Below, one piece after another: positions 1-64,000 of a stretch of DNA of 64,000 nt (the first letter of the stretch is position 1; every line of letters starts with the position of its first letter). The notes below the pieces were generated by a model that was not told the origin of the DNA, made no database searches, and worked only from the letters and a program-made list of their open reading frames with translations. This stretch comes from Algoriphagus aquaeductus (GTDB lineage: Bacteria > Bacteroidota > Bacteroidia > Cytophagales > Cyclobacteriaceae): contig NZ_QKTX01000015.1 in the NCBI RefSeq assembly GCF_003253485.1, forward strand, positions 62,001 to 126,000. Reading direction: 5' to 3'. A program made the position numbers and the translations under genes.

Positions 1-2522
1 GGATTGCAGAGATTAAAAAATTCACAGAACAAGGAGTTTGGGGTTATTCCAAGGAAAACCTGGAAAGCAGAATCCAGCTTGCCATTGATAACAACCGTGC
101 CAGAAAGGAGGAAGAAGCCGGGAAAATCGACGCTTCCCTCGCCGAGCTCAATGAGGACTATGAAGCCTCGGTTGAGTTGATAAAGGAATACTTGATGAGT
201 CAGCCAGCCTCTGAGTTAGCCAAGCCAGTTCGGGAATACCATCCAAACAATTTTGGAGCGGATCTGGTCAGGAGGATGATTGAAAACTTCGATAAAGAAC
301 TGACCCAAAGGGATTGGGGACAGAATCTGGAAATCGGCTACATCAATCCTGATTATTTCGATCCTAAGTTGAGTCCGGATGTCCCTCAGATGATAGCCGT
401 GGAGTTTGTCAATTTGCAGGGAGTTCACGCGCATCTCAATCAGGTGGTCGACCGAATAAAGGAGAAAATGGATTTCAAGCCTCTTCAGGGCTTATTTCCG
501 GCAACGAATATGGCCAGTGCTCCAGTATCCGAACCCATAAAAATGAAAGCCAAAAGTCCGGCCCGCTACCTGGAAAAGCTGGAAGAACTGGGACCGGATC
601 CTTTCCCCAATTCAGGATCGAATTCGGCAAGTGCTTCTTTCAATATCGGAGGCCCAGGATTCTCTGCTGCACCGATACAGGTAAAGTTTCCGGAGCGATC
701 TTCCTCACTTTCCCAGATTTCCAATCTTTCCACCTTAGCACTTTACAGCTCTTATTTGGAAGAAGTAAGGGGTAAGTTTTTGGCACAAATCACAGCCGAG
801 CAGAAAGCGTTATTTGATCGGTGGATTCAGGAATACAGCTTGAAAACGGTCGAAGAGTTCACCCAGCTTTCCATGCTTGCCTGGGTCAATTCCAACCCCA
901 AGGCGTCCATTTATCTGGATTTCGAGGCAGTGAAACGATTTCCTGAAAGCGGGCTTGCTGCCAATAATCTAGCAGTTCATTTGCTTAAATCAGGTAACCC
1001 CGACAGGTCATTGCCTATTTTAAACTATTGGCTGAAGGAATTCCCGGACAATTCCCTTTTGCTCGGCAATGCGGCTACTGCGAATTATTACTTAGGGGAT
1101 GTAGAAAAGGCCTTCCAACTGGCCAAGCTTACGGTGGAACAGGATTCTTTACATCCCAATGCCAACAAGATATTGGCATTTGTCCATTACCGAAAGGGAG
1201 AAAAAGAACCTGCAAAGAAGGCCTCAGAACGAAGCTTGGAAGGCAGCTACGACGAGGAAGTGGTAGCTCTTCTTCAGGAAATCGACCCGGAAGGACAGGT
1301 CGGAGATGCGATTTACAAAGGAAGAAAGCGGCCTTTTACTCCTCAACTATTGGAAAAGTTCAGAATGCCCGAAGCCATCCAAGGGATCAGTGATGCAGAA
1401 GACCAATCCGATGTGATCGAGGAAGTATTGGGGTCCATAGACTTGACTTTGGCAGCTATCCCCCGAGCCACTTCAGAGGTCACCATGCAGCAAGCCGCAC
1501 AAAAAAGCATCCAACAAGTCCTATCCGGTGGAGGAATTCCGATTATGCAGATGCTCAGTCAGCACCTGTTTTTCAAAAGCTTGCAGCAGTATCAGGAGGG
1601 ATATTCTTGGGAGAAAAACCGGTTCGTTGATAAACTTCAGGAAATGAGGAAAACTTACGGCGCCAAGACCAGGGAGATCAACAGGAGGTACAATGCGGAA
1701 ATGAGTAAGATCGAAGGCGGAGAAGATTGGGAAGGAGAAAGGAAATTGGCGGAGCTCCAGCGCTCCAAATGCCAGGAATTGAATCTAGCCTTGGATGCCT
1801 ATTACAAGGAGACAGCACCCTTGATCAACCAAGCGGTGGTCAGACTCGAACTGATCAGTCGGGATCATCACAGCACGGTGGCCTATTGGGCGCCGATTTG
1901 GCTGCAATCTCAGGAGGCGGCCGATTTTCCGGGGACGCAAATCAGCTATTTGAGAGATATGCAGGAGATCTTGAAACTGTATCCTAGCGAGCTCCCCATG
2001 GATTGTGAGCTTTTTGGGGAAGAGGAGGAGGAAGAGGTAGTTCAAGGAAATCTCATGATTTGGGAGGAATATTTTTGTCCTCTAAAATTCACCGTTGGGG
2101 TTGGTATAGCAAAGGCCGGAATCAACTGTAACACCTTTTCTCTGAGTGGTGGAGAAATTTTTCAGGGTGAGTTGGAAGTAAAGTTGGATGAAAATTGGGA
2201 AAATGTCCAGGAAATAACCGTTGCAGCAGGACTTGGAGCTAGTGTGGATATTGGTTTAAAAGAAAAGTTTAAGAAAGGAGGAACTGGGATCAATCTTGGA
2301 GTAAGCACTAAGGGCTTTGTTAAATTAACAAAAGACCCAAAATCTATGGAATGGAATTTTAGGGAAGCTGATTTTGGAATAAAATCAGAGGCCACTGCTG
2401 GAGTGGTGGCAGGTAGATACGGCGCCGAAGTCAAGCTCGCTGAAAGTACCATCGGATTCCGATCCGGAATCACTTCGGACGGATTGATTCCTAAGATGAT
2501 TGATCTGGCCATTTCCAATTGA
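1..2522 (+). CDS. TPR-containing protein of unknown function, 5' end outside window
   Basis: The reading frame is open from base 3 to the stop at 2520-2522, about 839 codons, so the gene starts upstream; the TTG at 177 is only an internal codon. The first part is charged and helical. Helix-turn-helix repeats like TPRs lie at about 960-1260 (AANNLAVHLLKSGN, NAATANYYLGDVEKA). A probable coiled coil follows at about 1620-1800. The C-terminal 160 residues are glycine- and strand-rich, with an acidic EEEEEE run before them. No catalytic motif is recognisable. A 14-bp inverted repeat follows the stop. TPRs suggest a scaffold role, but no function can be assigned. Confidence 0.8.
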   Translation, partial: IAEIKKFTEQGVWGYSKENLESRIQLAIDNNRARKEEEAGKIDASLAELNEDYEASVELIKEYLMSQPASELAKPVREYHPNNFGADLVRRMIENFDKELTQRDWGQNLEIGYINPDYFDPKLSPDVPQMIAVEFVNLQGVHAHLNQVVDRIKEKMDFKPLQGLFPATNMASAPVSEPIKMKAKSPARYLEKLEELGPDPFPNSGSNSASASFNIGGPGFSAAPIQVKFPERSSSLSQISNLSTLALYSSYLEEVRGKFLAQITAEQKALFDRWIQEYSLKTVEEFTQLSMLAWVNSNPKASIYLDFEAVKRFPESGLAANNLAVHLLKSGNPDRSLPILNYWLKEFPDNSLLLGNAATANYYLGDVEKAFQLAKLTVEQDSLHPNANKILAFVHYRKGEKEPAKKASERSLEGSYDEEVVALLQEIDPEGQVGDAIYKGRKRPFTPQLLEKFRMPEAIQGISDAEDQSDVIEEVLGSIDLTLAAIPRATSEVTMQQAAQKSIQQVLSGGGIPIMQMLSQHLFFKSLQQYQEGYSWEKNRFVDKLQEMRKTYGAKTREINRRYNAEMSKIEGGEDWEGERKLAELQRSKCQELNLALDAYYKETAPLINQAVVRLELISRDHHSTVAYWAPIWLQSQEAADFPGTQISYLRDMQEILKLYPSELPMDCELFGEEEEEEVVQGNLMIWEEYFCPLKFTVGVGIAKAGINCNTFSLSGGEIFQGELEVKLDENWENVQEITVAAGLGASVDIGLKEKFKKGGTGINLGVSTKGFVKLTKDPKSMEWNFREADFGIKSEATAGVVAGRYGAEVKLAESTIGFRSGITSDGLIPKMIDLAISN

Positions 2523-2529
2523 GATTTTT

Positions 2530-2570
2530 GAAGAACTTTCCCAAAGTTTCAAACTATGGGAAAGTTCTTC
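2530..2570. terminator. Hairpin between convergent genes
   Basis: A perfect 14-bp inverted repeat (GAAGAACTTTCCCA at 2530-2543 and its complement at 2557-2570) with a 13-base loop sits between the stop of the TPR gene and the stop of the minus-strand NTF2-like gene. No strong T tract follows on either strand, so termination efficiency is uncertain. The placement suggests it serves both genes. Confidence 0.6.
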
Positions 2571-2578
2571 TTGACTCT

Positions 2579-2962
2579 TTAGGAATAATCGGTGATGGAG
2601 GAGATTTTTTCGGCTGCAAACCGAAAAACCGATTTCCCCTCAAGGCTAATCTCTTGTCCTTTTAGGATTCCATTTGGAAAATCCATCGCCGCGATCGCCC
2701 AATAGGATATCTCAACTTCGGTTTCTTCTTCCAAGTGTAGAATTGATTTAATGGTTTGTTTTCGGCTGGAAAAATAGGCCAAAGCCTCCCGAGCTTGCTT
2801 AAGGAATGGTTCTTTGCCTTGAAGTGAATGGGTTTTTTGTCCCGATGAATAATTCTCAAACACAACATGCTCATCCAAAGGCTCCATCATGCCTTCAATA
2901 TTCATTTGATTGTACCCATCCAAATAGGATCGAATCAATTTTTCTCTTGCTAAGGGTTCCAT
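2579..2962 (-). CDS. NTF2/SnoaL-like fold protein, hypothetical
   Basis: This small soluble protein of 127 residues looks like the SnoaL/nuclear transport factor 2-like fold. It begins with a helix ending in RSYLDGYNQMNIEGMMEPLDEHVVFEN, the usual opening of ketosteroid-isomerase-like domains, followed by strands. Members of this fold bind or isomerise small ligands, and this one cannot be given a substrate. I chose the ATG at 2962 because it starts directly at the conserved first helix. The frame stays open to 3055, but that extension translates a repeat-like intergenic sequence. It lies downstream of thyA on the same strand and may be cotranscribed with it. Confidence 0.6.
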   Translation of the reverse strand: MEPLAREKLIRSYLDGYNQMNIEGMMEPLDEHVVFENYSSGQKTHSLQGKEPFLKQAREALAYFSSRKQTIKSILHLEEETEVEISYWAIAAMDFPNGILKGQEISLEGKSVFRFAAEKISSITDYS

Positions 2963-3012
2963 AAGAAAAAACAAAATGGGGCCAAGATACCCTTCAGCCC
3001 CAATCCCAAATT

Positions 3013-3040
3013 CTTGTGCTGAGCGAAGCCGAAGCATCGA
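3013..3040. repeat. Interspersed GAGCGAAGCCGAAGC-type intergenic element
   Basis: The short spacer after thyA contains CTTGTGCTGAGCGAAGCCG followed by AAGCATCGA. From general knowledge this resembles the small TGAGCGnAGnCGAAGCA-like elements scattered between genes of many Bacteroidota. Only one copy is visible in this window, so calling it a repeat rests on memory of other genomes, not on repetition here. Confidence 0.4.
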
Positions 3041-3059
3041 ATTATAAATTAACAATCAA

Positions 3060-3854
3060 TTACACCGCCACCGGGGCCTTGATATGCGGATGTGGATCGT
3101 AATTGAGTAGTTCGAAGTCCTCGTATTTGAACCCGAAAATATCCTTTACTTCAGGATTGATTTTCATGGTAGGAAGCGGACGGATATCCCGGCTGAGTTG
3201 GAGTTCCGCTTGCTCCAGGTGGTTCAGATACAAATGTGCATCGCCAAAGGTGTGGATAAATTCCCCCGGGTCCAGATCACAAACCTGCGCCACCATCATG
3301 GTGAATAAGGCATAGGAAGCAATATTGAAGGGAACTCCTAAAAAGACATCTGCACTGCGCTGATAGAGTTGGCAGGACAGCTTTCCATCCGCTACGTAAA
3401 ACTGGAAAATCGTATGGCAAGGAGGGAGAGCCATGTGGTCTACATCGGCCACATTCCAAGCGCTCACGATGTGCCGACGGCTGTCTGGCTTGGTTTTGAT
3501 CTGATGAATCAGGTTTTTGATCTGGTCGATTTCCCCGCCTTTGCCGTCGGGCCAATGTCTCCACTGATAGCCGTAGACAGGGCCAAGATCGCCGTTTTCA
3601 TCTGCCCATTCGTCCCAGATGGACACTCCGTTTTCTTTCAACCAAGTGATATTACTGTCACCACGAAGGAACCAAAGCAATTCGACAATGATGGATCGCA
3701 GGTGAAGTTTTTTGGTGGTGACTACCGGGAATCCATCAGCCAGATTGAATCGCATCTGATGTCCAAAAATGGAAATGGTTCCAGTTCCGGTTCGGTCTGT
3801 TTTCTTAACTCCCTCAGCGAGAATCCGCTTCATCAAATCGTGGTATTGCTGCAT
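3060..3854 (-). CDS. thyA: Thymidylate synthase
   Basis: ThyA converts dUMP to dTMP using 5,10-methylenetetrahydrofolate in the cytoplasm. The protein is 264 residues, the same length as the E. coli enzyme. The nucleophile is Cys146 in [12 protein letters not shown]. Other family signatures are RTGTGT near the start (residues 21-26), the dUMP-binding [18 protein letters not shown] region, and the C-terminal [12 protein letters not shown]. The ATG at 3854 matches the family start. The usual neighbour folA is not seen; an NTF2-like gene follows instead. The identification is secure. Confidence 0.98.
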
Positions 3855-3977
3855 TTTTTTGCCTTATTTACTTCCGTGGCAAGTTAAGGAATCAAAGAAT
3901 TTAAAAAACATTCTTTTCTGATTTGCGCTTTTAAAAATGAGTCAAAGCTTCCGATTCTCCTCAAAATCAATCTCCCG

Positions 3978-6248
3978 ATGTTCGGAAAATCATTCTCGTA
4001 TTTTCTCCTTTCCATCAGTATTGTTCTGACTTTTTTATTGGTGGTTTTCAGGCCTGAACCCAAGTTTGACTATGATTTTGAACAGTTTTTTCCTCAGGAT
4101 GATCCGGAATTGGCCTTTTATCGGGGTGTGTATGAAAAGAATTTCGGAAGCGATAATGATTACCTGCTTTTGGCAATCAGCAATCCTGAAGGAGACTGGA
4201 TTGATTCGGCTTTCCTTTCACGCTCAGCAAAGGTCAAAACCGAAATACAATCTCTGAGTGGAGTAGATACCCTAATTTCCATTTTTGACCTTCAGATTCC
4301 GATCATCAATGCCTTTGGATTGCAGACCTTTCCGGTTTTGGATTGGTCAAGTGGGGAAAGTATTCAAAGCTCGGCGGAGAAACTCGACCAGTTTAAAGGC
4401 TCTTTGATCGCTAAAGATGGGAGTAGCTTTTTATATCTGATTCAAAATGATCCAAAGCTTACCAAAGAAGAAGGAGACGTCCTTTTTGGGCAAATCGTAC
4501 TGATTTTGGCACGTAATGATATCAAGCCTCATGCTGTTGCGGGGAAAATCCAGACCCAACGGGACTTTGTCAGCTTGATGCAACAGGAGTTCGGGTTGTT
4601 TATCGGTGCGTCTTTAGTCTTGATGTTACTGGTTTTGTTTTTGGTTTTTCGCAAACCTTGGGGCATTCTGATTCCAATTCTGGTTTTGTTGATTGGGATT
4701 TTGTGGGCATTTGGATTAATTCTTTTGGCAGACAGGCCACTCGATATCATGTCGGTCATGCAGCCTACTATTTTTCTGATTGTTGGACTGAGTGCCTTGA
4801 TCCATTATTTCACGCATCTCATCAAGAAACTGAGGTTGGGACTGCCTAAAGAATTGGCTATCCAAGAAACTTTTCAAGAACTCACCTTCGCTGTTGCTTT
4901 GACGGTTTTTACAACCTCGATGGGATTTCTTTCCCTGTATTTTACCTCGATTCCAGCGTTGAAAGCCTTTGGGCTCTGGACCGGATTCGGGATTTTGATT
5001 CTATTTCTGGCCGTGTTGGGAATTGCCCCGGGTTTATTGCATGCTTTTCCGCTCTCCCAACCCAATTTCAGATTTACTTCAACAAGTGATCGCCTTCTGT
5101 CTAGTCTTTTCCAAAAAGTCATTCAAAGGCGGAAAGTGATTGCTTTTTCCTTTCTTGGTATTTCTCTTCTTGGAATTGGACTATCCTCACAGATCAAAAT
5201 CAACGGCTACCTCTTGGACAATCTTCCCTTGGATCATCCCATTCAGGAAGATTTCGCTTACTTCGATCAGCAGTTTGGGGGTTCTAATCCTTTGGAACTA
5301 TACCTGGAAAAAGGGACTGAAGCAGAAAGTTTATTGGACTTGGAAGTTTTAAAAGAGATGGAACAAGTTGAAGGAAAGCTCCGTGAGCTTTTTGGAGAGG
5401 GGGATTTTATTTCTCCTCTCAGCTTAATCAAAACCCTCAATCAAGCCCAAAATCAGGGAAATCCAAAAGCGTTTTCACTCCCGTCGCGTGGTCAATACTT
5501 GAGAATGGAACGCTATTTTGCACAAGCGCTGGATATAGATGGCCCAAAGGTGCTTTCTGAAAATCGGATGACTGGTCGGATCAGCGGCCGTGCTCCTGAC
5601 TTAGGAAGCTTAAAGATGGGAGAACTGCGGGCCGAACTTTTAAATTTTGTGCAGCAAGAAATTGATCCGAAACTGCTCCGGGTAAAGTGGACCGGTACGG
5701 CTCATTTGATTGATCGGGGGCATGAGTCAGTGACACTACAGATGGCCAAGGGACTCGGAGTTGCATTTTTGATCGTTGGATTGATCGCAGGGTTGCTGTT
5801 CAGATCTTGGAGATTGTCATTGATCCTATTGATTCCCAATATGATTCCCCTGATTTGGATGTGTGGGTTGATGTGGCTGCTCGGGATCGAGTTCAAACTT
5901 ACCACAGCAATTTTATTTACCGTGGCTTTTGGCATTGCCGTGGATGACACGATCCATTTTATGTCCAAGCTCAAGCTGGAACTGGCAAAAGGGAAAAACC
6001 TTCATTATGCGATCAAGAGGACTTTTATAGATGCAGGAAGAGCCTTGATTTTGACTTCCGTAATTTTGGTAGCAGGATTTGGGCTCTTGATTTTCAGCCA
6101 GTTTGGTGTGACGCATTTCACGGGTTTACTGATCAGCTTTTCTTTGATTTTTGCTCTGTTGGCGGACTTGATGTTATTACCTGTTTTACTTTTTCCGCTT
6201 AAAAAAGTCTGGGATCAGAAGGTCAAAGTTCTATCCCATCCCAAGTAA
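3978..6248 (+). CDS. RND/MMPL-family exporter (predicted RND superfamily)
   Basis: This 756-residue inner-membrane protein has the duplicated RND layout: one N-terminal helix (about 5-24), a periplasmic domain, a block of five helices (from about 205 to 350), another helix near 390, a second periplasmic domain, and a second helix block from about 585. The motif FGIAVDDTIHFMSK (about 651-664) in the second block is typical of the MMPL/sterol-sensing group, where the acidic pair takes part in proton relay. Relatives export lipids or hopanoids, but the substrate here is unknown. No adaptor or outer-membrane partner is adjacent. Its 3' end overlaps the convergent gene by 26 bases. Confidence 0.85.
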   Translation: MFGKSFSYFLLSISIVLTFLLVVFRPEPKFDYDFEQFFPQDDPELAFYRGVYEKNFGSDNDYLLLAISNPEGDWIDSAFLSRSAKVKTEIQSLSGVDTLISIFDLQIPIINAFGLQTFPVLDWSSGESIQSSAEKLDQFKGSLIAKDGSSFLYLIQNDPKLTKEEGDVLFGQIVLILARNDIKPHAVAGKIQTQRDFVSLMQQEFGLFIGASLVLMLLVLFLVFRKPWGILIPILVLLIGILWAFGLILLADRPLDIMSVMQPTIFLIVGLSALIHYFTHLIKKLRLGLPKELAIQETFQELTFAVALTVFTTSMGFLSLYFTSIPALKAFGLWTGFGILILFLAVLGIAPGLLHAFPLSQPNFRFTSTSDRLLSSLFQKVIQRRKVIAFSFLGISLLGIGLSSQIKINGYLLDNLPLDHPIQEDFAYFDQQFGGSNPLELYLEKGTEAESLLDLEVLKEMEQVEGKLRELFGEGDFISPLSLIKTLNQAQNQGNPKAFSLPSRGQYLRMERYFAQALDIDGPKVLSENRMTGRISGRAPDLGSLKMGELRAELLNFVQQEIDPKLLRVKWTGTAHLIDRGHESVTLQMAKGLGVAFLIVGLIAGLLFRSWRLSLILLIPNMIPLIWMCGLMWLLGIEFKLTTAILFTVAFGIAVDDTIHFMSKLKLELAKGKNLHYAIKRTFIDAGRALILTSVILVAGFGLLIFSQFGVTHFTGLLISFSLIFALLADLMLLPVLLFPLKKVWDQKVKVLSHPK

Positions 6249-7266
6249 ATCTAGCTGACACAGGATAATGATCGGAATAATCTACCTCCCGATGGGTATT
6301 GAAATAGACAGGTTTGATTTCGGGTGATGAGAAAACATGATCGATTCTCAGGAAAAAGAGCACCCGATTGTAAGTAAATCCAAATCCTCGGCCGGCTATT
6401 TCGAATGCATTTTTAAGCTTTTGACTCAACTTGAAATAAGCATAGGAATAGGGTATTTCATTCAGGTCTCCCATGAGAATTACCGGATGGGGGCTATTAC
6501 TGAGATGCTCAAAAAGAATGGTCAATTGCTCATTCCGCTTGATGCTCCCGCGATGAAGTTTTCCGAGGGTTTGCCGGTATACTTGTTTGGCCTGATCGTA
6601 AGTTTCCAGGGCTTCCGCCTGAATAGCCATGGACTCTAGGTGTACATTATACACTCTGATGGTATCTTTCCCTACCCGAATGTCAGCAAACATGGCTCCA
6701 TTGCTGCTCTTATTGTCAAAAACCACCCCATCGTTGAGAATCGGGTATTTTGAAAAAATAGCCAATCCGTAGGACCTTGTCCGCATATTGCCATCCACAA
6801 TGTGGTATGCATGTTCATAATCCCCATTTTTCCCGAGAATTTTGATGGCATTTCTGCTCTCTACCGTAAAATCCTGATAAAATTCCTGGAGAGCCTTGAT
6901 ATCTGCGGGATGATCTGCCAACCAAGAAAATACATTTGGGTCATTTTGGGCAGTCAGCCTATTCTGGTAATTGAACAAGTGAACATTGTAGGTCAACACT
7001 TCCAGTCCTTCAGTTGAGTCATCTTTTTGATTAAACTGAAAACTGATCAAGAAAAATTTGTATCCGATGAGAAGGGTAATTAGGGGGAAAAGAGCCCATT
7101 TTTTCCAAGCTAAAGCCAGGACAAAGAAGAGTACCAGATTAAATCCCAGAGCGACAGGAATCAAAAAGGGAAGAAGTCCTGCATATGGAAAATTTGCCGG
7201 AGAGATAAATACACTGGAAAAAATAAATAAAGAAATGACAAAGGTTAGCCAGGAGAGGATTTTCAT
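6223..7266 (-). CDS. Membrane-anchored endonuclease/exonuclease/phosphatase-family protein
   Basis: The protein is 347 residues. Three hydrophobic segments (about 4-22, 29-53 and 57-76) form a membrane anchor, and residues 85-343 form an EEP domain. Visible catalytic motifs are TYNVHLF (Asn94), ALQEFY (Glu128), VYNVHLES, the GDLNEIP motif (Asp267, Asn269), IDH (309-310) and SDHYPV (His333). The family includes DNases, sphingomyelinases and inositol phosphatases, so the substrate cannot be told from sequence alone. This architecture of an anchor plus EEP domain is common in Bacteroidota. The gene is convergent with the RND exporter and overlaps its 3' end. Confidence 0.88.
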   Translation of the reverse strand: MKILSWLTFVISLFIFSSVFISPANFPYAGLLPFLIPVALGFNLVLFFVLALAWKKWALFPLITLLIGYKFFLISFQFNQKDDSTEGLEVLTYNVHLFNYQNRLTAQNDPNVFSWLADHPADIKALQEFYQDFTVESRNAIKILGKNGDYEHAYHIVDGNMRTRSYGLAIFSKYPILNDGVVFDNKSSNGAMFADIRVGKDTIRVYNVHLESMAIQAEALETYDQAKQVYRQTLGKLHRGSIKRNEQLTILFEHLSNSPHPVILMGDLNEIPYSYAYFKLSQKLKNAFEIAGRGFGFTYNRVLFFLRIDHVFSSPEIKPVYFNTHREVDYSDHYPVSARFTWDGIEL

Positions 7267-7607
7267 GCTGGAGGATTAGATTTCTGGATTTTCCAAACCA
7301 AAATCAAAAATGGTCATTTTTTGAGCAAAAAACCGATTTGATTTTGAATTGCTTTTCTTAAACGATCAGCCCCATGAATTTGGTTTATGGTTTGCTGTTC
7401 AAAATATTGGTTTGGATATGAAATTGATAGGTAGATTTGGCTTTAAAAAGGCATATCATTTGATTTAATTTTCCGTAATTACCCAAAACTGCCGATTGGA
7501 TCTTTCTGAAAATCGACTCGACAAAAGAAACTGAATTATAAAAGGCAGGATTGGCAAAAAGTCAATTGCACTGAGGTCTGGGATAACCAAAAAACTACAA
7601 AACACAT
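7267..7607. other. Divergent intergenic region, 341 bases
   Basis: This AT-rich spacer separates the minus-strand EEP gene from the plus-strand DUF2911 gene, so it should hold promoters for both. One good plus-strand promoter candidate is listed separately at 7411-7439. I found no ORF with coding character, no strong hairpin and no repeat. Confidence 0.6.
7411..7439 (+). promoter_or_regulatory. Candidate Bacteroidota promoter for the DUF2911 gene
   Basis: TTTG at 7411-7414 is followed after 17 bases by TAGATTTG at 7432-7439. This matches the Bacteroidota -33/-7 pattern (TTTG and TAnnTTTG). It lies about 170 bases before the ATG at 7608, which would give a long leader. Such short matches also occur by chance. 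Confidence 0.4.
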
Positions 7608-8174
7608 ATGAAGAAGCTCTCTACATTTTCGATCTGGGCCTTTGCCATTGCTTTTGCAGTGGCCTGTCAGCCCAAGTCCTCTGAAAATGCTGAAAAAATG
7701 CAGGAAATGCCTGCAGAGGAACAGACTGCGGAACAGCGACCTAGTCCTTTGGAAGTCAAAGAGGGACAGATCGCAGGCAAATCCATTAAAGTACAGTATG
7801 GTTCGCCTGCCGTGAAAGGAAGGACGATTTGGGGCGATTTGGTTCCTTACAACGTAGTTTGGAGAACAGGAGCCAATGAAGCTACTTACATAGACATTCC
7901 ACAGGAAATCAAAGTGGAGGGAAAAACACTTGCTCCGGGTAAATATTCGATTTTCACCATTCCAAAAGAATCCGGGGCTTGGACGGTGATTTTCAATTCG
8001 GATTGGGATCTGGAGCATGGTCATTTTCAACATAATGAAAAAAATGATGTGTTAAGGGTCAACGTGTCACCTGTTTGGGAAAATACATCCGCTGAGAGAC
8101 TATCCATCGATATCGAGTCCCCCGGGCTTGTGATCCGTTGGGAAAAATTGAAGCTCCCTATAACAATTAATTAA
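7608..8174 (+). CDS. DUF2911-domain lipoprotein
   Basis: The first 20 residues form a lipoprotein signal (MKKLSTFSIWAFAIAFAVAC) with Cys20 as the probable lipidated residue. A Gln/Glu-rich linker follows, then a DUF2911 domain from about residue 55. The domain shows the family landmarks VQYGSPAVKGRTIWG, VWRTGANEAT and LAPGKYSIFTIP. DUF2911 proteins are widespread in Bacteroidota and their role is unknown. The mature protein is probably anchored in the cell envelope. A strong terminator follows directly, so it is likely transcribed alone. Confidence 0.9.
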   Translation: MKKLSTFSIWAFAIAFAVACQPKSSENAEKMQEMPAEEQTAEQRPSPLEVKEGQIAGKSIKVQYGSPAVKGRTIWGDLVPYNVVWRTGANEATYIDIPQEIKVEGKTLAPGKYSIFTIPKESGAWTVIFNSDWDLEHGHFQHNEKNDVLRVNVSPVWENTSAERLSIDIESPGLVIRWEKLKLPITIN

Positions 8175-8181
8175 AACAGAC

Positions 8182-8215
8182 AAAAAATCCCTGAACGTAC
8201 TTCAGGGATTTTTTT
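8182..8215 (+). terminator. Rho-independent terminator after DUF2911 gene
   Basis: AAAAATCCCTGAA is followed by a short CGTAC loop and the complement TTCAGGGATTTTT, ending in a T run. The stem is about 13 bp with an A tract on one side, so it may also work on the other strand. Confidence 0.9.
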
Positions 8216-8482
8216 GTGGATAAATTTGTATTTTTTGTAGATTCATTGGCTTTTATTGACCTCTCGCCTTTTAAAAAATTGTGATGTGACTCCTAAAAAT
8301 CCTCGAAAACCTCCGAATCTTGGTAAACCAAAATTAGGCGCGCTTGTCATTTGTGCTCTGAAAGGCCTCAAAATCAGTATAACCCATGTTTAAAAATTGG
8401 TACCAAAAGTCAGTTTTTGATCTTAATCCAAACTATCCCACTGTCTTTTGACATAGCAGTTATCAAGAAAAATAAAAACCTT
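8216..8482. other. Intergenic region before the acylase gene
   Basis: About 270 bases lie between the terminator and the chosen acylase start. The acylase frame stays open to a TTG at 8351, but that extension reads unlike a protein start. TAAATTTG at 8221-8228 fits the promoter -7 pattern but has no clear -33 partner. Nothing else is recognisable. Confidence 0.5.
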
Positions 8483-10903
8483 ATGAAGTATAGTTCATTC
8501 GTTCTGGTTCTTGTACTCACAGCAGGATTGGCATTCCTGGTTTCCAGGCCATTTGGTCAAATCCCGCCCTTGGCACCACTCCTCGATCCCTATCATGGGT
8601 TTTGGCAAAACTCCTTCAGCGAAGATCAATTAGCAGAGGATGAACTTTCCATGAATAATTTAACAGGACCTGTAGAAGTCGTTTATGACGAAAATTTAAT
8701 CCCCCACATTTTTGCCCAAAACGATCTCGATTTGTACAGAGCTCAAGGATATATCACGGCCAAACACAGGCTTTGGCAGATGGAGTTTCAGACGATGGCT
8801 GCAGCGGGCCGAGTTTCAGAAATCGTAGGTCCAATAGCAATCGATCTGGATCGGATGACCCGTAGAAAGGGACTTGCATTTGGAGCAGAATTAGGTTTTA
8901 AATTTCTTCAGGAAAAAGACCCTGAAACCCTGTCCTTGGTAGAGGCCTATGCCGATGGGGTCAATCAATACATCGCACAGCTCACCGATGCCAGACTTCC
9001 GGTAGAGTATAAAATTTTGAATTACAGACCGGAACCTTGGTCTGCCTACAAATCCTTGCTATTGCTCAAATACATGTCTGACATGCTGGTAGGAGATCGG
9101 GACCTGGAATATTCCAACCTCAGGAAAATACTTGGAGAAGCCGGGCTAAACAGGCTGTATCCTGATTTTCCAAAAGAAAATGACCCGGTCATTGAAAAAG
9201 AAAGAGTTTGGGATTTTCAACCTGTGACCGTGAACAAACCAGACAGCATTGCCTATCCTGATGATGCCTTGACTATGGGGGTACTGCCTCAGCCCACTGA
9301 AGGTACCGGGTCTAATAACTGGGCAGTAAGCGGGAGCAAAGCCAAAAATGGAAATCCGATTCTGGCAAATGATCCTCACTTAAGCCTCAATCTCCCATCC
9401 CTCTGGTATTCGATGCAATTGAGTACTCCAGAGCATTCCGTGAAAGGAGCCACGTTGCCGGGAGCCCTCGGTGTGATCTCCGGATTCAATGAACATATCG
9501 CTTGGGGTGTCACCAATGCAACGAGGGACACAAGAGATTGGTACAAAATCACTTTCAAAGATGATGCACGCAATTCGTACAAATACGGCTCAGAGTGGAA
9601 GGCTACCGACTTCAGAATTGAAGAAATAAAGATTAAAGGCGAAAAAGCCTTTATCGACACGGTTGTGTATACTCATTATGGGCCGGTAGTTTATGACCGG
9701 ACATTCAAGACAGACCGACAAGATGTGAATTTTGCCCTGCGATGGGTAGTGCATGAAGGGTCCAATGAGCAGCGGACATTTTTAATGATGAATAAAGCTA
9801 AGAATCACGGCGATTACCAAGCGGCTTTGGACCATTATTCCGCACCTGCACAAAACTTCGTGTTCGCCTCCAAATCAGGGGATGTTGCGATGCGGATTCA
9901 GGGGAAATTTCCCTTGAAATGGGCTCAGCAAGGTAAGTTTCTCATGGATGGAGCTGACCCGATGATGGAATGGCAAGGCTACATCCCTAATGAACATAAT
10001 GCGAGCACCTTGAATCCTCCAAGAGGATTTGTTTCCTCCGCCAATCAGCACCCGGTAGATCCCAGCTACCCATATTATGTGTTTGATCATACCTTTGAAC
10101 ATTATCGAAATAGAAGGTTGAACCGAAGACTCACTGAGTTGAACCAAATCACGGTGGAGGATATGAAAGGTCTTCAGTTTGACAATTACAATCTGCAGGC
10201 AGCTGAGGCACTTCCAGTGATGATCAATCTTTTGGGTACTCATCAAGTTGAATCGGCTGAAGCAGAAAAGTATTTGAATGAGCTCAAATCTTGGGATTAT
10301 TTTGCAGATCCAAGCAAAAAGGGACAAACACTCTATTCCATTTGGTTTGCAGAAACAGCGGAGAGCATTTGGAGAGATTTAATGAAAAATGAGGTTCCTT
10401 TGGTTCGCCCAACTAACTATCAGACGATCGAATTGATGACCGGATCTCCTAATGATCCCATTTTTGATATCAAAGGAACAGACCGGATTGAGACAGCCGC
10501 GTCACATGTTCAAATAGGATTTGATTCGTTGCTGGTAGCCATGAAAAAGTGGGAAGTAGAGGAAGGTGATTATTCATGGGCCAATTATAAGAAAACCACC
10601 ATTCAGCATTTGGTTCCCACTTTTAAATCATTTTCGGCGACAAACATTTACACAGGTGGAGGTTCGGGAATATTGAATGCCACGGGAAGCAGGCATGGAG
10701 CGAGCTGGAGAATGGTGGTGGAATTAGGGGAGACGATGCAAGCCTTTGGCATCTATCCCGGGGGACAATCCGGAAATCCCGGAAGCAAGTTTTACGACAA
10801 TTTCATCTCTGTTTGGGCAAATGGGGAATACCTCAATTTTAATTTGAGATCCAAAGAACAAACCGAAGGAGTTCTATTCAAAACTGTATTTAAAAAAGAC
10901 TAG
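8483..10903 (+). CDS. Penicillin-acylase-family (Ntn hydrolase) secreted protein
   Basis: The ATG at 8483 begins a signal peptide (MKYSSFVLVLVLTAGLAFLVS), which is why I prefer it to the TTG at 8351. The 806-residue precursor follows the penicillin G acylase plan: an alpha region with RAQGYITAKHRLWQMEF, a spacer, then the autocleavage point before Ser277 in GTGSNNWAVSG. Ser277 would become the N-terminal nucleophile of the beta chain. LANDPHL and the HYGPVV region further support the family. Members cleave amides such as N-acyl-homoserine lactones, penicillins or cyclic lipopeptides, and the substrate here cannot be predicted. A small membrane protein gene follows after 2 bases. Confidence 0.92.
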   Translation: MKYSSFVLVLVLTAGLAFLVSRPFGQIPPLAPLLDPYHGFWQNSFSEDQLAEDELSMNNLTGPVEVVYDENLIPHIFAQNDLDLYRAQGYITAKHRLWQMEFQTMAAAGRVSEIVGPIAIDLDRMTRRKGLAFGAELGFKFLQEKDPETLSLVEAYADGVNQYIAQLTDARLPVEYKILNYRPEPWSAYKSLLLLKYMSDMLVGDRDLEYSNLRKILGEAGLNRLYPDFPKENDPVIEKERVWDFQPVTVNKPDSIAYPDDALTMGVLPQPTEGTGSNNWAVSGSKAKNGNPILANDPHLSLNLPSLWYSMQLSTPEHSVKGATLPGALGVISGFNEHIAWGVTNATRDTRDWYKITFKDDARNSYKYGSEWKATDFRIEEIKIKGEKAFIDTVVYTHYGPVVYDRTFKTDRQDVNFALRWVVHEGSNEQRTFLMMNKAKNHGDYQAALDHYSAPAQNFVFASKSGDVAMRIQGKFPLKWAQQGKFLMDGADPMMEWQGYIPNEHNASTLNPPRGFVSSANQHPVDPSYPYYVFDHTFEHYRNRRLNRRLTELNQITVEDMKGLQFDNYNLQAAEALPVMINLLGTHQVESAEAEKYLNELKSWDYFADPSKKGQTLYSIWFAETAESIWRDLMKNEVPLVRPTNYQTIELMTGSPNDPIFDIKGTDRIETAASHVQIGFDSLLVAMKKWEVEEGDYSWANYKKTTIQHLVPTFKSFSATNIYTGGGSGILNATGSRHGASWRMVVELGETMQAFGIYPGGQSGNPGSKFYDNFISVWANGEYLNFNLRSKEQTEGVLFKTVFKKD

Positions 10904-10905
10904 GC

Positions 10906-11277
10906 ATGCGATTTATCTTCTTGACTATTTTAACAGCACTTCTTGTTGTTTTCTTGAATCCCATTGCTCCTTATTGGGCTGTAATGTTGGGAATTGGGGT
11001 AGTAAGCGCGCTTATTTACCCCAATGGTATCGGTGGATGGATGGGAGGTGGATTGGGTATGGGATTGACTTGGCTGGGACAAACCATTTACCTGGGGATC
11101 ATCACCTCCAGTAGTCTACCCAATAAAATGGGGGAACTTATGGGGCTAGGTTCCGGGATGAGTTTAATTGGAGTCACAGCAGTTTTAGGTTTTATTCTTG
11201 GGGGCTTTAGTGGATGGACTGGGGTTTTATTCCGCAATATGCTTCAAAAGCAAACAAAGGACATCTATAGAGGGTAA
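10906..11277 (+). CDS. Small multi-pass membrane protein, unknown
   Basis: The 123-residue protein is mostly hydrophobic, with about four membrane segments and glycine-rich turns (GIGGWMGGGLGMGLTWLG). No family is recognised. It starts 2 bases after the acylase stop, so the two are probably cotranscribed, and a strong terminator follows. Its function is unknown. Confidence 0.75.
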   Translation: MRFIFLTILTALLVVFLNPIAPYWAVMLGIGVVSALIYPNGIGGWMGGGLGMGLTWLGQTIYLGIITSSSLPNKMGELMGLGSGMSLIGVTAVLGFILGGFSGWTGVLFRNMLQKQTKDIYRG

Positions 11278-11291
11278 AAAAGCCATCTTTA

Positions 11292-11326
11292 AAAAATGCT
11301 CTTTTTTATACGAAAAGAGCATTTTT
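11292..11326 (+). terminator. Terminator separating the acylase unit from polysaccharide set 1
   Basis: AAAAATGCTCTTTT and AAAAGAGCATTTTT form a 14-bp stem around a 7-base loop, with A and T runs on both sides. It closes the upstream transcription unit just before the set 1 promoter/operator. Confidence 0.9.
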
Positions 11327-11344
11327 ATTTTTGCAATTTCCCGA

Positions 11345-11367
11345 AATGAGTACCTTTGTTACTCATT
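11345..11367. promoter_or_regulatory. Palindromic operator over the set 1 promoter (copy 1)
   Basis: AATGAGTA and TACTCATT flank a 7-base spacer. The inner bases TACCTTTG (11351-11358) fit the Bacteroidota -7 box TAnnTTTG, and a TTTG at 11330-11333 lies 17 bases upstream as a -33 candidate. The palindrome therefore covers the core promoter, as expected for a repressor site. The next gene, starting 15 bases later, encodes a winged-helix regulator. The same palindrome with the same spacing recurs at 33897-33919. The DNA pattern is direct observation; binding by the regulator is inference. Confidence 0.75.
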
Positions 11368-11381
11368 CTAGAAGATTTTTT

Positions 11382-11900
11382 ATGCTGGAATCATTGATCA
11401 CCTCTAAGACAAGACTGAGGTTACTTATTAAGTTTTTTGTGAACTCACAGAATCACAGTCACCTCCGTGGATTAGCGGAGGAGTTTGGAGAATCAACCAA
11501 TGCTATTCGGAAAGAACTTAACAACCTTACTCAAGCAGGAATTCTTATTTCCCAAAACGAGAAGAATAAAATTGAGTACAAGGCAAACGAAAGGCATCCC
11601 TTCTACACCAACATCCGGGATATTATCCGAAAGCATTTGGGTTTGGATATGCTTTTGGAGCAAATCTTGGATAGAATGGGAGAGGTAGAACAGGTGGTTT
11701 TGACGGGTGATTTGGCCAGAGGTAGCGATACCCGAGTAATCGACGTCTTGGTGGCCGGGGAGAATCTTAATGATGAATATATCAATCACCTCACCCGAAG
11801 AATTGAGCAATTAATCGATCGTAAAGTGATTTTCACCTTGGCATCCGGAAGGGTTTCTTCAGGAGGCTTGGTTCTTTTTGACCGTCAGGCAGGAGTATAA
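11382..11900 (+). CDS. Winged-helix regulator with degenerate nucleotidyltransferase domain
   Basis: This 172-residue protein has an N-terminal winged helix (about 5-70, with the recognition-helix region STNAIRKELNNLTQAGIL) and a C-terminal MNT-type nucleotidyltransferase-like domain (about 98-172). That domain keeps an ARG turn (112-114) but has Gly-Asp where active enzymes have Gly-Ser. It also has only Asp121 of the usual Asp pair, so it is probably a sensor, not an enzyme. Similar proteins stand first in exopolysaccharide loci of Bacteroidota. I chose the ATG at 11382 because the earlier ATG at 11346 lies inside the operator palindrome. It probably represses its own promoter and that of set 2. 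Confidence 0.8.
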   Translation: MLESLITSKTRLRLLIKFFVNSQNHSHLRGLAEEFGESTNAIRKELNNLTQAGILISQNEKNKIEYKANERHPFYTNIRDIIRKHLGLDMLLEQILDRMGEVEQVVLTGDLARGSDTRVIDVLVAGENLNDEYINHLTRRIEQLIDRKVIFTLASGRVSSGGLVLFDRQAGV

Positions 11901-11947
11901 CCTTGCCTATTTATGAAAAAAAATGCCTGGTAGGTTCCGAAGAAAAT

Positions 11948-11967
11948 GGGACTGAAAGGGCGAAGCT
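11948..11967 (+). promoter_or_regulatory. Shared polysaccharide leader element (copy 1)
   Basis: The sequence GGGACTGAAAGGGCGAAGCT lies between the regulator gene and the SLBB export gene. It differs by one base from the copy at 33999-34018 in front of set 2. A CTGGTA stands upstream in both cases (11927-11932 here). Upstream GTTCC (11934-11938) could pair with GGGAC in RNA. It is not coding in the preceding gene. A role in antitermination or as an RNA element is inferred only from its conservation and position. Confidence 0.6.
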
Positions 11968-12051
11968 GTATCAAGTATGATTCGATTCTTTATTCAAAAA
12001 AACACACATTTTCTTACGTTATTTGCCTTGCTGATAAAACAATTCCCCAAG

Positions 12052-14709
12052 ATGATTGGATACCGTTTTAAATTTGGAACCTGGGTACTGCTGTTTTTTT
12101 TCACATTATTTGTTTTTGATGTTGCGGCCCAATCGATGGCGGATATCCAAAATATAAAGGTTGACAATTTGTCTGACTCCCAGATAGAGCAATTGATCAA
12201 AAGAGCAGAGTCAGCAGGAATAAATGAAACGCAACTTGAGGCCTACGCTCTCGAGAGAGGCATGCCCCCGATGGAAGTTGCAAAATTGAGGGACAGAATC
12301 AGGCAACTGAAAAGTGGAGCAGGTCAGTCAAGATCAGGTCTGTCCAGAGATGGGGCCCAAGGAATTCCAGGTGCCTTGAGAGAGATTGAGGGGTTTGAAA
12401 TAGATCCCAAATTATTTGATTCTTTAAGAAAATCTGACCCTTATTATGATCTGACACCAATTCAAAAGAAGATTTTTGGTTACAAACTTTTTCATAATCG
12501 CGAATTGAATTTCAATCCCAGTCTAAACATTGCCACTCCTCCTAACTACGTCATAGGAGCAGGAGATCAACTTTTAATTGATGTATATGGATATTCCCAA
12601 GAATCTTTTGATCTGACGGTTAATCCCGATGGAAAGATCAATATTCCTAACATAGGGCCTATTTCTGTTGGTGGATCTTCCATTTCAGCAGCTACCGCAC
12701 GCATCAAAACTTCACTGTCCAGAATTTATTCAGGTATGCAGGGAAACAATCCCAATACCTTCCTTGAAATCCGCTTGGGAAATATTCGAACCATCTCTGT
12801 ATCAATTGTCGGTGAATTAGTCAAACCGGGAACCTACACACTTCCCTCTTTTGCCTCAGTTTTTAATGCCCTTTTTGCCGCTGGAGGACCTAATGAAAAC
12901 GGTACTTTTAGAGCAATACAAGTTTATCGGAATAACAGACTTCTTCAAGAAGTCGATGTTTATGATTTTTTAATCAAAGGTGAAAATACCGGCAATGTTT
13001 TGCTCAATGACAATGATGTAATTATTGTCCAGCCTTTTCGAAACAGGGTTGAAGTATTAGGTCCGGTTAGAAGAGAGGGATTGTTTGAAATGAAGGAAGG
13101 TGAAACCTTACAGGACCTTATCCGATTTGTGGGCGGATTTGCAAGCAATGGATATAAAGAGCGCGTGACAATAAGGAGAACCACCGATACACAACTTTTG
13201 GTGGAAGACGTGGCTAAGGAAGATTTTGATAAGTTTTATCCCAAAGATGGGGATGAAGTTAAAGTGGGAGAACTATTGAACCGATTTGAAAATCGGGTCC
13301 AATTATCTGGGGCTGTCAACAGACCGGGAGAGTTTGCCATTCCTGAATCTGGAATTGGAGTGAAGGAGTTGATCCAAAAGGGAGAAGGGCTTAGAGGTGA
13401 TGCGTTTACCAAAAGGGTGCTGCTTTACAGAACCAAGGAAAATTTGACCTTGGAGGCTCTATCCCTGGATTTAGAAGGGATAATGAACGGCTCCTTGCCA
13501 GACGTTCAGTTACGAAGGGAGGATATATTGAATGTGCCCAGCATATATGATTTGAGAGAGGAATATTATATCCAAATCTCCGGCGAGGTTAATTTTCCAG
13601 GTGCCTATCCTTTTGGCGAGAATATGACGGTAGCAGACCTTATTGTCAAAGCAGGTGGATTAAAAGAGGCTGCATCTAATTCCTCCATTGAAATTGCCAG
13701 AAGAGTCAGAAATGACATTTCAGGTAAAATAGCCGACTTGATCACTTTAGAAGTAGACTCTGATTTAAAACTCAAACCGGGGGAGTCCTCCATCCGCCTT
13801 CAGCCATTTGATCAGATTTTTATCCGAAAGAGTCCGGGATTTCAAAGGCAAAAACTGGTAACCGTGGAAGGTGAAGTGTTTTTTCCGGGAGAATATTCGT
13901 TGAGTAATGCCAATGAACGCATCTCCGATTTGATCAAACGAGCAGGAGGATTGAACCAGTTTGCCTATGCAAAAGGCGCAACGTTGGTAAGGAGGACTGA
14001 GTATTTTAAAGAAAAGTCAGATTCTGAATTAAAAGAAGAAAACCTGAGAACACTGAAAGAAAACCTTGAAAAGAATAAGGAAAATCTGAATGAAGCGGAA
14101 CAGATTCAATTAAAGCGGATTGAGGAAAAAATTAAGGAAATTGATGATCAGAAATTTGCTGAAGAGCTTCTGAAAAAGAAGTTGGAAGATCAAAATCCAG
14201 ATTTAAGGCTTAATCGTCTGTTGGACGTTTCTGATTCCTCCAAGGTGAAAATTGAATTCAAAGAGCAGGAATTGGTTGGAATCAACTTGCAGTCCATTTT
14301 GGATAATCCAGGGTCATCCCAAGACCTCATACTTTTAGAAGGAGATATCATTAGAGTCCCCAAAGAGTTGCAAACCGTGAGAATGAGGGGGCAAGTTCTT
14401 TTCCCAACTACGGCAAGATTTGAATTGGGAAGAGGATTTAAAAGGTATATAAGCAAATCTGGAGGATTTACCGAGTCAGCTAGAAGGTCAAAATCCTATG
14501 TGGTCTATGCCAATGGAGATGTTAAAAGGACCAGAAGTCTGCTTTTTTATAAGTTCTACCCCAATATTGAGCCAGGTGCAGAGATTATAGTGCCTCAAAA
14601 ACCGGAGAAACCTCCAATCGGACCTCAACAGTGGGTTGCCATCGGTACAGGTTTAGCAACCTTTGGTTTGGTCTTGATTCAGATCATAAATCTTGCTAAT
14701 ACTCCTTAA
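12052..14709 (+). CDS. Large SLBB-domain polysaccharide export protein (Wza-like)
   Basis: From the ATG at 12052 the protein has 885 residues and a clean signal peptide ending in DVAAQ; an upstream in-frame ATG at 11977 would add 25 residues. A polysaccharide-export domain begins near residue 162 (YVIGAGDQLLIDVYGYS). About six SLBB-type repeats begin near 252, 332, 415, 506, 602 and 775, each with the pattern GxVxxPGxY. A charged coiled-coil insert of about 70 residues (about 651-721) splits the last two. A hydrophobic segment (about 859-883) ends the protein. It probably forms the outer-membrane/periplasmic export channel of set 1. It is much longer than enterobacterial Wza (about 380 residues). 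Confidence 0.9.
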   Translation: MIGYRFKFGTWVLLFFFTLFVFDVAAQSMADIQNIKVDNLSDSQIEQLIKRAESAGINETQLEAYALERGMPPMEVAKLRDRIRQLKSGAGQSRSGLSRDGAQGIPGALREIEGFEIDPKLFDSLRKSDPYYDLTPIQKKIFGYKLFHNRELNFNPSLNIATPPNYVIGAGDQLLIDVYGYSQESFDLTVNPDGKINIPNIGPISVGGSSISAATARIKTSLSRIYSGMQGNNPNTFLEIRLGNIRTISVSIVGELVKPGTYTLPSFASVFNALFAAGGPNENGTFRAIQVYRNNRLLQEVDVYDFLIKGENTGNVLLNDNDVIIVQPFRNRVEVLGPVRREGLFEMKEGETLQDLIRFVGGFASNGYKERVTIRRTTDTQLLVEDVAKEDFDKFYPKDGDEVKVGELLNRFENRVQLSGAVNRPGEFAIPESGIGVKELIQKGEGLRGDAFTKRVLLYRTKENLTLEALSLDLEGIMNGSLPDVQLRREDILNVPSIYDLREEYYIQISGEVNFPGAYPFGENMTVADLIVKAGGLKEAASNSSIEIARRVRNDISGKIADLITLEVDSDLKLKPGESSIRLQPFDQIFIRKSPGFQRQKLVTVEGEVFFPGEYSLSNANERISDLIKRAGGLNQFAYAKGATLVRRTEYFKEKSDSELKEENLRTLKENLEKNKENLNEAEQIQLKRIEEKIKEIDDQKFAEELLKKKLEDQNPDLRLNRLLDVSDSSKVKIEFKEQELVGINLQSILDNPGSSQDLILLEGDIIRVPKELQTVRMRGQVLFPTTARFELGRGFKRYISKSGGFTESARRSKSYVVYANGDVKRTRSLLFYKFYPNIEPGAEIIVPQKPEKPPIGPQQWVAIGTGLATFGLVLIQIINLANTP

Positions 14710-14726
14710 GATTTCTGAATATCAAA

Positions 14727-15839
14727 ATGAGAAAAAGTGTAAAAGAAGTATTTGCAACCGATCAGGTTAAAGTCGTTGATATCTTTTCTCTTGTATTTGA
14801 GAAAAAAAGGATCTTGTGGATTTCAACCTTGGTTATATTCTCTTTGGGTATGGTATATCATTTCTTTTCTACCAAAGAATTTGAGTCGGTTTCTGCCAAA
14901 CTTTCAGAGACAAAAGAGGGAGGAAACCTTGGCGGATTAGGTCAAATATCAGGTCTTGCAGGTTTGGCAGGTGTTTCCCTTCCTGGGGGTGGGAATGACC
15001 TGGATGTGACTTTTCCTCCTGAACTTTACCCTCGTTTGGTGTATAGCCCTGAATTTTTAAAAGATATCCTCGATGAAGAATTATATTTTCAGAACATTGG
15101 AAAAAGAACAACTCTAAGAAGCTATCTGATCAGCGAGCGTCCGCGAAACTTTGTTGGAAGAATAAAAGATAAAATCACAGAAACACTCCGCAATGCTGCA
15201 TCTACTGTGACTCCAACCTCAATTGCCGGCAATCCTCCATCGGAGCAAATGGAAGGGACTGAAAAGCCTAGATTTTTATATCTAAGTCCTGTTGAACAAG
15301 GCCTTATAGGGTTTTTGAGTAAGAAAATAAAAATTGAAGTTGATGGGAAGGTGATCAATCTTTCGGTCAAACTTTCGGACCCGAATGCTGCAGCAGAATT
15401 GAACGGCTTGGTATTTAATAAAATTATAGAGTTTGTTACCCAGTATCGTACTGAAAAACAGAGGGTTAATCTTTCATTTGTGGAAAAAAGAACAAAAGAA
15501 GCTGAAGAAAACTTTCTTAAAGCACAGGTTAGATTGGCATCTTTCAGAGATTCTAACCAAGGTCTTATTTCCCAACAAGCTAGGTCAAAAGAAGAACAGC
15601 TTCAAGCAGAATTCAGCCTTGGCTTTAATCTGTATAATGGAATGAAGCAGGAATTAGAAAATGCAAGACTTCAATTAAAAGACAATACTCCCATTTTCAC
15701 TTCCTTTATTGAGCCATCTTTTCCCAATAGGGCTTCCAATCTTTCCTTTGTGGCCATGTTATTTCTCAGTGGTTTTTTAGGTGCGTTTATCGGAATTCTG
15801 ATTGTTGCAACTAAACTCTTTCTTGAATACCATTGCTAA
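14727..15839 (+). CDS. Wzz-family chain-length/co-polymerase protein without kinase
   Basis: The 370-residue inner-membrane protein has helices at about 24-43 and 344-366 with a periplasmic domain between. A coiled-coil stretch (about 248-320) precedes the second helix, as in Wzz/PCP proteins. A glycine-rich segment near residues 70-95 is unusual. No Walker motifs are present, so this is the kinase-free type. It follows the SLBB gene after 17 bases and presumably controls chain length and couples Wzy to export in set 1. Confidence 0.88.
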   Translation: MRKSVKEVFATDQVKVVDIFSLVFEKKRILWISTLVIFSLGMVYHFFSTKEFESVSAKLSETKEGGNLGGLGQISGLAGLAGVSLPGGGNDLDVTFPPELYPRLVYSPEFLKDILDEELYFQNIGKRTTLRSYLISERPRNFVGRIKDKITETLRNAASTVTPTSIAGNPPSEQMEGTEKPRFLYLSPVEQGLIGFLSKKIKIEVDGKVINLSVKLSDPNAAAELNGLVFNKIIEFVTQYRTEKQRVNLSFVEKRTKEAEENFLKAQVRLASFRDSNQGLISQQARSKEEQLQAEFSLGFNLYNGMKQELENARLQLKDNTPIFTSFIEPSFPNRASNLSFVAMLFLSGFLGAFIGILIVATKLFLEYHC

Positions 15840-15864
15840 CCATCTCTTGTCCGTAAGCCGATTC

Positions 15865-17016
15865 ATGAAGATATCATTAGAAAATAAAACCAAATCCATC
15901 CAAATGGTGGATCTCCGTACACAGTATGACCGGATTAAATCCGAAGTAGATCAAGCCATACAAAATGTTTTAAACAGTACTGCCTTTATCAATGGTCCAG
16001 AAGTAAAGCTTTTTGGTGAAGAATTGGCAGAGTATACAGGTGCCAAATATGTAATTCCTTGCGCTAATGGAACGGATGCGCTGCAAATAGCGATGATGGC
16101 CTTGGATTTCAAACCTGGTGAGGAAGTTATAGTACCTACTTTTACCTATGTAGCGACCGTAGAAGTAATCGCGCTATTGGGATTGAAACCAACGTTTGTG
16201 GATGTTTTACCGGATACCTATGAACTTGACCCTGCTGGACTTGAAAAAGCATTGGGACCCAAGGTGGTAGGAATTGTTCCCGTTCATCTTTATGGTCAGT
16301 GTTCCAACATGGAGTACATTCTCGAATTTGCTAAAAAACATGGTCTGAAGGTAATCGAAGATACAGCCCAGGCTATCGGAGCGGTTTACACCTTCTCTGA
16401 TGGGAAAAAGGCCCAAGCAGGAACGATGGGGGATGTAGGTACTACCTCTTTTTTTCCTTCAAAGAATCTGGGTTGCTTCGGAGATGGCGGGGCTATGTTT
16501 ACCAATAATTCTGAACTTGCCGAGAAGCTCAGAATGATCGCTAACCATGGTCAGAAAAAGAAATATTACCACGATTCGATCGGTGTAAATTCCCGTTTGG
16601 ATACGCTTCAAGCGGCTATTTTGAGAGTCAAACTCCAACACCTCAACAGCTATTCTGCTTCAAGAAATGAAGTAGCCGACCGCTATGATCAGGCTTTCGA
16701 AAATCATCCCAATATCCGCCCACCCAAAAGGGCTGCAAATTCTACCCATGTCTTCCATCAATATACGGTGCAGGTAGAAGGAGCTTCGAGGGATAAATTG
16801 AAAGACTATTTGCAGACCAAAGGAGTGCCGTCAATGGTTTATTATCCGGTCCCTCTACATCTTCAAAATGCCTATCTGGAATTCGGATATCAATTCGGAG
16901 ACTTTCCTGTAGCTGAGATGCTATGCAAAAAAGTACTTTCCCTACCTATCCATACAGAAATGAAAACTGCTGATCAGGAATATATCATTCAGTCAGTTTT
17001 GGACTTTTTTAATTAA
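15865..17016 (+). CDS. DegT/DnrJ/EryC1-family sugar aminotransferase (WbpE-like)
   Basis: This 383-residue PLP enzyme has the opening [19 protein letters not shown], a NGTDAL phosphate-binding turn, the EDTAQAIGA motif, and the PLP lysine Lys200 in [15 protein letters not shown]. It is closest in style to WbpE/WlbC, which aminates the 3-keto group of UDP-2-acetamido-hexuronic acid. The next two genes look like WbpD (N-acetyltransferase) and WbpB (oxidoreductase), which supports this reading. The ATG at 15865 was chosen over the longer frame that overlaps wzz. Confidence 0.88.
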
Positions 17017-17042
17017 AGCATTCAAATCATATAGAGATATCT

Positions 17043-17633
17043 ATGTCAAGCGACCAAAAAGAATTTTATGCCCATGAAACTGCCGTCATTGATGAGGGTT
17101 GTGAAATAGGCAAGGGAACCAAAATCTGGCATTTTTCTCACATTATGGCCAAATGCAAAATCGGTGAAAACTGCAACATTGGCCAAAATGTAGTGATTTC
17201 CCCGGAAGTGGTTTTGGGCAAAAATGTGAAAGTTCAAAACAATGTGTCGATCTATACCGGTGTCACCTGCGATGACGATGTTTTTTTAGGACCATCCATG
17301 GTCTTCACCAACGTAATCAATCCCAGAAGTGCAGTGAACAGGAGAGGGCAGTATTCCAAAACCCATGTTGGAAAAGGTGCATCCATCGGGGCCAATGCCA
17401 CAATAGTCTGTGGACATGACATCGGTGAATTTGCCTTTATTGGTGCAGGGGCTGTAGTAACTAAGACCATTCCTGCTTATGCTTTGGTGGTAGGAAATCC
17501 TTCCCGTCAAATCGGCTGGATGAGTGAGTATGGTCATAAATTGGTTTTTGACAAGGAAGGAAAAGCGATTTGTCCTGAATCAGGAGAAGTTTATTATTTG
17601 AAAGAAGGACGTGTTTTGAAGTCAAATCCCTAA
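17043..17633 (+). CDS. Left-handed beta-helix N-acetyltransferase (WbpD/WlbB-like)
   Basis: The 196-residue protein consists mainly of hexapeptide repeats (such as [39 protein letters not shown]), the trimeric acyltransferase fold. The segment [20 protein letters not shown] is typical of the UDP-3-amino-hexuronate N-acetyltransferases WbpD and WlbB. It would acetylate the 3-amino sugar made by the preceding aminotransferase with acetyl-CoA. It sits 26 bases after that gene. Confidence 0.88.
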
Positions 17634-17675
17634 TTATTTAACAACAAAGGTGAAATTCGCACTGCGAATAATTAA

Positions 17676-18655
<980 letters not shown>

Positions 18656-18656
<1 letters not shown>

Positions 18657-19774
18657 TGGCGGAGAAAGCAATAAATCCAATCTTTCTTTCGCGGCCTAAT
18701 CTTGATGAGGTGGATATTCAGGCGGTAGTATCTGTTCTGAAATCTGGAAATCTTGTGCAAGGGAAAGAAGTGGCTAACCTTGAGGAAAAGATCAATTCCC
18801 TGACCGGATCCGCTTTTTCTTCTGCAGTCAGCAATGGCACAGCTAGTCTCCATCTTGCATTAGTTGCTTTGGAGATTGGTCCTGGTGACGAAGTGATCAT
18901 ACCAGCATTCTCTTACATAGCGACTGCCAATGTAGTGGAATTGGTAGGAGCTACCCCGGTATTTGTTGATATTGAACTAGGAACATTTAATATTAATGTT
19001 AGCCAAATAGAAGAAAAGATTACTTCCAAAACAAAGTGTATTATGCCAGTCCATGAATTTGGACTTTGTGCCAACATGGAAGAAATAATTCGATTGGCAA
19101 CATCACACGGCTTGTATGTAATCGAAGATGCAGCTTGTGCAATCGGAGCAAGAATAGGTGATCAATATGCCGGAACATTCGGGGATTTTGGTTCTTTCTC
19201 ACTTCATCCCAGAAAATCTGTTACCTCAGGTGAAGGTGGAGTGGTGACTACCAAAACAAAGGAATTGGACGAGAAAATAAAGACCTTGAGAAACCACGGG
19301 ATCAGGCCGGGTAGTTTCCCGATGGACTTTGTGGAAGCGGGATTCAATTATCGCTTGACTGATTTTCAGGCAGCCCTGGTTTCCAGTCAGATGAGGAGAT
19401 TACCTTCCATTTTTCGACACAAGGAAGCTCTGGTGGATTTGTACCTCAAGTCATTGAGAACGGATATCTTGTTGTTGCCAAGTGTACCGGATGGATTTAC
19501 CCATTCATGGCAGACTTTCCACGTTGTGTGTAAAGATCATGAGACTAGAGAAAGACTGATTGGTTGGTTGAAAGAGCATCAGATTTTCTGCAATTACGGT
19601 GCTCAGTGTATTCCTGCGATGTCTTTTTACCTGAAGAAATATCAATTTGATGTCAAGCAGCAGTTTCCTTCGGCCTACGAGGCTTACTCTTGCGGTCTGG
19701 CGTTACCTTTAAGTGAAACACTGACTTCAGAGGAGGTCAGCTATGTATGTGAAATAATTAATCAATTCAAATAA
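18656..19774 (+). CDS. Second DegT-family sugar aminotransferase
   Basis: This 372-residue DegT/DnrJ enzyme has the [10 protein letters not shown] turn, [11 protein letters not shown], and Lys187 in [14 protein letters not shown] as PLP lysine. It differs clearly from the aminotransferase at 15865, and SLHPRK in place of FFPSKN suggests a different sugar substrate. Its ATG overlaps the previous stop (TGATG) and its stop overlaps the next ATG, so translation is probably coupled. It may act with the following epimerase/dehydratase on a second amino sugar. Confidence 0.88.
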
Positions 19775-20736
19775 TGCTTTATAACAAAAACATTTTTATT
19801 ACCGGAGGCGCCGGGTTCATTGCCAATACCTTGATTGGACATTATATAGAAAATAATAAGATCACGGTTTATGACAATTTTCATAGGGACACGCTGAGTA
19901 AAAGTCCATATGCCAATCATCCCAACATCAAAATCGTAAAGGGAGATGTTTTGGATTTCGATCTCTTGACTCAAAGCATGGCTGGTGCTGATGTGGTGGT
20001 ACATGCAGCGGGGATTGCAGGAATAGATACTGTCATTAAAGATCCTGTGAAGACCATGAGGGTCAACATGATTGGTACTTCAAATGCCTTGGAGGCAGCA
20101 AGAATTAACGGGGTTAAAGATCGATTCATTGATTTTTCTACTTCTGAGGTTTTTGGCTCTATGGCTTTCAGATCATCAGAAGAAGATCAGACCGTATCCG
20201 GTTCAGCAGGGGAAGCCCGATGGACTTATGCAGTTTCCAAATTGGCAGGAGAGCATTTGGCTCATGCCTATTTCAGTCAGTACAAGCTTCCGGTAGTGAC
20301 AGTTAGACCCTTCAATGTGTATGGTCCAGGTCAGACTGGAGAAGGTGCGATACAGATTTTCATCAAAAGAGCTTTAGCAAATCAAAATATTAAAATCGAT
20401 GGGGATGGAAATCAAATCCGGGCCTGGTGTTTTGTAGATGATTTTGTGGACTGTTTGGTTCGATGCATTGAAGATCCAAAAGCGATAGGAAACAGCTTTA
20501 ATCTGGGTAATGCAAGGGCGGTGATCACTATTCTGGGATTGGCGCAGACGGTATGCCGAGTGTTGAAATCAGATTCAAAAATTGTTTTTGAACCACCTCT
20601 TTCTGCTGATATTGCTATTCGGATTCCGAGTGTCCGAAAAGCCGAAGAAGTGTTGGGCTTCAAAGCTCAAGTGGATTTGGAAGAGGGCATTGTTCGTACC
20701 GCCAATTGGATGAAGGAACCTTTTCTAAGCAATTGA
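19774..20736 (+). CDS. NAD-dependent sugar epimerase/dehydratase (extended SDR)
   Basis: The 320-residue protein has the NAD-binding motif TGGAGFIA near the N-terminus, a STSEVFGS segment and the catalytic YAVSK (Tyr-x-x-x-Lys), then [10 protein letters not shown]. These mark the extended SDR family that includes UDP-sugar 4-epimerases, dehydratases and decarboxylases. The exact reaction cannot be told from sequence. It lies between the second aminotransferase and an acyltransferase, so it probably prepares the keto sugar for that pair. Confidence 0.88.
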
Positions 20737-21314
20737 ATAGGCAAGAATCCATTTCCTCACCAATAGAAAAGGAGCTTTTTGAAAACCTCAAAAAGCTCCA
20801 TTCTACCCTTGATCAAGCATTCTTGCGGCAATTTGATAGGTCACTACCTCTCAATGAGACCTTGCTGGATCGATGGGAAAGAGCCAAAAACCTAGGCTTT
20901 GGAGAAAACTCCTCTATCTATGACAGTTCTTTGATACTAGGAAAGGTTGAAGTTGGAAAAAATTGCTGGATAGGCCCATTCACTATATTGGATGGAAGTG
21001 GAGGATTGAAAATTGGTGATTTTTGTACCGTATCGGCTGGTGTTCATATATATTCTCACGATAATGTAAAGCAAACTTTGTCTTCCGGAAAACTTCCGAT
21101 CGAAAGGGAAGCTGTCAGTATTGGTAGCAACGTATACATAGCTCCACAGGTAGTTATTGCCAAAGGTGTAAGTATTGGAAATTTCTGTGTCATTGGTACG
21201 GGAGCCTTTGTCAACAAAAATATTAAAGATTGCCAGATTGTTGTAGGACAACCTGCCAAGGTGATTGGGGAAGTAATCGTTTCTGATTCCCGGATAGACT
21301 TTAAGTATTTCTAA
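20733..21314 (+). CDS. Hexapeptide-repeat acyltransferase
   Basis: Left-handed beta-helix repeats ([42 protein letters not shown]) follow a roughly 50-residue helical N-terminal part. There is no ATG near the start. I chose the TTG at 20733, which overlaps the previous TGA as TTGA and suggests coupling; a TTG at 20706 would add nine residues. It probably acylates an amino sugar made by the two preceding enzymes. The acyl donor is unknown. Confidence 0.82.
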
Positions 21315-21317
21315 TTC

Positions 21318-22469
21318 ATGAAAATTTGCACTAGGTGTATTTACGATGATCGTACGCCATCCATTTCCTTTGATGAGGAAGGAGTTTGTAATTATTGCAA
21401 ACAGATCGATTCGCTCCTTGAGACCTATAAGACAGGTACTCTTGAGGGAGAACAAACACTTTTCGGGATTCTAGATGAGATTAAGAAAAAGGGGAAAGGG
21501 AAGAAGTACGATTGCGTGATAGGAGTTAGTGGGGGGACAGACTCATCTTATCTTTTGATCAAAGCAAAAGAGTGGGGACTGCGACCTCTTGCGGTGCATT
21601 ACGATAATACTTGGGATTCTTCCATTGCCACCGAAAATATCAGAAAAGTCACATCCAAACTGAAAGTTGACCTTTACACGTATGTGATTGACAACAAAGA
21701 AGCAGATGATATTTTCCGATCGTTTTTGTTGGCTGGTGTACCAGAGTTTGATGCGAGCACTGACATTGGATTTGTTCAAGTTCTGAGAAGTGCCGCGGCA
21801 AAATATGGAATCAAGTATATACTGGAAGGACATTCATTTATGGCTGAGGGTATTTCCCCACAGGGGAAAAACTACTTTGATGGTAAATACATCGAAAGTA
21901 TCCATAAAAAGTATGGCAGGCTTAAAATGAAGACTTATCCCAATATGACCTTTTTTCAGTTTATGAAATGGGCAATGGTTTATCGTCAGCAATTTATCAG
22001 GCCTCTTTGGTACATTTCTTATTCCAAGCCTGAGGCAAGAAAAATCTTGACCGAACAAACAGGTTGGACCTATTATGGAGGGCATCATTTGGAAAATCGG
22101 TCCACCAGTTTTCTTCATACTGTCTACAACCCCCAAAAGTTTGGAATTGATAACCGTAACTGGAGTTTGTCTGCTGAGGCGAGGACAGGTGTAATCTCCC
22201 GGGAAGAGGCTTTAGAAATCTACAATACTCCGATTCAACCAGATCCTGAGTTAATCACCTATGTGAAAAAGAGACTGGAACTGACGGATCAGGATTATGA
22301 TGACATCATGAAGGGGCCTAAACGATCCTTTCGTGACTTCAAGACTTATAAAAAGCGGTTTGAAAATTTGAGGCCTCTGTTTTTTATCCTAGCAAAGGCT
22401 AATTTGGTACCAATGAGCTTTTATCTGAAGTATTGTTTCCCGATGAAGTCTGATGATAACAATAGTTGA
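21318..22469 (+). CDS. N-acetyl sugar amidotransferase (WbpG/PseA-like)
   Basis: The 383-residue protein has an N-terminal CxxC pair arrangement (Cys4, Cys7, Cys24, Cys27) and a PP-loop ATP pyrophosphatase motif SGGTDSS at 71-77. It matches the WbpG/LegP/PseA family, which makes acetamidino groups from N-acetyl groups of sugar nucleotides using ammonia. The next two genes are homologues of HisH and HisF, which are the glutaminase and ammonia-channel partners in P. aeruginosa O5 and related loci. Its 3' end overlaps hisH by 17 bases. Confidence 0.92.
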   Translation: MKICTRCIYDDRTPSISFDEEGVCNYCKQIDSLLETYKTGTLEGEQTLFGILDEIKKKGKGKKYDCVIGVSGGTDSSYLLIKAKEWGLRPLAVHYDNTWDSSIATENIRKVTSKLKVDLYTYVIDNKEADDIFRSFLLAGVPEFDASTDIGFVQVLRSAAAKYGIKYILEGHSFMAEGISPQGKNYFDGKYIESIHKKYGRLKMKTYPNMTFFQFMKWAMVYRQQFIRPLWYISYSKPEARKILTEQTGWTYYGGHHLENRSTSFLHTVYNPQKFGIDNRNWSLSAEARTGVISREEALEIYNTPIQPDPELITYVKKRLELTDQDYDDIMKGPKRSFRDFKTYKKRFENLRPLFFILAKANLVPMSFYLKYCFPMKSDDNNS

Positions 22470-23064
22470 TTACGGACTCGGAAATCTCGGGTCAGTGGTC
22501 AATATGTTGAAACGGATCGGGGTGCAATCACAGATCACGGATAAGTCAGAGGTAATTTTGGATGCAGAGAAGATCCTGCTTCCAGGAGTTGGGGCATTCG
22601 ATCATGCCATGACCGAGATCAACTCAAGGGGACTGTTGCCTGCATTAAACAAAAAAGCTTTGGAAGACAAGGTTCCCTTTTTGGGGATTTGCCTTGGAAT
22701 GCAGCTTTTGACTAAATCGAGTGAGGAAGGCCTTCTTTCCGGTTTAGGTTACATAGATGCTGTCACCACAAAATTCAGATTTGAAGATAAAAGTCTGAAA
22801 ATCCCTCATATGGGCTGGAATATCATAGAGCTTCAAAACCCAAGTCCTTTGACTCAAGGAATGGATGAAGAAGAATATCGCTTTTATTTCGTTCATTCCT
22901 ATTATGTGACTTGTAAGGATCAAACTGATTGTCTTGCCAAAACACCCTATGGAGTCCATTTTGACAGCATCATCCAACATGGAAATGTTTTTGGTGCTCA
23001 GTTTCACCCGGAAAAGAGCCACCGGTTCGGAATGAAGCTCTTTTCTAATTTTGCAGCCCTCTAA
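22453..23064 (+). CDS. hisH: HisH-like glutamine amidotransferase for sugar amidation
   Basis: The 203-residue class I glutaminase has Cys80 in the GICLGMQLL nucleophile elbow and His185/Glu187 in FHPEKSH, a complete catalytic triad. It resembles HisH of imidazole-glycerol-phosphate synthase. The location between a WbpG-type amidotransferase and a HisF homologue, with no other his genes nearby, indicates the second copy type (HisH2). This type supplies ammonia for acetamidino sugars. Confidence 0.9.
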   Translation: MITIVDYGLGNLGSVVNMLKRIGVQSQITDKSEVILDAEKILLPGVGAFDHAMTEINSRGLLPALNKKALEDKVPFLGICLGMQLLTKSSEEGLLSGLGYIDAVTTKFRFEDKSLKIPHMGWNIIELQNPSPLTQGMDEEEYRFYFVHSYYVTCKDQTDCLAKTPYGVHFDSIIQHGNVFGAQFHPEKSHRFGMKLFSNFAAL

Positions 23065-23066
23065 AT

Positions 23067-23828
23067 ATGCTTCGCATTCGGGTTATTCCTGTTTTGTTGT
23101 TGAAGAATCAAGTCTTAGTCAAAACCGTCAACTTCAGAAAGCCGGGATATATAGGTGATCCCATCAATACTTGCAGAATTTTTAATGAGCTGGAGGTGGA
23201 TGAATTGTCCTTTTTGGACATTACGGCGAGCAGTGAGAAGCGAGGTCCCAATCTGGAAATCTTGAAGGAGATCAGTTCGGAATGCTTCATGCCGTTAAGT
23301 TATGGAGGTGGGATCTCCAGTCTGGAACAAGCTGAGTCTGTTTTTAAGATAGGTTTTGAAAAAGTTATTCTAAACACAGCCTCTTTGGTCAAACCCGAAT
23401 TGATTACTGAGATTTCAAGAATATTCGGAAGTCAGGCAGTAGTCGTGGCGATAGATGTAAAAAAGAATTTTTGGGGAAAATATCAGGTCCATGGACTTAA
23501 TGGTACTGAAAACCACAAATACGATCCTGTCCAATGGGCTTTAAAAGTGGAGGAGCTCGGCGCGGGTGAGATTCTGCTTACTTCCATTGACCAAGAGGGT
23601 ACTTGGAAGGGATTTGATATAGACTTGGTCAAAAAGGTAAGCCAACACTGCACCATACCTGTCATCGCGCATGGAGGTGCGGGTAGTTTGGATCACATTA
23701 AAGATGTGGTCAAGTCTGCCGGAGCCTCTGCAGTTGCCTTGGGTAGTTTGGTAGTCTACCAGCAAAAAGGTATGGGTGTTTTGGTGAATTTTCCTGATCG
23801 GGAGGAGTTGACCAAAGTGTTGAACTGA
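23067..23828 (+). CDS. hisF: HisF-like (beta/alpha)8 subunit for sugar amidation
   Basis: The 253-residue barrel keeps the HisF phosphate-binding segments (SYGGGIS, AHGGAGS) and the VVAIDVK aspartate that corresponds to Asp130 of T. maritima HisF. At the position of catalytic Asp11 (IACLDVK in T. maritima) it reads IPVLLLK, so that acid is a leucine. This argues against cyclase activity in histidine synthesis and fits the HisF2 role as ammonia conduit in sugar amidation. It ends on the ATG of the next gene. Confidence 0.9.
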   Translation: MLRIRVIPVLLLKNQVLVKTVNFRKPGYIGDPINTCRIFNELEVDELSFLDITASSEKRGPNLEILKEISSECFMPLSYGGGISSLEQAESVFKIGFEKVILNTASLVKPELITEISRIFGSQAVVVAIDVKKNFWGKYQVHGLNGTENHKYDPVQWALKVEELGAGEILLTSIDQEGTWKGFDIDLVKKVSQHCTIPVIAHGGAGSLDHIKDVVKSAGASAVALGSLVVYQQKGMGVLVNFPDREELTKVLN

Positions 23829-25120
23829 TGGGAAAATCTCAAGTAAAAAAGCCCAAGATTTTGGTCGGCTTCTCAGAAATCGCAGGATACTATGTCAATC
23901 TCTTTGTTGGACTGGCAGAATTAGGCTATGAGGTAGGGTACATCAACAACAGATATTTTAAGTTTCAGTATAACGATTATAAAAAATACAACCACCCATT
24001 TTTAAATTACTACATAGAAATATGCAGGAAGTTTAGAGTTGAAAACAGTCTTTCCAGCAAGGTACTATGTGCCATCCTTACTCCTTTTGTCATAGGTTGG
24101 ATTACCTTCAAATACGATGCATTTATCCTCGGTTCGGATTCTACTCTTCTCAAATATTGGGAATACAAAGTGCTTAAGTTCTTTAAAAAGAAAGTGATCT
24201 ACGTATCCTTGGGAAGTGATACGAGGCCTTCAATAATGAATGGAATCTATAAGGACGATGCTCTGGGCGGTAAATTTTCTGCTCCTGAAGCAATCCAAAA
24301 ATTCAAGCAAACGAAAGAAAAGGTACGATTTTTTGAAAATCACTCTGATATTTTTGTCAATTACCCTCAGCATGCGCATTTCAACCGCAAACCTTTTATC
24401 AATGGGATGCAGATCGGATTTCCCACCCGGTTGACTGGGGTTTTGATAGAAAATAAGGCGAAGTCCTCAGATTCCATCAGGATTTTACATGCACCATCCA
24501 GGCCGCTTGCCAAGGGAACTTTGATTTTCAGAAAAGTTGTGGAGGAGTTGAAAAACGAAGGACTAAAAATAGATTGGATAGAAATCGTAAACAAGCCTAA
24601 TAAGGAGGTTCTGGATGAATTATCCAAGTGTGATTTAGTTTTGGATGAGTTGTACTCAGACCTCCCTCTCGGTGGATTGGGGACTGAAGCGGCTGTTTTT
24701 GGAAAGCCTGTTATTGTAGGAGGTTATTATGCTGAATTCATCTATTCCGAAGTTCCTGTGCAATTTATCCCTCCATCATTTTATGTGATGCCTTATCAGC
24801 TGAAAAGTACTTTGAGAAAACTTTGCTTAGATCCTGGATTGAGGAGAAAAGCAGGATTAGAATTAAGGGAGTTTATCAAGACTAACTGGAGCCATAAAGT
24901 CATTGCTTCAAAATACATTGATTTGATCCTCGGCATATACGACCCTTCCTGGATTTTTGATCCCGAGAATATTTCTTATTTCAATGGCTGGGGACTTTCT
25001 CAGGATGAGGCCATCAAAAATATGGGAGCTATCCTTCCCTTCTTAGATAAAAGCGATGCTGATCAGGTCTCTCATTTTTTACAGCACTTGAAAAAAGATT
25101 CTGAACTTTTGGAAGTTTGA
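23828..25120 (+). CDS. Probable GT-B glycosyltransferase, family unclear
   Basis: The 430-residue cytoplasmic protein begins KILVGFSEIAGYYVNLFVGLAELGYEVGYI, like the acceptor domain of GT-B enzymes. Its second half has ILHAPSRPLAKGT and DLPLGGLGTEAAVFGKPVIVGG, a nucleotide-binding region of that fold. It is too divergent for me to name a CAZy family. Start and stop overlap both neighbours by one base, so it belongs to the same operon. It presumably transfers one sugar of the set 1 repeat unit. Confidence 0.75.
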   Translation: MGKSQVKKPKILVGFSEIAGYYVNLFVGLAELGYEVGYINNRYFKFQYNDYKKYNHPFLNYYIEICRKFRVENSLSSKVLCAILTPFVIGWITFKYDAFILGSDSTLLKYWEYKVLKFFKKKVIYVSLGSDTRPSIMNGIYKDDALGGKFSAPEAIQKFKQTKEKVRFFENHSDIFVNYPQHAHFNRKPFINGMQIGFPTRLTGVLIENKAKSSDSIRILHAPSRPLAKGTLIFRKVVEELKNEGLKIDWIEIVNKPNKEVLDELSKCDLVLDELYSDLPLGGLGTEAAVFGKPVIVGGYYAEFIYSEVPVQFIPPSFYVMPYQLKSTLRKLCLDPGLRRKAGLELREFIKTNWSHKVIASKYIDLILGIYDPSWIFDPENISYFNGWGLSQDEAIKNMGAILPFLDKSDADQVSHFLQHLKKDSELLEV

Positions 25121-26541
25121 TGATTCGAAGACTTCTAAAAGACGGGACTCTCTATACTATTTCTGGTGTCGTTTCCCGTGGAATATCGCTTTTTTTACTT
25201 CCTTTTTACGTTCGATTTTTATCTATCGAAGAATATGGATTACTCGATCTTATTCTGTTGATAACCAATTTCATTAATCTTACTTTTTCATTGGAGGTTA
25301 CCCAAGCTATTGCTCGATTTGTCCCCTCTTTCAGACTGCAAAAACCTAAAGTCACTCTACTCACCACTGGACTTGGGATCACCCTGCTCAGCTATTCAGG
25401 ATTCTTGGTTTTCTTTTTGTTATTAAAGCCAATTGTAATCAAATATATTATTCTCGATGACTTGCCTAATTTGACTTATAATCTTGTTGCCGCACACGTA
25501 TTTTTAAACGGATTGTTTTTATTTGTTCAAAATAATTTTAGGTGGACGCTACAGAGTTTGAGATTTGCATACACTTCCTTGATATACACTATTTTGAATT
25601 TGGTTTGTGTTGGGGTATTTGTCTTTTATTTCCAATTTGGTCTTAATGGAATTTTGATTTCTGGCATAATCTCCACTTTTCTATCTCTTATGGTTTCTTT
25701 CGCTTTGCAAAAGAACTATTATTCAGGTGTATTTTCTTTTCGATATGCTGTGCGAATTTTGAAATTCTCTATGCCTTTGATTCTATCCGCAGTTGCGGTT
25801 TATTTTTCTCTGTACTTGGACAGGATTCTGATCAACAGTTTTCTGGGTATTAAAGAATTAGCTGTTTTTGGAGTTGCCTTTAGGTTTGCAGCATTGGTGG
25901 GTCTAGCTACTACAGGTTTTTCAAGTGCATTGACTCCATTGATTTACAATGACCCTTACTCCACAACCACCAAGGATTCTGTACAAATTCTATTCAAACA
26001 TTTTGTTAGGGCCTCCCTACTTTTTTTGATTTTTTTAACCTTTTTCTCCAGTGAGATTTTGATTTTTCTTACAACTCCTGACTATATCGAAGCCAATATT
26101 CTGATACCGTTGGTCACAAGTTCAATGATATTTGCATCGGGTTATGTGTTTTTTCCAGGCTTGACTTTGGCCAAAGAAACAGGAAAACTGGCTATCATTA
26201 ATGTGTTTTCCTCACTTGTCAATCTCATCCTCTGCTTTATTTTCATCAAAAAATTCGGGGTTATTGGAGTAGCGTTTTCCACCTTGATCAGTTCCTGTGT
26301 AGGATTAGTACTAAATGTGCTTTATAGCAGAAAGTACTATAATCAATCCATTTCCTTTTTGTTCCAAGACTCATTTATACTCATAGTCTCGGGCTTATTG
26401 CTGGGAGTGATCGTTTTGAATCCTTGGGTGTTTTTGGATTCTTTTGAATTACTCCCTTTCGTTTTCAAGATCACGATATTTCTGAGTTTGTTTCTGATGT
26501 ATATTTTTTTGATGCAAAAGGAAAAAAGTTCCACTGGTTGA
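25120..26541 (+). CDS. wzx: Polysaccharide flippase (Wzx-type, MOP superfamily)
   Basis: This 473-residue membrane protein has about 12-14 hydrophobic segments and the typical N-terminus KDGTLYTISGVVSRGISLFLLPFYVRFLSIEEYGLLDL of Wzx/RfbX proteins. It would flip the undecaprenyl-linked repeat unit of set 1 across the inner membrane. The ATG at 25120 overlaps the previous stop. This is the only Wzx-type flippase in the window. Confidence 0.92.
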   Translation: MIRRLLKDGTLYTISGVVSRGISLFLLPFYVRFLSIEEYGLLDLILLITNFINLTFSLEVTQAIARFVPSFRLQKPKVTLLTTGLGITLLSYSGFLVFFLLLKPIVIKYIILDDLPNLTYNLVAAHVFLNGLFLFVQNNFRWTLQSLRFAYTSLIYTILNLVCVGVFVFYFQFGLNGILISGIISTFLSLMVSFALQKNYYSGVFSFRYAVRILKFSMPLILSAVAVYFSLYLDRILINSFLGIKELAVFGVAFRFAALVGLATTGFSSALTPLIYNDPYSTTTKDSVQILFKHFVRASLLFLIFLTFFSSEILIFLTTPDYIEANILIPLVTSSMIFASGYVFFPGLTLAKETGKLAIINVFSSLVNLILCFIFIKKFGVIGVAFSTLISSCVGLVLNVLYSRKYYNQSISFLFQDSFILIVSGLLLGVIVLNPWVFLDSFELLPFVFKITIFLSLFLMYIFLMQKEKSSTG

Positions 26542-26563
26542 GTCATTCTCTATCCCGTTTAGA

Positions 26564-27637
26564 ATGAAAATAGCCTATTATTTAGTTCATGACCTCACCC
26601 GAAACGATGGGGTGGTCAAAAAGATCAAATCCCAAATCTCGGAATGGGAAAACCTTGGTGTTGAAGTCAAGGTTTTTGCAATTTCCGGTTTCTGTGAAAA
26701 TTCGATTATTGATGCCAATATTTATGGATTTTCAGGGTTTATCTCTTCCCGAATCCGCCCCAATCATCATCTGTTAAGCGATATCGATGAGTTTAAACCT
26801 GATTTGGTCTATCTGCGATATGATACAGTCACAGCTAATATCCTCTATTTGGCCAAAAAGTATAAGCTCATCTGCGAACTAAATACTATTGACCGGGATG
26901 AGGCAAAGCTTTTTTTTAAGAGTAATATAGATCTAAAATCTACGTTTAGACTTTTGGCTTTTTATCTTCTTCGAAATAAGTTTTTTCTTCAGATGGCAGG
27001 TTTAGTTTCTGTTACTCAGGAAATTTTGAACCATCAGTCGATCCGAAAGTTTCAGATTCCACAGGTCTGTATACCAAATTCAATTCAAACTGCTAAATAT
27101 CCTACGCTTAAGGCCATAGACTCCAGTCAGCAGCGTATTGGGCTGTTTTTCATGGGAACTCCGGATCAACCATGGCAAGGTTTTGATATATTAGAAAACC
27201 TTGCCAGTGAATTGCCCGAGTTTGATTTTCATGTAGTGGGACTGATGAAGCCGTCCTTTGCAAATGTTTATTTCCATGGATTTCTTTCCATGGAGAAATA
27301 TTTGCCCATCATGAAAAGCTGTCATGTATGTATCGGTACGCTTGCCCTTTTCCGTAAAAAAATGACGGAAGCCTGTCCCTTGAAAATCAGGGAGTATGTG
27401 GCCTATGGCTTCCCCATCATAATCGGCTACAAGGAGTCCATGTTTGAAGATCACAGTCATTTGCCTGAGTGGGCATTGGAAATCGATCCTGAAAATCCAA
27501 GCATTAATTCAATTCGTGAGTTTTGCCTGAGTATGAGAGATAAAATTGTCTCTCATGAGGAGGCATTTCCTTTGATTGATTCCGGGATCCTTGAGAAAAA
27601 ACGCGTTGATTTTTTTAGCCAAGTGATCAAAAAATGA
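26564..27637 (+). CDS. Glycosyltransferase, GT4-like
   Basis: The 357-residue GT-B protein starts KIAYYLVHDLTRNDGVVKKIKSQISEWENLGVEVKVF, the usual GT4 acceptor-side opening. The donor-side region contains GIGTLALFRKKMTEACPLKIREYVAYGFPIIIG in the place of the GT4 glutamates. It probably adds one sugar to the lipid-linked repeat of set 1. Its end overlaps the next start as ATGA. Confidence 0.85.
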   Translation: MKIAYYLVHDLTRNDGVVKKIKSQISEWENLGVEVKVFAISGFCENSIIDANIYGFSGFISSRIRPNHHLLSDIDEFKPDLVYLRYDTVTANILYLAKKYKLICELNTIDRDEAKLFFKSNIDLKSTFRLLAFYLLRNKFFLQMAGLVSVTQEILNHQSIRKFQIPQVCIPNSIQTAKYPTLKAIDSSQQRIGLFFMGTPDQPWQGFDILENLASELPEFDFHVVGLMKPSFANVYFHGFLSMEKYLPIMKSCHVCIGTLALFRKKMTEACPLKIREYVAYGFPIIIGYKESMFEDHSHLPEWALEIDPENPSINSIREFCLSMRDKIVSHEEAFPLIDSGILEKKRVDFFSQVIKK

Positions 27638-28713
27638 AAATTCACTTAGTAGTTACTCAGCTTGAACCTGCAGGGGCACAAAAGGTAGCGATCGATCTTG
27701 CCAACGGACTTGGAGAAAAAGGGCACCTAGTCACAGTTATTTTCTTCTTCGAAAAAGTACCGGTCAGTTATGACCTGCACGCCAATGTGAGCATTCATAT
27801 TCTTCTTGAATCCGGATCATTTCTAAATAAGCTTTTAGGTACCCTTCCAAAGTTGATTCACTTTTGGAAAAATAACACTCCCGACGTTTGTCTGGCTTTT
27901 ACCCATTATGCGAATATCTATTCTGCGATTGCCGGAAAACAGGTCGGAATACCTGTAATTGTCTCGCATCATAATGAGCGCAGGACCTATAATGCAATTG
28001 TCAGAAAAGTTGACCAATTCCTTCAGAATAGGGGGTACTATGCCGGAATTGTTTATGTTTCACAAACCACAGGGGATTCTTTTTCTCCATTTTACAGAGA
28101 GCAAGACCATGAATTGGTGATTTATAACTCATTTGAATCCGATCATCAATTTGGTTCTGAAGCAAAAAGAGGATCCGAACCTTTGAAAATTTTGAATATC
28201 GGAAGGCTTATGCCTCAAAAGAACCAGCAATTTCTAGTTCAAAGTATAACCCCTGACATGAATGTAGAACTGAAGATTGTTGGCGAAGGACCGGAAAAAA
28301 AGATTTTGGAGGAGTTGATCAAAATCAATGGTTTGGAAAGGAAGGTCAAGCTACTGGGTAAGAAAAACCATTCCGAAATTTTGACGCTTTTGGATGAGGC
28401 AGATGTCTTTGCTATGCCATCCCTTTTTGAAGGGATGAGTATAGCCTTGTTGGAGGCAATTGTTTCCGGGGTTTATACGGTTGTGTCGGATGTGCCCTCC
28501 CAAAGGGAAACAGTAACTTGTGAAGGGGAAATTTTCGGAGAGGTTTTGCCTATTGATTCTCCATCGAGGTGGAATGATTTCTTCAAGAAACTGAGTCAGG
28601 CAAAACCCGGAAAACTAAGGGGAAGTGACCTGCACACCAAGCTGGTGTCTCGGTATTCCAAAGAAAAATTTGTCGAAAAATATGAACAACTCTTCCAATC
28701 AGTAGCGAGTTGA
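27634..28713 (+). CDS. Glycosyltransferase family 4
   Basis: A typical GT4 protein of 359 residues: PAGAQKVAIDLANGLGEKGH near the start, NIGRLMPQKNQQFLVQ at the domain linker, and MPSLFEGMSIALLEAIVSG carrying the E-x7-E motif that binds the nucleotide sugar. The donor sugar is unknown. It overlaps both the preceding and following genes by 4 bases. Confidence 0.92.
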   Translation: MKIHLVVTQLEPAGAQKVAIDLANGLGEKGHLVTVIFFFEKVPVSYDLHANVSIHILLESGSFLNKLLGTLPKLIHFWKNNTPDVCLAFTHYANIYSAIAGKQVGIPVIVSHHNERRTYNAIVRKVDQFLQNRGYYAGIVYVSQTTGDSFSPFYREQDHELVIYNSFESDHQFGSEAKRGSEPLKILNIGRLMPQKNQQFLVQSITPDMNVELKIVGEGPEKKILEELIKINGLERKVKLLGKKNHSEILTLLDEADVFAMPSLFEGMSIALLEAIVSGVYTVVSDVPSQRETVTCEGEIFGEVLPIDSPSRWNDFFKKLSQAKPGKLRGSDLHTKLVSRYSKEKFVEKYEQLFQSVAS

Positions 28714-29843
28714 ATCTTAGTCTTTCCAAATTACCTGTTCAAATCCTGTATCTCCAAATCATCATTTTGGGGCTTTTGGGATTTATAGGGGCTGGATTAT
28801 TTAATCCTACGATCCTTTTTGAAGGGATCTTGTTGGTGTTTTTTATTTTCAATTTTTCCACGATCTCCAAAGAGATTCTTTGGATTCCGATATTCTCCTT
28901 GATTTATGTGCTTTTATCGTTGATATATGCTGTTGTGCTTAATGGTAATCATGTCTTGGATTTCTTTCTCATTTTTAAATCCTTTATCTACCTGGTAATT
29001 GTCAGTCAATTTGTTCGAAAAAAATCCCTAGATCCGGAATTTACCAGAAAGGCATTTTTGGTCGTTCTTAGTCTTTTTTTGGTGAAGTACTTATTTCTGA
29101 TGGCACAAGGCACTCCTCGACAGAGTATTCGGGTATTTGAAGAAAGCAATTTTGAGCTGATGCTTTTGTCCTATCTTTTTTTACTCGATTACAATAATCA
29201 TAGAAAAGTCAAGTATCTTGAAGTAGCCCTATTACTGGTGACTTTTTTCATTTCCGGTTCTAGATCAGGGCTAGTGATTATTGTGTTCTTGATCGGTTGT
29301 ATTTTTTTGAGGAATTTGAGTTGGAGGAACTTCTTAATTCTTTTGATTTTTGCCCCGGTAGGTTTGGGTTTGATTTACTTTATTTTTTTAAACCGCTCAG
29401 AAGGGGACTCGTTGGAAAGTATCGATAGGTATATTTTTTTCCTAAGTTTTCTTAAAGAGGTAAAGACTTGGACTTTTCTGGATTTCCTTGTCGGATCTGA
29501 ACGAATTACAGCTTTAAGTCCGGAAACCTGTGGAAAATTCACCTATTATACCAAGCTTTTCTCCTTCAAGGGAGACGGGACTTGCTACAGCGTCATGCTA
29601 CACTCCTATATTATTCGGGTAATTTTTGATCATGGAATTCTGGGATTTTTGTTTCTTTGCACAGCTGTATACCAAATGGTGAGAAAATCTGGTTTTGATC
29701 ATTTCATTTCCTTCCTGGTTTTGATGATTTTGATTCTCAACTCTCTATCTGTTTCAGCCTTTAATAGCGTATATGCAATTCTTGGCGTGGCTTTGTTTTT
29801 AATTTCAAGTCCAAGGCAATCAGAATCGGATGATAAACAATAA
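28710..29843 (+). CDS. wzy: O-antigen polymerase/ligase-like membrane protein (Wzy candidate, set 1)
   Basis: The 377-residue protein has about ten membrane segments and a large extracytoplasmic loop before the last ones (about residues 225-300), the layout of Wzy/WaaL proteins. The start is a TTG that overlaps the previous stop as TTGA. As the only such protein between Wzx and Wzi, it is the likely polymerase of set 1. Wzy and ligase cannot be separated by sequence alone. Confidence 0.82.
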   Translation: MNLSLSKLPVQILYLQIIILGLLGFIGAGLFNPTILFEGILLVFFIFNFSTISKEILWIPIFSLIYVLLSLIYAVVLNGNHVLDFFLIFKSFIYLVIVSQFVRKKSLDPEFTRKAFLVVLSLFLVKYLFLMAQGTPRQSIRVFEESNFELMLLSYLFLLDYNNHRKVKYLEVALLLVTFFISGSRSGLVIIVFLIGCIFLRNLSWRNFLILLIFAPVGLGLIYFIFLNRSEGDSLESIDRYIFFLSFLKEVKTWTFLDFLVGSERITALSPETCGKFTYYTKLFSFKGDGTCYSVMLHSYIIRVIFDHGILGFLFLCTAVYQMVRKSGFDHFISFLVLMILILNSLSVSAFNSVYAILGVALFLISSPRQSESDDKQ

Positions 29844-30606
29844 AATATTAGGAGTAAGGTTCGATAATTATACCATTGATGAATTTGTCCATCTCATTGT
29901 CCAAGAGATCAAGGCTAAGAAAAAATTCAGAATCGCGCTATCCAATCCTGAATTTTTACTGGAGGCCCGAAAAAGACCTGAACTGAAGTCTTACCTGAAT
30001 TCCATTGAATTTAATGTCGCTGATGGGATAGGCGTAGTTTATGCTTCCAGATTGCTGCATGGCGTACCGCTAAAGGAAAGGATAACCGGTACAGATATGC
30101 TCCCAAGGTTGATAGAGAAGTCCAGAGAAAACGGATTCACCTTTTACTTTTTGGGAGGGAAACCAGGCATTGCTGAAAAAGCCAAGCAAAAATTCTTGGA
30201 ATTGTTCGATTACAAAGGAGTCATTGGATTGCACCATGGCTATTTTGATGAGAATCTTGAATCTGTCATTATCGATGAAATCAGAAACATAAAGCCAGAT
30301 ATTCTCATGGTTTGCTTGGGCAATCCGAAACAGGAGAAATGGATCCAGGATAATTTCCATCTTTTGGATGCCAAACTTATTTTTGGAAACGGAGGTGCAC
30401 TGGATTATTATTCCAACAATGTAAAAAGAGCACCTATCTGGTTCCAAAAAAATGGACTGGAGTGGTTGTATCGACTGACACAAGATTTCACTTGGCCAAG
30501 AATCAAAAGACAGGCAAGGTTATTTAAATTTCCTTTTTTGGTCCTTGCAGAGTATGGTAAGCAAGGATTCAAAAAAGTAAACCGGATTAATGAAGTATTT
30601 CATTAG
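29830..30606 (+). CDS. WecG/TagA/CpsF-family glycosyltransferase (GT26)
   Basis: The 258-residue protein shows the family core: ALSNPEFLLEARKRPELKSYL, NVADGIGVVYASRLLHG, ERITGTDMLPRL, FYFLGGKPGIAEKA, and VCLGNPKQEKWI. GT26 enzymes such as WecG and TagA add the second sugar, often an N-acetylmannosamine or its uronic acid, to undecaprenyl-diphosphate-sugar. That fits the uronic acid genes of set 1. It overlaps the polymerase gene by 14 bases. Confidence 0.93.
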   Translation: MINNKILGVRFDNYTIDEFVHLIVQEIKAKKKFRIALSNPEFLLEARKRPELKSYLNSIEFNVADGIGVVYASRLLHGVPLKERITGTDMLPRLIEKSRENGFTFYFLGGKPGIAEKAKQKFLELFDYKGVIGLHHGYFDENLESVIIDEIRNIKPDILMVCLGNPKQEKWIQDNFHLLDAKLIFGNGGALDYYSNNVKRAPIWFQKNGLEWLYRLTQDFTWPRIKRQARLFKFPFLVLAEYGKQGFKKVNRINEVFH

Positions 30607-32236
30607 TATAGTTTTTTTCTATTGGACTCTTTCGGCTTATTCTCAAAATAATCTTCCGGGATTTCAATTTTTTGAAGAGGCAGAGCGAAGAGCTAATCTG
30701 ATGGATGATTCTGCTTCCCTGAAGGCAAGCTTTCTACTCAGAATGCCGTTGAATCCACTGCAAGGCAACTTTGAGAAGAAGATTTTTGGATTTAAGCCAC
30801 TTCCAATTTTGTCAAATACCCTTTGGAATCAAAATCGGCCGTATGGTTGGGGGGATCTGGGAATGATTCCTGCGGTTGGTTTGCAGCAATATGTCTCTGC
30901 GGGATTTCAGGTTAAGGCCTCTATTCTTCATGTGAGATTTCAGCCAGAGGTAGTTTTTGCCCAAAGTAAGCCTTATCAAGGATTTTCCTTTGATTTTCCA
31001 GGACAGGTGATTCTGGATCGATATTATTACTGGAACTATGACGATTCTCCCGAACTTTATTCAGATGGAAGCCTTACTCAGGCTTGGTGGGGGCAAAGCA
31101 GTGTTACGCTTCGGTACGGGGCATTTGAGACAGGGCTCTCTACCCGTTCTATTTGGTGGGGACCAGGGCAATGGGGTTCATTGACTTTTTCAAATACCGC
31201 CAAAAGCTTTCCTCATCTTACCTTGAACACGACAAAGCCTGCCAAAACATTTTTGGGAAATTTTGAAGGACAATTATTGATAGGGAGATTAGAAAATTCT
31301 GGACGGAATCCATCTCAGAATCTGATTTTTGACAATGCGTATTTTTTGCCTTTCAATGGAGATTGGAGATACCTAAATGCATTAATGGTAAGTTATACAC
31401 CAAAATGGATTCCCAACGCTTCCATAGGGTTTGCAAGAACCTTTCAACAGTTTAGGAAGGATCAAACCCAGGATTTTGCAGGATATTTTCCGATTTTTGA
31501 GCCTTTTCAAAAAGTAAATCTTTTCCAAAATGATAATTCTGTCATCTACGATGGATTGGCACAAGACCAGCAAGTTTCTTTTTCATTTAGATATGCCATT
31601 CCAAAAGCTAAAATGGAGTTTTATGCCGAATATGGCAGAAGGGATCACGCTTTCAACTGGAGAGATGCAATTCTGAGTCCTGAGCATGCAAGAGCCTATC
31701 TTGCAGGATTTTCAAAGTTGGTAGATCTTCCGATAAGTCCAAAAAAGGTTCAAATTCGCGGTGAGATGATTCATCAACAAGAATCTGTAAACAGATATAT
31801 CCGGTATATGGGAGAGGGAGGAGACACTTCTTGGCAGTTGCATTACCAGGTCAGAAGTTTTGGTAATTTTGGGCAAGCTTTAGGGACCGGGATCGGAACA
31901 GGTTCGAATGTTCAAATTCTTGAAATTGCTTTGGTAGATCATTGGAACAAGCTCGGAATCATTTTCCATCGCCTTGAAAATCACATGGATTTTTATAATA
32001 GAGCATTTGTGACACGAGGTTATACCAAGCCTTGGATCGATTTTACTGTAGGTTTACTTTTTGATCATTCTTGGAATGACCGATTTGTTATGAGTACACA
32101 GTTGATGCATGTTTCAGGAATAAATTACCAATGGCAGGATTATTCCAAGTCAAATTTTGGTACCAATACAAGTTTGGCCTCGATTCATGCGAGGGTCAAA
32201 CTTATGATAATGCTCAATAAGGCTCAAAAAAATTAA
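30590..32236 (+). CDS. Capsule assembly Wzi-family outer-membrane protein
   Basis: The 548-residue protein has a signal peptide ending in LSAYSQ and an aromatic-rich, beta-strand-rich sequence typical of an outer-membrane barrel. RYGAFETGLSTRSIWWGPGQWGSL and QNRPYGWGDLGMIPAVGLQQYVSAG are landmarks of the Wzi capsule-assembly family. In E. coli, Wzi anchors capsule to the cell surface. As the last gene of the tightly packed part of set 1, it may retain the polymer exported by the SLBB channel. Confidence 0.88.
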   Translation: MKYFISIVFFYWTLSAYSQNNLPGFQFFEEAERRANLMDDSASLKASFLLRMPLNPLQGNFEKKIFGFKPLPILSNTLWNQNRPYGWGDLGMIPAVGLQQYVSAGFQVKASILHVRFQPEVVFAQSKPYQGFSFDFPGQVILDRYYYWNYDDSPELYSDGSLTQAWWGQSSVTLRYGAFETGLSTRSIWWGPGQWGSLTFSNTAKSFPHLTLNTTKPAKTFLGNFEGQLLIGRLENSGRNPSQNLIFDNAYFLPFNGDWRYLNALMVSYTPKWIPNASIGFARTFQQFRKDQTQDFAGYFPIFEPFQKVNLFQNDNSVIYDGLAQDQQVSFSFRYAIPKAKMEFYAEYGRRDHAFNWRDAILSPEHARAYLAGFSKLVDLPISPKKVQIRGEMIHQQESVNRYIRYMGEGGDTSWQLHYQVRSFGNFGQALGTGIGTGSNVQILEIALVDHWNKLGIIFHRLENHMDFYNRAFVTRGYTKPWIDFTVGLLFDHSWNDRFVMSTQLMHVSGINYQWQDYSKSNFGTNTSLASIHARVKLMIMLNKAQKN

Positions 32237-32338
32237 CCGTTTAAGATCTGAAATTGAACGTAATGCTTAAGTTAAGTCACTTCTTTGGGGCTAGGAATTT
32301 CATTTAGGAGATGGAAAAAACTATTCTAATCAAATGAG

Positions 32339-33823
32339 ATGCCCATGAAAATGGCTTCTCACACAGGGAAATCATTATCTAGGGCATTCCATGTGGCCTT
32401 TAAAAAATCAAATCATAATCACGTGAAAGTAAAAAACATCTGCTGCATTGGTGCAGGCTACGTAGGTGGCCCAACAATGTCTGTTATTGCCCAAAAATGT
32501 CCTGAAATTAAGGTGGTGGTAGTGGATATCAATCAAGAAAGGATTGATGCCTGGAATCATGAAGATCTAAGCCAGCTCCCAGTATATGAGCCTGGTTTGG
32601 ATAAAGTAGTAGCCCAAGCAAGAGGGCGCAACCTTTTTTTCTCGACCGATGTAAATTCGGCCATTGAGGAAGCGGATATGGTTTTTATTTCTGTTAACAC
32701 CCCTACCAAAACATATGGTGAGGGAAAGGGAATGGCAGCAGATCTGAAATGGGTTGAATTATGTGCCAGGCAGATAGCTGAAGCATCCAAATCTGATAAA
32801 ATAGTAGTTGAAAAATCTACTTTACCTGTTAGAACTGCTCAGGCTGTGAAGGATATTTTACATAACACCGGAAATGGGTTAAACTTCCAAATCCTCTCAA
32901 ATCCAGAGTTTCTGGCAGAAGGTACTGCTATCCCTGATCTTGAAAATCCCGACAGGGTTCTAATAGGTGGAGATGATACTCCTGAAGGAAGAGAGGCCAT
33001 TCAGGCATTAGTGGACGTGTATGGTACTTGGGTGCCTAGGGAAAAAATCCTTACGACCAATGTCTGGTCTTCCGAGCTTTCCAAACTGACCGCAAATGCC
33101 TTCCTTGCGCAGCGTGTTTCGTCTATCAATGCCATATCTGAGTTATGTGAGGCTACAGGCGCAGATGTGGAAGAAGTGGCCAAAGCAATAGGAACTGACT
33201 CTAGGATTGGATCTAAATTTTTGAAAGCTTCAGTTGGTTTCGGTGGTTCTTGCTTCCAAAAAGATATTCTCAATATGGTCTACATCTGCCGCAATTATCA
33301 ATTGAACGAGGTGGCGGATTATTGGGAGCAAGTGATCAAAATGAATGACCATCAAAAAGTGAGGTTTGCCAAAAAGATCATTAAGAATTTGTACAATACT
33401 GTTAGCGGAAAGAAAATCGCATTCTTGGGATGGGCATTTAAAAAAGATACCAACGATACGCGTGAATCTGCGGCCATTTATGTCGCAGATTACCTGCTGA
33501 GCGAACGTGCCAATATCTGTGTGTATGATCCGAAAGTTCCGAAAGAAAAAGTATTTACCGACTTAGATTATTTAAACACCCGTTCTTCTGAAGAAAATAG
33601 GAAGTTGGTTAGCGTAGTAAATGATCCTTATGAAGCCTGCAAAGGAGCTCATGCAGTAGCGATTCTTACCGAATGGGATGAATTTAAAATCCTAAACTGG
33701 GAGCAAATTAATGATTTGATGCTCAAGCCAGCCAACTTATTCGACGGAAGAAACATTTTGAATTCTTCAGAAATGAGTCGCTTAGGATTCAGATTTCATG
33801 CGATTGGGAAGGCTGATAAATAG
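32339..33823 (+). CDS. UDP-glucose 6-dehydrogenase, eukaryotic-like type
   Basis: The enzyme oxidises UDP-glucose to UDP-glucuronate with NAD. Motifs are [12 protein letters not shown] (Rossmann), [39 protein letters not shown] and the catalytic Cys305 in [13 protein letters not shown]. The sequence resembles the animal/plant-type enzymes, which also occur in Bacteroidota. The ATG at 32339 gives 494 residues; the first 28 are not family-like and a GTG at 32423 would remove them. It stands about 100 bases after the Wzi gene with no terminator between, so it could be the last gene of set 1. Confidence 0.93.
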
Positions 33824-33896
33824 TTTCAAAAAACGGGCAAGAACCTCGGGTCTCTAAAAAAGACAGTAAGTGAAATTATGTTTTTTTGATCTTTAA

Positions 33897-33919
33897 AATG
33901 AGTAATTTTGGTACTCATT
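33897..33919. promoter_or_regulatory. Palindromic operator over the set 2 promoter (copy 2)
   Basis: AATGAGTA and TACTCATT with a 7-base spacer repeat copy 1 (11345-11367) exactly in arms and spacing, while the spacer bases differ. The inner TAATTTTG (33903-33910) again fits the TAnnTTTG -7 box. The nearest upstream TTTG (33885-33888) is only 14 bases away, so the -33 element is weaker than in copy 1. Confidence 0.72.
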
Positions 33920-33998
33920 ATTTATCAAGGAAGTTAAAAAGATAGTTTTTTCGCTCTGGTACTAGTAGGGTTTTTCTCTCACAAAACAGCTAAGTCCT

Positions 33999-34018
33999 GG
34001 GACCGAAAGGGCGAAGCT
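33999..34018 (+). promoter_or_regulatory. Shared polysaccharide leader element (copy 2)
   Basis: GGGACCGAAAGGGCGAAGCT matches copy 1 (11948-11967) in 19 of 20 bases. The one change, C for T, keeps a possible CC/GG pairing around GAAA (U-G in copy 1). CTGGTA stands upstream (33956-33961). It would lie in the 5' untranslated RNA of set 2, about 80 bases after the promoter box. Confidence 0.6.
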
Positions 34019-34064
34019 TTAAGTTTTTACAAGAAGATAAAATTTAATTTAACAAAGTAGTTTC

Positions 34065-35369
34065 ATGTTGACACCACTTGAAGATGTGAAAATCGGGGTA
34101 ATAGGCCTTGGTTATGTAGGATTGCCTCTTGCAGTTGAATTTGCAAAACAGTTTCCTGTCATAGGGTTTGATATTGATAAAAAAAGAGTGGCTGATCTTC
34201 AGCAAGGAAAAGATTATACCTTGGAAGTTGAAGATGAGCTACTTTCTGCTGTATTGACTTCAAATTCGCCTTCAAAGGATCAAAAAGGCCTTTTTCCTAC
34301 TTTTGAGCCTGAGGAGCTGAAAGATTGTCACATTTATATCGTGACCGTTCCGACTCCAACAGACAAGCATAACCGACCTGTCTTGACCCCGATGCTTAAG
34401 GCTTCCGAGAATATTGGCAAATTCCTTAAGAGGGGAGATGTGGTAATTTATGAGTCGACTGTCTATCCTGGAGTGACTGAGGAAGAGTGTGTTCCTGTGC
34501 TTGAAAAAGTTTCCGGATTAGTATATAACGTGGACTTTTTTGCAGGATACTCTCCTGAGCGAATCAACCCCGGAGACAAGGAACACACAGTTGCCAAGAT
34601 TTTAAAAGTCACTTCCGGAAGTACTCCTGAAGTTGCTGAATATGTAGATCAGCTATATCAAAAAGTGATCACCGCAGGTACTCACAAAGCATCTTCAATC
34701 AAAGTGGCTGAAGCGGCAAAGGTCATTGAAAATTCCCAACGGGATATCAACATTGCCTTTGTCAATGAGCTTTCGAAAATATTTAACCTTTTAGGAATAG
34801 ACACCCACGAAGTATTGGAAGCGGCAGGAACCAAATGGAACTTTCTCAAATTCAAACCCGGATTAGTCGGAGGGCATTGCATTGGTGTGGATCCTTTCTA
34901 TCTTGCACAAAAAGCGCAGGAAGTCGGATATCATCCTGAAATCATTTTGGCTGGAAGACGACTAAATGATAGTATGGGCAAGCATGTTGCCACTGAGGTT
35001 ATCAAGCTGATGATGCGAAAAGACCTAAAGGTGATAGATTCCAAAGTGCTCATTCTAGGATTCACGTTCAAGGAAGATTGTCCGGATGTACGAAATACAC
35101 GAGTAATTGATATCTACAAAGAATTGAAGTCATTTGATATGGAGGTCGATGTCTATGACCCGTGGGCTAATCCAAAGGAGGTAGCTCATGAATACGGGAT
35201 TTCTATTTCTTCAGGTGATCAAGCCCCTGATTTATCAGAATATTCGGCAATCATTCTAGCAGTAGCGCATAGGCAGTTTAAAAATTTATCTTTAAAAAAA
35301 TCTTTTTCACAAGTCTTATTTGATGTTAAGGGGATATTGGAGAAAGATAAGGTAGATTCTAGATTGTAA
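34065..35369 (+). CDS. UDP-N-acetylhexosamine 6-dehydrogenase (WbpO/TviB/WbpA-like)
   Basis: The 434-residue nucleotide-sugar dehydrogenase has [49 protein letters not shown] and Cys272 in [17 protein letters not shown]. That last segment is typical of the UDP-HexNAc branch (WbpO, TviB, WbpA), not of UDP-glucose dehydrogenases. It would make UDP-GlcNAcA or UDP-GalNAcA. It is the first gene of set 2, yet its product could also feed the WbpB/D/E-like enzymes of set 1, which has no such dehydrogenase of its own. Confidence 0.92.
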
Positions 35370-35440
35370 GTTTAGCTTGAGAATTTTGATTATAATTGGT
35401 TTTGGTATCTATTTCAGGGTAAAATTTAAACTCAACCTTA

Positions 35441-36274
35441 ATGCTTAACAAGTATTTGAAATCCCTATTAATCGTATTGACCTCCACACTGGTTCTATTT
35501 TCTTGTATATCCAATAAAAAGCTTATCTATATGCAAGAATTAGCACAGAGCACGGGGCCTTTAATCGAGACAAGTAAAAAGTATCCTTACCAGCCTGAAG
35601 AATATTTGTTGCAAGTCAATGATATCATTGAGGTTAATATCCGAACAACGGACCCGGATTTAAACAGGTTACTTTCTGCAGTTGTTTTCGAACCTGGATT
35701 TAATCAAATGCAAGCTGGGGGACAAAGTGTCGGAGATGTTTTTTTTATGAATGGTTACTCTTTGGACGAAATGGGGAAAATTGAATTGCCCCTCATAGGA
35801 GAAGTAAAACTAGATGGATTGTCTGTTGGAGAGGCGAAAGTTGTAATAGAAAATGAGGTTAAAAGATTTGTAAAAGAGGGTGAATACTTCGTAAGGGTTA
35901 GGCTTGGAGGAGTTCGATTTAGCGCATTGGGAGAATTCAATGCCTCCGGAAAGTTTACGATTTTACAGAATAGAGTTTCCATTTTCGAAGCTATTGCCTT
36001 TGCTGGTGACCTAAGTAGAGTTGCGAAAAGAGATCAGGTTTTACTTGTTAGACAATATCCGGATGGCACCCAGATACATAAAATAAATCTTTTGGATAGA
36101 GATCTTCTGTCTTCGGAATATTATTGGTTAAAACCCAATGATCTGATTTATGCAGAACCAATGAAAGTTAAAGAGATTGGGGCAGGTGGTACATTAGTTG
36201 AAACTTTTACATTGATTACAACCTCCATTACAGCGATAGCGCTTTTACTAACTCTAGTCCAGAATAATAACTAA
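35441..36274 (+). CDS. wza: Polysaccharide export lipoprotein (Wza-like)
   Basis: A lipoprotein signal ends in LVLFSC with Cys22 as lipidation site. The 277-residue protein then carries a polysaccharide-export domain (YLLQVNDIIEVNIRTTDPD) and one SLBB-like segment (VRFSALGEFNASGKFTILQNRVSIFEAIAFAGD), and ends in a hydrophobic stretch (TLITTSITAIALLLTLVQ). It is the compact counterpart of the large SLBB protein of set 1 and would form the export channel of set 2 with the Wzc kinase that follows after one base. Confidence 0.92.
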   Translation: MLNKYLKSLLIVLTSTLVLFSCISNKKLIYMQELAQSTGPLIETSKKYPYQPEEYLLQVNDIIEVNIRTTDPDLNRLLSAVVFEPGFNQMQAGGQSVGDVFFMNGYSLDEMGKIELPLIGEVKLDGLSVGEAKVVIENEVKRFVKEGEYFVRVRLGGVRFSALGEFNASGKFTILQNRVSIFEAIAFAGDLSRVAKRDQVLLVRQYPDGTQIHKINLLDRDLLSSEYYWLKPNDLIYAEPMKVKEIGAGGTLVETFTLITTSITAIALLLTLVQNNN

Positions 36275-36275
36275 T

Positions 36276-38666
36276 ATGAGTTTAGAACCTGAAGAAAAGG
36301 AATTCTTCTCTGAAGAAAGTTCTTTTGATATTAAATCAGTCTTTCCAAAAATCCTTAGATTTTGGCCTGTAATACTGATTTCTTCAATTTTATTTTTATT
36401 CGGAGCATATATTTACACTCGAATGAGTGTTCCACTTTTTAAGGTAACCGGCTTGTTTTTCATCAAAGACAATGATAGCCAGTTTACTCTTTTTAATGCA
36501 CCAACTATTGATGGCTCAGCAAAAAATGGATTGGTTAATGAAATAACTATATTGAAGTCAAGGCCAATAGCTGAAGCTACATTGCGACAACTTGATTTTG
36601 GAGTAGAATACTATACCAGAAGCACGTTTATTAATCACGAAATTTATCAAAAGACTCCCATTCTTGTGGAAGTCAATTGGAAGGAACCTCAAGTTTCTAA
36701 AGGTTTTGTTACCCTTCAGTGGACAAACAATCAGAATTTCATTTTACTTTTTGAGGATAAAGAATATAGTAAATATTTGCCTGATGGATCCAAAGCAAAA
36801 CTTGAGATCTTACCAGAACCTACTGAATATCCTTTTGGAGTGTGGATTCAAACCAAGAATTTCACTATTAAGGTAACGAAAACTAGTGTTGAACCCGAAG
36901 GGGAAATACTTCTAAAGTTTAGAGATTTGGAATCTCTTGTAGATGAATATGCCTCTAAACTTATGGTGGAAAATACCGAAAGGGAAGGTTCAATTGTCGA
37001 AATGGGGCTTTTGACTCCAAACGTGGTTAAGGGAGAGGTATACATAAATAAGTTGATGGAGACTTATCTTATGCTTGAACTAGAAGAAAAGAATCAGATT
37101 GCTTCAAATACTGTCAACTTCATTGATAGTCAAGTAGCAGGAGTTTCCGATAGTTTACGTCAATTTGAAAATCAGCTTCAAATCTTCCGATCTTCGAACA
37201 AAATTTACAATCTTGAAACTGAAAGCTCTTCTGTATTTACTCAGTTGACTGAACTTGAAAACCTCTTAAGACAAGAAGAGTATAAAAGAAACTATTATAG
37301 AAATCTTGCTGGATATTTAGAAAGAGAGCAGTATAGTGATTTAGTTGTCCCATCTGGAATTGGCATTGATGATCCAATTTTAAATTCACTAATTTCCAAT
37401 CTAATGGAACTACAAGTGGATAAGTCAAGGCAATTGGCTACCCTAACAGAGCAGGCGCCTGTGGTACAAGCTACAAATAGCAAGATTAGAGAATTGAATA
37501 AATCAATTCAGGAAGTTTTGAAGAATGTTGATAGTAATTCTGCTAGCCTTCTCCAAGATTTAAAGAATAGGATAGCTTCAATAGAAGGTTCATTTCGAAA
37601 CCTACCAGAAACTGAGCAAAATCTTATCCGAATTCAAAGACAGTTTGCGCTAAACGAGAATATTTATAACTTTTTAATGGAAAAAAGGGCGGAAGCCGCG
37701 ATTACAAAAGCCTCTAATAAGGCCGAGAATAAAATAATTGAACCCGCTGTCGGAGGATACTTAGTAAGTCCAATTCCGATAAGAAATTATGCTCTTGGGG
37801 TTTTCATCGGAATTTTTCTTCCAGTGATTATTGTACTAATTAGAGAAATTACACGTACCAGAATTGAAGATGTATCCTATTTGGAGAAAAAGCTGAGAAT
37901 TCCATTATTATCAACTATTCTTTACAATAAAAGGAAATCAAATCTTGTTGTACTAGAACAAGGTAAATCTGGCCTAGCTGAAGGATTTAGATCCTTAAGA
38001 GCTAATTTAAGATTTATTTCCCCAAATGAGAAACAACTTACAATCTTAGTCACCTCTACTATATCTGGTGAGGGAAAAACTTTTTGTGCTATGAATTTAG
38101 CTTCTGTTTATTCTTTGACGGGAAAGAAGACTATATTGGTTGGGTGTGATATGAGAAAACCAAGAATATTTAATGATTTTGGTATTTCTAATGAAATAGG
38201 CCTTTCTACTGTTTTAAGTGGTCAAATTCAATGGGAAGAAGCAATCAATAGATCTAAATATGATAATTTAGATATTTTAGTATCAGGACCAACTCCACCA
38301 AATCCCGCCGAACTTTTGTTTACAAAAGAGTTTGAAAGCTTAATTTCTAACCTTAAGCAGAATTATGATGTTGTGATTTTGGACACTCCACCAGTAGGTC
38401 TTGTAAGTGAAACCCTTGATTTAATTCCTTTTGTAGATTTGACTTTGTTTATTTTTCGGCAAAATTACAGTCAAAGAAATTTTGTAGACGCACTAAATGG
38501 GCTAAAGGTAAATAAAGGATTAAAGAATCTATACGCCGTATTTAATGGCGTAGACGATAGTAAAGTTACTTATGGTTATGGTTATACTTATGGATATGGA
38601 TATGGTTACTACGATGATGATAATATGAAGGAAAATTTTTCTTGGATTAAAAAACTGTTTAAATAA
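36276..38666 (+). CDS. wzc: Wzc-type polysaccharide co-polymerase and tyrosine autokinase
   Basis: The 796-residue protein has a Wzz domain between membrane helices at about 30-48 and 504-525, with coiled coils in the periplasmic part. A cytoplasmic BY-kinase domain follows: Walker A STISGEGKTF (about 593-602), Walker A' ILVGCDMRKP (about 619-628) and Walker B VVILDTPPVG (about 698-707). The tail at about 763-782 is a run of YG repeats ending YYDDD, the tyrosine cluster that is autophosphorylated in Wzc. It would control polymerisation and export in set 2. Confidence 0.94.
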   Translation: MSLEPEEKEFFSEESSFDIKSVFPKILRFWPVILISSILFLFGAYIYTRMSVPLFKVTGLFFIKDNDSQFTLFNAPTIDGSAKNGLVNEITILKSRPIAEATLRQLDFGVEYYTRSTFINHEIYQKTPILVEVNWKEPQVSKGFVTLQWTNNQNFILLFEDKEYSKYLPDGSKAKLEILPEPTEYPFGVWIQTKNFTIKVTKTSVEPEGEILLKFRDLESLVDEYASKLMVENTEREGSIVEMGLLTPNVVKGEVYINKLMETYLMLELEEKNQIASNTVNFIDSQVAGVSDSLRQFENQLQIFRSSNKIYNLETESSSVFTQLTELENLLRQEEYKRNYYRNLAGYLEREQYSDLVVPSGIGIDDPILNSLISNLMELQVDKSRQLATLTEQAPVVQATNSKIRELNKSIQEVLKNVDSNSASLLQDLKNRIASIEGSFRNLPETEQNLIRIQRQFALNENIYNFLMEKRAEAAITKASNKAENKIIEPAVGGYLVSPIPIRNYALGVFIGIFLPVIIVLIREITRTRIEDVSYLEKKLRIPLLSTILYNKRKSNLVVLEQGKSGLAEGFRSLRANLRFISPNEKQLTILVTSTISGEGKTFCAMNLASVYSLTGKKTILVGCDMRKPRIFNDFGISNEIGLSTVLSGQIQWEEAINRSKYDNLDILVSGPTPPNPAELLFTKEFESLISNLKQNYDVVILDTPPVGLVSETLDLIPFVDLTLFIFRQNYSQRNFVDALNGLKVNKGLKNLYAVFNGVDDSKVTYGYGYTYGYGYGYYDDDNMKENFSWIKKLFK

Positions 38667-38671
38667 AGACT

Positions 38672-39421
38672 ATGGAAAAATATTTTGAAAATTTTAGCTT
38701 CCAAAATAGAAGAAAGTTAATTAGACTTTTTAATAGATTTAGAACTATTTCAAAGGCTCAGGACTTGAATTTCCTTGCCACGATTTATAAAACTGATAAG
38801 TGGGGTAAGCACTTTTATACCCCCCATTATAAGTTTCATTTTTCTTCCTTTCGTAAAAAGAAATTAAATATTTTGGAAATTGGAATTGGTGGATATGAAA
38901 GTCCAACACAAGGTGGTGGGTCTTTAAGAATGTGGGAAAGATTTTTTCCAAATGCAATGATTTATGGTTTGGATATTTATGATAAATCAAAATTAGAAGA
39001 AGGTCGAATAAAAATTATTCAGGGAAGTCAAATTGATAGGGAGCTATTAACCAATCTTTCAAATAGAGTTGGAGGATTTGAAATCATTATTGATGATGGA
39101 AGTCATCAAAATGAACATATAATTGAATCTTTTAAAATCCTCTTTCCTTTGTTGAAAAATGGAGGAATATATGTAGTTGAGGATACCCAAACTTCCTATT
39201 GGAAAGAATATGGAGGGGATGAACTTAATATTGATAATCCTAAAAATGCTGTTTCGTATTTTAAATCCTTAATCCATGGGCTAAATCATTCTGAAATGAG
39301 AAACTCTAATCGTGAAATTTCCCCTTACGAGGAAATTATTTCTTCAGTTCATTTTTACCATAATCTTATATTTATTTATAAGGGAGTTAATCCATTTAAT
39401 CCAAGTATTGATTTATCATAG
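38672..39421 (+). CDS. Class I SAM-dependent methyltransferase (MycE/ElmMIII-like)
   Basis: The 249-residue protein has the SAM-binding motif NILEIGIGGY (66-75), GGGSLRMWERFFPNAMIYGLDI and EIIIDDGSHQNEHII (137-151). This combination is typical of the sugar O-methyltransferases related to MycE and tetracenomycin rhamnosyl methyltransferases. It probably methylates a sugar hydroxyl of the set 2 polymer. It begins the visibly AT-rich part of the locus. Confidence 0.85.
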   Translation: MEKYFENFSFQNRRKLIRLFNRFRTISKAQDLNFLATIYKTDKWGKHFYTPHYKFHFSSFRKKKLNILEIGIGGYESPTQGGGSLRMWERFFPNAMIYGLDIYDKSKLEEGRIKIIQGSQIDRELLTNLSNRVGGFEIIIDDGSHQNEHIIESFKILFPLLKNGGIYVVEDTQTSYWKEYGGDELNIDNPKNAVSYFKSLIHGLNHSEMRNSNREISPYEEIISSVHFYHNLIFIYKGVNPFNPSIDLS

Positions 39422-39426
39422 TTTTC

Positions 39427-40146
39427 ATGAATTACGTTTTGCTCTTAACAGCTACAATTTTTCCTAAGCATGTCAATCTATTAAATGGAAGGAATGATCC
39501 AATTGAGCGTGAGAATGATTATTTTGGAGCTGTTTCTTTCTATTTGTCACAGGGATTCACTGTTGTTTTTGTCGATAATTCTAATACCTTTTCAAAGAAG
39601 ATATTGTCTTTAAAGACAAAGTTTGATAAGTTTGAGTATCATTCCTTCGAATCTGTAGCTAGTCATCTTGGAAAATCGCCAGGTGAAGTAGAAATAATTA
39701 AATATGCATGTGAAAATTCTACTTTTATAAAGGAAGTAGATTACATTGTTAAGGTTACTGGTCGATATATAATTAGAAATTTGCTTAATTTATTGTCTAA
39801 AACCAATTATATTGAGGCGGATATATATATAAATCCTACTCGTAATTTAAAGTGGGCTGATTCGAGATTGATGATAATGAAAAAAAAGTATTATGAGAAT
39901 TATTTTTTGAAAGCGATAGATCTTTTTTTAGATGAAGATAAATTAGTCTTTATGGAGCATGCATATATGAAAAGTTTGTTCCTTTATTTAATTGATGGGG
40001 GAGAGCTTAATTTGTTGCCTTCATATCCTTTTTATCATGGATATGATGGGACTCATAATGAAAAAATATATTTTTCTATATTCAAGCGGTTGAAGTATTT
40101 TGTATATTATAAATTAAAACGATTTTCTTTTCGTCATAGGGCGTGA
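39427..40146 (+). CDS. Putative glycosyltransferase or capsule protein, unrecognised
   Basis: I do not recognise a family for this 239-residue protein. It has an alpha/beta pattern at the start (NYVLLLTATIFPKHVNLL, GFTVVFVDNSN) and a KVTGRYIIRN segment, which recalls GT-A-type transferases that follow a similar layout, but no clear DxD motif is present. It is AT-rich like its neighbours and sits between a methyltransferase and an ABC transporter, 6 bases after the former. A role in set 2 sugar transfer is a guess from position. Confidence 0.6.
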   Translation: MNYVLLLTATIFPKHVNLLNGRNDPIERENDYFGAVSFYLSQGFTVVFVDNSNTFSKKILSLKTKFDKFEYHSFESVASHLGKSPGEVEIIKYACENSTFIKEVDYIVKVTGRYIIRNLLNLLSKTNYIEADIYINPTRNLKWADSRLMIMKKKYYENYFLKAIDLFLDEDKLVFMEHAYMKSLFLYLIDGGELNLLPSYPFYHGYDGTHNEKIYFSIFKRLKYFVYYKLKRFSFRHRA

Positions 40147-40151
40147 ATATT

Positions 40152-41954
40152 ATGAATGTTTCTAAAAATATTGTTCAAAGATATTTCAGACATTTTTATT
40201 TTTTTTATACGTATTTAGGTTACAGATCATTTATTCTTATCTTTTTAAGTATTTTAGTGGGGCTATTGGATGGATTTGGCTTGGCTATGTTTATTCCAGT
40301 TTTCCAATTAGCAGCTGATGGAGGTTCTATAAATTCATTCGATTCTTTAGGTGATCTTAAGATTTTTTTTGATTGGATTCAGACTTTAGGTTTCAGCGTT
40401 AATTTGACCTTGGTCATTGTTATAATGATTCTGCTTTTTTTGTTAAAAGCTATTTTAAAGTATGTGGATGGGATTTATAAGATTAGATTACAAAATAAGT
40501 TTGTCAAAAAACTTAGGAATCAACTTGTTGATGGTTTGAGTTCTTTAGATTACAAGGCTTTCCTAGGCTTGGATTCAGGAAAAATTCAAAATGTTTTGGG
40601 TGCTGAAGGTATTAAACTTACATATGGATTTTTAGCTTATTTTAATTCTGTTCAACATGCAGTTTTGCTTTTAGTTTATGTTTCGTTAGCAATGCTTTCG
40701 AATTTAGAATTTGCTATTTTAGTAAGCCTAGGGGGACTACTTTCAAATTTCATGTTTCAATATCTTTTTAAAAGTACGGAAATTGCTTCATTGGGTTTGT
40801 CAAATTTGGGACATACCTACCAATCTTACTTGGTACAAAGTGTATATAATTTTAAATATTTAAAAGCTACTGGATATTTTTATTCTTATAAGCTTAAGAT
40901 TAAAGATATTATAGATAAGATTGAGTTTAATCAAAGAAAGATTGGGAAATACAATGCAATAATGTCAAGCGCAAGAGAGCCTATTATTCTTCTTGTTGTT
41001 GTATTGATTATTGTTATTCAAGTTCATTATCTTGAAGGAGCTATTGCTACAATTATGTTAAGCCTTATGTTTTTGTATCGTGCTCTAAACTATATAGTAA
41101 CTTTGCAAGGGAGTTGGCAAGGATTCATTGCCAATATTGGAGGTTTAAGATCTTCTGTAGATTTAATCAAAGAATTTAATCTTGGAATAGAACGTTTTCC
41201 TGATACTCCATTAATTTCTAAAGTAAATTATATTTTACTCGAGAATGTTTCGTTTTCTTATCCAAATGGTTTTCAAGTTCTTAGTAATATTAATCTGGAT
41301 ATATCTTCTTTGAAAACTTTTGCTTTTATTGGTGAGAGCGGGAGTGGAAAGACCTCCTTAGTTAATTTGATTGTGGGACTTATAAGTCCTTCTTCTGGAA
41401 AAATTTACGTAAATGGTTTGGATAGGAATTATGTTAATCTTGCTTCATTTAGAGAAAGGATAGGATATATCACTCAAGAACCTGTGATTTTTAATGACAC
41501 TATTTATCATAATATTACACTTTGGGCATCTCATAATTCTGATAATTTTGATAAATTTAAAAAAGCTATTCGTTTGGCTAACCTAGATGGTTTTATTGAA
41601 AGTCTTCCCGAAAAAGAACATACCAGACTAGGCGATAATGGGATTTTAATTAGTGGTGGACAAAAACAACGAATTTCTATTGCTAGAGAGTTGTTTAAAG
41701 ACGTCGATATCTTAATTTTTGATGAAGCTACTTCAGCTTTAGATTCTGAAACCGAAAAGCAAATTCAGGAAAATATAGATATGTTAATGGGTAAATTTAC
41801 AATGATTTTAATTGCTCATAGATTAAGTACTATTAAAAAGGCTGATTCTATCTCTGTTATGGCTTCTGGCAAAGTAATGGATACAGGTACTTTTGATGAA
41901 CTTTATCAAAGAAATTTGCAATTCAAGAAAATGATTGAGTTGCAGGAATTTTAA
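40152..41954 (+). CDS. ABC half-transporter, MsbA/PglK-like lipid-oligosaccharide flippase candidate
   Basis: The 600-residue protein fuses a six-helix membrane domain (about 1-330) to an ATPase domain. It has Walker A GESGSGKTS (about 393), the signature ISGGQKQRIS (about 499), Walker B ILIFDEATSALD (about 519) and the H-loop IAHRLST (about 553). No Wzx-type flippase is encoded in set 2, so this protein may flip its repeat unit, as PglK does for Campylobacter glycans. It could instead export another lipid. ATG at 40152 is preferred over a GTG at 40143 that overlaps the previous stop. Confidence 0.9.
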   Translation: MNVSKNIVQRYFRHFYFFYTYLGYRSFILIFLSILVGLLDGFGLAMFIPVFQLAADGGSINSFDSLGDLKIFFDWIQTLGFSVNLTLVIVIMILLFLLKAILKYVDGIYKIRLQNKFVKKLRNQLVDGLSSLDYKAFLGLDSGKIQNVLGAEGIKLTYGFLAYFNSVQHAVLLLVYVSLAMLSNLEFAILVSLGGLLSNFMFQYLFKSTEIASLGLSNLGHTYQSYLVQSVYNFKYLKATGYFYSYKLKIKDIIDKIEFNQRKIGKYNAIMSSAREPIILLVVVLIIVIQVHYLEGAIATIMLSLMFLYRALNYIVTLQGSWQGFIANIGGLRSSVDLIKEFNLGIERFPDTPLISKVNYILLENVSFSYPNGFQVLSNINLDISSLKTFAFIGESGSGKTSLVNLIVGLISPSSGKIYVNGLDRNYVNLASFRERIGYITQEPVIFNDTIYHNITLWASHNSDNFDKFKKAIRLANLDGFIESLPEKEHTRLGDNGILISGGQKQRISIARELFKDVDILIFDEATSALDSETEKQIQENIDMLMGKFTMILIAHRLSTIKKADSISVMASGKVMDTGTFDELYQRNLQFKKMIELQEF

Positions 41955-41963
41955 TTTATTCCT

Positions 41964-43040
41964 ATGGTTCGAATTCTTGTTTCTAATATTGGTTTGCCTA
42001 ATGAGAGTATTGGTAGTTGGACCAATAGGATCAGTAAGTTTTTTTTAAACTTTCCTGATTTTTTTGATTTTATATTATCACCAAATGGTAATTTTAGTGA
42101 AAAAAATATTTATTGTAAGAAAAAAAAATGGATTCCTTTTTTTCCAAAAAGATGGAGAGAAAAAGAATTAATTCATTATAGAGCTTCCCAATTTGTTAGG
42201 TCCTTTAAAGAAATTTATAGAAGTCATTCTGAGATCTCTGTCTTGGTGATGGATGATCTTCTGCTCCTTGAATCCTTTGCCATATTAAAAGGTAATTCAT
42301 ATTCGTTTGAGCTTATATTTTCATTTCATGGGCATTCTTTCCATTTGCCTTCCACTTGGGGAAAGCATGTAGATAAGGTTTTATTTCTCACCAAGTCTGG
42401 TTATTTAGAAACTTTTCGCCTTAATGATGAGTTTTGTCCTATGGTCTCAGTTGTAGGTAATGGTGTTGATTCAAATTTATTTTTTCCCATTTCTTCTTTT
42501 CAAAAGAAACAGATGAAAGCGGAATTAGGTTTTTCCCAAAATTCAAAATATTTAGTTTGGATGTCTAATAATAGGCCAAAAAAGGGATTTCATATTTTTA
42601 TAAATCTTTCAAAAAGACTTTTAAAAAAATATTCTGATCTTGAGATTTTGGTCATTGGAACATCTTTCGATGATTTTTCAATGAACAATAGAATGCATTC
42701 CATCGGAAAAATTCCTAATTCAGAATTAGCTAAATATTTACAGATTAGTGATTTTTATGCGTTTACATCCCTTTGGCAGGAAGGTTTTGGTCTTTCACTT
42801 GTAGAAGCTGCCAAATGCGGGAATATTGTTATTGCTTCTAATGTAGGAGGTATTCCTGATGTAATTAAAGGGCTTCCTTCAGCAATTTTGGTCGATTTGC
42901 CTAATTCTTTGGAATCTTGGGAAAAAGCATTTGACTTTGCTTGGGAAAAATATATAGACTTTTCCCCTAATCCTTCTGAATTGCAACTATTTCATGATTA
43001 TAAATCTTGGGAACTTAGATACATGGCTGCCTTAGTTTGA
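41964..43040 (+). CDS. Glycosyltransferase family 4
   Basis: The 358-residue protein has LVWMSNNRPKKGFHIFI at the linker and the GT4 donor motif FTSLWQEGFGLSLVEAAKCGN with E-x7-E spacing, followed by IASNVGGIPDVI. The N-terminal half is divergent and rich in Phe and Lys. It lies within the AT-rich part and is followed after one base by an asparagine-synthase gene. Confidence 0.9.
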   Translation: MVRILVSNIGLPNESIGSWTNRISKFFLNFPDFFDFILSPNGNFSEKNIYCKKKKWIPFFPKRWREKELIHYRASQFVRSFKEIYRSHSEISVLVMDDLLLLESFAILKGNSYSFELIFSFHGHSFHLPSTWGKHVDKVLFLTKSGYLETFRLNDEFCPMVSVVGNGVDSNLFFPISSFQKKQMKAELGFSQNSKYLVWMSNNRPKKGFHIFINLSKRLLKKYSDLEILVIGTSFDDFSMNNRMHSIGKIPNSELAKYLQISDFYAFTSLWQEGFGLSLVEAAKCGNIVIASNVGGIPDVIKGLPSAILVDLPNSLESWEKAFDFAWEKYIDFSPNPSELQLFHDYKSWELRYMAALV

Positions 43041-43041
43041 T

Positions 43042-44910
43042 ATGTGTGGAATAGTTGGAATTATAGGGTTGAATGTTGAGCTTAATCAAAAAGACTATGA
43101 TCTTCTTGATGATGCGATTTATTCTCAAAATCATAGAGGTCCGGATGCCAGTTCAAGGTGGTATAACTCCAATATAGCCTTAGGACACAATCGCTTATCA
43201 ATTATTGATTTGTCTACATCCTCTAATCAACCTTTTTACCGAGAAGACTTAGGATTGACTATTGTTTTTAATGGTGAGATTTATAATTATAAACTTTTGA
43301 AAAACCAACTTCAAGAAAAGGGATATCAATTTTATACTACTTCTGATACGGAGGTAATCCTAGTTGCCTACCGTGAATATGGTTCAAATGTGACACAATA
43401 TTTGGAAGGCATGTTCGCTTTGGTTATTTATAATCATTTTTCCAATGAGGTTTTTATGGCTCGTGATCGTTTTGGAGAAAAACCTATTTTTTATATTGAA
43501 TCTGATAACAAAATTTTGTTTGCGTCTGAATTGCTTGCTCTAAAAAAGCTATTTAATGAGAGACTTACTCTTAATCAGAATGCAGTTGTGGATTTGATGG
43601 AGAATATGTATATAAATCTTCATCATAGTATTTATGAGGAAGTTAAAGTGTTTCCTCCTGCTAGTCAATTAGTTATTAAAAACGGAAATTCTTTTTGGAG
43701 CAAATACTACCAAATTCCGACTAAAGTAGATTATTCTCCCGGTTTCACTATTTTAAAAAGTGAGGTAAGAGATCTTTTAACTGAAATCATTTCAAGGGAA
43801 TTGTTTGCTGATGTCCCTGTTGCCACATTTTTAAGTTCAGGAATAGATTCTTCTGTGATTTCTGGAATTGCTAAAGAACTGAAATCAGATCTACTTGCTA
43901 TAACTATGTCAACTGGTGATGAAAGTTCTGATGAGACAGAAGATGCTAAGAAGTTTGCTAAAAAATTAAAAATTCAACAGGAAATTGTAAGTGTAAATCC
44001 TGGTGCTTTAAATATCCTAGCCAAGTTGTTGAAAAACATTCAACCGCTAGCAGATGCTTCCTTGATCCCTACGCATTTGGTAACTGAGACGGTAGCTTCT
44101 CATACAAAAGTAATGCTTTCAGGTGATGGAGGAGATGAAGTCTTCGGGTCTTACAATAAGCCTAGTCTGTATTTAAAGTATGGTCAAAAAAGGATTCCTG
44201 CCGGAGGATTGGCCTTGTTTGGATTGATGGAATTTACTCACTCTTCTTTGGAAAAATACCTTTCTGATAAAAATCGAATCAAACTAAATGGCTGGGATGG
44301 GTTTTACTCTAAAACAAATCTTTCTGGCTGTTTTGATAAGGTTTTTAAGAGCGGAAGAGGCCTAAATAGAGTTTTGGAACTTTGTAGAGAAATCCGAAGT
44401 GATTATTCAAAAAATCCTGAAAAATTATCATTTGGAGTAGATATGGCTTCCCGATTGCCAGCTGATTTTTTATTTAAAGTTGACTCAGCATCTATGAAAA
44501 GTTCTTTGGAGGTAAGAGCTCCATTTTTAGATCATAGATTGGTAGACCTTTCGTTTAGAAGTGATATTAATTCCCTTATGCCCAATCGAATGGATAAAGA
44601 AATCACTAGATCCATATACAAGGATTTGGTAGGGTATGATCACCAAGGAAATAAAAAAGGATTTTCTATTCCGTATTCAAAATACCTAGTCGGAGATTGG
44701 GGAAATACCCTTGAAAAGTTTCTTGGAGAAAAATTGTCAGAGCAATTTTTAAACTTTAATTCTCAAGGAATTCTGGAGATGTTAGGAGAACATCGAAAAT
44801 CACCAAGACAGTCGTTAGCCAGAATTTTATTTTCAGCACTTGTTTTGGAAATCTGGTTGAGGGTATTTCATTTAGAACAAGAATTGTCATTTTCTTTCCC
44901 CAAAAACTAA
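43042..44910 (+). CDS. asnB: Asparagine-synthase-type glutamine amidotransferase 1
   Basis: This 622-residue protein starts MCGIVGIIGL, with Cys2 as the glutaminase nucleophile, followed by RGPDASS, NGEIYN and a synthetase domain with PP-loop LSSGIDSS (about 263-270). The first loop glycine of the usual SGGxDSS is a serine. Such proteins inside polysaccharide loci, for example WbtH of Francisella, amidate uronic acids to uronamides. Uronic acid dehydrogenases lie nearby, so the same role is plausible. Free asparagine synthesis cannot be excluded. Confidence 0.9.
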   Translation: MCGIVGIIGLNVELNQKDYDLLDDAIYSQNHRGPDASSRWYNSNIALGHNRLSIIDLSTSSNQPFYREDLGLTIVFNGEIYNYKLLKNQLQEKGYQFYTTSDTEVILVAYREYGSNVTQYLEGMFALVIYNHFSNEVFMARDRFGEKPIFYIESDNKILFASELLALKKLFNERLTLNQNAVVDLMENMYINLHHSIYEEVKVFPPASQLVIKNGNSFWSKYYQIPTKVDYSPGFTILKSEVRDLLTEIISRELFADVPVATFLSSGIDSSVISGIAKELKSDLLAITMSTGDESSDETEDAKKFAKKLKIQQEIVSVNPGALNILAKLLKNIQPLADASLIPTHLVTETVASHTKVMLSGDGGDEVFGSYNKPSLYLKYGQKRIPAGGLALFGLMEFTHSSLEKYLSDKNRIKLNGWDGFYSKTNLSGCFDKVFKSGRGLNRVLELCREIRSDYSKNPEKLSFGVDMASRLPADFLFKVDSASMKSSLEVRAPFLDHRLVDLSFRSDINSLMPNRMDKEITRSIYKDLVGYDHQGNKKGFSIPYSKYLVGDWGNTLEKFLGEKLSEQFLNFNSQGILEMLGEHRKSPRQSLARILFSALVLEIWLRVFHLEQELSFSFPKN

Positions 44911-44913
44911 ATT

Positions 44914-46302
44914 ATGAGAGTTTGCCTTTTAATTCCTGACGGTATAGGCATTAGAAACTATTTATATTCCGATTTAATCACCGATCTGTTAAATCGTGGT
45001 AATCAGGTTATTTTGTGGCATAGTTTGGACCCCGAGTTAATAAAAGTTGCCGAAGAAAGGCTCGGCGCAACTTTTGAACAAGTTCCTTTCTCTCATCGGC
45101 CCAATGGGGTTTTTGTTCAATTGTTTAGAGAAGCAGGGCGATTTGCACGACTTCGATTAAATTCCCAAAAAGTACAGAATCCCACTATTTTATCTAATTG
45201 GACCGGAGTCTCAAATTCTTTTAAGGGCAAACTATTGAACTTCTTTGCTGTGCTGCTTGGAAAAAGTCTCCATTCCTACAATTCAATCGTTAAAATAGAA
45301 TCCCTTGGATTTAAGGAAATAAAAAAATCCTCAGAGTTCCTTGAATCTCGACGGATTTTAGAGGAAATCAATCCTGACATTCTATTTTGTACTCACCAGC
45401 GTGTGTTTTCAGTCACTCCAGCAATTGAGGCGGCAAGGTCTTTGGGAATACCGACGTCAACAGCTATTTATTCTTGGGATAACCTTCCTAAAGGAAGATT
45501 GCCTTTTAGGGCAGATCAATACTTGGTTTGGAGTAACTATATGAAAGATGAACTTTTCACGTATTACCCTGAAATTGACAAATCCCAAATTATAGTTACT
45601 GGCTCTCCACAATTTGATTTTTATTTCAAGAATGGAATTATCCAAGATAGGGAGGAATTTGGCAGAAAATACAATTTGGACCTCTCAAAAGAATGGGTTT
45701 GCTTTTCGGGTTGTGATACCTTAACATCCCCGGATGATCCCAAATTTCTACGTGATGTTGCTGAAGAAACGTTTGGTATCGCCAATGTACAATTAATTTT
45801 TAGACCAGTGCCAGTAGAACCAATAGACAGATTTAATCAAGTATTAAAGGATCATCCGGAAGTAAAGTTAATTGAACCCATTTGGATTAGAGGATGTCAT
45901 TGGGGAAGTTATTTTCCTCTTTACGAAGATATTGAGCTACTCGTAAACTTGGCATATCACTGCAAAGTAGTAATAAACATGGGTTCAACAATGGCCTTAG
46001 ATTTTTCAACTTTTGGCAATGTCGGGCTGTATTTAAGATATGATCACCCGGGTGTAAATCCGATAAATCAAGTGGAAACCATTTATAAATTTCAACACTT
46101 TAGATCAATGGGAGATTGGGAAGCAGTTGGATTTATTTATTCAAAAAAGGAAATTTCAAGTCAATTGAAACGAGCCTTGGAAACCCCTGATTTGATCGCT
46201 CCAGACAGAAAGAAATGGTATCAGAAAATAGTTGAACCCAGTCCTGAAAATCCAGCTTCAAAAAGGATTGTAGATGCTTTAATCTCTATTGGAAGAAATT
46301 AA
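44914..46302 (+). CDS. Probable GT-B glycosyltransferase, unclassified
   Basis: The 462-residue protein begins MRVCLLIPDGIGIRNYLYSDLITDLLNRGNQVILW. It contains TSTAIYSWDNLPKGRLPFRADQYLVWSNYMKDEL and IIVTGSPQFDFYF, which look like the mid part of GT-B proteins related to CDP-glycerol or UDP-sugar transferases. VVINMGSTMALDFSTFG would be the donor-site region. I cannot name a CAZy family or donor. It lies between the first asparagine synthase and a GT4 gene. Confidence 0.7.
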   Translation: MRVCLLIPDGIGIRNYLYSDLITDLLNRGNQVILWHSLDPELIKVAEERLGATFEQVPFSHRPNGVFVQLFREAGRFARLRLNSQKVQNPTILSNWTGVSNSFKGKLLNFFAVLLGKSLHSYNSIVKIESLGFKEIKKSSEFLESRRILEEINPDILFCTHQRVFSVTPAIEAARSLGIPTSTAIYSWDNLPKGRLPFRADQYLVWSNYMKDELFTYYPEIDKSQIIVTGSPQFDFYFKNGIIQDREEFGRKYNLDLSKEWVCFSGCDTLTSPDDPKFLRDVAEETFGIANVQLIFRPVPVEPIDRFNQVLKDHPEVKLIEPIWIRGCHWGSYFPLYEDIELLVNLAYHCKVVINMGSTMALDFSTFGNVGLYLRYDHPGVNPINQVETIYKFQHFRSMGDWEAVGFIYSKKEISSQLKRALETPDLIAPDRKKWYQKIVEPSPENPASKRIVDALISIGRN

Positions 46303-46309
46303 TTCAAGC

Positions 46310-47455
46310 ATGCATATCTGTTTTTTAACTAACGAATACCCTCGGCATGGAATAGCCCATGGCGGAATTGGGAGTTTTTTGAAAGTTTTTTGTCCCGCTT
46401 TAGTTCGTTCGGGACATAAAGTATCTGTAATTAATGGAACAACAGGTCCCAGAGAAATAATACAAATTGAAGGCGTAACAATCATTTACACACCCTTCTC
46501 GCGGACCAAGGGATTGGGATGGTATTTAAACAATAGGGCAGTTGATCGGGAAATCGAAATACTAAATAAAGAAACACCAATAGATATTTTGGAAGGTTCT
46601 GAAATGAGTTTTTCATTCGTTACCAAAAGAAAGAACATTGTATATCTCATAAGATTACATGGTGGCCACAATTTTTTTGCAGAAGGTGAGAAGAGGGAAG
46701 TGAGTAAGTGGAAATCATTTCAAGAAAAAAGATCATTTAAAAAAGCTGATTGTTTTATTGGTGTTTCTGACTACGTGGTAAAGCATACATCAAAATTCTT
46801 GCCTTTAGGTTCAAAGCCAGTTCAAGTAATAAAGAACCCCATTAATTTAACCGTTTTTGAAGAGAATGGTTTTGATAAAATAGATCCCTACAATTTGGTT
46901 TTTGCTGGAACGATTGTAGAAAAAAAGGGTATACGACAGCTTTGTGAGGCGATTCCAAAGGTTTTGAGTAAATTCCCGCAGGTAAAATTGAATGTTTATG
47001 GAAGGGATTGGAAAGATTCAAAAGGCAATTCATACCTGAAGAAACTAATGGGAACTATTCCAGATAAAGTAAAGCCACAAATTGTTTTTCATGGTCCAGT
47101 AAATCAGCAACAATTACCAGAAGTATTTAGAACAGCCCACGTTTGTGTGTTTCCATCACATGTAGAAACTCTAGGGCTTGTAGCACTTGAGGCCATGGCT
47201 ACTGGTAGGGCTGTGATTTATACTAAAGAGGGACCCGGTCCTGAAGTAATAGAGGACGGAGTGTCTGGCTGGTTATGTGACCCATTCAATCCTGAGGATA
47301 TTGCTGATAAAATCATTGAGGTATTATCTGATGAAAAAGAAATGAAAAGGAGAGCGTTGGAAGGATTGAAAAAGGTTAAAACTGAATTCGATATTGAAAC
47401 TATTCTTGCAGATAACATTATTTTTTATCTAAAAATGATAAAATCGAATAAGTAA
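46310..47455 (+). CDS. Glycosyltransferase family 4
   Basis: A typical GT4 of 381 residues: MHICFLTNEYPRHGIAHGGIGSFLKVF at the start, FAGTIVEKKGIRQLCEAIPKVL at the linker and FPSHVETLGLVALEAMATGRAVIYT with the E-x7-E motif. The ATG at 46310 is family-like; the TTG at 46289 overlaps the preceding gene and adds nothing recognisable. Confidence 0.92.
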   Translation: MHICFLTNEYPRHGIAHGGIGSFLKVFCPALVRSGHKVSVINGTTGPREIIQIEGVTIIYTPFSRTKGLGWYLNNRAVDREIEILNKETPIDILEGSEMSFSFVTKRKNIVYLIRLHGGHNFFAEGEKREVSKWKSFQEKRSFKKADCFIGVSDYVVKHTSKFLPLGSKPVQVIKNPINLTVFEENGFDKIDPYNLVFAGTIVEKKGIRQLCEAIPKVLSKFPQVKLNVYGRDWKDSKGNSYLKKLMGTIPDKVKPQIVFHGPVNQQQLPEVFRTAHVCVFPSHVETLGLVALEAMATGRAVIYTKEGPGPEVIEDGVSGWLCDPFNPEDIADKIIEVLSDEKEMKRRALEGLKKVKTEFDIETILADNIIFYLKMIKSNK

Positions 47456-47457
47456 GG

Positions 47458-48579
47458 ATGAGATTTTTAATCATTTCTCATGTTGTCCATAAAATTAATG
47501 GATGCCAGGTATTTGCCTACGGACCATATGTCAAAGAAATAAATCTGTGGATTAAACAAGTAGATGAGGTAGTGATTTTGGCCCCCCAAAAATCAGATTT
47601 GCTTCCAAACCCTATCGATCTCGCTTATATACATCCAAACATAAAAATAGTTCAGGCTCCTGAAATTGATGCATTAACGTGGCTTTCTAGATTAAAATTA
47701 ATTTGGAATCTCCCTAAAATATTTTTTGAACTATTTATACAAATGGCTAAAGCAGATCATATTCATCTCAGGTGTCCAGGAAATATGGGGTTATTGGGTT
47801 GTCTAACTCAAATATTTTTTTCAAAAAAAGCTAAAACGGCAAAATATGCCGGAAACTGGGACCCAAGTAGTCCGCAACCTTTAACCTATCGATGGCAAAG
47901 GAACATCCTTTCAAATCAGTTTTTAACCAAAAACATGAAAGTCTTAGTTTATGGAGACTGGGGGATTGGAAATAAGAATTTATTAAGTTTTTTTACAGCT
48001 TCTTATACCGTGAATGAGATCGAAGAAACACCTTTAAGAACTTTAGATTTCCCGTTGATTTTTATTTTTGTGGGCAGCCTCCACCACGGAAAAAATCCCA
48101 TGTTAAGCTGCCTTGCTACTGCAGAATTGGTTGCAAAAAGGATTGATTGCCAACTCCATCTTTATGGGGAAGGTCCCGAACGGATTAGCATTCAAAATTT
48201 CATTGATCAAAGGGATTTAAAAGCCAACATTTTTCTTCATGGCAATGTCGAGGGGCCAATTCTAAAAAAAGCTTATAAGGCCAGCCACTTTCTGCTTTTT
48301 GCATCAGATTCTGAAGGTTGGCCGAAAGCAGTTGCAGAAGCAATGTTTTGGGGCTGTGTACCGATTACAACCAGTGTATCATGTGTTCCACAAATGTTGG
48401 GAAATGGAGAGCGTGGTGAGTTGATTGATAAAGATCCTGTTCTAATGGCTTCTACAATAGAAGCCCTGTTAAACAACCCCACTATTTATTTTCAGAAGGC
48501 ATCAAATGCGATGAAATGGTCAAGGGAATTCACTATTGAAAAGTTCGAAAGAGAAATCCAAAAATTATTAAAGGAATGA
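47458..48579 (+). CDS. Glycosyltransferase family 4-like
   Basis: The 373-residue GT-B protein has KTAKYAGNWDPSSPQP, FIFVGSLHHGKNPMLS and LLFASDSEGWPKAVAEAMFWGCVPITT, the last being the GT4 donor site. IHLRCPGNMG in the N-terminal half is distinctive. It overlaps the next gene as ATGA. Confidence 0.9.
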   Translation: MRFLIISHVVHKINGCQVFAYGPYVKEINLWIKQVDEVVILAPQKSDLLPNPIDLAYIHPNIKIVQAPEIDALTWLSRLKLIWNLPKIFFELFIQMAKADHIHLRCPGNMGLLGCLTQIFFSKKAKTAKYAGNWDPSSPQPLTYRWQRNILSNQFLTKNMKVLVYGDWGIGNKNLLSFFTASYTVNEIEETPLRTLDFPLIFIFVGSLHHGKNPMLSCLATAELVAKRIDCQLHLYGEGPERISIQNFIDQRDLKANIFLHGNVEGPILKKAYKASHFLLFASDSEGWPKAVAEAMFWGCVPITTSVSCVPQMLGNGERGELIDKDPVLMASTIEALLNNPTIYFQKASNAMKWSREFTIEKFEREIQKLLKE

Positions 48580-49652
48580 ACAAGGGTTCGTTTCTTCAAA
48601 TAGTGGACACTTTGTCAATGGGTGGTACCGAGCGAATGAGTGTCAATATTTCAGGGGTTTTGGCTGAACGGGGTTGGGAAAGTCATCTGGTCGTATCCAG
48701 GAAATCAGGAGGACTTGAGACCTTCATACCCAATGGCGTAACAGTCCATTATTTGAATAAAAAGACATTTTATGATGTATTTGCCTTTTGGAACCTATTG
48801 AAAATAACCCGAAGAGTTAATCCCAATATTGTCCATGCACATAGCACTTCTGTTTTTTGGGCAGTTTTGCTGAAGATGGTCTTAGGGAAATTTGTCTTGG
48901 TATGGCATGATCATTTTGGACTGAGTGATCAATTACGAATCTACCCAAGAAAAGAAATGATCCTTTTATCAAAATGGATCTCTAAAATAGTGGTTGTTAA
49001 TCATAAACTTGAAAGTTTTTGGAAAATGACATTTTCATACAGGGAAAATGACGTCCAGTATATCCCAAATTTTCCTTGGTTAGTTCTGAACCCCGAGGGG
49101 AAATTTGAAAAATTCACCTTTTTGAATTTAGCTAATTTTAGGCCTCAAAAGGATCAGTTGAATTTACTGGAAGCTATATATCTTTTAAAAAGTGAGGGAT
49201 TAAATTTTAGAACTCTTTTGGTTGGGGAATGGGTCGACCCTGAATGGGGAACAATGGTAAGAAAAAAGGCTGAAGAGCTCGATTTGGGTGATTTTGTTGA
49301 ATTTGTAGGTCCAGTGAATGACATTAGTGCATATTTACAGAAATCCCATGCCGGCGTATTGAGTTCTGAATCTGAAGGCTTGCCTGTAGCTCTTTTAGAA
49401 TATGGATTGGCCGCTTTGCCTGTTGTTACGACAAATGTAGGCGATTGTGAAAAGGTTATTTGCCGGGAAAATTTGGGGATAATTGTCCCAAAAAGCTCTC
49501 CAAAAGAGTTAGCAGAAGGCATGAAAAAATTTTTATTAGATTACCATAAAAGTAAAGAGCTAGGGGAAAACCTTAAAACATTTGTGGAAATGGAATTTGG
49601 GAAAGAGAAATTTCTTCAAAAATACGAGGAGCTTTTAGGTCAAAAAATCTAA
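48576..49652 (+). CDS. Glycosyltransferase family 4
   Basis: The 358-residue protein has IVDTLSMGGTERMSVNISGVLAERGW at the start, FLNLANFRPQKDQLNLLEAI at the linker, and LSSESEGLPVALLEYGLAALPVVTT as the E-x7-E donor site. This is a standard GT4 plan. The acceptor and donor are unknown. A polymerase gene with a TTG start follows after 12 bases. Confidence 0.92.
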   Translation: MNKGSFLQIVDTLSMGGTERMSVNISGVLAERGWESHLVVSRKSGGLETFIPNGVTVHYLNKKTFYDVFAFWNLLKITRRVNPNIVHAHSTSVFWAVLLKMVLGKFVLVWHDHFGLSDQLRIYPRKEMILLSKWISKIVVVNHKLESFWKMTFSYRENDVQYIPNFPWLVLNPEGKFEKFTFLNLANFRPQKDQLNLLEAIYLLKSEGLNFRTLLVGEWVDPEWGTMVRKKAEELDLGDFVEFVGPVNDISAYLQKSHAGVLSSESEGLPVALLEYGLAALPVVTTNVGDCEKVICRENLGIIVPKSSPKELAEGMKKFLLDYHKSKELGENLKTFVEMEFGKEKFLQKYEELLGQKI

Positions 49653-49664
49653 CGCAATAGTCCC

Positions 49665-51071
49665 TTGATAAAACTTATCCTCAGGTCGAAATCATTTCTT
49701 TATTGGATTCTGATCCATGTCTTTTTGGGTGGGGCTTCGCTGTTTAGCCCATTACCGATCATCGCTTGGTTTTACATATCTTTTTTCTCATCCATTTGGG
49801 TAGTCCTGCGACCGAAAACACCTCTTTCTATTTACATCGCATTTTTGACTTATCATATTTCCTTCGAGCTAATTGCTAGAATGAGTAATACCTCACCGAT
49901 AATCCCCTATGAGCTAAGTAAATATTTGTTTTTACTATTGGGTTTGATCGGGATTTTCAAGTATAAGATCAACAATTTGGCGGCTTTGTTGATGATTTTG
50001 TGTTTAATTCCTTCCCTATTTTGGGATCTATCAGGTAGAGTAGTTAGGCAGGATCTTGTATTTAACCTATTAGGGCCTATCAATACAGGAATAGCAATTC
50101 TATTATTTTCAAGTCATTCAATTTCCAAGAGTATGTTGAAGAAAATAATAGGAGTAGCTATCCTTCCATTGATCTCTGTACTTTGCCATTCTTTTTTCAA
50201 AGCGCCCGATTTAGATGAAGTCGAATTTGAGTTGGGAGCAAATATGGTTACTAGCGGGGGATTTGGTTCCAATCAAGTATCAACCGGATTGGGGCTTGCT
50301 TCTTTCTTTATATTTATCTTTTGGATCAATAAGTGGAGATTTTCTGGGCATAAAGTTTTTGACACATTTCTGATGGTAGTTTTTATTCTCCAAGGACTAT
50401 TAACTTTTTCAAGAGGAGGGATGGTCACAGGTTTTGTCGGAATAGTGATAGTTACTTATTTTCTCAAAAGAGCTAGTCCATCTCAAATAGTCAAATATCA
50501 ACTCCCTAAGATTGGAAATTACCTTTTACCAGCGCTAGGTCTTATGATTGGTGTATTTTATCTGGTAAATGTCTTGACAAATGGGATGCTTTTTTTAAGG
50601 TATCAAGGTGAAACAAGCGGTACCTTGTCTGGTGGTAAAGAGAAGGATTTGAATTTAATTACTTCAGGAAGATTGGATATCCTAGAAGGTGACCTTGATT
50701 TATGGCTCAAGAGCCCCGTTCTGGGAGTTGGTGCAGGTGCATCAAAGTACCTCAGGGAAAAAATGAACGGTGTGGTAGCTCATGTTGAGTTTAGCCGTTT
50801 ACTCGCAGAACACGGGGTTTTAGGCGCAATTTATTTCGGGATTCTTGTTTTTTTGGCCTTCAGACTACCAAGGTCTAATGCAGATCCCTCTATTGTCGCC
50901 ATTGTTTGTGCATTTTATGCAGTAGGTGTTTTCACTAGTTTTCATGCTGCCATGAGAACTTTTGTTTCTCCTCTGACTATTGGACTTAGCATGGTAATGG
51001 TAAAGTCACTGGTTGCTACGAAATCCAAAAGAATGGCTGATAATATCAATCAAACTTTGGTCCAACGTTAA
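49665..51071 (+). CDS. wzy: O-antigen polymerase/ligase-like membrane protein (Wzy candidate, set 2)
   Basis: The 468-residue protein has about ten to twelve membrane segments. GLLTFSRGGMVTGFVGIV and a periplasmic loop containing SGRLDILEGDLDLWLKSPVLGVGAG match the O-antigen ligase/polymerase (Wzy_C) family, in which the SRG and GxG regions are conserved. The start is a TTG, since no ATG is available near the first helix. It is the only polymerase candidate of set 2. Confidence 0.9.
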   Translation: MIKLILRSKSFLYWILIHVFLGGASLFSPLPIIAWFYISFFSSIWVVLRPKTPLSIYIAFLTYHISFELIARMSNTSPIIPYELSKYLFLLLGLIGIFKYKINNLAALLMILCLIPSLFWDLSGRVVRQDLVFNLLGPINTGIAILLFSSHSISKSMLKKIIGVAILPLISVLCHSFFKAPDLDEVEFELGANMVTSGGFGSNQVSTGLGLASFFIFIFWINKWRFSGHKVFDTFLMVVFILQGLLTFSRGGMVTGFVGIVIVTYFLKRASPSQIVKYQLPKIGNYLLPALGLMIGVFYLVNVLTNGMLFLRYQGETSGTLSGGKEKDLNLITSGRLDILEGDLDLWLKSPVLGVGAGASKYLREKMNGVVAHVEFSRLLAEHGVLGAIYFGILVFLAFRLPRSNADPSIVAIVCAFYAVGVFTSFHAAMRTFVSPLTIGLSMVMVKSLVATKSKRMADNINQTLVQR

Positions 51072-51085
51072 AGGCGATACCCTTA

Positions 51086-52282
51086 ATGAAGATTCTTATA
51101 TTTTACCAGTATTTCGGAACTCCTAATGGGGGTTGGAGCACAAGATATTATGAATTTACAAGAAGGTGGGTTAAAGAAGGACATCAAATTAGTGTAGTAA
51201 CCTCCCCATATTACAAATCGGATATTAAAGCCGATGGCTTTATTTCACATCAAAGTATAGAGGGCGTTGAACTAATTGTAATTGATTCCCCTGATTCAAA
51301 TAAAGATACATTCTTTAAAAGGGCCTGGAATGCTTTAAGATTTAGTGCAACAGCAACCTATTTTGCACTTACTCATCCCCACGATGTTGTAATCTCTAGT
51401 TCAGGCCCAATTACCACAGCCATTCCTGGACTATTGTCACATTGGATAAGAAAAAAACCGCTGGTATTTGAGGTGAGAGACCTATGGCCAAAAGGAGGAA
51501 TTGAGCTGGGTAAACTCCGGAATCCTTTTTTGCAAAAAATCGCCCTCAAGTTCGAACAAATTGTTTATTCCTCTTCCTCCTTGGTAATTGCCTGCTCTGA
51601 AGGAATGAAATCAGGTATTAGGGAAGTCAGTCCTACCTCAGAAGTTTTGGTAATTACCAATTCATCTGACACGGAATTGTTTGGAAAAGAGTCAATAATC
51701 CCCAAATTACCAGAAAGATTTGATACTAATACCCCAATTTTTCTTTATGCGGGATCATTGGGCTTAATGGATGATTGTCGCCAAATTGTTCATGGACTAA
51801 ACGTGGCTAAAAATATTACATTCCAAATGGTATTTATTGGAGATGGGGCCGAAAAGGAATATCTCATCCAATTAACAAAATCTCTTGGATTAGAAAATAA
51901 AGTTTGGTTTTTGGGATTGATTCCAAAAACAGAAGTTGTTAAATGGTTTTCGCTTGCTTCTGCAAGTTTTGTGACATTCAAAGATTTGCCGGTATTACAT
52001 ACCAGTTCTCCTAATAAAATGTTTGATTCTTTTGCTGCAGGAGTCCCAATTATTCAATCTACAAGAGGTTGGATAGCGGATTTGGTCCAAGAGCATGAAT
52101 GTGGGATTAATGTGGATCCCTCAAAACCGGAAGAAATCGCAAAGGCCATTCATTTTTTCATCCATAATCCAGAAAAAGCCAAATTGATGGGAGAAAATGC
52201 AAGAAAACTTGCGGAAAATGAATTTAATCGGACCATTTTGGCAACAAAATTCTTGAATGGAATATTGGAGACGGTTGCATGA
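51086..52282 (+). CDS. Glycosyltransferase family 4 (WbuB-like)
   Basis: The 398-residue protein opens with ILIFYQYFGTPNGGWSTRYYEFTRRWVKEGHQ and has KKPLVFEVRDLWPKGGIELGKL and TSSPNKMFDSFAAGVPIIQS. These are signatures of the WbuB subgroup of GT4, whose studied members transfer N-acetyl-fucosamine-type sugars. The next gene is a 4-keto-reductase-like SDR, a pairing often seen with such transferases. The donor assignment is inference. Confidence 0.9.
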   Translation: MKILIFYQYFGTPNGGWSTRYYEFTRRWVKEGHQISVVTSPYYKSDIKADGFISHQSIEGVELIVIDSPDSNKDTFFKRAWNALRFSATATYFALTHPHDVVISSSGPITTAIPGLLSHWIRKKPLVFEVRDLWPKGGIELGKLRNPFLQKIALKFEQIVYSSSSLVIACSEGMKSGIREVSPTSEVLVITNSSDTELFGKESIIPKLPERFDTNTPIFLYAGSLGLMDDCRQIVHGLNVAKNITFQMVFIGDGAEKEYLIQLTKSLGLENKVWFLGLIPKTEVVKWFSLASASFVTFKDLPVLHTSSPNKMFDSFAAGVPIIQSTRGWIADLVQEHECGINVDPSKPEEIAKAIHFFIHNPEKAKLMGENARKLAENEFNRTILATKFLNGILETVA

Positions 52283-53178
52283 AAACTTTGCTTACAGGAG
52301 GAACAGGTTTTTTAGGCTTCTATCTTCTTAAACACCTAAAAGGAGAGGTTATTACTTTGGGAAGGTCCAATAGAAATACCATTTCATGTGATTTGGAAAA
52401 GCAAATTCCGGATTTACCCGAAGTAGATTTGGTAATTCACAATGCTGGTTTGGCACATCGGGTCCCAAAAAATCAGAAAGAAGAACAGAGTTTCTTTCAG
52501 ACAAATCTGATAGGCACAAAAAACCTCCTTTCTGCAATGGATAAGATGATTACAAAGCCGAAATCATTCGTTTTTATTAGTACGGTGGCAGTCTACGGCC
52601 TTGAAAAAGGGGAGATGATTAACGAAAATATGAAACCTAGTCCTAATACCGCTTATGGAAAAAGTAAGCTCGAAGCTGAATATCTTCTTCAAAATTGGGC
52701 ATCGGTGAATAATATGAATTTGGTCATCCTTCGACTTCCTTTAGTCGCAGGTGCAAACAATCCTCCAGGAAATCTGGGCGCAATGATTAAGGCTATCAGA
52801 AAGGGATATTACCGTAGGATTGGAGAGGCTAAGGCTAGAAAGTCCATGGTTTTAGCAGAGGATGTGGCTCAATTGATTCCTACACTTCGACCCTATTCTG
52901 GAACCTACAATTTGACAGATGGACAAAATCCCTCGGTAAAAGAACTGGAGGAGTATTTAGGAGATATTTATGGAAGAAAAATCAAACGTATATCTCAGAG
53001 GCTCTTAAGGATGGCCACATGGATAGGTAATAGAGTACCGGGATTCCCAATTAATTCCCATAGGCTTGCTAAACTTGGCGACTCCTTAACTTTCGATGAT
53101 ACTAAAGCAAAAAATGAAATCGGATGGAGGCCTAAACCTGTGATAGGTAACTTGGAAATTTCTCAGATTAACAAATGA
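52279..53178 (+). CDS. NAD(P)-dependent sugar reductase/epimerase (WbpK/WbpV-like SDR)
   Basis: The 299-residue extended SDR has TGGTGFLGFYLL, the active-site STVAVYG and YGKSK, then RLPLVAGANNPPGNL. The short length and the KARKSMVLAEDVA segment are typical of the 4-reductases that make UDP-FucNAc or UDP-QuiNAc from the 4-keto intermediate. The 4,6-dehydratase that would supply it (WbpM-like) is not in this window. It overlaps both neighbours by 4 bases. Confidence 0.85.
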   Translation: MKTLLTGGTGFLGFYLLKHLKGEVITLGRSNRNTISCDLEKQIPDLPEVDLVIHNAGLAHRVPKNQKEEQSFFQTNLIGTKNLLSAMDKMITKPKSFVFISTVAVYGLEKGEMINENMKPSPNTAYGKSKLEAEYLLQNWASVNNMNLVILRLPLVAGANNPPGNLGAMIKAIRKGYYRRIGEAKARKSMVLAEDVAQLIPTLRPYSGTYNLTDGQNPSVKELEEYLGDIYGRKIKRISQRLLRMATWIGNRVPGFPINSHRLAKLGDSLTFDDTKAKNEIGWRPKPVIGNLEISQINK

Positions 53179-54218
53179 ATCAACCTAAATCTATACTTTT
53201 TTTAGGGGAAACATACCGCGCAGATGCCCAAACTTGGATTAAAGGCATTGAGCTCGCTTCTGGTGTGGCTATTGATACCCTCGAAGTAAAAAGTACCACC
53301 AGCCGGACTGGAAGGCTTCTTAAATTCTTTACTTTCGGTATACGAGTTCTTAAAACAAACCTTCACAAATCATATGACCTAGTCCTGGCCGAAAGAGCCA
53401 CCAGTTATGGTTTTTTTTCACTTCTTGTAAATGCAAAAAAGCGAGTTGTAGCCCAGCAGGGGATTACAGATGCTTGGCCGGAAGATGGCTGGTCTGGTGT
53501 TTACAAAAGATTCCTTCAAAGAATTGTTTATCGATACGTGGATTTAATTCATGCTTGGGGTGAAGTGATGGTACCTGCTATCCTTAATTCGGGAGCTAAT
53601 CCAAATAAGATTATGATATTACCCAAGGGAATTGATTTGGAAAATTATTCCCCAGGCGGAAAGAAAATTTCCAATCTTGCAATTGTCACTAGAAGCCTCA
53701 CTCCGGTTTATCAACATGAAAAAATTCTTCATGCTTTGGCAATATTAAAGTCTGAAGGCGTTTATCTTCAATTGAAGATAGTTGGTGATGGACCACTTAC
53801 TCCATTTTTAAAGGAAAAAACAAAGAAACTTGGTCTTGAAAATCAAGTGGAGTTTTTGGGGAGAATCCCTAATATACTACTACCAAAGTTGCTTGAAAAT
53901 TCAGGATTGTACCTTTCATTCCCTAAGACTGAAGGGGTATCTGCTTCCTTATTTGAGGCCATGGCCTCAGGCTGTTTCCCAATAGTCTCAGATTTACCAG
54001 GGACCAGAGCCTTTATCAACGATAAGGAAAATGGGATTTTGGTTCCTTCTGAAGATCCTGAAGCACTTGCAAAGGCAGTTAATTTCTATTTAAATAATTC
54101 CGATTTGGCTGCACGGGCCAGAGAATACAACAGGTCTTTCGTGGAGAAACATGCTGATTTGAAAAAAAATATGAAGCAAATTTGGAATAGGTATTGTACT
54201 GTTTTTTTGGGGAATTGA
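53175..54218 (+). CDS. Glycosyltransferase family 4
   Basis: The 347-residue protein has LILPKGIDLENYSPGG, ILHALAILKSEGVYLQLKIVGDGPL and SFPKTEGVSASLFEAMASGCFPIVSD with E-x7-E, the GT4 donor site. Its N-terminal part is more divergent. The next gene starts directly after its stop. Confidence 0.9.
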   Translation: MNQPKSILFLGETYRADAQTWIKGIELASGVAIDTLEVKSTTSRTGRLLKFFTFGIRVLKTNLHKSYDLVLAERATSYGFFSLLVNAKKRVVAQQGITDAWPEDGWSGVYKRFLQRIVYRYVDLIHAWGEVMVPAILNSGANPNKIMILPKGIDLENYSPGGKKISNLAIVTRSLTPVYQHEKILHALAILKSEGVYLQLKIVGDGPLTPFLKEKTKKLGLENQVEFLGRIPNILLPKLLENSGLYLSFPKTEGVSASLFEAMASGCFPIVSDLPGTRAFINDKENGILVPSEDPEALAKAVNFYLNNSDLAARAREYNRSFVEKHADLKKNMKQIWNRYCTVFLGN

Positions 54219-55514
54219 ATGTTGAATTTCCATAAGTGGTTGTTCTTTAAAGGTGCCAAAAAAAGAAACCCCTCAATTTTTGCGCACTTTGAAGAGTTGA
54301 AAAAGACCGAGCAATCTTCCCAATCAGAGCTTTTAAAATTAAATGAGGAAAGACTGAAGAAGATATGCTGTTTTGCTTTTCAACATAGCGATTTTTACAA
54401 AAAGCGATTTGAGGAAGCAAATTTCAACCCGTGTACTTCTTGGTCCCTAGAGGCATTTAGAAAATTAAAGCCAGTCGAGAAAAAAGAGTTGATCGAGTTT
54501 AATGAAAGTATTCATACCCCGAAATCGTTTTTTAAAAAGAGATTTTTTGTAGAAACTTCTGGGACATCAGGCGAAATTTTGACTTTTCATCGGGATGAAT
54601 CTTGGGATTCATTTAATAGGGCCGCTATATGGAGAGGATATAGTTGGTTTGGAGCTAATCCTTGGGATAGAAAATTATATTTCTGGGGATATAACACTGC
54701 GCCCCTTAAAAGGATTAAACTAATCCTTATGGATTTTTTAGTTAATAGATTCAGGTTATTTGATTATGATCCTGAAAAATTAAGAAAACTTTTACCTAGA
54801 CTTAAGCATGTAAAGATTATTGAAGGTTATAGCTCCATGATTTATGAGCTAGCCAACCTTATCAAAAATGATAATCCGAGCTTTGATTCCTTGAAATTGG
54901 TAAAGGGAACCTCAGAAAAGGTTTTTCCCCATTACCAAGATATCGCTCGGAGAATTTATAAAATGCCAATTGCCAATGAATACGGCTCTACTGAATCAGG
55001 AATCATTGCATTCGAATGTCCTAAGGGAAGTATGCACATAAATATGGAAGGAGTCCATGTTGAAAGAGATTCCGAAGATGGAGGCATAATCGTAACTAAT
55101 CTTCAAAGTTTTTCTTTTCCAACCATCCGCTACAAATTGGGAGATGAAATTGTTTTGGCTCCATCGGAATACAAATGTGCCTGTGGAATGGAATCTCCAA
55201 TTATTATGGAAGTAACAGGCAGAATTGGAAAAAAAATCTTTGGGAAAAATCAAATATATCCAAGTTTGACCCTGTATTATATTTTTAAGAATATATATTT
55301 TAATGAAAACAGGTCTATTGATTTTCAAGCTCATCAATATCAAAAAGGAAGAATGGAAATTTGGGTAAAAGAAAAAGTAACACCCGAATTAGAAAACTTA
55401 GTCTTTACGGAAGCTAAAAAATATTTTAGTGATATTGAATTGACGTTAAAAGAAAAATATGATTTTCGTCAGCAAGCAGGAAAGCTAAGGGATTTTGTTT
55501 CTCATTTAGATTAA
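54219..55514 (+). CDS. CapK/PaaK-like adenylate-forming enzyme
   Basis: The 431-residue protein resembles the phenylacetate-CoA ligase/CapK family. It starts with the usual helical part (RLKKICCFAFQHSDFYKKRFEEANF), then has the phosphate loop VETSGTSGEILTFHRD, an IANEYGSTESGIIAFEC adenylate motif, and GGIIVTNLQSFSFPTIRYKLGDEI. CapK-like proteins occur in capsule loci, where they are thought to activate an acid as AMP ester for attachment to the polymer. The acid here is unknown, and no partner acyltransferase is evident. Confidence 0.87.
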   Translation: MLNFHKWLFFKGAKKRNPSIFAHFEELKKTEQSSQSELLKLNEERLKKICCFAFQHSDFYKKRFEEANFNPCTSWSLEAFRKLKPVEKKELIEFNESIHTPKSFFKKRFFVETSGTSGEILTFHRDESWDSFNRAAIWRGYSWFGANPWDRKLYFWGYNTAPLKRIKLILMDFLVNRFRLFDYDPEKLRKLLPRLKHVKIIEGYSSMIYELANLIKNDNPSFDSLKLVKGTSEKVFPHYQDIARRIYKMPIANEYGSTESGIIAFECPKGSMHINMEGVHVERDSEDGGIIVTNLQSFSFPTIRYKLGDEIVLAPSEYKCACGMESPIIMEVTGRIGKKIFGKNQIYPSLTLYYIFKNIYFNENRSIDFQAHQYQKGRMEIWVKEKVTPELENLVFTEAKKYFSDIELTLKEKYDFRQQAGKLRDFVSHLD

Positions 55515-55536
55515 ATCAACACTAACTAATTTAAAC

Positions 55537-57387
55537 ATGTGTGGCATAGCAGGAATTATCCATAAAAAGTCCCAAAGTATCACAGAGGATTTGTTGGATA
55601 GTATGGGAGAAAGTATCTCCCACAGAGGTCCTGATGCTTCGGGAAAGTTCCTGCAGGATAATCTCGGACTGGTTCATAGAAGATTGTCAATTTTGGACCT
55701 TACTGAAGCAGGTAATCAACCCTATTTTTCCCCTGATGGAAAGTATGTTTTAGTGTTTAACGGCGAAATTTTTAATTTCCAAGAATTTTTGCCTGAACTA
55801 TCTTCAAAAGGGTATATTTTTAAATCCCATTCTGATACAGAAGTACTCCTGTACCTGTTAATTGAGTACGGTATGGGAGTTTTAGAGAGACTTAATGGTT
55901 TTTTTGCATTTGCTCTATTTAACAAATCTTCAAAAGAATTACTATTAGCTCGGGATAGATTTGGAGTCAAACCCTTGTTCTATGCTCAGAATGAAGAAGT
56001 ATTCGTATTTGGAAGTGAACCAAAGGCAATTTTTGGATCTGGATTTGCAAAACAAATAAATTCTGCAGCATTAAACGAACTATTCTTCTATCGTTATGTC
56101 TCTGGAGAGAATACAGTTTTTAAATCAGTGATGCGGCTTCTTCCAGGTCATTGGATGAGAATTTCCCCTGAAGGAAAAATCCTAGAAAATTATCGGTGGT
56201 TTTCGTTAAAATCAGCTGCGCTTTCTTTTCCTAAAATATCTAATCCATTGGATTGGTTCGAAGAAACATTCCATAAATCTATCCGATACAGAATGATATC
56301 TGACGTTCCCGTAGGTACTTTGTTGAGTGGTGGATTAGACTCTAGTTCAGTGCTTTACAGTCAGTCTGCTCAGGGATTTCGAGGCTTAAGTTCTTGGAAT
56401 ATTTCTTTTTCCAATTATCAACACGATGAATCGGATGTTGCCAAAAGATTCTCAGAAAACTTAGGTGTTGATTTTAATTCCCACGAATTCAGAGGTGAAA
56501 ATTTGATGGGGCTCGTAAAAGAAGCAATAAATTACCACGATGAACCCCTAATGCACCTTCAGGATGGTCACATATTGGGGATTTCCAAGAAAGCAAAAGA
56601 GAAAGTAACTGTTTTGTTAAGTGGTGAAGGGGCTGATGAGATCATGGGAGGCTATGTTCGGTACAAAGTTCATGACAAGGCATGGAGATATCAACTCCTT
56701 CAAGGTCTCAGGTATATCCCTGAAAAATATCTGAAACAGGACAGAATGAAAAAAATGAAAAGATACCTTGCCGAAGGTAATCAAGATTTTCAGATGATGT
56801 CCAATAGTAATGAAACCTTTCTCTCTGATTTTAAGATTTACGGGGGGCTAGGAGGGGAATTGGAAGTTCCATACCGCAGAGAAATATTAGATGAAGCCAA
56901 GTCCTTGTATCCAAATAATCGACTAAGACAACTTCTCTATCTCGAACAGCATACCCATCTTTTTACCTTGAATGATCGAAATGATCGGACTACCATGGGG
57001 GCCTCAATTGAGTGTAGAGATCCTTTTCTTGATCCAAATTTAGTTATTGGAGTGGCCAGTCTTTCAGATTCGTGGTTTGATACCAGAGGAAAAGGAAAAA
57101 AGCTGTTGTTTGACTCCTTGGGGAAACATTTACCCGATTATATTACCAAGCATCCTAAAATAGGCTTGTCAGTTCCCTGGAATGAATATTTTCTTCGACA
57201 AGATGAATTCTTAACTCATTTTCATACCATCCAGAATAGTCCGATCTTAGAATACGATACGTTCCAAAAACTTCAGGTTCCCAAAATTCTTAAAGATTTC
57301 CGACAGGATGGAAAAACAAACTATGGCTTAGTCAGACAGCTGTTTTTTTTGACTCTTTGGTTTAAAATCCAATTTGAAAATCCATAA
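55537..57387 (+). CDS. asnB: Asparagine-synthase-type glutamine amidotransferase 2
   Basis: The 616-residue protein starts MCGIAGIIHKK with Cys2 as the glutaminase nucleophile, then SHRGPDASGK, FNGEIFNFQEF and the PP-loop LLSGGLDSSSV near residues 260-270. The intact SGGLDSS differs from the SSGIDSS of the copy at 43042, and overall similarity looks moderate, so they are not a recent duplication. It is likely a second amidating enzyme of set 2, perhaps for another uronic acid. Its last base overlaps the next ATG. Confidence 0.91.
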   Translation: MCGIAGIIHKKSQSITEDLLDSMGESISHRGPDASGKFLQDNLGLVHRRLSILDLTEAGNQPYFSPDGKYVLVFNGEIFNFQEFLPELSSKGYIFKSHSDTEVLLYLLIEYGMGVLERLNGFFAFALFNKSSKELLLARDRFGVKPLFYAQNEEVFVFGSEPKAIFGSGFAKQINSAALNELFFYRYVSGENTVFKSVMRLLPGHWMRISPEGKILENYRWFSLKSAALSFPKISNPLDWFEETFHKSIRYRMISDVPVGTLLSGGLDSSSVLYSQSAQGFRGLSSWNISFSNYQHDESDVAKRFSENLGVDFNSHEFRGENLMGLVKEAINYHDEPLMHLQDGHILGISKKAKEKVTVLLSGEGADEIMGGYVRYKVHDKAWRYQLLQGLRYIPEKYLKQDRMKKMKRYLAEGNQDFQMMSNSNETFLSDFKIYGGLGGELEVPYRREILDEAKSLYPNNRLRQLLYLEQHTHLFTLNDRNDRTTMGASIECRDPFLDPNLVIGVASLSDSWFDTRGKGKKLLFDSLGKHLPDYITKHPKIGLSVPWNEYFLRQDEFLTHFHTIQNSPILEYDTFQKLQVPKILKDFRQDGKTNYGLVRQLFFLTLWFKIQFENP

Positions 57388-58445
57388 TGCAAAAATTGAA
57401 AGTTTATTTTCCTCAGCTTTCTAATCAAAAAAGTATACTTTTCGAAATTGCTGAGAGGGCTTCAGATGATTCCTTAGTTCTCTCTGAATTGGGTGAAGAA
57501 AATTTTTTACAAGTAGATGATCCCAAAGATGCAGATTGGATTTTAATTCCAGTATTTCTAACAGATTTAGTATCTGACGAAGGAAGAAATTTTATTCGAA
57601 AATGGCATGATTTGGCACTAAAATTTAGGAAGCCATTTGGACTTTTTTCTAATTCCGATCTGGTAATTGATCCGAAAGTTGAGCATTATTTCCTATTCAC
57701 TCCAGGAAGTTATGCCTCAGAAGCCAACATGATAGAGCTTCCCGCATTCCTGTCCCAGGACCCCTTAAAGTTATACTTCCAAGGGCTTATATGTCCAATC
57801 CAAAAATCTGTAAAACCCACGCTCGGTTTTTGTGGACAAGCTACTTCAAATGGACTGAAAACGCTGAAAGATTATTTCCAAATTCAAGGCCTGAGACTCA
57901 ACAAGAAATGGGGTAAATCCAACCTTCTTAAAGTTCCCTTTTTTCTTCCCGCTTTTGAGAGATATAAATTATTGAGCTACTTGGAAGAATCTGATTTGAT
58001 CGATACTGATTTTATCTACAGGACAAAATATAGAGCGGGCGCACAGACCGCCTTGGAAAAAACGAAAGTAGAAAAAGAATTCTACCAAAATATAAGAAAT
58101 AATCTTTTTACAGTTTGTCTAAGGGGAATGGGAAACTATTCAGTGAGATTTTTCCAAACTTTAGCCATGGGAAGAATCCCCATATTAATCGATACGGATT
58201 CAAAAATTCCTTTCCGAAGATTTATCAAAGAATCTGAATTTTATATTTCGATACCCTATGAAAAAAGGAATTCCATTGATGAGGCCATAAGTCAATTTTT
58301 TCGGGACAAAACATCGGATGAATTGGAGGATTGGCAAAGAAGATGTAGAAAAGTTTGGGAAGATTATTATCAAAAGGATCATTTAATGAAGTTTCTTTCC
58401 ATGGAAATGGATCAAATTCTTAAGGAAAGTTTTATGATACCATAA
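57387..58445 (+). CDS. Exostosin-like glycosyltransferase (GT47-type)
   Basis: The 352-residue protein has the exostosin-family core: DADWILIPVFLTD in the first half, then LFTVCLRGMGNYSVRFFQTLAMGRIPILIDTD with YEKRNSIDEAIS after it. Bacterial members of this family act in polysaccharide loci, with varied or unknown donors. The gene is the last before a 324-base gap. Confidence 0.85.
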   Translation: MQKLKVYFPQLSNQKSILFEIAERASDDSLVLSELGEENFLQVDDPKDADWILIPVFLTDLVSDEGRNFIRKWHDLALKFRKPFGLFSNSDLVIDPKVEHYFLFTPGSYASEANMIELPAFLSQDPLKLYFQGLICPIQKSVKPTLGFCGQATSNGLKTLKDYFQIQGLRLNKKWGKSNLLKVPFFLPAFERYKLLSYLEESDLIDTDFIYRTKYRAGAQTALEKTKVEKEFYQNIRNNLFTVCLRGMGNYSVRFFQTLAMGRIPILIDTDSKIPFRRFIKESEFYISIPYEKRNSIDEAISQFFRDKTSDELEDWQRRCRKVWEDYYQKDHLMKFLSMEMDQILKESFMIP

Positions 58446-58769
58446 AATCTTTCTTCCTTTTCCCAGTGATTTGTTCCTGAATTGCTATTTTCCTATTCAT
58501 CCTTATTGGGATATAAGGAACATTGTAGGCAGTATTTCTATGTAATCAAAATCCTAAATTAGTATCAAACTTTTTGGTTGTTAAGTATTATTAGAAAATT
58601 TTAAAATAGAATTGGTTAATTATGATACGGGGAAATCATAGCTTCTTATTTTGGAGAATTCAAGTTTCATTCTTAGTTTAATTTGGATAATCAATTCATG
58701 TAAAGTTTGGAGAATCCATAAATATTCGACCAAATGGAAATAATCATGAGTATTTAATTGTTTTGTTTG
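58446..58769. other. Intergenic gap inside set 2, no gene seen
   Basis: These 324 AT-rich bases have no frame with coding character. ATGAGTA at 58746-58752 is a single half-site of the operator palindrome, but its partner arm is missing. I see no convincing hairpin terminator and no exact TAnnTTTG box. The gap may mark a remnant of an insertion or rearrangement between locus segments. Confidence 0.5.
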
Positions 58770-59765
58770 ATGGAAATAGAGATCCCTGTTTGGACCACAC
58801 ACCATAATCAATTTCTTTATAGCTTTTCTACCTATGCAGAGAAGATGAAGATTAAGTTATATATTAGACTTAATACAGATATTCATCTGAACGGCGCAAT
58901 TCTTTACTATAATCAGAAAGTTATTTTTTTCGATTATTCTGATGATAGATCTCTAATTGATTCACCTTTAGCTTATGATGCTTACTTTAAAAGGTCTTTA
59001 GATCCAATTGATAGTAAGAAATTTGGAAATATCTTTCCATTGAATTTTCATATCAATATTGCAGGTAATCCCTTTCGACTAATGTCTCAAATGGATCCTG
59101 CCATTTTTTTTAAGAAAGGATCGTTGGTAGAATTCCTAAGGGCATCAGATACTTTTGGCTGGTTTGCCAATGAATATCATGGAAGTATACATATCAATAG
59201 GTTTAAGAGAAAAAATGATTCAGGAGGAAGGGTTATTTTTATGACTAGACTTTGGGACCCTGCTAGAAATGATGACCCAGCTGAGAAGGAAAGGAGAAGA
59301 ATACAAAATGAATTCCGAACCAATGCATGTAGAATAATTAAAAAGCATTTCCCTGACTCAGTGGTTGGTCTATTTCCGGATGAATTTGCGATAAGGACTA
59401 GTAATGATGTACTACTTGATATTCGAGCCACAAAAAAGAAAGATTACCTGAAAATTCTTTCAGAATGTGATATAGGGGTAGCAGATGATGGACTCAAAGA
59501 TACTCCGGGATGGAAAATCGGGGAATACGCTTTATGTGGTAAAGCGATTGTAAGTACTCCGATTACTATTCATATGGAAGATTTTCGTGAAGATGTAAAT
59601 TTTCTCTCGACGAATCACAGAGAAAATTATTCAATAATTCCGGATTTAATTAGTGTCTTAAAAAAGAATAATTTTTATAAGGAAATTCAACAAAATAACA
59701 GAGATTGGAGTAGCCGATTTCTTGACCCTTTTTGCTATGTTGAGCATATCCTCTCTAATATATGA
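58770..59765 (+). CDS. Uncharacterised GT-B-like protein
   Basis: The 331-residue protein is not of a family I know by name. The first half has YNQKVIFFDYSDDRSLIDSPLAYDAYFKRSL. The second half has GGRVIFMTRLWDPARNDDP, then LKILSECDIGVADDGLKDTPGWKIGEYALCGKAIVSTP, which looks like a GT-B donor domain. The next gene has a matching first half, so the two are probably distant relatives. The ATG at 58770 is preferred over a TTG at 58758. Confidence 0.7.
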   Translation: MEIEIPVWTTHHNQFLYSFSTYAEKMKIKLYIRLNTDIHLNGAILYYNQKVIFFDYSDDRSLIDSPLAYDAYFKRSLDPIDSKKFGNIFPLNFHINIAGNPFRLMSQMDPAIFFKKGSLVEFLRASDTFGWFANEYHGSIHINRFKRKNDSGGRVIFMTRLWDPARNDDPAEKERRRIQNEFRTNACRIIKKHFPDSVVGLFPDEFAIRTSNDVLLDIRATKKKDYLKILSECDIGVADDGLKDTPGWKIGEYALCGKAIVSTPITIHMEDFREDVNFLSTNHRENYSIIPDLISVLKKNNFYKEIQQNNRDWSSRFLDPFCYVEHILSNI

Positions 59766-59863
59766 AGAGTGGTAAGTTAGGCCTGAATGTAATCCCCTTA
59801 GAATATCTAAAACTATATTAGGCCCTGACCTACTTGATTTATTTTCTTAATCCAACACATTAA

Positions 59864-60808
59864 ATGGAGCAAATTAATTTATTTAATATTCCTAATTATT
59901 ATTCTAGCTTTTACCATTTAGGATTGAGTTTGGAGAAAAGTTTGCGTTTTTCCCCTAAGGAAGAATTTGCCCATTTAAATGGGAGACCATTCTTGGTTTT
60001 TGAGTATAAAGGGAGAATCGTTGTAATTGATAATGACGACCCTGTAGGAATTGATAAAAAATCCTACGACCAAGCTGATTTATACTTCGCAACCAATAAG
60101 TTGTTAAATAAAGCGGAGTATAATTGGCCAAAGGTTCATTCTATATATCCTCACTATCCTATTGACAATTCATGGGATTTTCTAAAAACCTTTGGGTTAA
60201 AAGGGATCTTGAAAACGGATCCTCGGAATTTTTTAAAACAGTGGTATACACTTTATCAGAGGCCCGGATTTGAAAACAGACCTGTTCGTAGGTTAGAAGG
60301 GAATTATGTGTTTTTCGCTGGAAGTATTTGGAAAAAAGAATCTTGGGCTAATAAGGTACGTGTAGATTTTATTCATGCGTGCAGATCTAATCCCTTAATT
60401 GATTTTGAGGGAGGTATGAATCCAAGGTCGGATGGGGATCTTTGTGGTGTACCTCCTTCTGTAATTGACAAAAGATACACTCCAGATGTTTTTGCTCAAA
60501 AGTCATCAAGATCAATAATTGGATTTATCAATCCAGCTGTCCTCGAAGCAGTAAGCTGGAGACTGGCAGAGTACTGGAATTATAATTGCTTTGTCATTGG
60601 GTTTCCTTTTAAAATAGACCTGCCCACTCTTCCGGAACATGGAAAACATATCCACTATATTCAAGATTCGGGAGAACTTCCTGAGCTCTTGAATTATGTA
60701 TTGAAAAATAGAAATTACCTGGATAAAATTGCTTTAGGCGGTAAGGAATATTTTCAAGATAATTGTTTGCCCGGTGTACAAGCAAGGAGAATTTTGTCCA
60801 TGATTTAA
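59864..60808 (+). CDS. Uncharacterised GT-B-like protein, relative of the previous gene
   Basis: The 314-residue protein has YKGRIVVIDNDDPVGIDKKSYDQADLYFATN, matching in layout the YNQKVIFFDYSDD part of the previous gene, and GNYVFFAGSIWKKESWANKVRVDFIHACRSN in the middle. The last part resembles the C-terminal domain of exostosin-like or GT-B enzymes. I cannot assign a donor. It stands 98 bases after its relative and 24 before neuB. Confidence 0.68.
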   Translation: MEQINLFNIPNYYSSFYHLGLSLEKSLRFSPKEEFAHLNGRPFLVFEYKGRIVVIDNDDPVGIDKKSYDQADLYFATNKLLNKAEYNWPKVHSIYPHYPIDNSWDFLKTFGLKGILKTDPRNFLKQWYTLYQRPGFENRPVRRLEGNYVFFAGSIWKKESWANKVRVDFIHACRSNPLIDFEGGMNPRSDGDLCGVPPSVIDKRYTPDVFAQKSSRSIIGFINPAVLEAVSWRLAEYWNYNCFVIGFPFKIDLPTLPEHGKHIHYIQDSGELPELLNYVLKNRNYLDKIALGGKEYFQDNCLPGVQARRILSMI

Positions 60809-60832
60809 CTAAAACAGAACCAATAAAAAAAT

Positions 60833-61876
60833 ATGAACCACCCAGAATTCGAAATAGCTGGAAGAAAAGTTGGATATCATTATCCACCTCTGGTAATAGC
60901 TGAAATAGGCATCAATCACGAAGGATCTCTGGAAGTAGCTAAATCCATGGTGGATGCTGCTTTTAGGGCCGGTGCAGAAGTAGTCAAACATCAAACCCAT
61001 ATCGTGGAAGATGAAATGTCTGGAGCTGCAAAAAAGACCATTCCTGGAAATGCTAATGTTTCGATTTATGAAATCATGGAAAGATGTGCGTTAAATGAAC
61101 AGGATGAATTGGAATTGAAAAACTATGTGGAGAGCAAGGGAATGATTTTTATTTCAACCCCATTTTCAAGAGCAGCTGCAGATCGGTTGATCAAATGGGA
61201 TGTTCCTGCTTTTAAAATAGGATCCGGTGAATGTAATAATTATCCGCTTTTGGAACATATCGCATCCTTTGGCAAACCTATCATCATGAGCACAGGGATG
61301 AATACAATTGAAAGTATTCGGAAAGCAGTGGCCATTTTTGAGCATAAAAATGTTCCCTATGGCTTACTCCATACGACCAATCTATATCCTACCCCCGATC
61401 ATCTTGTAAGACTTGGAGCTATGGTTGAAGTTCAGGAAAATTTCCCCAATGCAGTAGTTGGCTTGAGTGATCATACCTTGTCAAATCATGCCTGTTTTGG
61501 TGCTGTTGCGTTGGGAGCTTCTATATTGGAGCGTCATTTTACAGATCATATGGATCGGCCCGGGCCGGATATCGTTTGTTCTATGGATGAAACAGCTTGC
61601 AGAGAATTGATTGAAGGTGCTAAGATTCTTCAAAAGCAACGAGGAGGAAAAAAAGGTCCGGCTGAGGAAGAAAAAGTGACTATTGATTTTGCCTTTGCAA
61701 CCATTTGTACAATTAAACCCATCACGAAAGGGGAAAAGTTCACCAAAGACAACATCTGGGTTAAAAGACCTGGAAAAGGCGGGATTCTTGCAGAGCATTT
61801 TCCAGATGTATTGGGTAAAAGAGCTTCAGGAAATCTGGAATCAGATGTTCAACTAATTTGGGATGACATTGACTAA
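60833..61876 (+). CDS. neuB: N-acetylneuraminate synthase family protein (NeuB)
   Basis: The 347-residue enzyme condenses an N-acetylmannosamine-type sugar with phosphoenolpyruvate to a nonulosonic acid. [56 protein letters not shown] and GLSDHTLS belong to the NeuB barrel. A C-terminal SAF antifreeze-like domain starts near 285 ([27 protein letters not shown]). The neighbour neuC favours a Neu5Ac-like or legionaminic-like product. The 3' end overlaps neuC by 14 bases. Confidence 0.94.
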
Positions 61877-63002
61877 GAAAAAACTGGTATTCCTTACTGG
61901 TACACGAGCCGATTTTGGTAAGCTGAAGTCACTTATTGAAATATCCAAGGACAGAGATGAGTTTGAAGTTTTTGTCTTTGTGACCGGAATGCACTTGCTT
62001 CAAGAATACGGCTATACCCTTTTGGAAGTCGAGAAATGTGGCTACAAAAATATTCATGCATTTCCTAACCACACTGATGAAAAAACCATGGACCTAAGTT
62101 TGGCAAAGACCATTCAGGGTTTTTCTTCCTTCATAAAGGAAATTAACCCAGATTTGATTGTTGTCCATGGCGATAGAATTGAGGCAATGGCAGGAGCAAT
62201 AGTCGGTGCTCTTAACAATATTCTGGTCGCTCATGTCGAGGGTGGGGAGTTGTCAGGAACCATCGATGAATTGATCAGACACTCAGTTTCCAAAATGTCT
62301 CATATTCATTTTGTTTCCAATCAAAAAGCAAAGGAAAGATTGGTTCAAATGGGAGAATTACCTGAATCTATCTTCGTCATCGGTTCTCCTGATGTGGATT
62401 TGATGTTGTCTCCCAATCTCCCGGATATTCATCATGTCAAAGCGTATTATCAGATAAACTTTGAATCCTATGCGGTGGCGATGTTCCATCCAGTAACAAC
62501 CGAATATAAGTCAATGGCAGAATATGCCAAAAATTTTGTTGATGCCTTGATTGAAAGCGAAAAAGAATATGTGGTAATTTATCCAAACAATGATCTTGGG
62601 AGTAAATTCATTTTAAAGGAATACGAAAGACTTTTAGAATATGATAAGTTTAGGATTTTCCCTTCTATCAGATTTGAATATTTCCTTACCCTTTTGAAAA
62701 ATGCCCAATTTATGGTAGGGAATTCAAGTGCAGGTATTCGTGAGGCCCCTTATTATGGGATCCCAGTGGTAAACATTGGGACAAGACAGCTGAATAGGGC
62801 GCTCCATGAAGACATCTTAAATTGCGGATATCAGAAAGATGAAATTTTAGCCTTGATCCACCTCGCAGCAAACAGCTCATTCCCTAAAGAAGATCTTTTC
62901 GGAGCAGGCAACAGCGACACACAATTCTTGGAATCAATGCTGACCAGATCATTTTGGGAAATTAGTTGCCAAAAACAGTTTATTGATAAAGCATTTAACT
63001 GA
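61863..63002 (+). CDS. neuC: UDP-N-acetylglucosamine 2-epimerase, hydrolysing (NeuC)
   Basis: The 379-residue enzyme releases ManNAc (or a diamino analogue) from its UDP-sugar for NeuB. Signatures are [61 protein letters not shown] and [25 protein letters not shown], typical of the NeuC/LegG branch. It is the last gene of set 2, directly before a strong terminator. No CMP-sugar synthetase (NeuA) follows. Confidence 0.94.
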
Positions 63003-63013
63003 TTTTGGATTTG

Positions 63014-63059
63014 GCCAATGGAATTTTCATGTATTTTGAAACTTCCATTGGCTTTTTTT
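63014..63059 (+). terminator. Terminator closing polysaccharide set 2
   Basis: GCCAATGGAA at 63014-63023 and TTCCATTGGC at 63043-63052 form a perfect 10-bp stem with a 19-base loop, followed by seven Ts. It lies 12 bases after the neuC stop. Confidence 0.92.
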
Positions 63060-63152
63060 ATTACAGAAATCAGAATTAAGATAAATTGGGTACGAAATAT
63101 GAGGTTAGGAAGAACAATCAAATTCAGTACTTCAAGCCTTAATGATGTGTGA

Positions 63153-64000
63153 ATGGGAATGAACTCTATCCAAACGTTCATAAGAGTGAAAAATCCAAGT
63201 AGGATCTATATCCTATTGATCCTGATTCTTATTTCCAAATTTCCCTCTTTCTCCCAAACAGTAGCCATTCCAAGAGATGGATTTCCCTATTGTGAACCGT
63301 TTACCAATAGTACCACCAGAGCCAATACCTTTTTTCAGGGAGTTCCCAAACCGGCAATTCTTACCGCAAATGAGGGGCTGGATCCTGAGGGAGATGGTTT
63401 TTTAAGACTAACGGATAATAACCTGGATCAAAGAGGGTATATGTTTATTGATTTGCCCTTTTCTCCTGTATACGGAATCAAAGTGTCCTTTGAATACTTT
63501 GCTTATGGAGGCCTTACCATTACTCCTGCCGATGGGATTAGTTTTTTTATGTTTGATGGGGCTATTACCCCCTCAACGTTCCAAATTGGTGGCTTAGGTG
63601 GCTCTTTAGGTTATTCCCCTTGGAGAAGTAATAGTGGACTCACTTTTCAACCGGGCCTTAAAGGAGCCTACCTTGGTATAGGGTTTGATGCTTTCCGGAA
63701 TTTTGGTAATGAATATGAAGGAAGGTATGGTGGATTTAAAGATCCAACAGCCACAGGATTTGGGCCTGTCCCAGATGAGCGGCAGTATTACAATTCTATT
63801 GTCATTAGAGGGCCGGAAACTAGTAATTATCAGTTTATCGATGGTAAAAGAACTTTCGATAGAAGCTTCTTAAATGAACAACAGCCGGCTGTCTATACAG
63901 ATCCTATTGATTCTAAGTATTACCTTTTTGATCCTTTGGATCCGGTCGATTACTTTAATAGAAGATTTACCTTAGCCTCGCCTTTAAGAGCGGAAACCTG
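63153..64000 (+). CDS. Secreted L-type-lectin-domain protein, 3' end outside window
   Basis: The frame is open from ATG 63153 (or 63159) to the end of the window, 282 codons so far. A signal peptide spans about residues 18-36 (IYILLILILISKFPSFSQ) with cleavage near FSQ. The following domain has the strands of an L-type lectin beta-sandwich: VSFEYFAYGG, ADGISFFMFDG, GGSLGYSP and GAYLGIGFDAFRNFGNEY. In Bacteroidota such domains begin large surface adhesins exported by the type IX system, which could bind the polysaccharide made next door. The missing C-terminus would show whether a T9SS sorting domain exists. Confidence 0.82.
   Translation, partial: MGMNSIQTFIRVKNPSRIYILLILILISKFPSFSQTVAIPRDGFPYCEPFTNSTTRANTFFQGVPKPAILTANEGLDPEGDGFLRLTDNNLDQRGYMFIDLPFSPVYGIKVSFEYFAYGGLTITPADGISFFMFDGAITPSTFQIGGLGGSLGYSPWRSNSGLTFQPGLKGAYLGIGFDAFRNFGNEYEGRYGGFKDPTATGFGPVPDERQYYNSIVIRGPETSNYQFIDGKRTFDRSFLNEQQPAVYTDPIDSKYYLFDPLDPVDYFNRRFTLASPLRAET

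Follow-up and report, generated by a model that had tools for sequence, protein, structure and literature searches.

A two-part ops-like leader element linked to UpxY of the NusG family ahead of polysaccharide operons in Algoriphagus aquaeductus and other Bacteroidota

The question raised by this locus is why almost the same 20 bases stand ahead of two large polysaccharide gene sets of Algoriphagus aquaeductus, and what might read them. The window, a stretch of 64,000 nucleotides of contig NZ_QKTX01000015.1, contains GGGACTGAAAGGGCGAAGCT at 11948-11967 (copy 1) and GGGACCGAAAGGGCGAAGCT at 33999-34018 (copy 2), both on the + strand, as are the genes downstream of them. The copies differ by a single C/T change. 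None would be expected by chance in 64 kb, and 100 shuffles gave no match with up to three mismatches allowed, which confirms the repetition reported in an earlier note. That note had also described the sequence as non-coding, as lying ahead of polysaccharide genes and as belonging to no named riboswitch, and these points stand. Copy 1 is intergenic, between a stop codon at 11900 and an ATG at 11977, as is copy 2, which is flanked by the stop codon at 33823 and the ATG at 34065. From the final GC of the predicted hairpin described below to the ATG there are 10 nt in copy 1, where an SLBB/Poly_export gene follows, and 47 nt in copy 2, where a UDP-sugar dehydrogenase gene follows. An Rfam scan of the window returned no match at gathering scores.

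Each of these genes opens a polysaccharide gene set (Table 1). The first set reaches to about 33823; nine further genes were scanned there and six had a family match, namely DegT (2), hexapeptide transferase, Polysacc_synt flippase, glycosyltransferase and Wzi. The second set extends to at least 63002. Poly_export and AAA_31/GNVR genes are next after its dehydrogenase gene, and nine of ten further genes scanned were matched, including those for an ABC transporter, glycosyltransferases, Asn_synthase and NeuB. The small regulator gene upstream of copy 1 had no NCBIfam match, and it was rejected as the source of a cognate NusG-like factor because its product has a weak HTH match instead. Genes of the same cluster of small regulators are the upstream gene at 25 of the 101 sites tabulated for the genus set (see below).

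Table 1. Coordinates of the element, its predicted parts and the neighboring genes in the window
Feature	Position	Strand	Remarks
Small winged-helix-like regulator gene	11331..11900	+	Upstream of copy 1; weak HTH_DeoR match, 21.3 bits (cut-off 21)
Copy 1, upstream box TGGGACTGA	11947..11955	+	Box GKGA(C/G)T; predicted to lie in duplex DNA behind the paused polymerase
Copy 1, ops-like 12-mer GGCGAAGCTGTA	11959..11970	+	Length and ends as in the ops 12-mer; matches RGCGNAGCYRTR of UpxY-linked sites
Copy 1, hairpin GC-GAA-GC	11960-11966	+	Predicted pause base T11 = 11969
SLBB/Poly_export (Wza-like) export protein gene	11977..14709	+	First gene behind copy 1
Copy 2, upstream box TGGGACCGA	33998..34006	+	
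Copy 2, ops-like 12-mer GGCGAAGCTTTA	34010..34021	+	Hairpin 34011-34017; predicted pause base T11 = 34020
UDP-glucose/GDP-mannose dehydrogenase family gene	34065..35369	+	First gene behind copy 2

Two other features of these leaders were seen. An inverted repeat, ATGAGTA-ATTTTGG-TACTCAT, was noticed by eye at 33898-33919, about 80 bp before copy 2, and also at L088, L091, L101 and other loci. Its stricter form, the palindrome GAGTAA-n-TTACTC, lies 34-173 bp before the element in 26 of the 101 sites, often at -34 to -37 where the next gene is a small HTH regulator, and is possibly the operator of that regulator. A GCTA(A/G)G(T/C)(C/A)C-like stretch was likewise seen by eye 5-15 nt before the box, in the window (11929-11938 and 33989-33997) and at many sites of the genus; it may be the -7 element of a promoter, in which case transcription would start near the box.

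The element is not confined to the window. The genome (4.9 Mb) has five copies with 0 mismatches to GASYGANNNGGCGRAGC; its three one-mismatch matches fall below the five of a reversed-pattern control. With up to two mismatches, the 19-mer was found in 27 of 58 genomes, A. aquaeductus included, and 25 of these are among the 36 genomes of the genus, which hold 99 sites versus 6 for the reversed pattern. The 11 genomes of the genus without the strict element (G002, G003, G005-G008, G011-G013, G020 and G027) are 2.2-2.8 Mb in size and 67-91% complete; six have two NusG-family genes and five have one. The tabulated set of 101 sites consists of the 99 genus sites, one site of A. aquaeductus with three mismatches (L165) and one in G045, a genome from another family of the order; a two-mismatch match in G047 was left out. 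A gene of at least 150 aa follows within 1.3 kb on the same strand at 93 of the 101, on the opposite strand at 3 and not at all at 5. For the consensus and the PSSM, three two-mismatch sites that looked unrelated (L161, L069 and L139) were excluded, and the remaining 98 include L165 and the G045 site.

Conservation in these 98 sites continues beyond the pattern used to find them. The base before the box, a position outside the pattern, is T in 93, and the bases 3' to the 19-nt pattern, none of which it contains, are T (90), G (67) or T (23), T (89) and A (52) or G (33). The YRTR tail, also outside the pattern, is found in 61 of the 98, whereas 3.9% would be expected from composition. The full unit is thus T-GKGASYGA-n3-GGCGAAGCTGTR, a two-part element of about 24 nt. 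The 20-mer of the earlier note is real but is the middle of this unit, so that its ends are not the boundaries of the element.

Further copies thus occur in related genomes, and they too mostly precede polysaccharide genes, as the earlier note had required. Of the tabulated sites, 98 had a downstream gene, a different set from the 98 of the consensus. These genes were classified by scanning one representative per cluster, and 15 of them are in clusters that were unscanned or without a family. At 67 sites the gene belongs to a cluster represented by one for sugar-nucleotide synthesis or export (UDP-sugar dehydrogenase 25, SLBB export 23, ManC-type nucleotidyl transferase 10, DegT 4, Poly_export 3, epimerase 2); four other sites have genes in MBOAT or ABC2-membrane clusters, and at twelve the gene encodes a 168-228-aa relative of the small HTH regulator. 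The sole match in G045 is 125 bp behind a upxY gene and before a polysaccharide export gene. In Algoriphagus formosus, three copies of the element are arranged in tandem with a spacing of 156-158 bp (L279, 7608-7941). Exact matches to GKGACTGANNNGGCGAAGCYGTG numbered 0 in the one viral collection scanned, and spread by phage is therefore not favoured.

The genome has two NusG-family genes from which a reader of the element might come. One, in front of ribosomal protein genes, is canonical NusG (TIGR00922, 184 bits). The other (L008, 1489-1986) encodes a UpxY of 165 aa that scores 161.5 bits with NF033644 (cut-off 100) and far below the cut-offs of the RfaH, LoaP and NusG models (62.8 bits versus 144.5 for RfaH). 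This single upxY is an orphan: it stands alone on another contig than the window, adjoins an ACR_tran (RND) gene and has no element within 500 bp (L311). In an AlphaFold2 model of the protein, the NGN domain has pLDDT values of 87-98 by blocks and the KOW domain, predicted as beta, 59-75. A Foldseek search with the model ranked structures of NusG at the top; its other matches included ops-bound RfaH (8phk, 5ond, 8pfg, 8pen and 8pib). A W-S-D-R loop at residues 41-44 lies between model strands 34-40 and 45-51; canonical NusG of the same genome has R-N-G-K at this position. Our reading of the alignment is that the loop is probably equivalent to a beta-hairpin of NusG that, according to the available part of PMC7593976, may meet upstream DNA. 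W, D and R are each present in 48 of 48 UpxYs of element-linked loci and in 92-93 of 97 others; being kept also where no element is adjacent, the loop does not explain the choice of element.

The link between the element and UpxY was examined from both sides. Named-species genomes were scanned with GKGASYGAAAGGGCGAAGCT, which found at least 119 loci; about four chance matches to a 20-mer would be expected in that collection by arithmetic. Among the matches listed, 116 are from Bacteroidota (81 Cytophagales, 9 Bacteroidales, 8 Sphingobacteriales, 1 Flavobacteriales and 17 unplaced) and 3 from Acidobacteriota. Twenty of the 119 listed loci hold a gene matching the A. aquaeductus UpxY (E<1e-4), in all 20 on the same strand, and in 17 of these the element starts 36-393 bp behind the gene. 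All six of the 20 loci that were scanned with NCBIfam pass the UpxY cut-off, including both from Acidobacteriota. The exact Acidobacteriota 20-mers come from an Acidobacteriaceae MAG (L254) and two Vicinamibacterales MAGs (L284 and L185), with a same-strand UpxY-family gene in two of the three listed loci, a count to be read beside the four or so chance matches of the whole collection. In L254 about 30 bp separate the end of the element from the UpxY frame that follows; in L284 the element is 1.2 kb behind the frame.

On the protein side, UpxY loci were chosen blind to the element and searched with G[GT]GA[CG][TC]-N4-8-[AG]GCGNAGC within about 500 bp; run on the window, this pattern found only the two known copies. 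The loci examined were a subset (30+60 and 15+40), of which the 60 and the 40 were hand-picked for family spread. A first, phylum-wide sample of 90 loci had the element in sense orientation in 29 and in antisense in 0, and the PSSM from the 101-site set (three rows out) at 15 bits or more gave 23 sense and 0 antisense in the same loci. A second sample of 55 had 19 sense and 1 antisense. Pooled, 48 of 145 UpxY loci, from 20 families, have a sense element and 1 of 145 an antisense one. The single antisense match (L433, family f74) looks full and lies on the strand opposite to upxY, as if for a divergent operon. No element was found on either strand of the 30 canonical-NusG loci, up to 3.3 kb long, that served as a control.

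The 48 UpxY-linked sites repeat the consensus of the genus. T precedes the box in all 48, the second box base is T in 37 and G in 11, the fifth is C in 45 and G in 3, and the spacer is 5 (33 sites), 6 (14) or 7 (1) nt. The first stem-flanking base is G (41) or A (7) and the loop base A (38) or G (10). After the hairpin, at positions that the search did not fix, Y, R, T and R occur in 43, 43, 45 and 44 sites, and the complete YRTR tail in 37. The element is behind upxY in 32 loci, and in the 30 where a next gene was found the distance to its start has a median of 46.5 nt (range 11-1035). The commonest next genes are Asn_synthase (8), UDP-sugar dehydrogenase (8) and Polysacc_synt_2 and epimerase (4 each), in overlapping assignments.

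Elements are clustered yet scattered over the UpxY tree, on which the element label changes 21 times versus 40.5 in shuffles. No two-part match was found within about 500 bp in 97 of the 145 loci, about five of which have near-variants. The box alone, [GT]GACTGA, is hardly enriched in the element-less loci (11 sense versus 9 antisense), so in many clades the targets are elsewhere or different. The clades f36, f35, f40, f106, f116 and f125 have no element beside the upxY genes examined; since f35 and f36 are among the families matched in the genome-wide search described next, their sites are elsewhere. When the 60 element-less loci of the first sample were compared by k-mers to find a different common motif, the result was TGGTATGC, which we take to be coding for the conserved W-Y of UpxY, and low-complexity words.

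Co-occurrence was assessed over 395 Bacteroidota genomes with GTGACTN{5,6}GGCGRAGCYNT, a pattern restricted to the GTGACT form that misses A. aquaeductus, whose own copies have GGGA. It found 85 sites in 69 genomes versus 6 for the reversed pattern. UpxY is above its cut-off in 210 of the genomes, and the GTGACT form is present in 68 of these versus 1 of the 185 others (Fisher p=2e-20, kinship ignored, table crossed by hand). The sole UpxY-less genome with this form is G244, of 1.6 Mb. Within family f25 the counts are 9 of 20 genomes with UpxY versus 0 of 20 without (Fisher p=0.001, kinship again ignored and table crossed by hand). The strict 20-mer, with one mismatch allowed, is in 9 of the 395, and all 9 pass the UpxY cut-off. 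One genome, G032, has five element matches and no NusG-family gene in its 680 contigs; as even canonical NusG is missing, this is probably an assembly gap. A binding site for a NusG-like factor was one of the functions suggested for the 20-mer at the outset, and adjacency and co-occurrence together strongly support it.

The second part of the element invites comparison with ops, the 12-nt site of E. coli RfaH, GGCGGTAGCGTG (PMC5995543, in excerpt). According to the available part of PMC11001881, cryo-EM shows a non-template hairpin at ops with the pairs G2:C9, C3:G8 and G4:A7 (Saenger XI, 'sheared' in our wording) and a loop of G5-T6, with RNAP paused at U11. The UpxY-linked RGCGNAGCYRTR also has 12 nt, starts with GG, ends with GTG, lies in the leader near the start codon and precedes polysaccharide-type operons. 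Judged by sequence, it shares the GC stem and the sheared G.A pair; GCG and AGC are present in 48 of 48 sites, but they were fixed by the search expression, so this constancy proves nothing and offers no proof by covariation. There are also distinct differences. The predicted loop is one purine (GAA or GGA) rather than G-T, an extra Y after the hairpin restores the length so that T11 and R12 fall in the same places as in ops, the TGKGACTGA box is added 5-6 nt upstream, and the protein is UpxY, not RfaH. Although any loop base was allowed, none of the 48 UpxY-linked sites has the ops-type T; one looser site has GTA (L309).

Evidence bearing on the hairpin itself is mixed. The outer pair of the 48 sites is G-T in 19, G-C in 17, A-T in 6, G-A in 3, G-G in 2 and A-C in 1, an association that is only suggestive (Fisher p=0.10, kinship ignored). 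With the DNA parameters of ViennaRNA the 12-mer of the element folds at 0 kcal/mol, compared with -0.9 for that of ops; we take this to be a limit of the parameters, yet it is a result against the hairpin. Hairpins of this kind are called extraordinarily stable, and the Tm given for CGCGAAGCG is 88.5 C (PMC10527192, in excerpt); GCGAAGC is the core of the P1 promoter hairpin of the phage N4 vRNAP, ...GTTGCGAAGCAAC... (PMC12633501, in excerpt). The core is identical to that of the d(GCGAAGC) mini-hairpin, but the N4 structure is a phage promoter hairpin with a longer stem, whereas the element is in a leader and has a two-pair stem. Pairing of GTGAC/GGGAC with a CAC/TCC a few bases upstream was dropped, since in the UpxY-linked sites the T follows a mixed, A-rich sequence.

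From these observations we consider, with a probability of about 0.86, that the element is a recruitment site for UpxY, ops-like as for RfaH and with an added upstream box. The pausing, hairpin formation, contacts and antitermination that make up this reading we infer from the sequence. A polymerase entering a polysaccharide operon would pause with the T of GCYRTR (11969 and 34020) as the last copied base. The non-template strand in the bubble would fold into a mini-hairpin of two base pairs, GC-G(A/G)A-GC, closed by a sheared G.A pair and exposing one purine, on which the NGN domain of UpxY would dock. With RNAP at this pause, the box would occupy roughly -23 to -15 of the upstream duplex, a short way behind the bubble, where UpxY would read TGKGACTGA, probably through its W-S-D-R-K-K beta-hairpin loop. 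UpxY is said to have been found by Saba in 2024 to read paused RNAP through exposed non-template DNA and the upstream duplex. By remaining on the polymerase, it would prevent termination across a gene set of 20-30 kb. The orphan UpxY, encoded alone on its own contig, would act in trans on the five leaders. Contact of UpxY with the upstream duplex has been observed, according to the available part of PMC12691694, which cites Saba 2024.

It is unlikely, though worth weighing, that the element works instead as nascent RNA, with UpxY or another factor binding the transcript UGKGACUGA...GGCGAAGCU. LoaP of Bacillus, like UpxY a NusG paralog, is also associated with a long operon through an element in the leader, and according to excerpts of the literature this element is an RNA hairpin of the UNCG type that LoaP binds. 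The strand specificity of the present element and its position before genes on its own strand would fit such a reading, and the box would be just leaving the exit channel at the predicted pause. Against this, RNA folding of the two 25-mers of the window was no better than that of shuffles (z +0.81 and +0.71), the stem would have only two or three pairs, and an RNA site needs neither the 12-nt ops-like register nor the YRTR tail. The element thus differs from the LoaP site in having no predicted stable RNA hairpin and no Rfam match, and the RNA structure proposed as one option in the earlier note is unsupported.

We think it very improbable that the element is a DNA initiation site, such as an unusual sigma promoter or operator of the polysaccharide operons, with which UpxY merely co-occurs. 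It is indeed close to the first gene, as the distances in the window and the median for the 30 loci illustrate, and in the genus it is often a few bases behind the GCTA(A/G)G stretch, as seen by eye. However, the spacing between its halves is 5 or 6 nt in all but one of 48 loci, far tighter than that of -35 and -10 elements, it is in sense orientation in 48 cases versus 1, and the link with UpxY holds in 20 families, across genomes and within f25. The GG...GTG of the element also resembles the consensus pause. That it is a plain consensus pause or a translation signal of polysaccharide leaders, unread by UpxY, is scarcely credible even though the ops hairpin alone stabilises the paused state in E. 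coli (PMC11001881, in excerpt), for this would explain neither the near-absence from UpxY-less genomes (1 of 185) nor the adjacency to upxY in 48 of 145 loci, and plain pauses are not known to involve such a box.

UpxY recruitment, the favoured reading, draws on known biology, since UpxY and ops-type recruitment are both known already. Control of capsule operons by UpxY/UpxZ in gut Bacteroides was reportedly described by Chatzidaki-Livanis in 2009 and 2010 and by Saba in 2024. Published excerpts present UpxY as an antiterminator acting with the 5' leader of polysaccharide operons in gut Bacteroides, each UpxY of B. fragilis activating the operon in which it resides. The present system resembles these in the antiterminator family, the polysaccharide-operon 5' leaders and the upstream-duplex contact reported for UpxY. 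It differs in that an orphan upxY and five near-uniform leaders occur in one genome, and in that one consensus is found in at least 20 families whereas the UpxYs of B. fragilis serve resident operons. In gut Bacteroides, the operon that is served begins with upxY, followed by upxZ; here upxY is instead in the element-free neighborhood of an RND gene described above. The available portions of the UpxY literature describe no phylum-wide two-part consensus, although Saba 2024 may describe a related motif, and contain neither a GNA-loop hairpin in the ops register nor an orphan UpxY with five target leaders. Searches for GGGCGAAGC, and for GGCGAAGC with leader and polysaccharide, brought up nothing relevant-looking in the text available.

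The element very probably makes RNA polymerase pause and take up UpxY, so that a long cluster is read to its end. A paper of 2020, as excerpted, names E. coli RfaH as the sole representative whose recruitment is known in detail (PMC7593976), and the ops structures of 2024 raise the question, in the part available, of whether further factors are recruited by non-template hairpins that differ in their loop bases (PMC11001881). The odds seem even that Bacteroidota, and possibly Acidobacteriota, share one ancient two-part UpxY code, in which a duplex TGKGACTGA box, read by the WSDR loop, is combined with a GNA-loop mini-hairpin that shows a single purine in the ops pause register. If so, RfaH and ops would be one dialect, loop length and loop base would choose the NusG paralog, and orphan UpxYs would govern RfaH-like regulons in trans. 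A consensus by which UpxY sites can be searched for would make UpxY regulons predictable across Bacteroidota and suggests that a DNA hairpin code may be more general among NusG paralogs, for which one orphan UpxY with five target leaders would be a simple test system.
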